Source: a virus. From it: a stretch of 32,316 bases of DNA. Positions 1 through 32,316 of this stretch are shown in pieces (within the stretch, counting starts at the first letter, position 1; each line of letters starts with the position of its first letter). The notes beneath the pieces were generated by a model, which did no database searches, was not told the origin of the DNA, and saw only the letters and a program-made list of their open reading frames with translations. Both the position numbers and the translations under genes were made by a program. The stretch spans positions 1 through 32,316 of the IMG/VR virus record IMGVR_UViG_3300041586_000059, one strand, 5' to 3'.

Positions 1-127
1 GCGATGCAATACCTATGGCTCTGATCAGCGACTGGTAGAGGCTTACTTCAACATTGCGGTGCAGTGTGGCACCAAGTGGCTTGAGCGTGTGACTGCTACC
101 GGATCATGGCGCTGGACAAGTACCGAG
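1..127. repeat. Terminal direct repeat, left copy (circular contig overlap)
   Basis: These 127 bases are identical to the last 127 bases of the window (32190-32316). The reading frame of the tail-tip gene continues exactly across the join: 542 codons end at base 32316 and the next codon begins at base 128. This is what a circular genome cut open by an assembler looks like, and 127 is a common maximum k-mer size. It is probably an assembly overlap rather than a biological terminal repeat. Confidence 0.93.
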
Positions 128-1039
128 ACACGTATCCTCTGGAAGGTGGCTGAAGTGATGCGCTGGGAGGATATTGTTATTGACTCCATCGGCATACCTG
201 AGGATGGTGACATAAAGATCTACCTGAATCAGATGATTCAATTAAGCTCGTACAGTTCTGTAAGGTATGTAGCTGACTTTGACGACATCGAAATGAACCT
301 GGTAGATAACCCGGCATTGGGAGCAGACCGCATCTATTACAAAACAAATAACCCGGATCTCTATACTTCCAAGCTCGAAGAACTAAGCATCTCCCTTGGT
401 GACGTGGCTACCGTGATGAGTCAGAGTGTAAAGATCATTGCCGGTTCACCATCGACAAGGTGGAAGCGACCTGCTGACAGTACCTACTTGCCACTTGCCC
501 AGCTTATCTGTCGTGAGCTTGCCAATCAATACCAGCGCACTACCTACCGACTCAAGTCAGGAAATACCAATAGCCTTGCAAATCGATTGAGTCTCCTGGC
601 CACTTACACAGACACAGTCAATGAGCCTGGAAGAAAGTTCATCGTAACAGGCATGGAGTGGAATGTCAAATCCAACCGATGGAATCCTGACTTTGTAGAG
701 ATTAACCAGGAAGAATCCACGGTGGAGATCAGGGTGGTCCTAGACCTCAAACCCGGAACTGCACCAAACACAGGAGCCAACAGTGGAGGCAATGACGATC
801 AGACCGGCAGTAATGCACCCATCCTCACCAGTGCAGCAGATGCCAATGCAGTACATTACAATGCAGCAGATGGTAAGGATGAAATTGAAAAACAACAAGC
901 TAGGGACAACATAGACGTATTAAGCAAGGATGAAGTAAAAGAAGTGACAGGAGAATTGGCACAATTAAACACTCCTGACAAAAGTAATCTAGTCAGTGCG
1001 ATAAATCAAAAAGGACAATACCGATCTGTAGGGTGGTAA
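2..1039 (+). CDS. Tail tip / baseplate protein, C-terminal part (gene continues from window end)
   Basis: This is the C-terminal part of an 845-residue protein that starts at 30691. Bases 2-127 repeat the end of the window, so the new part is 128-1039 (303 residues). The body is beta-rich with no catalytic motif that I recognise. The last 100 residues are a low-complexity Gly/Asn/Thr linker (positions about 720-880), then a helical tail ending in TPDKSNLVSAINQ, a phrase common at the ends of phage tail and fibre proteins. The fibre genes follow 12 bp later. Position between the tape-measure region and the fibres suggests a Tal/Dit-like tail tip that carries the fibres. The function is inferred from position and composition. 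Confidence 0.75.
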   Translation, partial: RCNTYGSDQRLVEAYFNIAVQCGTKWLERVTATGSWRWTSTETRILWKVAEVMRWEDIVIDSIGIPEDGDIKIYLNQMIQLSSYSSVRYVADFDDIEMNLVDNPALGADRIYYKTNNPDLYTSKLEELSISLGDVATVMSQSVKIIAGSPSTRWKRPADSTYLPLAQLICRELANQYQRTTYRLKSGNTNSLANRLSLLATYTDTVNEPGRKFIVTGMEWNVKSNRWNPDFVEINQEESTVEIRVVLDLKPGTAPNTGANSGGNDDQTGSNAPILTSAADANAVHYNAADGKDEIEKQQARDNIDVLSKDEVKEVTGELAQLNTPDKSNLVSAINQKGQYRSVGW

Positions 1040-1051
1040 AACAATAAAACA

Positions 1052-2164
1052 ATGGCTGAATTAAATGTATACAAAGAAACCGCAGTACCTTCTACGGTAG
1101 TTCCAAATGCGTTATACCTTATAAAAGAAGGGTCAAATCCTTTCTTCACGCTACGTGTTGCGGATAGTGCTGGGACACTGATTCCGCTTGGAATGGACAT
1201 TTTAGGAACTATTCTTTCTGGATATTCAACAGGTTCGAATACTACTATTACCGCTGCGGATAGCATCATTCAAGCCTTTCAAAAAGCACAGGGGCAAATT
1301 AACAGCATTAGTTCTGCCGTTGCTGGCGGAATTAGAGTCCCACTTCCGCTAAACGCTTCAGGAAATCCAAACTACCCTGCTGCAACGGCTGGAGATTCCT
1401 ACATAATTACAGTTGCCGGAAGGGTCGGTGGAGCTTCAGGCGAAGTGGTCCAGGTCGGCGACCTAGTAAATGCGCTAAACAATAACGCAGGAGGAACTCA
1501 AGCTTCCGTTGGCGCAAATTGGTATGTGCTAGAAGGAAATAAAGACCTTGCAACTGATACAGTGCTTGGTATTGTACGGAGGGCTACGGTTTCAGAAATA
1601 AATGCTGGTACCGATGCAAACGCTTATGTAAGCCCTGGAAGATTAAGATCCGGGGTTTTAGGTACGCCGCTGTTGGGTCTTTCAATTGGATCAAATACCG
1701 CTATCATTGCTACTGATAATTTAATAGTTGCAATAGGAAAAGCTCAGGCTCAGATTAATGCTAGAGAGCCTTCTTTTACAAAAAATAGCGGTTTTAACAG
1801 AGCTTTTGGAACAGCGGTTAATACCGTTGCGCAAGGTAACGATTCAAGGATTTTAAACGGCCAAACTGCTTTTGATTGGGGAAATCATGCCTTGGCTGGA
1901 TATGTTCCTGAAACAAGAACTATCGGAAATGGCGCTGGAATAACTGGAGGTGGAAACTTATCATCCAACAGAACGATAGCATTGACAGGAATGGCTCTTG
2001 CTTTTCACAACTTATCAACTAACGGTTTTTCGGTTAGAACTGCTGCAAATACTGTTGCACCACGAGTTATGACAGGTAGCAATTCAATTAACATTTCTAA
2101 CGGTGATGGAGTGGCAGGAAATCCAACATTCACAATGCGATATGCTGGTACAATTTCTTGGTAA
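1052..2164 (+). CDS. Tail fibre protein 1
   Basis: 370 residues, rich in Gly, Ala, Asn and Thr. Residues 1-47 form a small beta-rich module ending LRVADSAGTLIPLG, which is also found at the start of the fibre at 2390 and is likely the part that docks on the tail tip. Two internal repeats of about 35 residues (51-84 and 203-237) share the pattern LxGxSxGSNTxIxAxD...KAQxQIN, typical of trimeric fibre shafts. Residues 288-313 carry the common fibre phrase GAGITGGGNLSSNRTIALTG. The start is 12 bases after the tail-tip stop, behind an A-rich leader. Likely role: receptor binding at the tail end. The family assignment is by repeat style, not by a named domain. Confidence 0.82.
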   Translation: MAELNVYKETAVPSTVVPNALYLIKEGSNPFFTLRVADSAGTLIPLGMDILGTILSGYSTGSNTTITAADSIIQAFQKAQGQINSISSAVAGGIRVPLPLNASGNPNYPAATAGDSYIITVAGRVGGASGEVVQVGDLVNALNNNAGGTQASVGANWYVLEGNKDLATDTVLGIVRRATVSEINAGTDANAYVSPGRLRSGVLGTPLLGLSIGSNTAIIATDNLIVAIGKAQAQINAREPSFTKNSGFNRAFGTAVNTVAQGNDSRILNGQTAFDWGNHALAGYVPETRTIGNGAGITGGGNLSSNRTIALTGMALAFHNLSTNGFSVRTAANTVAPRVMTGSNSINISNGDGVAGNPTFTMRYAGTISW

Positions 2165-2182
2165 CTTAAACTAAACTATAAT

Positions 2183-2386
2183 ATGAGCAATCAAAAAAAA
2201 TACACTTGCATTTTAGATCAAAACGATCTAAACGTAATCAGTCAGTTAATTAACCAAATGCCTTTGGGATCTTGTACTATTGCTCAGGCATCGCAGGCTA
2301 ATGCTCACGCGCAACAAATTCTTGACTTTCTCGGTAGCAAAACCAGCGAAGATGTAGAGGAAGTAGAGATCAAGAAATCAAAGTAA
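2183..2386 (+). CDS. Small protein between fibre genes
   Basis: 67 residues, not recognised. The N-terminal half is predicted helical (LDQNDLNVISQLINQMPLG) and contains two Cys. The C-terminus is highly charged (SEDVEEVEIKKSK). It lies 18 bp after fibre 1 and 3 bp before fibre 2 in the same direction, so it is probably translated with them. Small genes placed between fibre genes are sometimes fibre-assembly chaperones, but nothing in the sequence proves that. Confidence 0.65.
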   Translation: MSNQKKYTCILDQNDLNVISQLINQMPLGSCTIAQASQANAHAQQILDFLGSKTSEDVEEVEIKKSK

Positions 2387-2389
2387 GAA

Positions 2390-3922
2390 ATGGCAGAATT
2401 TAGTTTAGAAAAAGTTTTGGCGTTTCCCACAACTGGAATAGTTGCCAATAGGTGGTATGCAAGATTAGTTGGTGGCGCGGTAGAAATCCGTATCGCTAAC
2501 TCATCTGGGGTACTTATTCCCTTGTCTGGAAGTGCTGATACTCTGCAAGATGTCACTGCAAGAGGCGCAACAACTACAGTTCCATCACTTAACATTGGGC
2601 AAAGTACTGGTGCTTCAGATGTTAATTTCAATTTGGGTCAAGGAAGAACCGCAAATGGAAATGCATATATTGATTTTCATTCAGCCTCTGGTGGTGCTGA
2701 TTTCGATTTTAGAATAATTAAAAATTTTGGTGCTGGAGGAGAGGCAGAAATTAGAAACGTTTCTGGCCCAATTCTAATTATAACGGAATCAGAAAGTAAT
2801 ATTAATTTTGATACAGCTGGTGTATCAAGATTAATAATTCACGGGAGAAGTGGAAATGTTTCGATTGGAAGTCCTACTGATGTAGGAGCAAAATTATTTG
2901 TAAATGGTAACATACGGATGGATGGAACAGACTTTTTATCCGCAGCTTCACATATACAATTTCTTACTCCTTCTGGATCTGCTTTACCTATATCCACTAA
3001 TAATTTATTGGTAAGTAATAATTATGGAGGGCACAGAAGCAGGGTTCCTACAAACGGAATGTACGTACTAGGAAATATTCTTACTGATGGCAGAATTGGA
3101 GTCGGAACTTTAACGCCAGTTTCATTTTTGCATGTCAAAACTCCTGCTCCTTATGGGTATATAAACTCAGATAACAACTCGAATATTGGTGGTGGAATAT
3201 TTGTCTCCAGTCAAAATGGGGCGGAAAAAGCGTCTTTTGGAGTAAGTGGGTACATAGCAGAAGACACCTCAAGTGATGCATTTATTGGGGCTGGTAATGA
3301 AAACGGCATAAGATTTTACAGAGGAACAGTTGAAACCGCTAGAATAAATTCCGCTGGGCGTTTAGGGATTAATACCGTAAATCCTCTAGCGTTAATACAC
3401 GTAATTAGCCCTCAAACTGATTTTACATCTAGATTTGAAAACTTATCTTCTAATCCGTTTGGCATTTCTGTAACCTATAATTCTTCTCCAAATAGCCAAT
3501 TCAACCAGCCTTTTTGGTTTCGGGATAGTGGGCTTGTTCGTTTTGAGGTAAGGTCTAACGGAGGTATTGCTAACTTCTCTGCAAACAATGTGAATCTATC
3601 AGATAGAAGAGTAAAAAAAGAAATCAAAAAGGCATCCTCAGCCTGGGACCAAATAAAAGAAATCGAAGTAGTAGACTTCAAATACAAAGATCAAACTCAT
3701 GATGACTTCAATTTAGGGGTAATTGCTCAACAAGTTCTGTCTGTAGCTCCGAGGTTTGTTGATGTTGATGGATTTGGGAAAACCCGTAAAAACAGCATTC
3801 CACTGATGTCTGTCTATGATACGGATCTGCAATATGCGGCCTTGAAAGCATTACAGGAAGCAATGAATAGAATAGAGAGATTAGAAAACCAAACAAAAGA
3901 ATGGAAAACATCGGAAAACTAA
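2390..3922 (+). CDS. Tail fibre protein 2 with C-terminal S74 self-cleaving chaperone
   Basis: 510 residues. Residues 1-46 repeat the docking module of the fibre at 1052 (ends IRIANSSGVLIPLS). The middle has repeated beta-helix-like units of the style IGVGTLTPVSFLHVK and LGINTVNPLALIHV. From Ser404 the sequence is SDRRVKKEIK, the signature of the intramolecular chaperone / peptidase S74 domain. In this family a Ser-Lys dyad cuts the chain just before the Ser once the trimer has folded, so residues 404-510 should be released. That tail ends in the usual coiled coil (LQYAALKALQEAMNRIERLE). Overlaps the next gene by 22 bp. Likely a receptor-binding fibre. The base composition is more AT-rich than the head genes. 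Confidence 0.88.
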   Translation: MAEFSLEKVLAFPTTGIVANRWYARLVGGAVEIRIANSSGVLIPLSGSADTLQDVTARGATTTVPSLNIGQSTGASDVNFNLGQGRTANGNAYIDFHSASGGADFDFRIIKNFGAGGEAEIRNVSGPILIITESESNINFDTAGVSRLIIHGRSGNVSIGSPTDVGAKLFVNGNIRMDGTDFLSAASHIQFLTPSGSALPISTNNLLVSNNYGGHRSRVPTNGMYVLGNILTDGRIGVGTLTPVSFLHVKTPAPYGYINSDNNSNIGGGIFVSSQNGAEKASFGVSGYIAEDTSSDAFIGAGNENGIRFYRGTVETARINSAGRLGINTVNPLALIHVISPQTDFTSRFENLSSNPFGISVTYNSSPNSQFNQPFWFRDSGLVRFEVRSNGGIANFSANNVNLSDRRVKKEIKKASSAWDQIKEIEVVDFKYKDQTHDDFNLGVIAQQVLSVAPRFVDVDGFGKTRKNSIPLMSVYDTDLQYAALKALQEAMNRIERLENQTKEWKTSEN

Positions 3923-4266
3923 ACATAAACCTGATTAGGGGAAATGATAAAGTATTTAATCTATCCTTCTATGAGTTGGTCCTGGATGATCCAGAAGCTC
4001 CAATTGATCTAAGGACTTACCAGAGCATCCGAATGGATGTAAAGGTCGATGCCAATATTAATTCCACTGTGATCTTGGCCTTGGCTATTGATAGTGGATT
4101 ATCAATCACCGGCACGAATCATAATATTTTATCCATTGAGTTTAATAGAAGCTTCAGCAATACGAATGGGATTCAATTCCATTATGATATTCTGTTTGAA
4201 AAGGGTTCAGTATTTGAAACATTGGTAGGTGGATTAATCACAATCGAAAAAACAGTAACGCTATGA
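3901..4266 (+). CDS. Probable baseplate / fibre-attachment protein
   Basis: 121 residues, predicted all-beta. The order GNDKVFNLSFYE ... IDLRTYQSIRMDVK ... LVGGLITIEKTVTL resembles the N-terminal sandwich of phage baseplate upper proteins (BppU-type) that anchor receptor-binding proteins. The start overlaps the end of fibre 2 by 22 bp and the stop overlaps the next start as ATGA (4263-4266), which points to coupled translation with fibre 3. It could be the adaptor for fibre 3. The family call is tentative. Confidence 0.6.
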   Translation: MENIGKLNINLIRGNDKVFNLSFYELVLDDPEAPIDLRTYQSIRMDVKVDANINSTVILALAIDSGLSITGTNHNILSIEFNRSFSNTNGIQFHYDILFEKGSVFETLVGGLITIEKTVTL

Positions 4267-5882
4267 TAGTTGTAAAGGTCACCTCAACAGAAAATAAGAT
4301 TATCATCAAAAAAGGTGATGATGCTATTGCCAAGCAATTTGCACTAGCTTCCCAAGCATCAGCAATCGCAGCAGGAGAATCTGAAACGAATGCAGAAGAG
4401 TCTGAGCAGGTAGCTACCCAAAAAGCAGCACAAACGGTGGAAGATGCAGCGGAAGCGCTTGCTTCAAAACAGGATGCTGAAAGTGCAGCTACGGCTTCGG
4501 GAGGCTTTGCTTCGGATTCTGGAATTTCCGCTACGGCTTCGGAACTTGCAAAGGTATTAAGCGAGGCAGCGAAAGTAATCGCTATTCAAGAGGCTGGTCA
4601 ATCGAGTACCTCGGCAGGGCAATCGGCTGCAAGTGCTTTTGCTTCTGAGGCTGCAAAGAATCTGTCAGTATCGGCAAAAGATACGGCTATCTCAAAAGCC
4701 TCTGAGGCTAATTCTTCATCCATAACAGCAACAACTCAAGCTGGAATATCAACGGCCAAAGCTACTGAATCGGCTCAATCGGCAGCCCAATCACTTTTGT
4801 CTAGAAATGAAGCAGCTGCAATATTGGCTAACACGCTTACAGGGGGGGCGGTTGAGGGTCAGGTTCCTTTTTGGAACGGCCCTAAAAATCTGATTGGTAA
4901 TGATGGTTTTGTTTGGGATAATGTTAATAAGAGGCTTTTAGTAAATAGCTTAAATTCTTTAAAAACATTGAGTGTTGGAGGTGATGTTGAGGTTATAGGA
5001 CAAACAATAAATCCGTTAGTAAATAATTATTCGTTTATAGATATTAAAAATCCAGTTATAACGGCTGCTCTTGGAACGATAAACACTATATCTTTAATAA
5101 GAGCACAAGGAACTTTAAATTTTAACACTTTAAATCAAAGGATGGTGGGTATTGATGTTGACATTACATCAAATGCTACTCAATCTCATATTCCTATTTT
5201 AGCAAGAATGCAAACTTCTGCTAACGCAGTGGTTCAATCTCAGATTACTAATAAATCAAATCAAGCAAATGCTGGAAATGAGTTACGAGTTTCTACAGGA
5301 ACTGCGGGGGTTAGTAAAACAGAAATAGTTCTTTCAACAAAATCTACAAATCCTTTTAATTCAGGTGGTGTATATATGGAAGATGGTCCTAATTCAAACT
5401 ACTGGGCAGTCGGTACTGCGAATAATGACTATCTAAGATTTTTCCACAATTCAAATTCAGCTGCAGCAGGTTCAGTAAACCCAACAGCTTGGATTAGAAA
5501 TAATAGAATGTTTATTGGTAGATATGCTGCTTTTTTACCATTGGCGACGTTACATATAAAGGGGGAGGGAAGCACATTATCCACAACAAGTTTCCTAGTT
5601 GAAAATAGTACATCACAAAGATTACTAACTGTTTTAGATAACGGGAATACAGGATTTTTAACCACATCACCAACAGAAGCTTTAGACGTAAACGGAAAAG
5701 TAAGAATCCGAGAAGTTCTAAACGCAACTGGAAACCCTATCAACATTTCAGCAACAGGGGTTTTCCAACAAAGAACACCCTTACAGCATATTAACGATAT
5801 ATTAACATCCTTACCAACTTACAACGCAGCAATCTTTCAAACACTAACCCACAATGCAAGTGGCGTAATTGCATGGACTTAA
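4263..5882 (+). CDS. Tail fibre protein 3, with Ala/Ser-rich stalk
   Basis: 539 residues. Residues about 20-185 are an Ala/Ser/Glu-rich low-complexity stalk (repeats like ASAIAAGESETNAEES and SAASAFASEAAKNLS), resembling the collagen-free shaft of lambda-type side tail fibres and likely a trimeric coiled coil. From about 190 a globular part begins (VEGQVPFWNG ... FVWDNVNKRLLVN) and continues as beta-helix-like units to a C-terminus with LDVNGKVRIRE. There is no S74 domain here. Coupled to the upstream gene by an ATGA overlap. Likely contacts the host surface. Confidence 0.8.
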   Translation: MIVVKVTSTENKIIIKKGDDAIAKQFALASQASAIAAGESETNAEESEQVATQKAAQTVEDAAEALASKQDAESAATASGGFASDSGISATASELAKVLSEAAKVIAIQEAGQSSTSAGQSAASAFASEAAKNLSVSAKDTAISKASEANSSSITATTQAGISTAKATESAQSAAQSLLSRNEAAAILANTLTGGAVEGQVPFWNGPKNLIGNDGFVWDNVNKRLLVNSLNSLKTLSVGGDVEVIGQTINPLVNNYSFIDIKNPVITAALGTINTISLIRAQGTLNFNTLNQRMVGIDVDITSNATQSHIPILARMQTSANAVVQSQITNKSNQANAGNELRVSTGTAGVSKTEIVLSTKSTNPFNSGGVYMEDGPNSNYWAVGTANNDYLRFFHNSNSAAAGSVNPTAWIRNNRMFIGRYAAFLPLATLHIKGEGSTLSTTSFLVENSTSQRLLTVLDNGNTGFLTTSPTEALDVNGKVRIREVLNATGNPINISATGVFQQRTPLQHINDILTSLPTYNAAIFQTLTHNASGVIAWT

Positions 5883-5886
5883 AATT

Positions 5887-6327
5887 ATGGAAAAGATAAA
5901 AATAGTAATCAAAAATCATCCTCTTATGGGTAACAAAAGAGCAGTAGAGTTTGAGGGTGTAGAATACCTTAGCTACTCTTTAGGCGAGGCAAAATTGGTA
6001 TGGCATGAGCGATTTCTCGACAACGATGGCAATCTAATTGACAGCAAAATTATTCCAGTTCGTAGGATAGTTAGTCATATCAGCAACGCTAACAAGGTGA
6101 CATCTCAAGGTGTGATGATAAGTAGAGAAAACTCAATCTTTGTAAATCCTATTATGGAAGGTGAGCCGGAAGAGAATTATAGTATTAGGATTGACGCTAT
6201 TCTTGCAGAACAGGAATTAACTCAAATTCCAGAGTTTGACTTTTGGATGTCGAGAATAGGATGGGGGACCTTAATAATTGAAGCAGCCACATTATTAGAA
6301 TTTTTTAACAGATACGACAGACCATGA
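5887..6327 (+). CDS. Hypothetical protein at end of fibre cluster
   Basis: 146 residues from the ATG at 5887, four bases after the fibre 3 stop. An in-frame ATG at 5869 would overlap fibre 3 and is less likely. Not recognised. The N-terminal half looks beta-rich (IKIVIKNHP...AVEFEGVEYLSYSLGEAKLVWHERFLDNDGNLI) and the rest mixed. No signal peptide. Cotranscribed with the fibre genes, so a fibre chaperone or minor baseplate part is possible. The stop overlaps the next start as ATGA. Confidence 0.7.
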   Translation: MEKIKIVIKNHPLMGNKRAVEFEGVEYLSYSLGEAKLVWHERFLDNDGNLIDSKIIPVRRIVSHISNANKVTSQGVMISRENSIFVNPIMEGEPEENYSIRIDAILAEQELTQIPEFDFWMSRIGWGTLIIEAATLLEFFNRYDRP

Positions 6328-6467
6328 ACGACAGAAAAATAATCCTAAACGAAGAGCAAATACAAAAGCTAGAAGCATTTTTGTATGAACTGCCTATGAA
6401 GTACGCTCAACCAATTATGAATATGCTAGTTGAGGGTGTTCAATCAGAAACCGTAAAAGTTGAATAG
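6324..6467 (+). CDS. Small hypothetical protein, 47 aa
   Basis: The 47-residue protein begins MNDRKIILNEEQIQKLEAFL and is predicted mainly helical. Its start overlaps the previous stop as ATGA, the coupling used throughout this genome, which is the main reason to accept it. Function unknown. The 144 bases that follow hold only two possible peptides of 16 and 14 residues and the repeated motif at 6553. Confidence 0.55.
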   Translation: MNDRKIILNEEQIQKLEAFLYELPMKYAQPIMNMLVEGVQSETVKVE

Positions 6468-6552
6468 AAAATGACCGAGGAACAAACAGACACTTTCTTC
6501 ATCGCAGCAAAAAAAATATAAATGGCACTAACTAAAATAATCATAACACATA

Positions 6553-6570
6553 TTAAACAAAGTTAACAAA
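6553..6570. promoter_or_regulatory. Repeated intergenic motif, copy 1
   Basis: The 18-mer TTAAACAAAGTTAACAAA is identical to 19124-19141. Shorter matches lie at 30643-30658 (16 bp) and 29112-29124 (13 bp). Read on the minus strand it contains TAACTTTG, a perfect Bacteroidota -7 box. Here it lies 41 bases before the holin start. Whether it works as a promoter, an operator or both is not known. Confidence 0.5.
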
Positions 6571-6611
6571 TTACTATTCAGGTATTTATTTCATTTGAAA
6601 AAGCAAATCAA

Positions 6612-7088
6612 ATGAACAACTACCAACTTAATGAAGGATTAACTACGATAGCCAAAACAGGACTTATTGCCTTTTTACTTGCGTTGCAGATCCAGACCTC
6701 ACAAATAGGATACCTACTCATACTTATTTTTATTGACAGCTTCTTTGGTATCCTTAGAGCTGTCAAACTTAAAGAAGTCTTTACTTTTTATAAACTCTAC
6801 TGGGGAATTACAGTCAAGCTCTGTATTCTGATAATCCCATTCCTGACAGCAGGTGCAGCGTTGGTTTTCAAGATCAATCTGATCTACATAGTCAATATTT
6901 TTATTATTATCATAGCTGTACAGGATTTTGTATCAATTATAGCATCGATTATCTCCATGAAAGTCGGCTATCGGGTCAAGTCAGTTGACTTCATCGAGAA
7001 AGCAATGCGCGTCTTGATGGACTTCCTGACTGAGCTAATCAAATCAAAGATCGATCAAATCAAGCGTGGAGGCAAAGAAGAACTATGA
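6612..7088 (+). CDS. Holin
   Basis: 158 residues with three to four hydrophobic segments (about 17-48, 66-86 and 88-116), a short N-terminus and a charged C-terminal tail. The phrase LILIFIDSFFGILRAVK matches the D-x-x-x-G-x-x-[RK]-A pattern of the phage_holin_4 family (toxin secretion / phage lysis holin). It would form holes in the inner membrane at the time of lysis. It opens the lysis cassette, and its stop overlaps the next start as ATGA (7085-7088). Its leader carries the motif at 6553. Confidence 0.85.
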   Translation: MNNYQLNEGLTTIAKTGLIAFLLALQIQTSQIGYLLILIFIDSFFGILRAVKLKEVFTFYKLYWGITVKLCILIIPFLTAGAALVFKINLIYIVNIFIIIIAVQDFVSIIASIISMKVGYRVKSVDFIEKAMRVLMDFLTELIKSKIDQIKRGGKEEL

Positions 7089-7504
7089 CCGGCAAGGCAG
7101 CAACTATGACACTGACCAGGCAGCAAGCTAACGCAAGCCAAACCCTTGGTGAACTGGTACTACGGGACCAAGAAGGCAAAGTCCTATTTGAATGCGTGAC
7201 AGTTGAACTCCCCTGGCTTGAAAATGCACGAAGGATCTCCTGCATTCCAAAAGGAAAATACAAAGTCATTCCCAGAGTTTCTCAGAAATACAGCAAACAC
7301 CTGCATGTGCTAGACGTGCCTAATCGGGATTTCATTCTTATTCACGAGGCCAACTTTGTCTATCAGCTCAAAGGCTGCATTGGTGTAGGTGCTACCTTCA
7401 AAGACATTAACCGGGATGGGACGTTAGATATTACTTCTTCGAAAGTTACCAAGGCCAGGATACTTGAATTCATCAATGGGCCCGTACAACTGACAGTCCT
7501 GTGA
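7085..7504 (+). CDS. DUF5675 protein, putative endolysin-associated
   Basis: 139 residues, matching the DUF5675 family by eye: LTRQQANASQTLGEL, then VELPWLENARRISCIPKGKYKV, DVPNRDFILIHEANF and LKGCIGVG. A second in-frame ATG at 7106 fits the usual start of the family equally well, while the ATG at 7085 gives the ATGA overlap with the holin. The His of LIHEANF and the Cys of KGCIGVG are the likely catalytic residues by analogy with LD-transpeptidase-like folds. No other wall-degrading enzyme lies in the lysis cassette, so this is the best candidate for the endolysin, but the activity is inferred. Confidence 0.8.
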   Translation: MTGKAATMTLTRQQANASQTLGELVLRDQEGKVLFECVTVELPWLENARRISCIPKGKYKVIPRVSQKYSKHLHVLDVPNRDFILIHEANFVYQLKGCIGVGATFKDINRDGTLDITSSKVTKARILEFINGPVQLTVL

Positions 7505-8001
7505 AAAAGCTAATCTTATTAGTTCTATTGAGTACTGTATCATGCGATTCCAAAAAGTCACTTACAAAGTCATCTGACAAATCTCAAATCAAAGAATCCA
7601 ATGAAGCCAGCTCAAGTACTCGAAAGGAATTCACACAGGATTGGTCTTGGATTGCCTCCGCGTTGGAGTCTAGGGATGGCAGCACTCGCATTGAGTTTGA
7701 TGGCCCTAGTAGTATTGAGATTAGACCGGATCAGTCCATCAGTGCCACCGGAGCTAATGCCAGAGTCATCAGCACTACTTCCAGCATCCGTCAAGATACC
7801 ATCACCTCCTTGGGCAGCAGTACCGAACTCATCCAGAAGGACACGACGCATACAACAGCGAAAGAAGAGCTTAGAGATACTAAGCAGAAGGAAGTAGCGA
7901 AGGAAGTCAAGACTCAGAAGCTTGCACCCATACTGGTTTTGATCTTGATGATTGTTATGGCAGTCTATTTTTTGATTCAATCTCAACCAAATGTAAAATG
8001 A
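7501..8001 (+). CDS. Candidate unimolecular spanin (lipoprotein with C-terminal TM)
   Basis: 166 residues from a GTG start that overlaps the DUF5675 stop (GTGA). An N-terminal lipoprotein signal (MKKLILLVLLSTVSC, lipid-accepting Cys15) is followed by about 120 Ser/Thr/Gln-rich residues. A single membrane span lies near the C-terminus (LAPILVLILMIVMAVYFLI, about 141-159), with a short basic tail. An outer-membrane lipid anchor at one end and an inner-membrane span at the other is the defining layout of unimolecular spanins such as T1 gp11, which fuse the two membranes in the last step of lysis. The lipobox is loose (T at -3) and +2 is Asp. The place after holin and endolysin supports the call. 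Confidence 0.72.
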   Translation: MKKLILLVLLSTVSCDSKKSLTKSSDKSQIKESNEASSSTRKEFTQDWSWIASALESRDGSTRIEFDGPSSIEIRPDQSISATGANARVISTTSSIRQDTITSLGSSTELIQKDTTHTTAKEELRDTKQKEVAKEVKTQKLAPILVLILMIVMAVYFLIQSQPNVK

Positions 8002-8123
8002 AAAGCCTGATAATCTGTGGAGCCACTGGTCCAATCCTCAAGGAACTTCAATTGAAAATGCCACAGGTTAAGTTGGTGACAATCTATCAGGCCATACAAT
8101 TTATACAAAATCCAAGCCTTTGA
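7998..8123 (+). CDS. Small hypothetical protein, 41 aa
   Basis: 41 residues, beginning MKSLIICGATGPILKELQLK. The start overlaps the spanin stop as ATGA. No membrane segment and no recognised motif. It is the last gene of the rightward late operon before the attachment region. Kept because of the start-stop coupling; it could still be chance. Confidence 0.4.
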   Translation: MKSLIICGATGPILKELQLKMPQVKLVTIYQAIQFIQNPSL

Positions 8124-8238
8124 AAAAATCAATCTAAAAATTGCCACATCTGGTGTGGTAAAGGGTGTGTCATCAAGGGTAAGTTGCGGTAAAACTTGTT
8201 GTGTGATTGAACCTGCAAAAATATAATAAAACCAAGAA

Positions 8239-8438
8239 TGCCACACGAAGTGCCACACCAGCAAATAAAAAAGCCTCTGAGATAATCCCAGAGGCTTTTT
8301 TGTGCGGATAGAGGGACGCAATATAACCAACCTAACTCATGATAAACAAGCTTGATTGATAGTATTCATATTTCTTAACCGCTATTACCCTTTGTTTTCG
8401 TTGTAATTATCCCAAGCTTGCCACACTTAATGCCACAC
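8239..8438. other. attP: Predicted phage attachment site attP with paired arm repeats
   Basis: This gene-free stretch (8124-8442) directly precedes the integrase. The 8-mer TGCCACAC occurs twice on the left (8239-8246, 8251-8258) and twice on the right (8419-8426, 8431-8438). Both pairs have exactly 12-bp periodicity, like arm-type integrase sites. A weaker copy TGCCACA is at 8142 with an inverted GTGTGG at 8154. Between the pairs, TGCGGATAGAGGGA (8303-8316) reads on the minus strand as a tRNA 3' end (TCCCTC, then TATCCGC, then discriminator A) followed by a terminator hairpin (8271-8301). That is the usual identity block of an element integrating into a tRNA gene. The tRNA identity cannot be told from 14 bases. 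Confidence 0.7.
8271..8301. terminator. Bidirectional terminator inside attP
   Basis: AAGCCTCTG (8271-8279) pairs with CAGAGGCTT (8289-8297), a 9-bp stem with a 9-base loop. A-rich bases lie before it and T-rich bases after it, so it can work both ways. It can end the late/lysis transcript. On the minus strand it directly follows the tRNA-like end, so in the host it would be the terminator of the target tRNA gene. Confidence 0.8.
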
Positions 8439-8442
8439 ACCA

Positions 8443-9621
8443 ATGGGATTCCTTATCAACAAAAACTCAATCGTATATTCTTTCAATCTGTGTGGCACTC
8501 GCTTTCGAATCTACACCGGACTGACCACTGAATTTTGGGACTCCAAAGCTCAACGGGTTGCAAAGCTAGAAAATTTTTCATGGGAAAAAAACGCAAAATT
8601 AGAAAAGTATGAGCGCTTGTTGGCCGACCTAAAGAATCGAATCAGGCGTGAAGGTTGGGCTCCAGATCCTATTTTTATCCATGCTGCATTTGAACACATT
8701 ACAGAGAAGAAAGTGGAGGCCTCACCGGAGGCTGTTGTATTCATCTACCAACTCATCCGAAAGTTCAAAACAGTCAAGGCAGCCACACTGGCACCATCAC
8801 ACCTCAAGAACTTCAAGTCATTGGCTGACTACTTCGAATCACACCACCGCATGATGCAATTCACAGAACTTAATCAGGAATTCTATCACAGCTATGTGAC
8901 CAACTTGATTGAGCAGGAAGGACTGCTGCACAATACAATCGTGCGCAAAGTGCGAGAGCTTCGTACCGTGGCAGCCTATGCCAGGAGAATAGGAGTAGCG
9001 GTGCATCGTGAGTTTGATTTGTACAAGATGCGGGAGATACGTTATCAGCCATTCTATTTGGATTGGGACACTCACGTACAAGCACTGGAAAAGATCGCAC
9101 TGTCAACACGCAATGACCGCATTAGAGATCGATTCTTATTCCGCTGCTACACAGGAATGCGAGAAGGAGAAATGGCACAGTTGATTCCTCAGAATTTTAC
9201 CAAGCAACCAGGAAAAGTATATTTGAAGTACCTGGATATTAAGGGTAAGAAAAATAAATCTATTCAACTGCACCCAAAGGCTATAGCGATAGCAGTCAAG
9301 TACAGCTATGACCTTCCCAAATGCAGTCAGCAGGAAGAGAATCGTATTATTAAGGAGGTGGCCGAGCTGGCAGGTCTAAATCAAATATTTCAACGGGTCA
9401 GACATTCCGGCAATAAGGTAAAAGCAAACTTATTTGCATACCATAAAATAATAAGCAGTCACACGGCTCGAAGGACATTTGCCAGAAGGTGGTATGAAAA
9501 TGGAGGTGACTTGCTTAAGCTTTCAAAATATTTAGGACATTCCAGTATTCGCACTACTGAGATGTACGTTGGTGTGGAGCAAGATGATGTGAATGATGAG
9601 ATGATTAGAGTCATTGGTTAG
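8443..9621 (+). CDS. int: Tyrosine recombinase (phage integrase)
   Basis: 392 residues with the three parts of a tyrosine integrase. Residues about 1-90 form the arm-binding N-terminal domain, about 95-190 the SAM-like core-binding domain, and about 205-385 the catalytic domain. The catalytic set is visible: Arg240 in YTGMREGE, a basic beta-hairpin (DIKGKKNK, 265-272), His340 and Arg343 in HTARRTF, His366 in LGHSS and the nucleophile Tyr375 in TTEMYV. It joins attP to the host attB and, with a directionality factor, reverses this. The ATG at 8443 lies just after the right arm-type repeats, so integrase bound there could also repress its own gene. Ends 14 bp before the convergent repressor gene. 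Confidence 0.96.
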   Translation: MGFLINKNSIVYSFNLCGTRFRIYTGLTTEFWDSKAQRVAKLENFSWEKNAKLEKYERLLADLKNRIRREGWAPDPIFIHAAFEHITEKKVEASPEAVVFIYQLIRKFKTVKAATLAPSHLKNFKSLADYFESHHRMMQFTELNQEFYHSYVTNLIEQEGLLHNTIVRKVRELRTVAAYARRIGVAVHREFDLYKMREIRYQPFYLDWDTHVQALEKIALSTRNDRIRDRFLFRCYTGMREGEMAQLIPQNFTKQPGKVYLKYLDIKGKKNKSIQLHPKAIAIAVKYSYDLPKCSQQEENRIIKEVAELAGLNQIFQRVRHSGNKVKANLFAYHKIISSHTARRTFARRWYENGGDLLKLSKYLGHSSIRTTEMYVGVEQDDVNDEMIRVIG

Positions 9622-9635
9622 TAGTATGGCTGGTA

Positions 9636-10064
9636 TCATAAATTTCTGAATGCTTGTTTGATCGTTTGATAGATCACCATAAGGGTCTTTGCATAAGCTG
9701 TGTCTTTATCTTCCAAATCTGCATATAGGGCTTTGGTCATATCCATTGCCACGACCAAGTCACGCTTGGCTTCCTTCTGTCCGTTGATAAGTTCTGCCAT
9801 TGCTGAGATGCTGCTGTCCTTCTCATTTGGCGGTCCAAAGTACGGTTTATCTTGATCTGCTGAATCCCATACATGACTACTCAGATCAAGATTGAATTTT
9901 TCCTTCAGTAGGTTGAGGTGATGGATTTGTGGCAACTGCTTTCCAGTCTCCAAAAAGGACACGATAGTACGGCTGACTCCTAATTTATTTGCCACATCTT
10001 CTTGGGTCAGTTGCTTTTTCTTCCTCCAGTCGTGTAATGCCTGGGAAAACTTTTTATTTTCCAT
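9636..10064 (-). CDS. XRE-family transcriptional regulator, probable lysogeny repressor
   Basis: 142 residues. An XRE/Cro-CI helix-turn-helix covers about residues 9-60 (LTQEDVANKLGVSRTIVSFLETGKQLP). The rest is helical with heptad-like character (about 85-142) and probably serves for oligomerisation. There is no LexA/CI-type autoprotease domain, so induction by RecA self-cleavage is not expected; the antirepressor at 29369 could supply an alternative route. It is the only leftward gene in the early region and is divergent from the rightward early genes across an 86-bp switch region. The role as master repressor is inferred from place and fold. Confidence 0.85.
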   Translation of the reverse strand: MENKKFSQALHDWRKKKQLTQEDVANKLGVSRTIVSFLETGKQLPQIHHLNLLKEKFNLDLSSHVWDSADQDKPYFGPPNEKDSSISAMAELINGQKEAKRDLVVAMDMTKALYADLEDKDTAYAKTLMVIYQTIKQAFRNL

Positions 10065-10082
10065 ATTTTTTTTAATTGTGGG

Positions 10083-10124
10083 TTTGTTTTGTTAGAATTG
10101 TTTGTTATGTTTAGTAAGTACTAA
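10083..10124 (+). promoter_or_regulatory. Rightward early promoter with overlapping palindromic operator
   Basis: TTTG (10083-10086), a 19-bp spacer and TATGTTTA (10106-10113) fit the Bacteroidota TTTG / TAnnTTTG promoter. The inverted repeat TTAGTA-AG-TACTAA (10111-10124) overlaps the -7 box, so a bound repressor would block transcription. The XRE protein encoded just to the left is the natural candidate. An 11-bp part of the site, TAAGTACTAAC, occurs again at 13327 ahead of the replication initiator gene. Confidence 0.7.
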
Positions 10125-10150
10125 CGCTTACAATTAAAATAGGTTATAAA

Positions 10151-10330
10151 ATGCCACATAAAAAAGAAATGATCCAACAAAAAAAGCTGATCACCTTACC
10201 AATTAAGGTGTCACACGAAGAATACGCTGATTTGCAGCGTGCAAAACTTGATTCTGACAATCCTATGGCTTCCAATAGCGAGTGGTATAGATCAGTTTTA
10301 CTCATGGCAATAGCAAAAAAGAAGGCATAA
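10151..10330 (+). CDS. Small ribbon-helix-helix-like regulator
   Basis: 59 residues, beginning MPHKKEMIQQKKLITLPIKV. A short strand (ITLPIKVS) followed by two helices (HEEYADLQRAK and SNSEWYRSVLLMAI) is the layout of Arc/MetJ-type ribbon-helix-helix DNA-binding proteins. It is the first gene right of the early promoter, where lambda-like phages place Cro. A Cro-like or auxiliary repressor role is inferred. Two bases separate it from the next gene. Confidence 0.6.
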   Translation: MPHKKEMIQQKKLITLPIKVSHEEYADLQRAKLDSDNPMASNSEWYRSVLLMAIAKKKA

Positions 10331-10332
10331 TT

Positions 10333-10653
10333 ATGGATGGACTTGTTAGTAATTCAAACAATGTTAATCACAATCCTCCTGAGACTTTGTCTGATTTGGT
10401 TTGTTTTGTTGAGACTGTGATCGCAAATCCAAGTAGGGTATTTGCGCAAATCTCTGGGTATGGTGTAGAAGTAGTCAGAGAGCTGGCAGTACACTACGGC
10501 ACAAACTTTTTTCCCTTTGAGGAAAATAAGTCTGATTTGAATCCCTTCACGATTATCTACATCAACGCAGAAAATGAAGTGAAAAGCACCGGTATTGATG
10601 AACGTTCCAAAATTATAATCTATGCAATCAGACCAGTTTCTAATTATATCTAA
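10333..10653 (+). CDS. Hypothetical early protein
   Basis: 106 residues, not recognised. Predicted mixed alpha/beta with a helix around ETLSDLVCFVETVIANPS and strands near the end (TIIYINAENEVKSTG, SKIIIYAI). No signal peptide or membrane span. It sits in the early operon and overlaps the next gene by 32 bp in another frame. Confidence 0.6.
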   Translation: MDGLVSNSNNVNHNPPETLSDLVCFVETVIANPSRVFAQISGYGVEVVRELAVHYGTNFFPFEENKSDLNPFTIIYINAENEVKSTGIDERSKIIIYAIRPVSNYI

Positions 10654-10885
10654 AGACAATCTTCCTGACTTGGCTCGCCTGCTGGCACCCTTGATCAAGG
10701 AAAGCATGAACCAGGTGGAGGCAGATCCATTCCTTACACCGGCTCAGATCGTAGGTCATCAGCCGGCATTGGGAGTGAACATGGTACGGACCGATATTCG
10801 GAAAGGTGAATTTGGGAAAAAGTTTGGCCCAAAAGGAAAATTAGTGGCTCGAATGAGCGATGTCAAGAAATATTATAGACTTTGA
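10622..10885 (+). CDS. Possible winged-HTH DNA-binding protein (excisionase-like)
   Basis: 87 residues. The C-terminal half, FLTPAQIVGHQPALG followed by MVRTDIRKGEFGKKFG and a closing VARMSDVKKYYRL, has the plan of small MerR-like/excisionase wHTH proteins: a helix-turn-helix, a basic wing and a last tyrosine-rich helix. Because it lies near the integrase and in the early operon, it is the best candidate for the recombination directionality factor. The residues before it (about 1-30) are helical. Not proven. Confidence 0.55.
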   Translation: MQSDQFLIISKDNLPDLARLLAPLIKESMNQVEADPFLTPAQIVGHQPALGVNMVRTDIRKGEFGKKFGPKGKLVARMSDVKKYYRL

Positions 10886-10937
10886 AATTATGAATAATAA
10901 CCTAGTAGCATTTACTATCAACTAACCAAAAAATTGA

Positions 10938-11117
10938 ATGGAAGAATTAACAATCAGCAAGCGAATTTCAATCGTTTGTAATCTGGTAAGAGGCATGAAC
11001 TATACATGTTCTAATAATAGGGCATTAGTTCGCAATAAGAAAGAAAAGATCGATGAGTTATCGATCACCTATCAGGTAAGCGAAAAGACCATCACCAATA
11101 TCCTCCAAGGAATATGA
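10938..11117 (+). CDS. Small HTH-like protein, 59 aa
   Basis: 59 residues. The C-terminal part (IDELSITYQVSEKTITNILQG) looks like a helix-turn-helix of the kind that recognises DNA in small phage regulators. The N-terminal part has two Cys and a basic stretch. Its stop overlaps the next start as ATGAGTG (11114-11117). The target is unknown; regulation of early genes is possible. Confidence 0.5.
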   Translation: MEELTISKRISIVCNLVRGMNYTCSNNRALVRNKKEKIDELSITYQVSEKTITNILQGI

Positions 11118-11338
11118 GTGTCTGGGTTGAATTTCTCCTTGAAGTGGAGGAGATGCGAGGCTATCAAAAGAAGTTCTTCAAAATGGCAGCGAATAACAAG
11201 GGTAGAAAGCTACTTATGGCAAAGGCCAAGCTATGCGAGATGAAGGTGGACCAACTGGTCTTGAGCATGAAGGAGACTTGTAAGCACAAAGGAATCGAAC
11301 TTAAACATCAAGAATCAAATGAACCAGCTACAAAGTAG
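11114..11338 (+). CDS. Hypothetical helical protein
   Basis: 74 residues, basic and almost entirely helical (EEMRGYQKKFFKMAANNKGRK and following). Two Cys are present. Coupled to the upstream gene by an ATGA overlap and to the next by a 20-bp overlap. No recognised family. Its length and charge are typical of accessory early phage genes. Confidence 0.55.
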   Translation: MSVWVEFLLEVEEMRGYQKKFFKMAANNKGRKLLMAKAKLCEMKVDQLVLSMKETCKHKGIELKHQESNEPATK

Positions 11339-11516
11339 TATCAGAAGAGATGGCATCAAGGTCCACTACCTCAATATACAAGCATCTGAGCTATCTGAGC
11401 CAAGCTCAATCAGTTTAATTTGCCATCAGGTCAAGCGCTTTTTTTTGCATTTCGGTGTAAGTAAAACAAACAAAAGCAACAAACATCGAAAGCATTATAA
11501 ACTATTCGGATCATGA
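11319..11516 (+). CDS. Hypothetical protein, doubtful
   Basis: 65 residues with a basic C-terminus (HFGVSKTNKSNKHRKHYK). It overlaps the previous gene by 20 bp, and its stop overlaps the next start as ATGA, which supports it. Against it, bases 11440-11510 are A/T-run-rich and look as much like a leader as like coding sequence. No recognised family. Confidence 0.35.
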   Translation: MNQLQSSIRRDGIKVHYLNIQASELSEPSSISLICHQVKRFFLHFGVSKTNKSNKHRKHYKLFGS

Positions 11517-11815
11517 GCAGCGTCAAAATAAACCTCAATCAAAGCCTTAGAACTAAGGTGGAGGCAGTGCTGAAGGTAGATCTGATTAGCAGGAACTCAG
11601 ATCGAAACCTAATCGCAGCGATCTGGAAAAATGAATGCTGTGATAAGGGAGTATGGAATGTACTGGATGGCCTGATGGATGGTCGGCTTAGCAATCCTGA
11701 GAGCATTAGAAGACTGAGGCAGATGCTACAGCGAGAGTTCCCAGAGCTTCAGGGAACCAACGACAAGAACCGAATGAAAGATGCAGATCACATCAGACAC
11801 TATGTTAATAATTAA
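11513..11815 (+). CDS. Conserved-looking early phage protein
   Basis: 100 residues. The run SDRNLIAAIWKNEC followed by LMDGRLSNPESIRRLRQ and LQREFPELQG is a pattern I know from short phage proteins of unknown function in early operons. Predicted helical throughout and basic, so DNA or protein binding is possible. Twelve bases separate it from the next gene. Confidence 0.65.
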   Translation: MSSVKINLNQSLRTKVEAVLKVDLISRNSDRNLIAAIWKNECCDKGVWNVLDGLMDGRLSNPESIRRLRQMLQREFPELQGTNDKNRMKDADHIRHYVNN

Positions 11816-11826
11816 CCAAATAAAAC

Positions 11827-12102
11827 ATGGCAACAGTACAAGTAGAAGTAGAGCTATCCGATATAGATTTTGATGATCTACTGGAAGAAGTGATTGAAAG
11901 AATATATCTAAAAGGCCGATACACAAAACGAGAAAAAGAAATTATTCACAAATTAAAGCATCAGTTATTAGATGGCGAGGAGATACTTAGGCCCGACAAC
12001 CTTAGAAATCAAATGAAGATGGAATTTCTTAATGAAATCGGAGAAAAATATAGCGAAGATCAGCTTCGATCTATGGAGGAAATTTATATCAAAAACAGAT
12101 GA
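11827..12102 (+). CDS. Hypothetical acidic helical protein
   Basis: 91 residues. It begins with a strand-like segment (ATVQVEVELSDIDFDDLLEE) that is strongly acidic, followed by charged helices. No recognised domain. The stop overlaps the NinG-type gene start as ATGA (12099-12102), so it is probably translated with that recombination protein. A role in recombination or replication is only inferred from context. Confidence 0.6.
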   Translation: MATVQVEVELSDIDFDDLLEEVIERIYLKGRYTKREKEIIHKLKHQLLDGEEILRPDNLRNQMKMEFLNEIGEKYSEDQLRSMEEIYIKNR

Positions 12103-12608
12103 AGGCATCTGAAATTAAGTCATATCAATCCAAGAGTTACACAGCGCTCGAGCGACTGGCAGTGAAGTGGTTCAACAGCTTTATTAGGAAGCGTGATTCT
12201 CAAGAGATAGCAGGTGGATTCATCTGCATCTCCTGTAGAGAACTCAAGCCAATCAACAAGATGACTGCTGGCCATTTCTTCGCTGCTGGTCACTATCCTA
12301 TACTAAGATTTGACGAGGACAATGTGCATGGTCAATGTCAGCGCTGCAATATGCACCTGCATGGTAATCTTCTCCACTACCGGGAAGCACTGCTTGCTAA
12401 GATTGGAATACTTCAACTTACTATTATAGAAGACAAATCAAAGATTAGAGGCTGTAGGACTGATCGGTGGAGGCTGATTGAAATAATAATTCAATATAAA
12501 ACAAAAACTAACCAGTATGCGAAAAATCAAAATAGTACTCCTAGCACTAGTAATCCTAGTACTGGGATCAAACGCAGGATGCACTTCCAACAAAAAATTG
12601 ACAGGTAA
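12099..12608 (+). CDS. ninG: NinG/Rap-type recombination protein
   Basis: 169 residues, close to the usual length of the lambda NinG (Rap) family. The zinc-binding core is clear: CISC (Cys43, Cys46), AGHFFAAGHYP (His59, His65), then GQCQRCNMHLHGN (Cys80, Cys83, His86, His88), followed by the family helix YREALLAKIG. Rap is a structure-specific nuclease that resolves recombination intermediates such as D-loops and Holliday junctions during phage recombination. It lies upstream of the replication genes in the early operon. The last 92 bp overlap the lipoprotein gene at 12517 in another frame. Confidence 0.85.
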   Translation: MKASEIKSYQSKSYTALERLAVKWFNSFIRKRDSQEIAGGFICISCRELKPINKMTAGHFFAAGHYPILRFDEDNVHGQCQRCNMHLHGNLLHYREALLAKIGILQLTIIEDKSKIRGCRTDRWRLIEIIIQYKTKTNQYAKNQNSTPSTSNPSTGIKRRMHFQQKIDR

Positions 12609-12699
12609 AGAGTACATCAAAAAGGAGCAAAAGTACAATAATTACGAGGCTTGGAAAAAGCGGAATAAAGTCAGGTATAAAAATCTTAAAAACAATTGA
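12517..12699 (+). CDS. Small lipoprotein overlapping ninG
   Basis: 60 residues: a basic N-terminus, a hydrophobic stretch (IVLLALVILVLG) and a likely lipid-attachment Cys22 (SNAGC), then a very basic tail of about 38 residues (Lys/Tyr/Asn-rich). It overlaps the ninG 3' end by 92 bp in another frame. It is in the early region, not in the lysis cassette, so it is unlikely to be an Rz1 partner. Small phage lipoproteins made early or from the prophage often block superinfection, but nothing here proves that. Confidence 0.55.
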   Translation: MRKIKIVLLALVILVLGSNAGCTSNKKLTGKEYIKKEQKYNNYEAWKKRNKVRYKNLKNN

Positions 12700-12719
12700 T
12701 TGGAGTTGATAATCACCCC

Positions 12720-12761
12720 AGCCGGGCGAGGTTAATAGGTTTTCCAAACCCGGCTATTTTT
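12720..12761 (+). terminator. Terminator after lipoprotein gene
   Basis: AGCCGGG (12720-12726) pairs perfectly with CCCGGCT (12749-12755) across a 22-base loop, followed by ATTTTT (12756-12761). This separates the ninG group from the replication group and probably gives partial termination, since the same-strand genes continue. Confidence 0.7.
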
Positions 12762-12780
12762 CACAAAAAAATATTAAATC

Positions 12781-12915
12781 ATGCCACATCTTGAAATAAT
12801 CAAAATTATAGATCAGTGTATATTCTTAACACTTAGTTTATTTATGGTGATAGGCCTAATTGCCTTCACCTGGTACGCAGTTAACCAAACAAAAGGAGGG
12901 CAGGGAGATGACTAG
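12781..12915 (+). CDS. Small single-span membrane protein
   Basis: 44 residues starting MPHLEIIKIIDQ. One membrane span (CIFLTLSLFMVIGLIAFTWYAV, about 13-34) is followed by a short polar tail rich in Gly. It starts 20 bases after the terminator. Such proteins in early regions may affect the host membrane or exclude other phages, but no family is recognised. Confidence 0.45.
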   Translation: MPHLEIIKIIDQCIFLTLSLFMVIGLIAFTWYAVNQTKGGQGDD

Positions 12916-13009
12916 TTTTCAAGTCCTAAAACAAGAATTGCCAGTATTTTAAATACATATTTTACATCCTGTAAAGTACTACTTCTATCATTTCAAATTG
13001 ATTGCTGTG

Positions 13010-13156
13010 ATGGCATTACTGTCCTTTTGTATGCTGAATTTTCTAGTCCCCTATTACACTGGTGACAGCGTGCAAGACCTTGCAAAAAGAATGCGTAGGC
13101 GAACTAACAGGGAGCTGCTGTCAGACTATTATCCTGACGAAAATAAATCATCATGA
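13010..13156 (+). CDS. Small basic protein, 48 aa
   Basis: 48 residues from the ATG at 13010; in-frame GTG (13007) and TTG (12998) are alternative starts. The N-terminus is hydrophobic (ALLSFCMLNFLVPYY), the C-terminus charged with an RMRRRTNRE patch. The stop overlaps the next start as ATGATAA (13153-13156). Function unknown. The 95 bases before it (12916-13009) show no convincing gene. Confidence 0.4.
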   Translation: MALLSFCMLNFLVPYYTGDSVQDLAKRMRRRTNRELLSDYYPDENKSS

Positions 13157-13329
13157 TAAGGCTGTGCTTCAACGAATTTGATGAGCAATACCTTGAGCAA
13201 AATGCGCATAAAATGACAGTCAATGAACTTGCAAATTCAATGTGTAGGTCCTATTCAGCCATTTATGCCAAACTGAAAAAGATGGCTATCCAACCTAAAA
13301 AAAAGTACAAAAATCACAGCAAAAAATAA
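13153..13329 (+). CDS. Small HTH-like DNA-binding protein, 58 aa
   Basis: 58 residues starting MIRLCFNEFDEQYLEQNAHK. The middle, MTVNELANSMCRSYSAIYAKLKKMAIQ, has the three-helix pattern of small phage HTH proteins (a helix, a turn after ELA, then a recognition helix with SYSAIYAKL). The C-terminus is Lys-rich. Its stop codon lies inside the operator-like motif TAAGTACTAAC just before the initiator gene. Confidence 0.55.
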   Translation: MIRLCFNEFDEQYLEQNAHKMTVNELANSMCRSYSAIYAKLKKMAIQPKKKYKNHSKK

Positions 13330-13337
13330 GTACTAAC
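13327..13337. promoter_or_regulatory. Second copy of operator-like motif TAAGTACTAAC
   Basis: TAAGTACTAAC is identical to 10115-10125 in the repressor switch region. Here it lies 11 bases before the replication initiator start. The downstream string CGCTTACA also occurs near both sites (10126 and 13353). A repressor bound here could silence replication directly. Only half of the palindrome is conserved at this copy, so binding may be weaker. Confidence 0.45.
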
Positions 13338-13348
13338 TCCAAAAAAAT

Positions 13349-14074
13349 ATGGCGCTTACATTTACCACTATCCAGCACCCATTCAGAAAACTTCACAAGC
13401 TATCCATGAATGAATACTGCCTTTGTGACATGATCTACCATCTATCCACACGACCTGCATCACGAGTGCCGGGATGGTGCTGGATGACTAGAGAATCCAT
13501 GGCTACAGAGCTTGGCTGCAAGAAACTAGCTATTCTTTGTATGATTTCCAGACTTGTAAGTGGAGGTTTTCTGTTAAAAAGTGAGAAAACAAAATACCTT
13601 CAAACCACTTTAACATGGCAAAAAGTCTATGACTTCACCTCTGGTATTGAAACCATACCAGAGGTTAAAAAGCCGGTATGTAAACCATACCAGGCCGGTA
13701 TGGAAACCATACCAAGTGCTGGTATGGAAACCATACCCTATAATAATACAATAGATAATAATATAATAAATAGCAGCAAAGCTGTCTTTTTTGAATCTTC
13801 GATTGGTAGTTCATTCAAGGTATTCTCGGAGGCAGGCGCTGAAGGTGTCTTCTTTCAAAAAATTAAAAACCTTCATTCACTTTCGGATGTGGAGGTCAAT
13901 AGACTTCATGCAGCATGGGTCAAAAAAATGGACACGCTGGGAACTGAATTCAGTGGAAAAAAACACTTAAAAAATAGTTTCAACAGATTCATTACTGAAT
14001 CAAAGAAACCAGAATCAAGATCATTCGGCACCCAGGAGACAGTAAAAATATATATACCTGGCAGACAGATATAA
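13349..14074 (+). CDS. Replication initiator, lambda-O-like, with origin inside the gene
   Basis: 241 residues. Residues about 15-85 form a winged helix-turn-helix (LSMNEYCLCDMIYHLS ... MTRESMATELGCKKLAILCMISRLVSGGFL), as in phage initiators of the O/DnaD type that bind the origin. Residues about 98-130 are encoded by four DNA iterons (see 13643). The C-terminal part (about 165-241) is mostly helical and would contact the helicase. The DnaB gene follows 57 bp later, so the pair replaces the O-P pair of lambda with an initiator plus the phage's own helicase. No strong sequence similarity to lambda O is claimed; the likeness is in the plan. Confidence 0.75.
   Translation: MALTFTTIQHPFRKLHKLSMNEYCLCDMIYHLSTRPASRVPGWCWMTRESMATELGCKKLAILCMISRLVSGGFLLKSEKTKYLQTTLTWQKVYDFTSGIETIPEVKKPVCKPYQAGMETIPSAGMETIPYNNTIDNNIINSSKAVFFESSIGSSFKVFSEAGAEGVFFQKIKNLHSLSDVEVNRLHAAWVKKMDTLGTEFSGKKHLKNSFNRFITESKKPESRSFGTQETVKIYIPGRQI
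13643..13785. other. ori: Predicted origin of replication: four palindromic iterons plus AT-rich element
   Basis: Four 17-bp iterons GGTATxxAAACCATACC lie at 13643-13659, 13675-13691, 13697-13713 and 13721-13737. Copies 3 and 4 are perfect palindromes (GGTATGG-AAA-CCATACC). Start-to-start distances are 32, 22 and 24 bp. Copy 2 is in a different reading phase from the others, so the DNA and not the protein is conserved. Directly after them, 13738-13785 is almost pure A/T and suits strand opening. Iterons and AT-rich DNA inside the initiator gene is the layout of the lambda origin. Confidence 0.78.
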
Positions 14075-14131
14075 TAAGCTAATTAGTATATAAGTAAAGG
14101 TTCCAAACACCAAAACAGTAATTTAAGAAAA

Positions 14132-15559
14132 ATGAAAAACTCACAACCAGCAATACTTGGCAAAGTGCCACCTCAAGCAATAGAATTGGAAGAAGCGATC
14201 CTTGGAGGATTAATGCTTGAAAAGTCAACACTGACCAAGCACATTGGATCTATCAATCCAGAATACTTTTACAGCGATTCCCATCAAAAGATCGCTCAAT
14301 CAATTTTAGAACTTTACGCATCAGGGAAGCCAATTGATTTGCTGACTGTAACCAATCACCTACGATCAAAAAGCATATTAGCAGAGGTAGGCGGTGCCTC
14401 TTACATGACTGATCTGACTGATCGAATTTCTGGTGGAGCGCATCTTGGGGAATACATATTAATCATCAAGGAAAAGTACCTTATGCGCAAGATGATACAC
14501 CTGGGCATGGAATTGATCGGTAAAGGCTATGATTCTACTGCCAACTGCTTTGAAGTCATGGATTATGGCCAGATCCAGCTGATCAATATGGTTGGCAATA
14601 TGGTGTCAAAGTCAGTCATAGACATCAAGCAATCAATGGGAGATGTGTTTGAAGAGATCGCCAAGAACATAACCAAGAACCAGAACCACGAGATCACAGG
14701 AGTTTCCACCGGATTAACGAAGCTTGATGACTTTACCGGAGGCTGGCAGAATGGTGACCTGGTAGTGTTGGCAGCGAGACCAGCCATGGGCAAGACCGGA
14801 CTCGCACTATCCTTGTCACGAGCAGCAGCCAAGCAGGGTAAAAAGGTACTACTATGCTCCCTTGAAATGACGCACAAGAAGCTTAGCTATCGTATGATTG
14901 CTCAAGAAACTAAGATGTTTGACATCACTAACATGCAGCGCGGTGCAATGGATCTATCAGATCTGAATGCGCTTATGCTAAGAACTAACCACATGGTCAA
15001 GTACGGCATCAAGATAGATGACGATGCAAGTATGACTGTAATGCAGCTAAGAGCAAAGGCCAACCAGATGAAGATGGAAGGAGGACTTGACATGATAGTA
15101 TTAGACTACCTTCAACTCATGCAAGGTGATGGCAGCAAGTCAGGCAATAGAGAGCAGGAGATCAGCAGTATCAGTCGTGGGTTGAAGGTGCTGGCTAAGG
15201 ATCTTGACATCCCTGTCATTGCATTGTCTCAGCTATCCAGAGCAGTAGAGACAAGAGGTGGAAATCATAAGCCAAAGCTATCGGATCTTAGAGAGTCAGG
15301 AGCTATCGAGCAAGATGCAGACATGGTGATCTTCCTATACAGACCAGAGTACTACCAGATCAGTGAGTACCTGTTCCCAGATGGAGAACTTGGGAGTACT
15401 GAAGGTCTTGCACTTGGTGACATTGCCAAGCATCGTAATGGTCCAATTGGTGAGTTCTCCATGAGATTTCATCACAAGTATACAGACTTCACAGACTGGA
15501 ACCCAGCACCACCCAAGAGTAGCAGTAATTTCAATTATGATAGGACAGTAAACTTTTGA
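14132..15559 (+). CDS. dnaB: Replicative DNA helicase, DnaB family
   Basis: 475 residues, the full DnaB length. The N-terminal helical domain (PPQAIELEEAILGGLMLE, about 13-120) is followed by the RecA-like motor. This has Walker A ARPAMGKT (215-222), the catalytic Glu in LCSLEM (Glu245), Walker B MIVLDYLQLM (321-330) and the DNA-loop/arginine motifs SQLSRAVETR and LRESGAIEQDADMVIFLYRP (366-404). It unwinds the fork in 5'-3' direction as a hexamer. It follows the initiator gene, which presumably loads it. Its own helicase makes the phage less dependent on the host DnaB. Confidence 0.96.
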   Translation: MKNSQPAILGKVPPQAIELEEAILGGLMLEKSTLTKHIGSINPEYFYSDSHQKIAQSILELYASGKPIDLLTVTNHLRSKSILAEVGGASYMTDLTDRISGGAHLGEYILIIKEKYLMRKMIHLGMELIGKGYDSTANCFEVMDYGQIQLINMVGNMVSKSVIDIKQSMGDVFEEIAKNITKNQNHEITGVSTGLTKLDDFTGGWQNGDLVVLAARPAMGKTGLALSLSRAAAKQGKKVLLCSLEMTHKKLSYRMIAQETKMFDITNMQRGAMDLSDLNALMLRTNHMVKYGIKIDDDASMTVMQLRAKANQMKMEGGLDMIVLDYLQLMQGDGSKSGNREQEISSISRGLKVLAKDLDIPVIALSQLSRAVETRGGNHKPKLSDLRESGAIEQDADMVIFLYRPEYYQISEYLFPDGELGSTEGLALGDIAKHRNGPIGEFSMRFHHKYTDFTDWNPAPPKSSSNFNYDRTVNF

Positions 15560-15568
15560 CCCCACGTG

Positions 15569-15599
15569 TTTGTTTATCAAACATTATTGTGTAACATTG
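15569..15599 (+). promoter_or_regulatory. Promoter for the packaging genes
   Basis: TTTG (15569-15572), a 19-bp spacer and TAACATTG (15592-15599) match the Bacteroidota consensus at nine of ten fixed bases. Transcription would begin about 15606, just ahead of the HNH ATG at 15617. The -7 box is overlapped on its right by the perfect palindrome ATTGTTAACAAT (15596-15607), a possible control site. Confidence 0.65.
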
Positions 15600-15616
15600 T
15601 TAACAATACAAACGAA

Positions 15617-15961
15617 ATGCCAAATATCAACCGAACTAACCCAATGCTTCCTTGGAAGGTATCCACACCCAAATCAAACAAGAGTTGGGGGAATAATACC
15701 GGATTCTATTCCAAAAAAGCATGGAGAAGTTTGCGAAAGATCAAGCTCATGGAAGACCCGTTATGTGTCAACTGTAAGACCAAAGGATCATTGACAAGTG
15801 CAGCGGTAGTAGATCACATCATTCCAAGACGCTTACGGCCCGATCTCGAACTAGACTGGGCTAACCTCCAATCCCTGTGCGAAAGTTGTCACAACTCCAA
15901 GTCAGGCACGGAGGGGAGGGGGGGTCGAAATCCTAAAAACCAAAACCAGCCAAACCGTTGA
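15617..15961 (+). CDS. HNH endonuclease
   Basis: 114 residues from the ATG at 15617. An in-frame ATG at 15566 lies upstream of the predicted promoter, so the later start is preferred. HNH fold: CVNC (Cys50, Cys53), VDHIIPRR (Asp66, catalytic His67), NLQSLCESCHNSKS (Asn83, Cys88, Cys91, His92). It sits directly before small and large terminase. In HK97-like cos phages such HNH proteins work with the terminase to cut cos ends, so a cohesive-end packaging mode is likely. A free-standing homing nuclease is less likely in this place. Confidence 0.9.
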   Translation: MPNINRTNPMLPWKVSTPKSNKSWGNNTGFYSKKAWRSLRKIKLMEDPLCVNCKTKGSLTSAAVVDHIIPRRLRPDLELDWANLQSLCESCHNSKSGTEGRGGRNPKNQNQPNR

Positions 15962-16015
15962 GGTTAATTTCCTTCATGCGCGTGCAAAACTCAGAACCTA
16001 AATTAGGGAACAAAT

Positions 16016-16552
16016 ATGGCAGGAGGTAGACCAAGACAGCCGGATTCTTTGAAAAATGCAAAGGGAACTTTGCAACCCTCACGGGTGAATCAACTTCAGC
16101 CAAAAGTTTTGCCGGGAATGCCAGAAATCCCGTCTGGTTTAGTTGGCACGGCTAAAAGAAAGTTTATTGAGTTGGCTAAGGAGCTTAGTCAGATGAAGGT
16201 AGTCACACCACATGACACCCATGTGCTTGAGCAAATAGCAAAGGAATTTGACCTTTTCAAACAGCTTGAAAAAATACTCAAAAAGGATGGCCTTTTTTAT
16301 CACGGCACAAGGACTGAAAAGCAGACAGTTGATGACCCGGATGGAGTAAAAGAGCGAGTGGTGAAGGTGACAATCCTTGAAAGCAAGCTTAAAACCCACC
16401 CGGCACTGACCGCAAGGAACCAAGCTTGGACCAATATTATGAAAGGATTGCAAGAATGTGGCCTCACTCCCTCAACCAGATCCAAATTGAAGATAGTAAA
16501 AAAAGAAGATTCCAATCCATTCTCTGACTTTCTCAAATCTTCAATCTCTTGA
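16016..16552 (+). CDS. terS: Terminase small subunit, P27 family
   Basis: 178 residues. It starts with the P27-family signature (AGGRPRQPDSLKNAKGTLQPSR), followed by a helical region with LVGTAKRKFIELAKELSQMKVVTPHD and the C-terminal ALTARNQAWTNIMKGLQECGLTPSTRSKL. It recognises the packaging site and brings the large subunit. The 54 bases before it hold no clear promoter. Its TGA stop overlaps a TTG start of the large subunit, so the two are coupled. Confidence 0.9.
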   Translation: MAGGRPRQPDSLKNAKGTLQPSRVNQLQPKVLPGMPEIPSGLVGTAKRKFIELAKELSQMKVVTPHDTHVLEQIAKEFDLFKQLEKILKKDGLFYHGTRTEKQTVDDPDGVKERVVKVTILESKLKTHPALTARNQAWTNIMKGLQECGLTPSTRSKLKIVKKEDSNPFSDFLKSSIS

Positions 16553-18234
16553 CACGAGCAGAAACCTACATCCAAGACATCACCTCAGGCAGAATTAAAG
16601 CCTGCAAGTGGGTGAACCTTGCTGTGCAGCGACATTTGCAAGACCTGAAATTAGCCAAAGACAAAGCAATATACTTTGATGTGGCAGCTGGGGAGCGAGC
16701 AGTGCAGTTCTTTTCACTGCTCAAACACTACAAGGGGAGCTATCAAGGTCAACCCTTCCACCTCTTACCTTGGCAGGCCTTCTTCATTTCATCACTGTTT
16801 GGGTGGAAGAAAGCCAATCACAAGCGAAGATTCCAGTATGCCTACTTGAAAGTTTCCCGCAAAAATGGCAAAACTACGCTGGCATCTGGCATCTGCCTGT
16901 ATGGTTTGATCGCTGATGGCGAAGCAGCAGCCGAAATATATACCTCGGCAACCACCAGAGAGCAAGCTTCAATCTGTTTTAATGATGCGAAAAACATAAT
17001 TAAGAACGATCAAAACCTAAATCAGGTGGTGGAAATCTGGGTAAACTCAATCACGCTGTCATCTGATGCCTCATTTCTCAAGCCTGTATCTTCTGAAGCT
17101 GGCAACTTGGATGGCCTTAATCCTCACATTGCACTGGTGGATGAGTACCACGCACACAAAAGTGATGAGGTTTTCAATGTAATGAAGTCAGGTATGGGTT
17201 CCCGGACGCAACCAATTCACCTCACCATCACCACTGCTGGGTTCAACAAGACTTCTGCCTGCTTCACATACGAGAAGACTTGTCAAGAAATCCTACAAGG
17301 GATCAAGCATGATGAGTCACAACTTGCAATTATGTACGATCTGGATGAGGAGGATGACTACTTGCAGGAGGCTATTTGGATCAAAGCCAACCCATCACTA
17401 GGGTTCACACCATCGCTTGAGTACCTGCAACGGGAAGTAATTCAGGCAAAAAACAATCCTACACAGCTGGTCAACCTGCTTACAAAGAATTTTAACCAGT
17501 GGACTGACTCATCTTCGAATTGGATTGAGGACCGCAAGTGGATGGAAAGCACTATTCCTGCTCACATTGATGAGGAGTATTTGTCAGGACTTCCATGTAT
17601 GGGAGCCATTGACTTGGCATCCACAAGGGATCTCAATGCCTGGACAAAGTTGTGGATTGATGAGATGGAAGGAAAGTACTACACAAAGACGCGGTATTTT
17701 CTACCAAAAGAATCTATGATGGCACGGGTGAAAAGGGATGGAGTCCGGTATGACATGTGGGCAGAGCAGGGATGGATAGAACTCACTGAAGGCAATGTCA
17801 CAGATTATCGATTTATCAAGGCTGCCATCTTGCTAGACTGTGAAAACAACAAGATAGATGCCATTGCCTTTGATCGGTGGAACTCATCACAGCTGGTCAT
17901 TGAACTTACAGAAGAAGGATTGGACATGGTGCCTTACGGTCAGGGCTTCGCTTCCATGTCCAATCCATCCAAAGAAATGGAAAAAATGATATACACAAAA
18001 GAATTTATGCATGACTCATCACCGGTATGCAGGTGGATGATTTCGAATGTAGAACTGTCAAGAGATCCTGCCGGCAACATCAAGCCCGACAAGGCCAAGT
18101 CATCCGAGAAGATAGATGGCACGGTAGCCAAAGTCATGGCACTTGGTCTGATCCTAAGCAAGGGAATGCAGCTTGCCACTGATGGTGGTCCATCCCGATA
18201 CGAGGATGAGGAAGGAGGGTTATGGGTAATCTAA
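16549..18234 (+). CDS. terL: Terminase large subunit
   Basis: 561 residues, HK97-type (Terminase_1). ATPase: Walker A SRKNGKTT (103-110), Walker B IALVDEYH (Asp198, Glu199), coupling motif LTITTAG (225-231). RNase-H-like nuclease: Asp355 in MGAIDLAS, Asp442 in AIAFDRW and Asp523 in KIDGTVA are the likely metal ligands. It pumps DNA into the prohead and cuts it. The start is TTG at 16549, overlapping the small-subunit stop; I see no better ATG upstream of the ATPase domain. Confidence 0.95.
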   Translation: MTRAETYIQDITSGRIKACKWVNLAVQRHLQDLKLAKDKAIYFDVAAGERAVQFFSLLKHYKGSYQGQPFHLLPWQAFFISSLFGWKKANHKRRFQYAYLKVSRKNGKTTLASGICLYGLIADGEAAAEIYTSATTREQASICFNDAKNIIKNDQNLNQVVEIWVNSITLSSDASFLKPVSSEAGNLDGLNPHIALVDEYHAHKSDEVFNVMKSGMGSRTQPIHLTITTAGFNKTSACFTYEKTCQEILQGIKHDESQLAIMYDLDEEDDYLQEAIWIKANPSLGFTPSLEYLQREVIQAKNNPTQLVNLLTKNFNQWTDSSSNWIEDRKWMESTIPAHIDEEYLSGLPCMGAIDLASTRDLNAWTKLWIDEMEGKYYTKTRYFLPKESMMARVKRDGVRYDMWAEQGWIELTEGNVTDYRFIKAAILLDCENNKIDAIAFDRWNSSQLVIELTEEGLDMVPYGQGFASMSNPSKEMEKMIYTKEFMHDSSPVCRWMISNVELSRDPAGNIKPDKAKSSEKIDGTVAKVMALGLILSKGMQLATDGGPSRYEDEEGGLWVI

Positions 18235-18476
18235 CAGAAAAGATGGTGATGATCCCTGCACGACTCATCCCATGCAACAACACCACTGCTGGATTCATTG
18301 CAGAATTCCACCACCGGCTATGCAGTGCCAAGACTCAGATTGAAGTATTCTCTGAGATTGAAGATGAGCTAGAGACCTACTTCGGCAAGCGCAAGTTTTC
18401 AGACTTCCAATCTTTCAGAGTCCTGCTTACCAGACACAACAAAAAGAAGAAACTTACTAGCCAGCAGAAATCATGA
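18222..18476 (+). CDS. Hypothetical protein between terminase and portal
   Basis: 84 residues, basic, predicted helical in the second half (IEVFSEIEDELETYFGKRKF ... HNKKKKLTSQQKS). It overlaps the terminase end by 13 bp and the next start by 4 bp (ATGA at 18473-18476). Not recognised. Cotranscribed with the packaging genes. Confidence 0.6.
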   Translation: MGNLTEKMVMIPARLIPCNNTTAGFIAEFHHRLCSAKTQIEVFSEIEDELETYFGKRKFSDFQSFRVLLTRHNKKKKLTSQQKS

Positions 18477-18919
18477 TACAGGCAAATAAATTGAGGATCG
18501 GGAATTGGGTTAGAAGCAATCTTACTAAGAGAGAATTTCAAATCACCGCAGAAGATATAGTATATATTAATATAGATCCTTCGGTAGTTAGTCCAATCCC
18601 ACTCACAGAAGAACGGCTTTTAAATTTTGGGTTTGAACAAAAAAATGGACTTATTTGTAGTTTTTCAATCGATGTAACAGGTATTACCCGATCTAAAAGC
18701 GAAGAAATTTCTCTTTCAAGAAATACCGATAAATCAAGTTACTGGTATTTATATTTCCGACAAGGGGATAATACAGAAAAATCGTTATTCCATAAAAACG
18801 ATTTAGTCTTACTGCAAAGAAAACTAGAATCAGTCCATCAACTCCAGAACCTTTACTTTGCACTTACCGGACAGGAACTGATATTAAACCAAGAACTACC
18901 ATCAACCCTCCTGCCATGA
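18473..18919 (+). CDS. Conserved-looking phage protein of unknown role
   Basis: 148 residues. The frame LRIGNWV ... LTEERLLNFGFE ... VHQLQNLYFALTGQEL is one I recognise from short proteins in Bacteroidota phages and mobile elements, with no known function. It is notably more AT-rich than its neighbours, so it may be a later insertion into the packaging operon. The stop overlaps the next start as ATGA. Confidence 0.65.
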   Translation: MIQANKLRIGNWVRSNLTKREFQITAEDIVYINIDPSVVSPIPLTEERLLNFGFEQKNGLICSFSIDVTGITRSKSEEISLSRNTDKSSYWYLYFRQGDNTEKSLFHKNDLVLLQRKLESVHQLQNLYFALTGQELILNQELPSTLLP

Positions 18920-19089
18920 TTCCCCAGCTTCTTCTCTTGCTATACATCTTCATTGGTATTCGTACTGCTAAAAAGCATCGAGTAGCCAAGCCAGTTGAAT
19001 TCACAGCTACGGTCATTCAAGCAGTGATCTTGATAGGCTTATTGATCTGGGGTGATTTCTTTGAAATACTAATCAGCAGAATCCAATAA
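18916..19089 (+). CDS. Small two-span membrane protein, 57 aa
   Basis: 57 residues starting MIPQLLLLLYIFIGIRTAKK. Two hydrophobic segments (about 4-15 and 33-51, VIQAVILIGLLIWGDFFEIL) flank a basic turn (RTAKKHRVAKP). The start overlaps the previous stop as ATGA. Location ahead of the portal gene is unusual for a lysis protein. Function unknown. Confidence 0.5.
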   Translation: MIPQLLLLLYIFIGIRTAKKHRVAKPVEFTATVIQAVILIGLLIWGDFFEILISRIQ

Positions 19090-19123
19090 CGATCCATCAC
19101 ACTAGTTTGCTGACACAAACAAT

Positions 19124-19171
19124 TTAAACAAAGTTAACAAACAATTTTTTAACGCGTCCCCATATTGGGAC
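19124..19171. promoter_or_regulatory. Repeated motif, copy 2, and hairpin abutting the portal start
   Basis: TTAAACAAAGTTAACAAA (19124-19141) is identical to 6553-6570. After it, GTCCC (19156-19160) and GGGAC (19167-19171) form a short inverted repeat with a 6-base loop, ending at the base before the portal ATG (19172). In RNA this would place a hairpin directly against the start codon and could limit translation. Promoter function of the 18-mer for the portal operon is not shown: I see no good plus-strand -33/-7 pair. Confidence 0.45.
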
Positions 19172-20476
19172 ATGAATCTAGGGCGAGCGTTATCTTCTGG
19201 AATAGACATCCTTACACGATCAGCATCAGTATCTTCCAATATTTCTTATTTGGTCAATCCTGAAGAATGGCTCAAAGGACCGTTTACCCTTGGGGGATTC
19301 ACTGCTGCACAGGATTCAGGTGTGCCAGTCACTTCCAAATCCATACAGCAAATCCCTGCTTACATCTCAGGCCTTCGCTTGCTCTCAGAAACAGTGGCAT
19401 CCCTTTCAGGTAAGCTCATCCAAAAAACAGATGAGTCAATTACCTACCTAAGATCAGATCCAAGGAATAAGCTTTGCTTTCGAAAGCCATCCCGAATGAT
19501 GAACTCGGTGATTTTCTGGGAGACCGCAACAAAATACGCAGTTCACAAAGGAAACTTTTTTGCCATCATCTTACGGGATGAAGACATGAACCCAATTGAA
19601 TTCGTGCCAATTCACGAATCCAAGTCAGTCACCATCATAGAGTCAGAAGGTGAGCTATTCTACGACATTCAAGGTGTGGGCATCTTGCCTGCCTACATGG
19701 TGCTACACTTCAAAGGATTGGGTGATGGCATCATAGGTATCGGTGCCATTGAGTATGCAGCCACCACAGCAGGTGTGGTCTTGGCTACGCAAAAAAACCA
19801 AGCCAAGTTTTTTAAGTCAGGCTCCAAGCTGCAAGGGTACATCACACACCCAAAGCAGTTGAAGAAGGAAACTATGACTAAGCTCAGAGAGTCTTGGCAT
19901 TCGCTGTATCATTCTGATGCTTCCAATAATTCCACAGCTTTCTTGGATGAAGGCATGGAATACAAAACTGTATCTGTCACACCCGAAGCTGCCAAGTACC
20001 TGGAGACTTTGAAGAATGGCTACTACGACATTGCAGCCATCCTGCGAGTGCCACCGCACATGATTGCATTGATGGACAAATCATCCTTCAATAACATCGA
20101 GCAGCAGTCACTTGACTTTGTGAAGTATGGACTGCTGATTTGGATCATGAGATTCGAAGCGGAACTCAATGATAAGTGCCTGACTGAAGCTGAGAAGCTA
20201 CAGGATGAAGTGCAGTTCAAATTCAACCTGGAAGCATTGCTACGAGGTGACTACAAGTCCAGAATGGAAGGCTATCGAATAGCCATCAATGCTGGAATCA
20301 TGTCTCAGAACGAAGCACGAAAGCTCGAAGACATGAGTCCTTATGAAGGTGGAAATGAGCATTGGCTTCAGATGAATATGATGCCACTATCGATGGCAAA
20401 GGACATACTCAACCGAACTGCTGATCAATTGGTATTGAAGCAACTTAATTCCCAACAACATGAAAGTAACGACTAA
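19172..20476 (+). CDS. Portal protein, HK97 family
   Basis: 434 residues, the usual length for HK97-type portals. Recognisable features are QQIPAYISGLRLLSETVASL near residues 53-75, the FRKPSRMMNSVIFWETATKY segment, and the long C-terminal helix region with ILRVPPHMIALMDKSSFNNIEQQ and TEAEKLQDEV. It forms the dodecameric DNA channel at one capsid vertex. It is followed by protease and capsid genes in the standard HK97 order. Its 3' end overlaps the protease start by 17 bp. Confidence 0.93.
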   Translation: MNLGRALSSGIDILTRSASVSSNISYLVNPEEWLKGPFTLGGFTAAQDSGVPVTSKSIQQIPAYISGLRLLSETVASLSGKLIQKTDESITYLRSDPRNKLCFRKPSRMMNSVIFWETATKYAVHKGNFFAIILRDEDMNPIEFVPIHESKSVTIIESEGELFYDIQGVGILPAYMVLHFKGLGDGIIGIGAIEYAATTAGVVLATQKNQAKFFKSGSKLQGYITHPKQLKKETMTKLRESWHSLYHSDASNNSTAFLDEGMEYKTVSVTPEAAKYLETLKNGYYDIAAILRVPPHMIALMDKSSFNNIEQQSLDFVKYGLLIWIMRFEAELNDKCLTEAEKLQDEVQFKFNLEALLRGDYKSRMEGYRIAINAGIMSQNEARKLEDMSPYEGGNEHWLQMNMMPLSMAKDILNRTADQLVLKQLNSQQHESND

Positions 20477-21089
20477 TATGCTAATAAGTAGACAAGTAGG
20501 AATTGTGGTAAGAGCTGTAGATGTCGAAAACCGTACTGCTGAGTTCATCATCAGTACTGAATCACCGGACACCTACGGCACTGTATTCAAAGCAGCTGGT
20601 GCAAAGATCGAGCGCTACACCAAGAACCCGATTGTGACCTATCAGCACGAAGATTTTTCCACTGATCCTGATGATGTCATTGGTACCTCAGAACTAAGAC
20701 TCGAAGACAATCAGTGGATTGCCAGAGTCACCTTTGAGGACAAAGAAAATGATTACAACGACAAGGCCGAGAAGATTTTTCGCAAGGTCAAGAAGGGTAC
20801 GCTTCGCATGGCTTCCATCATGGCCGAACCAATCGATGGCAGCATGGGTGATGCAGCAGCCGGGGAAGATCCCAGCATCATGTACTTCAGGAATTGGGAG
20901 TTGTACTCCTGGTCTATTGTCACACACGGATCCAATCCTGATGCACTCCTTCGAAATGTCGAAGCAATCAATTCATTCAAAGAGGCCAACAAGCTAAAAC
21001 CAACAGATCTAAATTCAATTCCAAGAGCGCAGCTACGAGATAGTTTCAAGGCTCGCATACTCAAACTAAATCAATTTTCAAACAAATGA
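20460..21089 (+). CDS. Prohead serine protease, HK97 family
   Basis: 209 residues. Catalytic residues by family pattern are His63 in YQHED and Ser119 in RMASIMAEP; the strand ELYSWSIVTHGSNPDALLR also fits. It cleaves the N-terminal delta (scaffolding) region of the capsid protein during maturation. It lies between portal and capsid, overlaps the portal end by 17 bp and overlaps the capsid start as ATGA (21086-21089). Confidence 0.92.
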   Translation: MKVTTNMLISRQVGIVVRAVDVENRTAEFIISTESPDTYGTVFKAAGAKIERYTKNPIVTYQHEDFSTDPDDVIGTSELRLEDNQWIARVTFEDKENDYNDKAEKIFRKVKKGTLRMASIMAEPIDGSMGDAAAGEDPSIMYFRNWELYSWSIVTHGSNPDALLRNVEAINSFKEANKLKPTDLNSIPRAQLRDSFKARILKLNQFSNK

Positions 21090-22402
21090 ACATTTTAAAA
21101 GCAAAAATCGAAGCACGTGCAGCAATGTACGTACGAGTAGCTGCCTTGGGAGAAATTACTAAGGTAGAAAAAAGAGACTGGACTGCTGAGGAAACTACAG
21201 AGTTCGAAGGTCTTGAGACTGAGATCAGAACGATCACAGCTGAGATCACTACACTGCAAGCGCAGGAAAGAGCAGCAGCAATCACAGCAGCAAGAGCAGC
21301 AGGTACACCAGTGCAGGGTGCAGTATCAGCAGGTGATGAGAAAGACCTCGCAACCTATTCACTTCGAAAGGCATTGCTATCCCTGTCTACTCAGAATGGC
21401 AAGATGGAAGGCATCGAATTAGAGATGCACGAGCAAGCCGAGAGTGAGGCACGATCAATTGCAGGTGTGACAAGCGAAGGTGGAATCATGATTCCACAAC
21501 TGGTTTTGAATAGAATGTATGCCAAGCGTGCGCTTGATCCTGCAACCGGCAACGGTGCCAATCTGTATGGAGAAGATGCTTTGGGTTATGTCGAAGCTTT
21601 GCGACCACTTTCAGTAGCCTTGCGGCTTGGTGCTGAGTACATGGCAGGGATGACCAATGAGTTCAAAATTCCTCGTGAGAATGCAGTCTATGTTCCAACT
21701 TTTAAGGATACACAGGCAGAGGCAACTGCATCAAATCCAACCTTGAGCAAAGCATCTTTCAAGGCAAACAGAGCTACAGGCTTTATGGACGTGGATCGTC
21801 AGTTGTTAGTTCAGACTTCAGGAGCAGTTGAGGCTCGAATGAGAAATCAGTTGATCTTGGGTCATGCGCAATTGCTCGATGCAGTAGCATTCACAGGAAG
21901 TGGATCCGGTGCAGAACCTACTGGAATTTTTAATGATGCCGATATTCCGGTGTTGTCAATTGGCACAAATGGTGGAGCCATCACAAAAGTTTTGATTGAG
22001 ACATTGGTCCAGCGATTGGAAGAAGCAAATGCAATGAATGACAATGTACGCTTCGTACTTTCACCAGTGTTGAAGCGAATACTCAAAGCCTTGACCATAG
22101 ATTCAGGTTCTGGCCAATTCGTACTTGATCGATTGACAAACACCATTGACAGCATCGAGGCAATTTCCACAAACTTTGTTCCCAAAAATATTGTCAAAGG
22201 TACAGGTACAGCATTGACTGCTGCAATCTTGGGAGACTTCAGAGCTTGCTCGTATGCACAGTGGGGTGGTACTGAAATCATCGTTGACAATCTGACTCAG
22301 GCCTTGAAGGGTAACATCCGATACATCCCGATTCAGTATGTGGATTTCCACGTAGTGCAGCCGGGATTGTTCCAAGTGATTAAGGACATCACCACAGTAT
22401 AA
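21086..22402 (+). CDS. Major capsid protein, HK97 fold
   Basis: 438 residues. Residues about 1-75 are a charged, Ala-rich coiled coil (delta domain) that acts as built-in scaffold. After a linker, the HK97 body begins near residue 120 (ARSIAGVTSEGGIMIPQLV) and includes the E-loop region (YVPTFKDTQAEATASNPTLS) and the A/P-domain end (WGGTEIIVDNLTQALKGNIRYIPIQYVDFHVVQPGLF). The protease next door should remove the delta domain. A hairpin followed by a T-run comes directly after the gene, which would make this transcript end the most abundant. Confidence 0.94.
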   Translation: MNILKAKIEARAAMYVRVAALGEITKVEKRDWTAEETTEFEGLETEIRTITAEITTLQAQERAAAITAARAAGTPVQGAVSAGDEKDLATYSLRKALLSLSTQNGKMEGIELEMHEQAESEARSIAGVTSEGGIMIPQLVLNRMYAKRALDPATGNGANLYGEDALGYVEALRPLSVALRLGAEYMAGMTNEFKIPRENAVYVPTFKDTQAEATASNPTLSKASFKANRATGFMDVDRQLLVQTSGAVEARMRNQLILGHAQLLDAVAFTGSGSGAEPTGIFNDADIPVLSIGTNGGAITKVLIETLVQRLEEANAMNDNVRFVLSPVLKRILKALTIDSGSGQFVLDRLTNTIDSIEAISTNFVPKNIVKGTGTALTAAILGDFRACSYAQWGGTEIIVDNLTQALKGNIRYIPIQYVDFHVVQPGLFQVIKDITTV

Positions 22403-22414
22403 TCATTCTTAAAC

Positions 22415-22487
22415 TATTCCAACGGGCAGGGGCCTAAGAGCTAAACTCTTGATTGGGACTCAAATGCTTCTCCCGTGGAATATTTTT
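22415..22487 (+). terminator. Large branched hairpin after the capsid gene
   Basis: TATTCCAACGGG (22415-22426) pairs with CCCGTGGAATA (22472-22482), 11 bp with one bulged A, followed by TTTTT (22483-22487). An inner hairpin AAGAG / CTCTT (22436-22440, 22446-22450) lies in the loop. It looks like a strong attenuator between capsid and connector genes. Confidence 0.65.
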
Positions 22488-22506
22488 CAATCCTAACTAC
22501 ACGATC

Positions 22507-22809
22507 ATGTACAAAGTAAACTTACCACTTCCCGGATACGGCTACTGCATTGGGGATGAGACCAAGCACATTGCTGAAGAAGATGCAAAAGTGTTCTTGG
22601 CTGAAAAGAGAATCTCACTAATTGAACTTGCTGAGCCACCAGTTGACAAAGTACCAGAGCCAGCACCAGAGCCAGCAATAGAGCCACCAGTTGACAAAGT
22701 ACCAGAGCCAGCACCAGAGCCAGCAATAGAGCCACCAGTTGACAAAGTACCAGAGCCAGAACCAGAGCCAGCTAAAGAAAACGTAACTGCCAAAAAGTCA
22801 GTAAAATAA
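22507..22809 (+). CDS. Proline-repeat protein downstream of capsid
   Basis: 100 residues from the ATG at 22507, just after the hairpin; a TTG further upstream would start inside the hairpin and is unlikely. Residues 1-42 form a small folded domain (YKVNLPLPGYGYCIGDETKHIAEEDAKVF). Residues 43-88 are three copies of a 16-residue repeat PPVDKVPEPAPEPAIE, giving an extended Pro/Glu-rich rod, then a basic end. Its position between capsid and connector is where many HK97-type phages place capsid decoration or head-fibre proteins. That role is inferred. Confidence 0.65.
   Translation: MYKVNLPLPGYGYCIGDETKHIAEEDAKVFLAEKRISLIELAEPPVDKVPEPAPEPAIEPPVDKVPEPAPEPAIEPPVDKVPEPEPEPAKENVTAKKSVK
22633..22772 (+). 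repeat. 48-bp tandem repeat, 2.9 copies
   Basis: Copies at 22633-22680 and 22681-22728 are identical over all 48 bp, and the third (22729-22772, partial) begins with a one-base difference. Identity at silent sites too shows that the expansion is recent or kept by recombination. It encodes the PPVDKVPEPAPEPAIE rod, so copy number should set the rod length. Confidence 0.9.
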
Positions 22810-22846
22810 GACTTACTGTAATACAGATTCCTACATTCATCGACCA

Positions 22847-23443
22847 ATGTCAACCGCATATACCAAGCTCATTTCTTCGTCTACCACCAATGTACTTTCC
22901 CTTGGTGCTGCAAAAGATTCACTTCGAATCCCAGCAGATGACGTAGCTCAGGATAGCTTGATCACTACGTGCCTTCAGGCAGCAGTGAGATTTGCGGAGC
23001 AGCGTACCGAACGAATACTAAGCGAGTCTGTCTATCAGATCAGAATTCCTGCAACGCAGGCAAACATTGTGCTGCCATACCCTGACTTCATTCTGCTTAC
23101 CAAGCTGGAAGCCATGACCGCATCAGGACAGAGAACAGACTTGTACACCAACAACCCTGCATCAGGTAACCTGGCAGACTACATCACAGTAGATGACTGG
23201 TTGAATCCTGCGGAGATCACAGTGCTTGCAACAAACATCCCAGACACAGCGCTCTATTACATCCTCACTGTCAGCTTTGGCATGGGTACCTCAGTACCTG
23301 AGGATTTGCTGAATGCAATCAAGATGATGATCAATCACTTCTTTGATAATCCAAGCGAGGTAGTCTTAGGCAGGATCTCAACACAGGTACCCATGGGTGC
23401 AGATACCATCTTTGGCTTACACCATTTTAAGCGATTTGGATAA
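22847..23443 (+). CDS. Head-tail connector, gp6-like
   Basis: 198 residues. The helical start (LSLGAAKDSLRIPADDVAQDSLITTCLQAAVRFAEQRTERIL) and the C-terminal PEDLLNAIKMMINHFFDNPSEVV match the phage gp6-like / phiE125 gp8-type connector family that docks under the portal. It follows the capsid module in the usual order. Its stop overlaps the next start as TAATG. Confidence 0.85.
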   Translation: MSTAYTKLISSSTTNVLSLGAAKDSLRIPADDVAQDSLITTCLQAAVRFAEQRTERILSESVYQIRIPATQANIVLPYPDFILLTKLEAMTASGQRTDLYTNNPASGNLADYITVDDWLNPAEITVLATNIPDTALYYILTVSFGMGTSVPEDLLNAIKMMINHFFDNPSEVVLGRISTQVPMGADTIFGLHHFKRFG

Positions 23444-23784
23444 TGGCAATGGACCGCAGCATCAGCATCTATGAGCCTATCACCAGCAAGTCGGTATCAG
23501 GCATGGAGACTACCACTTATCGTAAGCTCCTGTCAGTACCCAACACATTTGCAGAAGTCATTTGGCAGACATCCAAAGCCAAGGAGCGAGACGAAGGAAA
23601 ACAACGGGTGGCGACAACCACCGCGGAGTTTCGGATCAGGTACAGAGCAGATCTCACGCAAGTGATGATCATCTACTCTGAAGGCCTGTACTACGACATT
23701 ATGAAAATCAATCCACTCGATAGAAGAAGATTTCTACTGGTGGAGGCTGAAGAAAAAGACAATGATTGGAGCATCCCTATATAG
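23443..23784 (+). CDS. Head closure protein (SPP1 gp16 / HK97 gp7-like)
   Basis: 113 residues, all-beta, with the family plan of the phage head-tail joining proteins: ISIYEPITSKSVSGMETTTYRKLLSVPNTFAEV, AKERDEGKQRVATTTAEFRIRYR, and the closing GLYYDIMKINPLDRRRFLLVEAEE. It seals the portal after packaging and links it to the tail. Overlaps the next gene by 23 bp. Confidence 0.85.
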   Translation: MAMDRSISIYEPITSKSVSGMETTTYRKLLSVPNTFAEVIWQTSKAKERDEGKQRVATTTAEFRIRYRADLTQVMIIYSEGLYYDIMKINPLDRRRFLLVEAEEKDNDWSIPI

Positions 23785-24148
23785 CCTGTTGACTGCACAT
23801 GCACCATTGATTGCTTTGGTGGGTAGCAAGATCTATCCTGTCCAGGCAAAGCAAGGCGAGAAAGATCCGATGGTAGTCTATGGCATTACCAAGCAACGCG
23901 CTGAGCCAACCAAAGCAGCTGCATCAATAGAAGATTATGTGATGATGGAAGTCGTCGTCTATGCAAAGGACTACGATCTCATGCACCAGATTTCCAAGGA
24001 AGTACGAAATGCCCTGGATAAGAAGTCAGGAACTATTGCCGGCAATATCATTTCAGAGATCAACTTCGAAGACTTCAGCGATGGCTGGGAGCAGGAGCGA
24101 GAGAGCTATGCAGGAGTTTCGATCTATCTAATCATTTCCACACCATGA
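23762..24148 (+). CDS. Tail completion protein, DUF3168 family
   Basis: 128 residues. SLYSLLTAHAPLIALVGSKIYPVQAKQG followed by DPMVVYGI and the later DYDLMHQISKEVRNALDK fits DUF3168, a family of tail terminator/completion proteins that cap the tail tube. Starts inside the end of the head-closure gene and couples to the next gene by ATGA. Confidence 0.82.
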   Translation: MIGASLYSLLTAHAPLIALVGSKIYPVQAKQGEKDPMVVYGITKQRAEPTKAAASIEDYVMMEVVVYAKDYDLMHQISKEVRNALDKKSGTIAGNIISEINFEDFSDGWEQERESYAGVSIYLIISTP

Positions 24149-24309
24149 GACTAAATACCTACGAGTGCATCCTTTCATTCTATTCTACTTCCTTGGAAAA
24201 GAGATTTGAGGTAGGTCAGCAAATCCGCGCACCAGCCATTTTGGGCAAAAGATGGGTGCGAAACAAAGTAGTAATTCTATCCAAAATCAATAAAACAACG
24301 AAGCTATGA
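24145..24309 (+). CDS. Small hypothetical protein, 54 aa
   Basis: 54 residues starting MRLNTYECILSFYSTSLEKR, basic, probably beta-rich (KRWVRNKVVILSKI). ATGA overlaps on both sides (24145-24148 and 24306-24309) give strong support for a real gene between tail completion and tail tube. No recognised family. Confidence 0.6.
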   Translation: MRLNTYECILSFYSTSLEKRFEVGQQIRAPAILGKRWVRNKVVILSKINKTTKL

Positions 24310-24710
24310 GCATGAATGGAACTAAGGTCATCACCAAATTTGCTGGGACCGCACTTGTAGGAGAAGTATCCTCCTCACAAGATCTTGCAATTGACTTGAT
24401 CGAGACTACGGTCAAAGGATCACCGGAGCGATCAAAGACGTATGAGTCCGGTGAAAATGGCATGACAATCTCCTGCGAAGCAAAGGTCAAGCAAACGGAT
24501 GGATCAGTCATTGTGGCACTGTTCATCGCAGCAAAGGCAGGCACAGCACAACCCACTATCGTATCATCAGAAGTGGAGGGAGACATACAGATTACAGGCA
24601 ATGGCCTATTGTCTGGCATCTCACTGAGTGAGCCACAGAATGACGTGCGGACTGTGACTTACAGCTTGACATTCACAGGCGAATACGCAGCAGCAGTAAT
24701 TTCCGCATAA
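24306..24710 (+). CDS. Major tail (tube) protein
   Basis: 134 residues, all-beta, with the major-tail-protein plan: an opening strand with ALVGEVSSSQDLAIDLIETTVKGSPERSKTYESGENGMTIS, then VKQTDGSVIVALFIAAKAG, and a closing strand (VRTVTYSLTFTGEY). This matches the TP901-1-like tube family by eye. Subunits stack as hexameric rings around the tape measure. A stable hairpin follows the stop. Confidence 0.85.
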   Translation: MSMNGTKVITKFAGTALVGEVSSSQDLAIDLIETTVKGSPERSKTYESGENGMTISCEAKVKQTDGSVIVALFIAAKAGTAQPTIVSSEVEGDIQITGNGLLSGISLSEPQNDVRTVTYSLTFTGEYAAAVISA

Positions 24711-24713
24711 ACC

Positions 24714-24738
24714 AATCCTTCCCACATCGGGGAGGATT
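24714..24738 (+). promoter_or_regulatory. Stem-loop after the tail-tube gene
   Basis: AATCCTTCCC (24714-24723) pairs with GGGGAGGATT (24729-24738), ten pairs with one G-U, and a 5-base loop. There is no T-run after it, so it is more likely an RNA-stabilising or attenuating hairpin than a full terminator. It mirrors the hairpin after the capsid gene. Confidence 0.5.
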
Positions 24739-24753
24739 TAAACCCGAACCAGC

Positions 24754-25077
24754 ATGATTGTAGACATTAACACACCAGAGGGCATCAAGTCATTACTCTT
24801 GGGCTATGAGACGCTCAAGCTTATTGCAGCACTCCAAAAGCAGGGAGACAAGACAGAGTTTGAATTGATTGAGCTGATTACCGTATCCGGGATCAATGTA
24901 TTTGCCAAGCGCAAAGGATTACCAGCAGTCACGCTTGATCAAGTGATTGAGTGGTTTGATGACCTTTCTATCTTTCAAACCGTGCAGGAGGCAATCACTG
25001 AATTCTCCGAAAATTTTACCAAGAAGGGATCTCTGAAACCAGAGACTCCGAAAGCAGCAAAGGCGGCGAAGAAGTAA
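24754..25077 (+). CDS. Tail assembly chaperone, first frame (gpG-like)
   Basis: 107 residues, mostly helical, with an Ala/Lys-rich end (PKAAKAAKK). Position between tail tube and tape measure is where tail chaperones lie in long-tailed phages. A second frame downstream (25089) is open back to 25002. The heptamer A-AAT-TTT at 25011 would allow -1 slippage into it, as in lambda gpG/gpGT. Without slippage the protein ends at 25077. Confidence 0.75.
   Translation: MIVDINTPEGIKSLLLGYETLKLIAALQKQGDKTEFELIELITVSGINVFAKRKGLPAVTLDQVIEWFDDLSIFQTVQEAITEFSENFTKKGSLKPETPKAAKAAKK
25011..25017 (+). other. Candidate -1 ribosomal slippery site
   Basis: AAATTTT, read in the chaperone frame as A-AAT-TTT, has the X-XXY-YYZ form. 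It lies inside the only window (25002-25077) where both frames are open. Slippage would join the first 88 codons to the frame that ends at 25526, giving a product of about 257 residues. No clear downstream pseudoknot was identified. Confidence 0.45.
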
Positions 25078-25088
25078 AACCCTTCACC

Positions 25089-25526
25089 ATGGAGGAGTGG
25101 CTGACCAAAAGTCAGGGAAAAGCCCTGGCACTGTTTGGCATCCTGCCAGATACCTTTTGGAATATGGAAGTATCCGAGCTCAATGCAGCACTAGAGCAGC
25201 ACGAGGCAAAGGATAGAGAATACCTGGAGCAGCGGAGGCTGACCAATTACATTATTGCCAAGCCTAACTTTGATCCAAAGAAAGCTACCCCATCCATGAC
25301 ACAGTTCCAGCCTTTCCCCTGGGACAAAGACCGGGTGAAGTCCCACACCTTTGAAGGCTATGATGCACAGATTGAATTTGCAATGCGAAGAGGAGTTACC
25401 GATTGGATACCCAATTACTGGTATGCACAATCTGAAACTTATAAACACTTAGCCAAAGATGTCACAGCCACAAGTAACGATGGAGGGATTGGATCTGCTA
25501 ATCAGGCAGCTGAAATCCATGCCTGA
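25089..25526 (+). CDS. Tail assembly chaperone, second frame (gpT-like)
   Basis: 145 residues from the ATG at 25089. The segment ALALFGILPDTFWNMEVSELNAALEQHEAKDREYLEQRRL matches the FW-x-x-x-x-x-EL pattern of phage tail chaperones. It may be made alone from its own ATG or as the C-terminal part of a -1 frameshift fusion with the gene at 24754. It overlaps the following gp10-like gene by 68 bp. Confidence 0.75.
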   Translation: MEEWLTKSQGKALALFGILPDTFWNMEVSELNAALEQHEAKDREYLEQRRLTNYIIAKPNFDPKKATPSMTQFQPFPWDKDRVKSHTFEGYDAQIEFAMRRGVTDWIPNYWYAQSETYKHLAKDVTATSNDGGIGSANQAAEIHA

Positions 25527-25947
25527 CAAAGCCAAGCGATCCACCCTGCTCAAGATTATCCGAAGAGTCACCGGTCCGGTAGTCGCAGCAGCACGGCATG
25601 AAGTGGCGCAGATCGAGGAGAAAGCTTTTTCTGAAGGCAGATTTCCCACCGGTAACCTGATGGAATCGATTGGCAACATCACCGGCAGATCAAAGGAGTA
25701 TCCTAACATTCAGGTAGGGCCACGGGCCAAAGGAAGATTCAAGGGTGCGCATGCACAGCTGATACAGTTTGGCACCAAGAACCGAAAGAATCGCTATGGC
25801 AAAAACAGAGGGAAGGTTACAGCAAATCCATTTATGCAGCGTGCCTTCGATAAGACTTTTCCAAGAGTCAAGAGTGACTTTGAAAAGCAAGTGGCAAAGG
25901 AAGTGGAGCGAATTGCTCGTCAAGAGCTTCGACCAACACAAAATTAA
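25459..25947 (+). CDS. HK97 gp10-like minor tail/neck protein
   Basis: 162 residues. The family pattern is clear: MEGLDLLIRQLKSMPDKAKRS, PVVAAARHEVAQ, GNLMESIGNITGRSKEYPNIQVGPRAKGRFKGAHAQLIQFGTKNR, and NPFMQRAFDKTFP. This family links head and tail or caps the tube, though here it lies after the chaperones. An in-frame ATG at 25480 would reduce the overlap with the upstream gene from 68 to 47 bp and is equally possible. Confidence 0.8.
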   Translation: MSQPQVTMEGLDLLIRQLKSMPDKAKRSTLLKIIRRVTGPVVAAARHEVAQIEEKAFSEGRFPTGNLMESIGNITGRSKEYPNIQVGPRAKGRFKGAHAQLIQFGTKNRKNRYGKNRGKVTANPFMQRAFDKTFPRVKSDFEKQVAKEVERIARQELRPTQN

Positions 25948-25959
25948 ACTACGGTACAA

Positions 25960-28167
25960 ATGGCATTAGCTAATGTAAATCTAAGATTTGGAATCAACCT
26001 GGATTCCTTTCGGTCAGGGTTGCAGCGTGCAGATCGGGAGCTGACCAGGTTTGGCACACGGATGACCAACATCGGGTCCAAGCTGTCACTGGCAATCACG
26101 CTTCCTATTATTGCCATCGGTGCTGCATCACTCAAGGCTGCATCAGATGCCGAAGAAACACAATCCAAATTTGACACCGTATTCAAGTCCATCCAAGGAG
26201 ATGCCGGAGCAGCATTCAAGACCTTGCGCAATGAATATGGATTATCAGGCACCGCAGCCAAGCAGCTACTCGGAGACACCGGTGACCTGTTGACAGGTTT
26301 TGGATTCTCACAAAAAGGCGCATTGGACCTATCGCTGGAAGTCAATAAGCTGGCAGTGGACTTGGCTTCATTCACCAACTTCAGTGGAGGTGCCAAAGGT
26401 GCATCAGCTGCCTTGACCTCAGCACTCCTTGGCGAACGGGAAGCACTCAAGTCGTTGGGTATTGCCATACTGGAATCTGATGTGTCACGGCAAGTAGCGA
26501 TCAACAGCGCCAATGGCTTAACCTTTGCGACGCATCGAGAAGCACAGGCACATGCTACCTTTCAGCTTGCGATACAGCAGTCGGGGAATGCAATCGGAGA
26601 TTACAGCAGGACAAAGGATAGTGCTGCCAACCAGACCAGATTATTCCAGGCACGTATGGAGGATCTGAGCGTATTGTTTGGGGCATACATCCTTCCCATG
26701 TTCACAGCGATCCTGGTCAAGGTCAATAGTCTGATCACCTTCTTTATCGGGCTGGATGATTCTACCAGAAAGATCATCCTGGTATTTGGAGGACTGGCAG
26801 CCGCAGTCGGGCCATTGTTGCTGGGCTTTGGACTGTTGGTCACTAAGATCATACCCATGATGAAGGCAGCATTTCTGGCACTCACACCGGCTTTGGGATT
26901 GATTGTCCTTAAGATTCTTGCAGTCGTCGCAGTTGCCGCAGCATTGGTGATCGTCGGCAAAGCGATCATGGACTCCTGGGAGAAAGTGACTGCCTTCTTT
27001 GGGCAGATGTGGAATAAGATCAAGCTGATGTTTGTCAATGGCGTGGTGGCTATACTCAAAGCCTTCAACGAGTTCACGTCAACCATTGGATTGGATTTCT
27101 CTGACACCATTGCAGGGATGGAAAAGGATGCCCAGGGAATCAAAAAAGCATTGGACGCCCAACCCGTAATAAAATTTGGCGATGTGCTTTCGGATATTGG
27201 GGGAAATATTGTCGAGACATTCACCTCGGTCAAAGAGTCAGTAATCGGTACCGGTAATGAGGTTGATTCACTGGGTGATACAGTTGATGGGCTGACCACT
27301 TCTTTTGAGGACTTTGCCAAAGCAGCAGCGATTGCAAATGAAGCAGTCTTTGCAAACTTTGCCAAGGAAGCAGCCGCCTTCAATGCCCAGATCACAGAGT
27401 CACAGCGACTGATCGATGGCATAGCTTCAGGATCTCAGAATATTCAGAATAAAGCAAGTGCGCCACTGTTGGATATTGATGTGGGAATGTCTGGCCCACC
27501 AAAGATTGAAATACCTGAAATTGATAAGAGTTCTAAATCAGCATTCATTTCCTCGCTGCAAGCGTTTGGTAGTGATGTTAACGGATTAATTGGTGATACA
27601 ATTACAGGAGCATTCACAAATATGTTTACCAACATTGGTGCAGCTATGGCAGCAGGAACAAGTGTCATAGGTGCCATTGGTAGTTCTATCCTAAAATCTC
27701 TAGGAGGGTTCCTTGGTCAGCTGGGTCAGATGATGATTACCTATGGTACTATGGCTATTGTGAAAGCAAAGCTTGATGCATCCATTGCCATACCAGGAGC
27801 AGGATTTGTAACAGGTCCGGCAGCCATTGCAGTTGGAGCAGCGTTGCTACTAGCTTCAGCAGCCATCGGAGCTTTTGCAGGTGGCAAATCAAGCAGTAGT
27901 AGCATAGGCGGTGCATTGGGTCCAGCATCCTCACAGCCAGCCAGAGCAATGGGTGGATCCGTGCAGTCAGGAGTTCCTTATCTGGTAGGAGAGCGAGGAC
28001 CGGAGATGTTCACCCCATCAGGATTTGGAAGTATCACCAATTCAAAAAATACAATGGGTGGAGGAATGGCACAATCAATTCACATCACTGGTAGACTGGT
28101 AGGCGCCGGAAAAGATTTAGTGGCAGTATTTGACGATTACGTACGAGTCAAGTCAAGAACAACATAG
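25960..28167 (+). CDS. Tape measure protein
   Basis: 735 residues, the longest gene lying wholly inside the window. The N-terminus has the tape-measure start LNVRFGINLDSFRSG-type pattern (residues 1-40). The middle has hydrophobic spans near 265-290, 300-340 and a third at about 610-640. The C-terminus carries the well-known motif SGVPYLVGERGPEMFTPSG (about 667-686). It sets tail length; at about 0.15 nm per residue this suggests a tail of roughly 110 nm. It is followed by a strong terminator, so the tail operon stops here before the accessory island. Confidence 0.93.
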   Translation: MALANVNLRFGINLDSFRSGLQRADRELTRFGTRMTNIGSKLSLAITLPIIAIGAASLKAASDAEETQSKFDTVFKSIQGDAGAAFKTLRNEYGLSGTAAKQLLGDTGDLLTGFGFSQKGALDLSLEVNKLAVDLASFTNFSGGAKGASAALTSALLGEREALKSLGIAILESDVSRQVAINSANGLTFATHREAQAHATFQLAIQQSGNAIGDYSRTKDSAANQTRLFQARMEDLSVLFGAYILPMFTAILVKVNSLITFFIGLDDSTRKIILVFGGLAAAVGPLLLGFGLLVTKIIPMMKAAFLALTPALGLIVLKILAVVAVAAALVIVGKAIMDSWEKVTAFFGQMWNKIKLMFVNGVVAILKAFNEFTSTIGLDFSDTIAGMEKDAQGIKKALDAQPVIKFGDVLSDIGGNIVETFTSVKESVIGTGNEVDSLGDTVDGLTTSFEDFAKAAAIANEAVFANFAKEAAAFNAQITESQRLIDGIASGSQNIQNKASAPLLDIDVGMSGPPKIEIPEIDKSSKSAFISSLQAFGSDVNGLIGDTITGAFTNMFTNIGAAMAAGTSVIGAIGSSILKSLGGFLGQLGQMMITYGTMAIVKAKLDASIAIPGAGFVTGPAAIAVGAALLLASAAIGAFAGGKSSSSSIGGALGPASSQPARAMGGSVQSGVPYLVGERGPEMFTPSGFGSITNSKNTMGGGMAQSIHITGRLVGAGKDLVAVFDDYVRVKSRTT

Positions 28168-28193
28168 GTTAGTGCTGGTTAGTTTTTTTCATC

Positions 28194-28224
28194 AAAGCCT
28201 TGGGATATTCCTAAGGCTTTTTTT
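28194..28224 (+). terminator. Terminator after tape measure (copy 1 of duplicated terminator)
   Basis: The stem AAAGCCTTGGGA (28194-28205) pairs with TCCTAAGGCTTT (28209-28220) with one G-U pair and a TAT loop, followed by a run of T to 28224. Bases from 28195 are identical over 29 bp to the terminator at 28956-28984. Confidence 0.9.
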
Positions 28225-28282
28225 ATTTGTAATAATATTATTACAAATAGTTTGACAAGTAATAATATTATTACTATATTAG
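28225..28282 (+). promoter_or_regulatory. Repressible promoter with two palindromic operators
   Basis: TTTG (28251-28254), a 20-bp spacer and TATATTAG (28275-28282) form a Bacteroidota-type promoter. The perfect palindrome GTAATAATATTATTAC occurs twice: at 28229-28244 (extended to a 24-bp perfect palindrome, 28225-28248) just before the -33 box, and at 28259-28274, filling the spacer. Their centres are 30 bp apart, about three helical turns. A dimeric repressor on both sites would shut the promoter. The HTH protein encoded second in the cassette is the likely repressor. Confidence 0.8.
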
Positions 28283-28326
28283 CATAAGCAAAAGGGAAAA
28301 GGTTCTCTTTCTAACCAAACAACATC

Positions 28327-28665
28327 ATGAGCAACTGGTCAAAAATAGAAGAAATAGCAATAGAGACAAGAAATAGTTTCAAGATGCCAGTGATAGAAAT
28401 AGCCTGCGGATATTGCGCTTCTTTTGCAAAGTTAATGTTTGATGCTTTGAAAGAATCAGGCATTGAGTCAGAGATAGTGGTAAACCGAGTTTTTACTCTT
28501 GATGATGAATTAGAAGGTTATCAGACAATTGAGTCTGAGTACTGCGAAGGCGAATATTCTCATTGTTACCTAAAAGTGGACGGATGGTTCTTTGATTCTT
28601 TTGATGTAGAAGGAGTTGAGACTGAGGATCAAATGACTTACTTAACTGAATTAGATAATTATTAA
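28327..28665 (+). CDS. Accessory protein with transglutaminase/papain-like Cys-His-Asp layout
   Basis: 112 residues, acidic. The order ACGYCASFAKLMFDALKESG (Cys27, Cys30), then EYSHCYLKVDGWFFDSFDV (His79, Asp90) looks like the catalytic Cys-His-Asp set of the transglutaminase-like cysteine peptidase superfamily, with Cys30 at the start of a helix and His-x10-Asp on neighbouring strands. No signal peptide, so it acts in the cytoplasm. First gene of a self-contained cassette with its own repressible promoter; lies 10 bp before the regulator gene. The substrate is unknown. Its acidic character also fits a protein-binding inhibitor, so enzyme activity is a hypothesis. Confidence 0.6.
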   Translation: MSNWSKIEEIAIETRNSFKMPVIEIACGYCASFAKLMFDALKESGIESEIVVNRVFTLDDELEGYQTIESEYCEGEYSHCYLKVDGWFFDSFDVEGVETEDQMTYLTELDNY

Positions 28666-28674
28666 CAGCCAAAT

Positions 28675-28950
28675 ATGAAAAACTGTGATAACTGCGGAAT
28701 TGAAGTCCAAGACATAAATAACTCCCTGTGCAATGCTTGCGGTGAGTCTATGTCAGCAGAATGGTTTGAGCCAAGCCATCTTAAATTCAAAAATCTAATG
28801 GCTGATCTTGATATGAACTATCGAGACATTGCTGACCTGCTTGGAATGAAATACAGTTCGGTTAAGAATCAGCTGGCACCGGCTAAGGAGCTTCCAAAAT
28901 GGGCGGTATCAATGTTGTTTGTCAGCGAGCAGTTGAAGGACAAAAGCTAA
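28675..28950 (+). CDS. Zinc-ribbon plus HTH regulator of the cassette
   Basis: 91 residues. An N-terminal zinc ribbon with two CxxC pairs (CDNCG at 4-8 and CNACG at 19-23) is followed by a helix-turn-helix (FKNLMADLDMNYRDIADLLGMKYSSVKNQLA, about 38-69) of XRE-like type and a last helix (WAVSMLFVSEQL). It follows the acidic gene within 10 bp and precedes the second terminator by 5 bp. It most likely binds the two 16-bp palindromes at 28229 and 28259 and represses its own operon. Binding is inferred. Confidence 0.7.
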   Translation: MKNCDNCGIEVQDINNSLCNACGESMSAEWFEPSHLKFKNLMADLDMNYRDIADLLGMKYSSVKNQLAPAKELPKWAVSMLFVSEQLKDKS

Positions 28951-28955
28951 CTTGT

Positions 28956-28984
28956 AAGCCTTGGGATATTCCTAAGGCTTTTTT
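28956..28984 (+). terminator. Terminator of the accessory cassette (copy 2)
   Basis: AAGCCTTGGGA (28956-28966), loop TAT, TCCTAAGGCTT (28970-28980), T-run to 28984. It is identical over 29 bp to the terminator after the tape measure (28195), so the same terminator closes the tail operon and the cassette. Confidence 0.9.
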
Positions 28985-29073
28985 CTTGACCTGGTAAACA
29001 CTTTTCCATAGCCTAACAATCCCAACAGCCAGACTAACATAATTAAAGGAATTACTAAAAAATCGCTGTCCAT
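28972..29073 (-). CDS. 33-residue membrane protein
   Basis: 33 residues starting MDSDFLVIPLIMLVWLLGLL, with one span (about 5-22) and a basic tail (KVFTRSRKKP). A perfect -7 box TAACTTTG (29121-29114) lies 41 bases before the ATG, the same spacing as for the secreted protein at 30604. The stop is inside the stem of the terminator. Could be a small toxin, a superinfection-exclusion peptide or a chance reading frame; the promoter is the main evidence. Confidence 0.4.
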   Translation of the reverse strand: MDSDFLVIPLIMLVWLLGLLGYGKVFTRSRKKP

Positions 29074-29111
29074 TTGTTTCAGATTAAATTTTTATGTTAG
29101 TTTGTTTTGCT

Positions 29112-29124
29112 AACAAAGTTAACA
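29112..29124 (-). promoter_or_regulatory. Minus-strand promoter-like motif (repeated motif, copy 3)
   Basis: AACAAAGTTAACA matches the core of the 18-mer at 6553 and 19124. On the minus strand it gives TAACTTTG (29121-29114), the Bacteroidota -7 consensus, facing the 33-residue gene. No good -33 box was found 17-22 bp upstream. Confidence 0.4.
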
Positions 29125-29182
29125 TTTATTATTTTTTCACGTATGTACTTGTAAATTAGATATTTTATGCGAAATTAGATGT

Positions 29183-29335
29183 GTCAAGTCAAATATTCCA
29201 AGGGTGGACAACTGCCCTGCTACTGTTAAGGGTTTTTTTATGCCCAACGATAAGCGGCGCTTAACCCCGTGTAAAGACTGTAATGGTTTTTGCAGCCCTT
29301 GGAAGAGGACTTGACAACGGGAAGTGGGCGCCGTT
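29183..29335 (+). ncRNA. c4-like antisense RNA upstream of the antirepressor
   Basis: The ends pair strongly. GTCAAGTC (29183-29190) pairs with GACTTGAC (29308-29315), and TTCCAAGGG (29196-29204) with CCCTTGGAA (29296-29304), 17 pairs around a small internal loop. Inside are CTGTAA/TTGCAG (29278-29283, 29290-29295), GTTAAG/CTTAAC (29225-29230, 29260-29265) and other short pairings. Two segments are perfectly complementary to the antirepressor leader. GTGGACAA (29204-29211) matches TTGTCCAC (29341-29348), and TTGGAAGA (29299-29306) matches TCTTCCAA (29360-29367), which ends one base before the ATG. GACTTG (29308-29313) also matches CAAGTC (29348-29353). A two-block antisense encoded just ahead of an antirepressor is the c4 plan of P1/P7. 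The promoter was not found. Confidence 0.65.
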
Positions 29336-29342
29336 CTTTTTT
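29316..29342 (+). terminator. Terminator between structured RNA and antirepressor
   Basis: AACGG (29316-29320) pairs with CCGTT (29331-29335) across a 10-base loop, followed by C and six T (29337-29342). It ends the structured RNA 26 bases before the antirepressor ATG. The weak 5-bp stem would allow some read-through into the antirepressor gene. Confidence 0.6.
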
Positions 29343-29368
29343 GTCCACAAGTCAAAAATTCTTCCAAA

Positions 29369-30160
29369 ATGTTTAACTTAAAAATCTTACCATTTTCATA
29401 TAATGGTAGTACCCTGAATACTGTTCAGGAAGAAAATGAACCTTTATTTATTGCTAAAGATGTAACTGATATTCTTGGTTATAAAACTGCAAGTGATGCA
29501 CTAAGAGGTTTAGATGATGATGAAAAGCTGCTACGCACAATCTGCGTATCAGGTCAGAATCGAGAAATTAATTTCATAAATGAGTCAGGTCTTTACTCCT
29601 TAATTCTTAGAAGTAAGAAACCAGAAGCCAAGCAATTCAAGCGATGGGTAACTCATGAAGTATTGCCTGCGATTAGAAAGAACGGAGGCTACCTGACTCC
29701 TGGAAAGACTGAGGAGCTGCTGGCCAATCCTGATCTGATCATTGAGCTTGCTACCAATCTCAAGAATGAGCGCAAGCGATTGGCATCACTGATGACTGAG
29801 ATCGATGATCGTAATGAGATTATTGATTTTCAAGATCAGCATCTAAAGATTCAAGCTCCAATAGTAGCATACTACCGGAATGTTTTAAACTCATCCGATA
29901 CAGTCACTACCAATGTGATTGCCAAGGAACTTGGGATGAGTGCAATTTCCCTGAACAAGATTCTTCATGAGGAATACAATATGATCTATCGCTCCGGAGA
30001 TACCTGGGTACTCTATGCCAAATACCAAAAAATGGAACTGACTCGCACCAAGACACATTCCTTTACCGGAAGTCTTGGAGAATTACGAACCTCAATTCAA
30101 ACGGTATGGACACAGAAGGGAAGAAACTTTCTCCATGAGCTCCTAAAAGATCGCAAGTAA
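29369..30160 (+). CDS. ant: Antirepressor: BRO-N domain plus KilA-C (ANT) domain
   Basis: 263 residues from the ATG at 29369. A GTG further upstream (29324) lies in the terminator stem and is rejected. The BRO-N domain covers about 8-105 (FIAKDVTDILGYKTASDALR ... SGLYSLILRSKKPEAKQFKRWVTHEVLPAIRKNGGY). A coiled coil follows (about 125-165). The C-terminal KilA-C/ANT domain covers about 170-260 (TTNVIAKELGMSAISLNKILHE, SGDTWVLYAKYQ, HSFTGSLGELRTSIQTVWTQKG). Such proteins bind and inactivate phage repressors. Since the XRE repressor here lacks an autoprotease, this protein may be the induction switch. The RNA just upstream probably controls its translation. Confidence 0.9.
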   Translation: MFNLKILPFSYNGSTLNTVQEENEPLFIAKDVTDILGYKTASDALRGLDDDEKLLRTICVSGQNREINFINESGLYSLILRSKKPEAKQFKRWVTHEVLPAIRKNGGYLTPGKTEELLANPDLIIELATNLKNERKRLASLMTEIDDRNEIIDFQDQHLKIQAPIVAYYRNVLNSSDTVTTNVIAKELGMSAISLNKILHEEYNMIYRSGDTWVLYAKYQKMELTRTKTHSFTGSLGELRTSIQTVWTQKGRNFLHELLKDRK

Positions 30161-30161
30161 C

Positions 30162-30187
30162 TAAAGCCCTTCGGGGCTTTACTTTTT
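30162..30187. terminator. Bidirectional terminator between convergent genes
   Basis: TAAAGCCC (30162-30169) and GGGCTTTA (30174-30181) form a perfect 8-bp stem closed by a TTCG tetraloop, with TTTTT after it (30183-30187). It ends the antirepressor transcript and, read on the other strand, the secreted-protein gene, whose stop codon lies in the stem. Confidence 0.9.
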
Positions 30188-30604
30188 AAAATAGCTCCTA
30201 TCAGTTCCGAAGTTTGAAGCAAAGGATTCTAAGTATTTCCAAATATGTGATTCACCGCCTTTCTTTTTCCAGACCATCTCATATTCAAATCCTTGGGTAT
30301 TAAATACAGCATTTCCAATATCATTTTTCCACCTGCCTTGCAGCTGTACCTGATCATCAATGATGCTTATGATAAATCGATAAGATGCATATTCACTCAT
30401 CTTCTTTGATTCAGTAGATATTGTTTGATATTTTTCATTTGAGTCCTTGATTTCAAATCCATCCTGTAATAGTCGCATCATTGCCAGATCAAATAGATCT
30501 TCCTTATCAGACTTCACTACAATCGTGTTGTCACCTTTGGAGGGTTCGCTTTGCGCCAAGCTAAAGAAGGGAATCAGGAATAGTACTAGCAGTAATTTTT
30601 TCAT
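30179..30604 (-). CDS. Secreted protein of unknown function (candidate lysogenic-conversion gene)
   Basis: 141 residues from the ATG at 30604. A longer reading frame exists upstream but lacks a signal at its start. The signal peptide is MKKLLLVLFLIPFFSLAQSE with cleavage likely after AQ or FSLA. The mature part is about 120 residues, alternating strands and helices (NTIVVKSDKEDLFDLAMMRLLQDGFEI ... YRFIISIIDDQVQLQGRWKND). It is alone on the minus strand, with a -7 box TAACTTTG 43 bases upstream. A leftward gene inside a rightward late region with its own promoter is typical of genes expressed from the prophage. It would act in the periplasm or outside. Confidence 0.75.
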   Translation of the reverse strand: MKKLLLVLFLIPFFSLAQSEPSKGDNTIVVKSDKEDLFDLAMMRLLQDGFEIKDSNEKYQTISTESKKMSEYASYRFIISIIDDQVQLQGRWKNDIGNAVFNTQGFEYEMVWKKKGGESHIWKYLESFASNFGTDRSYFKK

Positions 30605-30642
30605 AATTGTATCAAGGGTTAATAGTATGTACGGCCACAAAA

Positions 30643-30658
30643 TAAACAAAGTTAACAA
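30643..30658 (-). promoter_or_regulatory. Minus-strand promoter for the secreted protein (repeated motif, copy 4)
   Basis: TAAACAAAGTTAACAA matches 16 bp of the 18-mer at 6553 and 19124. On the minus strand TAACTTTG (30654-30647) is a perfect -7 box, and TTCG lies 19 bp upstream as an imperfect -33 box. It gives a leader of about 35 bases before the ATG at 30604. It also lies 32 bases before the tail-tip ATG on the other strand. Confidence 0.55.
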
Positions 30659-30690
30659 TAAGCCAAAGCCTTGCGAATTACTTTTCACGT

Positions 30691-32316
30691 ATGGCAGAAT
30701 TACTTCTCCTGAAGCGTGAGTTAATTGAGGACTTAGATCCTGACAGTCCGCAGTTTGATGATCCAACTCTTAATCCTACCCAGTGGCGAGAGTACCGATT
30801 CAATACCGGTGATCCAGATGGTGAGATATTTATCAATATAGTCAACAACGCTACAGCCTTTGAGCTCACACCTGGTGAATTGGTGTACCTGAATCCCAGT
30901 AATGGGGATCAATACTTTTATGTGTCTCCGGGTCAGGTAAGCAAGACCGCAGGGCCAGGACCTGTCATCATCCCACCATTGCCAGACCTTACCGATCCAT
31001 ACGGATTACGCTTCGTCCATGAATTCACGGACTTCAATGCCAATACCGTTCGATTCGAGATCTACAAGCGAGCCTATGTAGGTGCCAGCGAAGAGGTAGC
31101 CGGTGCAGGTCAGAACCTCACAGTAAGCTGGGAGAATGAAGGGAAGATCTTCACCTCATTTCGAGGCAGTAGAGCAGACCTCACCCTGCATTCAGCTGTC
31201 AGCAAAAAGTTCTATGAGCTATTTGAAGGAGACGAGCGAGACCATTATGGTAGAATAGTAGTAGCTGGACTACCGGTATGGACTGGATGGGTTACGCCTG
31301 ACATCTTCAACGAACCTTACCGCAATGGTCCATTCCAAACTTCCATTGCATTCAACGATGGCATTGGAGGCCTGAAGAACATTGACTTCCCGGATGTGAA
31401 TGACAATGGCTACACCGGTCAGCTCACAGAAAAAGAAGTAGTCATTGCCTGCCTTGGCAGAATAGGACTGCGACTGAATGTCAACTTTGCCTGCAATCTG
31501 GAAGAAGCCGGCATGGATACTGCCTCAGCACCCATCGAGCAATCTTCTGTGAACGTGGAGGCATTTGTCAATCTACAGCAGGGCGAACGCACAGCGATCA
31601 ACAGCTATGAGGCATTGATCAAAATCTTGACTTCCTGGAATGCAGTACTTTTTCAGCAGGAGAACGAATGGTGGATGGTTCGGGAACCTGAGCTATACGG
31701 CTCCACACTGGCATTCAAAAAGTTTGATCCGGATGGCTTGGCAATCAGCACTGGCACCTTAGCCCTTGCAAAAACATTTGAAAGCGAAGGACTACTCCTC
31801 CATGCTGCCACATTGGAAACCAAACCTGCATTCACCAATGTCGCAGTATCGCAAGAGTACGGAGAATTGCTCGTGGAGAATGGAAACTTTGCGGTGAATG
31901 GGAACCTTGAAAATTGGAACCCCTACCTGCTCGATGGCAAGCAAACTGGCTGGCTGCTCAGAGATTGGACCTATGACCGATTGAATCCCTGGCCGTATAA
32001 CAGAGCAGATGGCACCACGCTTGGCAGGGTCAGAAGGGTCATCGAATCCACCGGAGGCAAGGAGGTGAACAACTACATGAATATTTATGATGTGGCACGA
32101 TCATTTGCCGATCCTATAGGCAGGCTGATCTCGAAGCCTATTCCTATCAAAAAAGAAATTGGGAACCTGATTCAAGTCAGGTTCAAAGTGCGATGCAATA
32201 CCTATGGCTCTGATCAGCGACTGGTAGAGGCTTACTTCAACATTGCGGTGCAGTGTGGCACCAAGTGGCTTGAGCGTGTGACTGCTACCGGATCATGGCG
32301 CTGGACAAGTACCGAG
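30691..32316 (+). CDS. Tail tip / baseplate protein, N-terminal part (continues at window start)
   Basis: 542 codons from the ATG at 30691 to the end of the window, continuing in frame at base 128 to the stop at 1039, 845 residues in all. The N-terminal part is beta-rich. Around residues 150-210 the sequence EGKIFTSFRGSRADLTLHS ... FYELFEGDERDHYGRIVVAG ... WTGWVTPDIFNEPY looks like the ring-forming part of tail-tip hub proteins. Later parts (TSWNAVLFQQENEWWMVREPE) resemble carbohydrate-binding or hub domains. It is the first tail gene after the accessory island. No lysozyme or peptidase motif was seen. Call by position and size. Confidence 0.72.
   Translation, partial: MAELLLLKRELIEDLDPDSPQFDDPTLNPTQWREYRFNTGDPDGEIFINIVNNATAFELTPGELVYLNPSNGDQYFYVSPGQVSKTAGPGPVIIPPLPDLTDPYGLRFVHEFTDFNANTVRFEIYKRAYVGASEEVAGAGQNLTVSWENEGKIFTSFRGSRADLTLHSAVSKKFYELFEGDERDHYGRIVVAGLPVWTGWVTPDIFNEPYRNGPFQTSIAFNDGIGGLKNIDFPDVNDNGYTGQLTEKEVVIACLGRIGLRLNVNFACNLEEAGMDTASAPIEQSSVNVEAFVNLQQGERTAINSYEALIKILTSWNAVLFQQENEWWMVREPELYGSTLAFKKFDPDGLAISTGTLALAKTFESEGLLLHAATLETKPAFTNVAVSQEYGELLVENGNFAVNGNLENWNPYLLDGKQTGWLLRDWTYDRLNPWPYNRADGTTLGRVRRVIESTGGKEVNNYMNIYDVARSFADPIGRLISKPIPIKKEIGNLIQVRFKVRCNTYGSDQRLVEAYFNIAVQCGTKWLERVTATGSWRWTSTE
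32190..32316. repeat. Terminal direct repeat, right copy (circular contig overlap)
   Basis: Identical to bases 1-127; see that entry. When the sequence is circularised one copy should be removed, leaving 32,189 bp. Confidence 0.93.

Follow-up and report, generated by a model that had tools for sequence, protein, structure and literature searches.

The segment directly upstream of an antirepressor gene in the window (the whole stretch of DNA analysed here, a virus contig of 32,316 bases with no host genome attached) probably encodes a C4-type antisense immunity RNA that controls this gene. The RNA is a member of a large family carried by Bacteroidota phages, in which a constant core is combined with varying antisense guides. 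C4-type control has so far been reported from Proteobacteria and their phages, where both C4 and c4-a1b1 are placed (Rfam; PMC2864571), and the same logic seems to apply here in Bacteroidota phages. No report of such an RNA in Bacteroidota was found in the open literature; a prior description is possible, subscription journals being mostly outside this search.

Organization of the antirepressor leader

The elements of the locus are as follows.

29149–29178, + strand: promoter-like sequence (TTG 29149–29151, 19 nt, degenerate −7 box GAAATTAG 29171–29178)
29182–29204, + strand: segment A, a1b1-like target mimic and predicted transcript 5′ end, complementary to B
29201–29218, + strand: antiterminator-like hairpin AGGGTGGACAACTGCCCT, sharing its first bases with the 3′ end of A
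29215–29239, + strand: terminator T1, CCCT-GCTACTGTTA-AGGG-TTTTTTT, mutually exclusive with the preceding hairpin
29253–29270, + strand: 5′ strands of the core closing helices, H1 (29253–29263) and H2 (29266–29270)
29270–29294, + strand: core hairpin with a conserved GUAAU loop (92% of cells paired; 7/8 pairs with both-side changes)
29295–29316, + strand: segment B, antisense (b′ 29299–29306, a′ 29311–29315), able to pair with A and with two blocks of C
29317–29342, + strand: 3′ strands of H2 (29317–29321) and H1 (29325–29335), which with the U-run 29337–29342 make up terminator T2
29324–29348, + strand: hairpin H3, GTGGGCG (29324–29330) with TGTCCAC (29342–29348), overlapping the H1 3′ strand
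29350–29367, + strand: segment C, leader target, GTCAA (29351–29355) and TCTTCCAA (29360–29367)
29369–30160, + strand: antirepressor gene, Bro-N and KilAC/ANT, 263 aa (Pfam PF02498, PF03374; phrog_130, E 9e-79)

A preliminary description of this DNA had reported a structured RNA with 17 closing base pairs and two blocks of complementarity to the leader, ahead of a KilA/BRO-type antirepressor gene. Its coordinates and complementarities are all exact in the sequence: GTGGACAA at 29204–29211 is the reverse complement of TTGTCCAC at 29341–29348, TTGGAAGA at 29299–29306 is that of TCTTCCAA at 29360–29367, and the start codon ATG of the gene is located at 29369. The gene product matched both Bro-N and KilAC domains. 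The minimum-energy fold of the region has −61.5 kcal/mol (z = −3.4), and none of 200 shuffled sequences was equally stable. The 17 pairs are present in this fold, as 8 + 9 bp extended inwards, but they represent the pairing of the target mimic with the antisense segment (A:B); the antisense core is closed by a different helix, which is itself conserved. Similarly, the block at 29204–29211 pairs perfectly with 29341–29348 in the window but is not conserved across 62 relatives, in which the own leader scored 11.1 and foreign leaders 11.2 (permutation p 0.60, 62 copies). Since the own leader pairs no better than foreign leaders, this pairing is probably a coincidence of the window copy. In the relatives, the stretch after the terminator pairs instead with the 3′ strand of T2, and 29342–29348 form the 3′ strand of H3, whose pairing is conserved. 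The preliminary description had missed the attenuator that follows A, terminator T2 and the breadth of the family. Its main reading, a P1/P7 c4-like control of the antirepressor, is strongly supported by the co-change of A, B and C, at loci of which at least half precede antirepressor genes, and by a P1-like order of elements.

The Bacteroidota-type −7 box TAnnTTTG was found upstream of A in 44 of 64 relatives, where 1.5 would be expected by shuffling, and almost all of these 44 have it at a distance of 3 nt from A; the window's own box is degenerate (4/6). Because the box mostly ends 3 nt ahead of A, segment A is probably the 5′ end of the transcript. T1, a hairpin followed by a U-run, is present in 55/64 relatives, and a hairpin that overlaps its 5′ strand and is mutually exclusive with it in 51/64.

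Conserved core and terminator T2

The closing stem of the core is long-range and consists of two parts, the variable H1 and the nearly invariant H2 (CCCG/CGGG). In H1, all seven modelled pairs show changes on both sides among 64 copies, and a swap test on raw sequence scored own strands at 22.8 and foreign partners at 12.7, above all 2000 permutations. H2 is 100% paired in the 64 copies, and even this helix shows a compensated change in a Porphyromonas gingivalis phage (CCCTC with GAGGG). Over the whole core, 96.7% of the cells are paired and 18/20 pairs show both-side changes (64 copies), with a covariation score of 0.747 versus 0.192 for shuffled alignments and about 0.05–0.1 for slid partners. 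Since the alignment was fitted to the model, these counts lean towards the model; the swap tests on raw sequence are independent of it and agree.

Segment B lies directly 5′ of the H2 3′ strand. A U-run follows H1 in 60/64 copies, and the antisense RNA is predicted to end at the resulting T2. H3, which shares the H1 3′ strand, also pairs better with its own partner than with foreign ones (15.2 versus 11.4, above all 2000 permutations of the raw-sequence swap test) and is a candidate anti-T2 that would oppose T2.

Distribution of the family

Two covariance models of the core were used, R1 built from three sequences and R2 from 21 copies. R1 found copies in 11 of 200 Rikenellaceae genomes. A single gapped core pattern retrieved 62 stretches from the virus collection, 61 of them new, and R1 gave 60 matches of 36 to 102 bits in 59 of these 61. 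With R2, matches were obtained in 15/393 Bacteroidales genomes and 4/395 Bacteroidota genomes, and in none of 299 Bacillota and 299 Pseudomonadota genomes (0/598). Named carriers are P. gingivalis phages, Bacteroides phage BS-TP3 and a B. thetaiotaomicron plasmid. An nhmmer search upstream of the Bro-N antirepressors of other phages (Bacillota, Prevotella) recovered no member except in Alistipes. Terminase similarity gave no pointer to the host of the window virus; the range of the family and the type of promoter suggest that it also belongs to Bacteroidota.

Some genomes carry several copies. The Rikenellaceae genome G023 has eight model matches, including six clear copies (L152, L157, L158, L159, L160 and L162), whose arms differ and whose leaders contain no target. 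Tandem modules with different guides occur at L255 (G311:C22), L251/L247 (G311:C7), L256 (G407:C26) and L257 (G555:C2), and the first module of a tandem pair (L249, L251) has no evident segment A. Some tandem-module genes encode similar proteins of ~95–105 aa.

Three-way complementarity of segments A, B and C

Complementarity of segment B to A is found in almost all copies, and to C in roughly half of them; as originally proposed, the 3′ arm can pair with either the 5′ arm or the leader. In the window, the A:B duplex has −30.3 kcal/mol and the B:C duplex −17.8 kcal/mol, compared with −5.9 ± 2.3 kcal/mol for shuffled leaders, none of 2000 being as good. The block at 29299–29306 was correctly described as pairing with TCTTCCAA in the leader, and GTCAA at 29351–29355, opposite TTGAC at 29311–29315, is a second conserved leader block. 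The subfamily of the window has such a two-block C, with blocks four bases apart opposite 29311–29315 and 29299–29306. In the nearest antirepressor relative (L002, 69% identity), the RNA also precedes the gene, and its core is constant but its arms differ; TGCTAA and TCACAC stand at the block spacing of the window, so that the bipartite C is kept while its letters are changed.

Many other copies have a single-block C rather than two blocks, and about half have no clear contiguous segment C. An exact match of 8 nt or longer occurs in 24 copies, nearly all of which have C at or beside an ATG. The leader TGCTTAAACACC of an Alistipes prophage copy, which precedes the first start codon, is complementary at 12/12 positions to the antisense arm GGTGTTTAAGCA. 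Guides vary widely, with 61 distinct 8-nt guides among 103 copies. Nevertheless A, B and C co-vary across dozens of loci, providing the compensatory changes in relatives on which the preliminary description had made its proposal depend. In the raw-sequence swap test, the A:B helix scored 27.1 with its own partner versus 15.1 with foreign ones, above all 2000 permutations. The alignment scores of 56 non-redundant copies were 14.9 (own) versus 6.7 (foreign, sd 1.4) for A:B and 9.6 versus 6.4 (sd 1.3) for B:C, and in 31 copies the own leader ranked in the top three of 56 for B:C. Chance as the source of the three-way match is excluded by the swap tests together with the covariation counts.

We also considered whether orphan copies are aimed at the leaders of other phages. 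Their matches seemed significant against shuffled guides (3 versus 0.18), but the idea was dropped because copies with a target of their own match foreign leaders equally (mean 7.7 versus 7.0).

Genes downstream of the RNA

The first ORFs behind the RNA (n = 64) comprise 15 with Bro-N, 4 with KilA-N, 4 with Rha and 1 with AntA domains. Where the first ORF is short, 9 of 10 following ORFs checked carry ANT, KilA-N, Bro-N, P22_AR_N or Rha; in the Alistipes prophage, for example, a 93-aa ORF comes first and the antirepressor next. About half of the loci thus appear to control antirepressor-type genes, and the others are followed by ORFs of no recognised family. The downstream genes of the G023 group are not recognised antirepressors; these ORFs form one family, and the one ORF searched alone gave no PHROG match. 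A match to the SymE toxin family was obtained for one of the 64, where the RNA might regulate a toxin-like gene as well. HicA (2) and HicB (1) toxin-antitoxin families were found among ORFs slightly further downstream.

The B. thetaiotaomicron plasmid belongs to strain BFG-119, is 61.9 kb long and carries a phage portal gene; Alistipes sp. dk3624 is another named strain with a copy. In the plasmid, the RNA is followed by a gene that the annotation names antirepressor Ant, and C, on direct reading, covers an in-frame ATG that precedes the annotated start by 16 codons. The annotated start of this antirepressor (L260 2707–2755, NZ_CP103284) is probably 16 codons too far downstream.

Elsewhere in the window, the likely repressor is a 142-aa HTH_3 protein (9636–10064, − strand). 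Only HTH families were matched by this protein and no peptidase domain was listed, which fits an antirepressor-based induction. A 91-aa ORF lies before the RNA (28675–28950, + strand), with a weak, below-cut-off match to sigma-70 region 4 and a match to phrog_8898 of unknown function.

Proposed mechanism and alternative explanations

The sequences themselves show a family with conserved folds, an A/B/C complementarity, a target placed at the start codon, an attenuator-like arrangement and an association with antirepressors. Beyond this we infer that the RNA is transcribed, processed and active in trans, which way its effect goes and that it serves immunity, as follows. One promoter would give rise to a transcript that starts with A and stops at T1 or T2, or reads into the antirepressor gene. 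The T2-ended product would carry B in the loop of the conserved closed core and would act in trans as antisense RNA, probably after its 5′ part is lost as in P1 C4. When B pairs with segment A of a nascent transcript, the antiterminator would be blocked and termination at T1 would become more likely; when B pairs with C, the start region would be covered and translation of the antirepressor or of a preceding short ORF prevented. In a lysogen, the RNA would keep the antirepressor off, which would be freed if the RNA were lost or if a phage carrying another A/B/C triple entered. In the full-length RNA, B is bound far more strongly by A (−30 kcal/mol) than by C (−18 kcal/mol). Since A out-competes C for B, action in trans would need the removal of A or (co-transcriptional) folding kinetics.

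The half of the copies without a clear C, the downstream genes of G023 and the lack of an Rfam C4 match speak against the C4-type reading, and two of its rivals are live. If control were exerted on transcription only, pairing of B with A would force the stop at T1, and the match to C would be a by-product or a second termination signal. The immunity of satellite phage P4 is a control of this kind, acting on transcription only. Such a mode would account for the near-universal A:B pairing, B:C being evident in roughly half of the copies, and for the attenuator layout in 51/64 relatives. We consider it somewhat unlikely, since C is located at or over the start codon and not ahead of a further terminator, and since it co-changes with B. 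The other live rival is a switch in cis, perhaps set by a host factor or transcription speed, in which the alternative pairings A:B, H1/T2, H3 and B:C are formed within one mRNA and no RNA acts in trans. All segments do lie on one strand behind a single promoter, A:B is the strongest pairing, and T1 and T2 both have mutually exclusive partners. This switch seems quite improbable to us, given that T2 would yield a discrete RNA that stops short of the gene in 60/64 copies, that L249 and L251 carry a core and B directly before full modules but no evident upstream A, and that P1, with the same order of elements, acts in trans (PMC5320573, PMC12197685).

The inverted repeats and their position next to a phage gene could also suggest a DNA-level or protein-bound element, such as an operator, an origin or a recombination site, that merely resembles an RNA. 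The promoter and terminators are fixed in order and strand, the helices contain G-U pairs and the covariation tracks RNA pairing, which makes such an element highly improbable.

The C4-type reading may extend further. It is conceivable, and we propose it tentatively, that the family is a widespread, re-targetable system of Bacteroidota phages that combines termination at T1 via A with a translation block via C, sets its own supply by T2 and its rival hairpin, and also serves genes other than antirepressors. If the C4-type reading is true, the prophages of a main group of gut bacteria possess an RNA-based switch for immunity and induction, and hetero-immune phages would be predictable from sequence alone. 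The variety of guides on a constant core is a natural data set for antisense specificity, and the model can be tested in Bacteroides thetaiotaomicron.

Comparison with P1/P7 C4 and other antisense systems

The P1 annotation has the order promoter, a1, b1, c4 RNA, a2, b2, icd and ant1. The window and its relatives show the corresponding order of a target copy, the antisense RNA, a target copy at the translation start, (icd) and ant. They also share with P1/P7 C4 the promoter, the antiterminator/terminator pair, the closed form of the antisense RNA, the location of the antisense segment immediately before the 3′ closing strand, the optional short ORF before the antirepressor, and a target sequence that differs between phages. 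Two antisense blocks are found in the window (29299–29306 with 29360–29367, and 29311–29315 with 29351–29355) and likewise in close relatives. C4 of P1 is processed by RNase P to ~77 nt and acts in trans, its a′ and b′ pair with the target at the ribosome-binding site, and a four-base difference gives hetero-immunity (PMC5320573, PMC12197685).

The fold differs from that of C4. P1 C4 has a closed stem with two hairpins, b′ being a hairpin loop and a′ an internal loop, whereas the new family has a closed stem with one conserved hairpin, and B lies outside any conserved hairpin loop. Unlike C4, the family has a CCCCGUG/CGGG core with a GUAAU loop, a B formed by one stretch or two adjacent blocks, its own U-run terminator and a Bacteroidota promoter, and it occurs in Bacteroidota and in none of the 598 genomes of two other phyla. 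The Rfam C4 model (RF01695), proposed as a check in the preliminary description, gave no match in the window or the family members tested, nor did RF03163 (c4-a1b1), while the P1 controls scored 68.8 and 51 bits, respectively. No gathering-level match of any Rfam 15 model was obtained in the window or 35 related loci, and a permissive search (E up to 10) of 601 bases of the window region gave chance-level matches only. Membership in C4 by homology was rejected, as R2 finds nothing around P1 c4. Because the order is P1-like yet the Rfam models and R2 do not cross-match, the family appears to be C4-like in function and architecture and not a detectable member of C4; common descent and convergence are both possible.

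The CI RNA of satellite phage P4, with seqA, seqB and seqC, is described as conferring immunity by transcription termination. It resembles the new family in having one antisense segment for two sites on the same transcript, upstream of and near the first gene, and in an immunity that differs between relatives; it acts by termination, whereas the target of the new family covers the start codon. The attenuators of the pT181 and pIP501 replication genes likewise have exclusive antiterminator and terminator hairpins, the choice between which can be set by an antisense RNA. That RNA is made from the opposite strand, whereas the antisense segment of the new family lies downstream on the same strand.

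Direct reading of P1 (AF234172, L225 48277–48312) gave TGCGGACAACCGCAGATTTCCGATATTGCGGTATTTTT between b1 and c4, which we interpret as an exclusive antiterminator/terminator pair of the same kind. Its overlapping hairpins, TGCGG-ACAA-CCGCA and CCGCA...TGCGG-TATTTTT, are unmarked in the annotation of the record and are attenuator-like, as in the new family.
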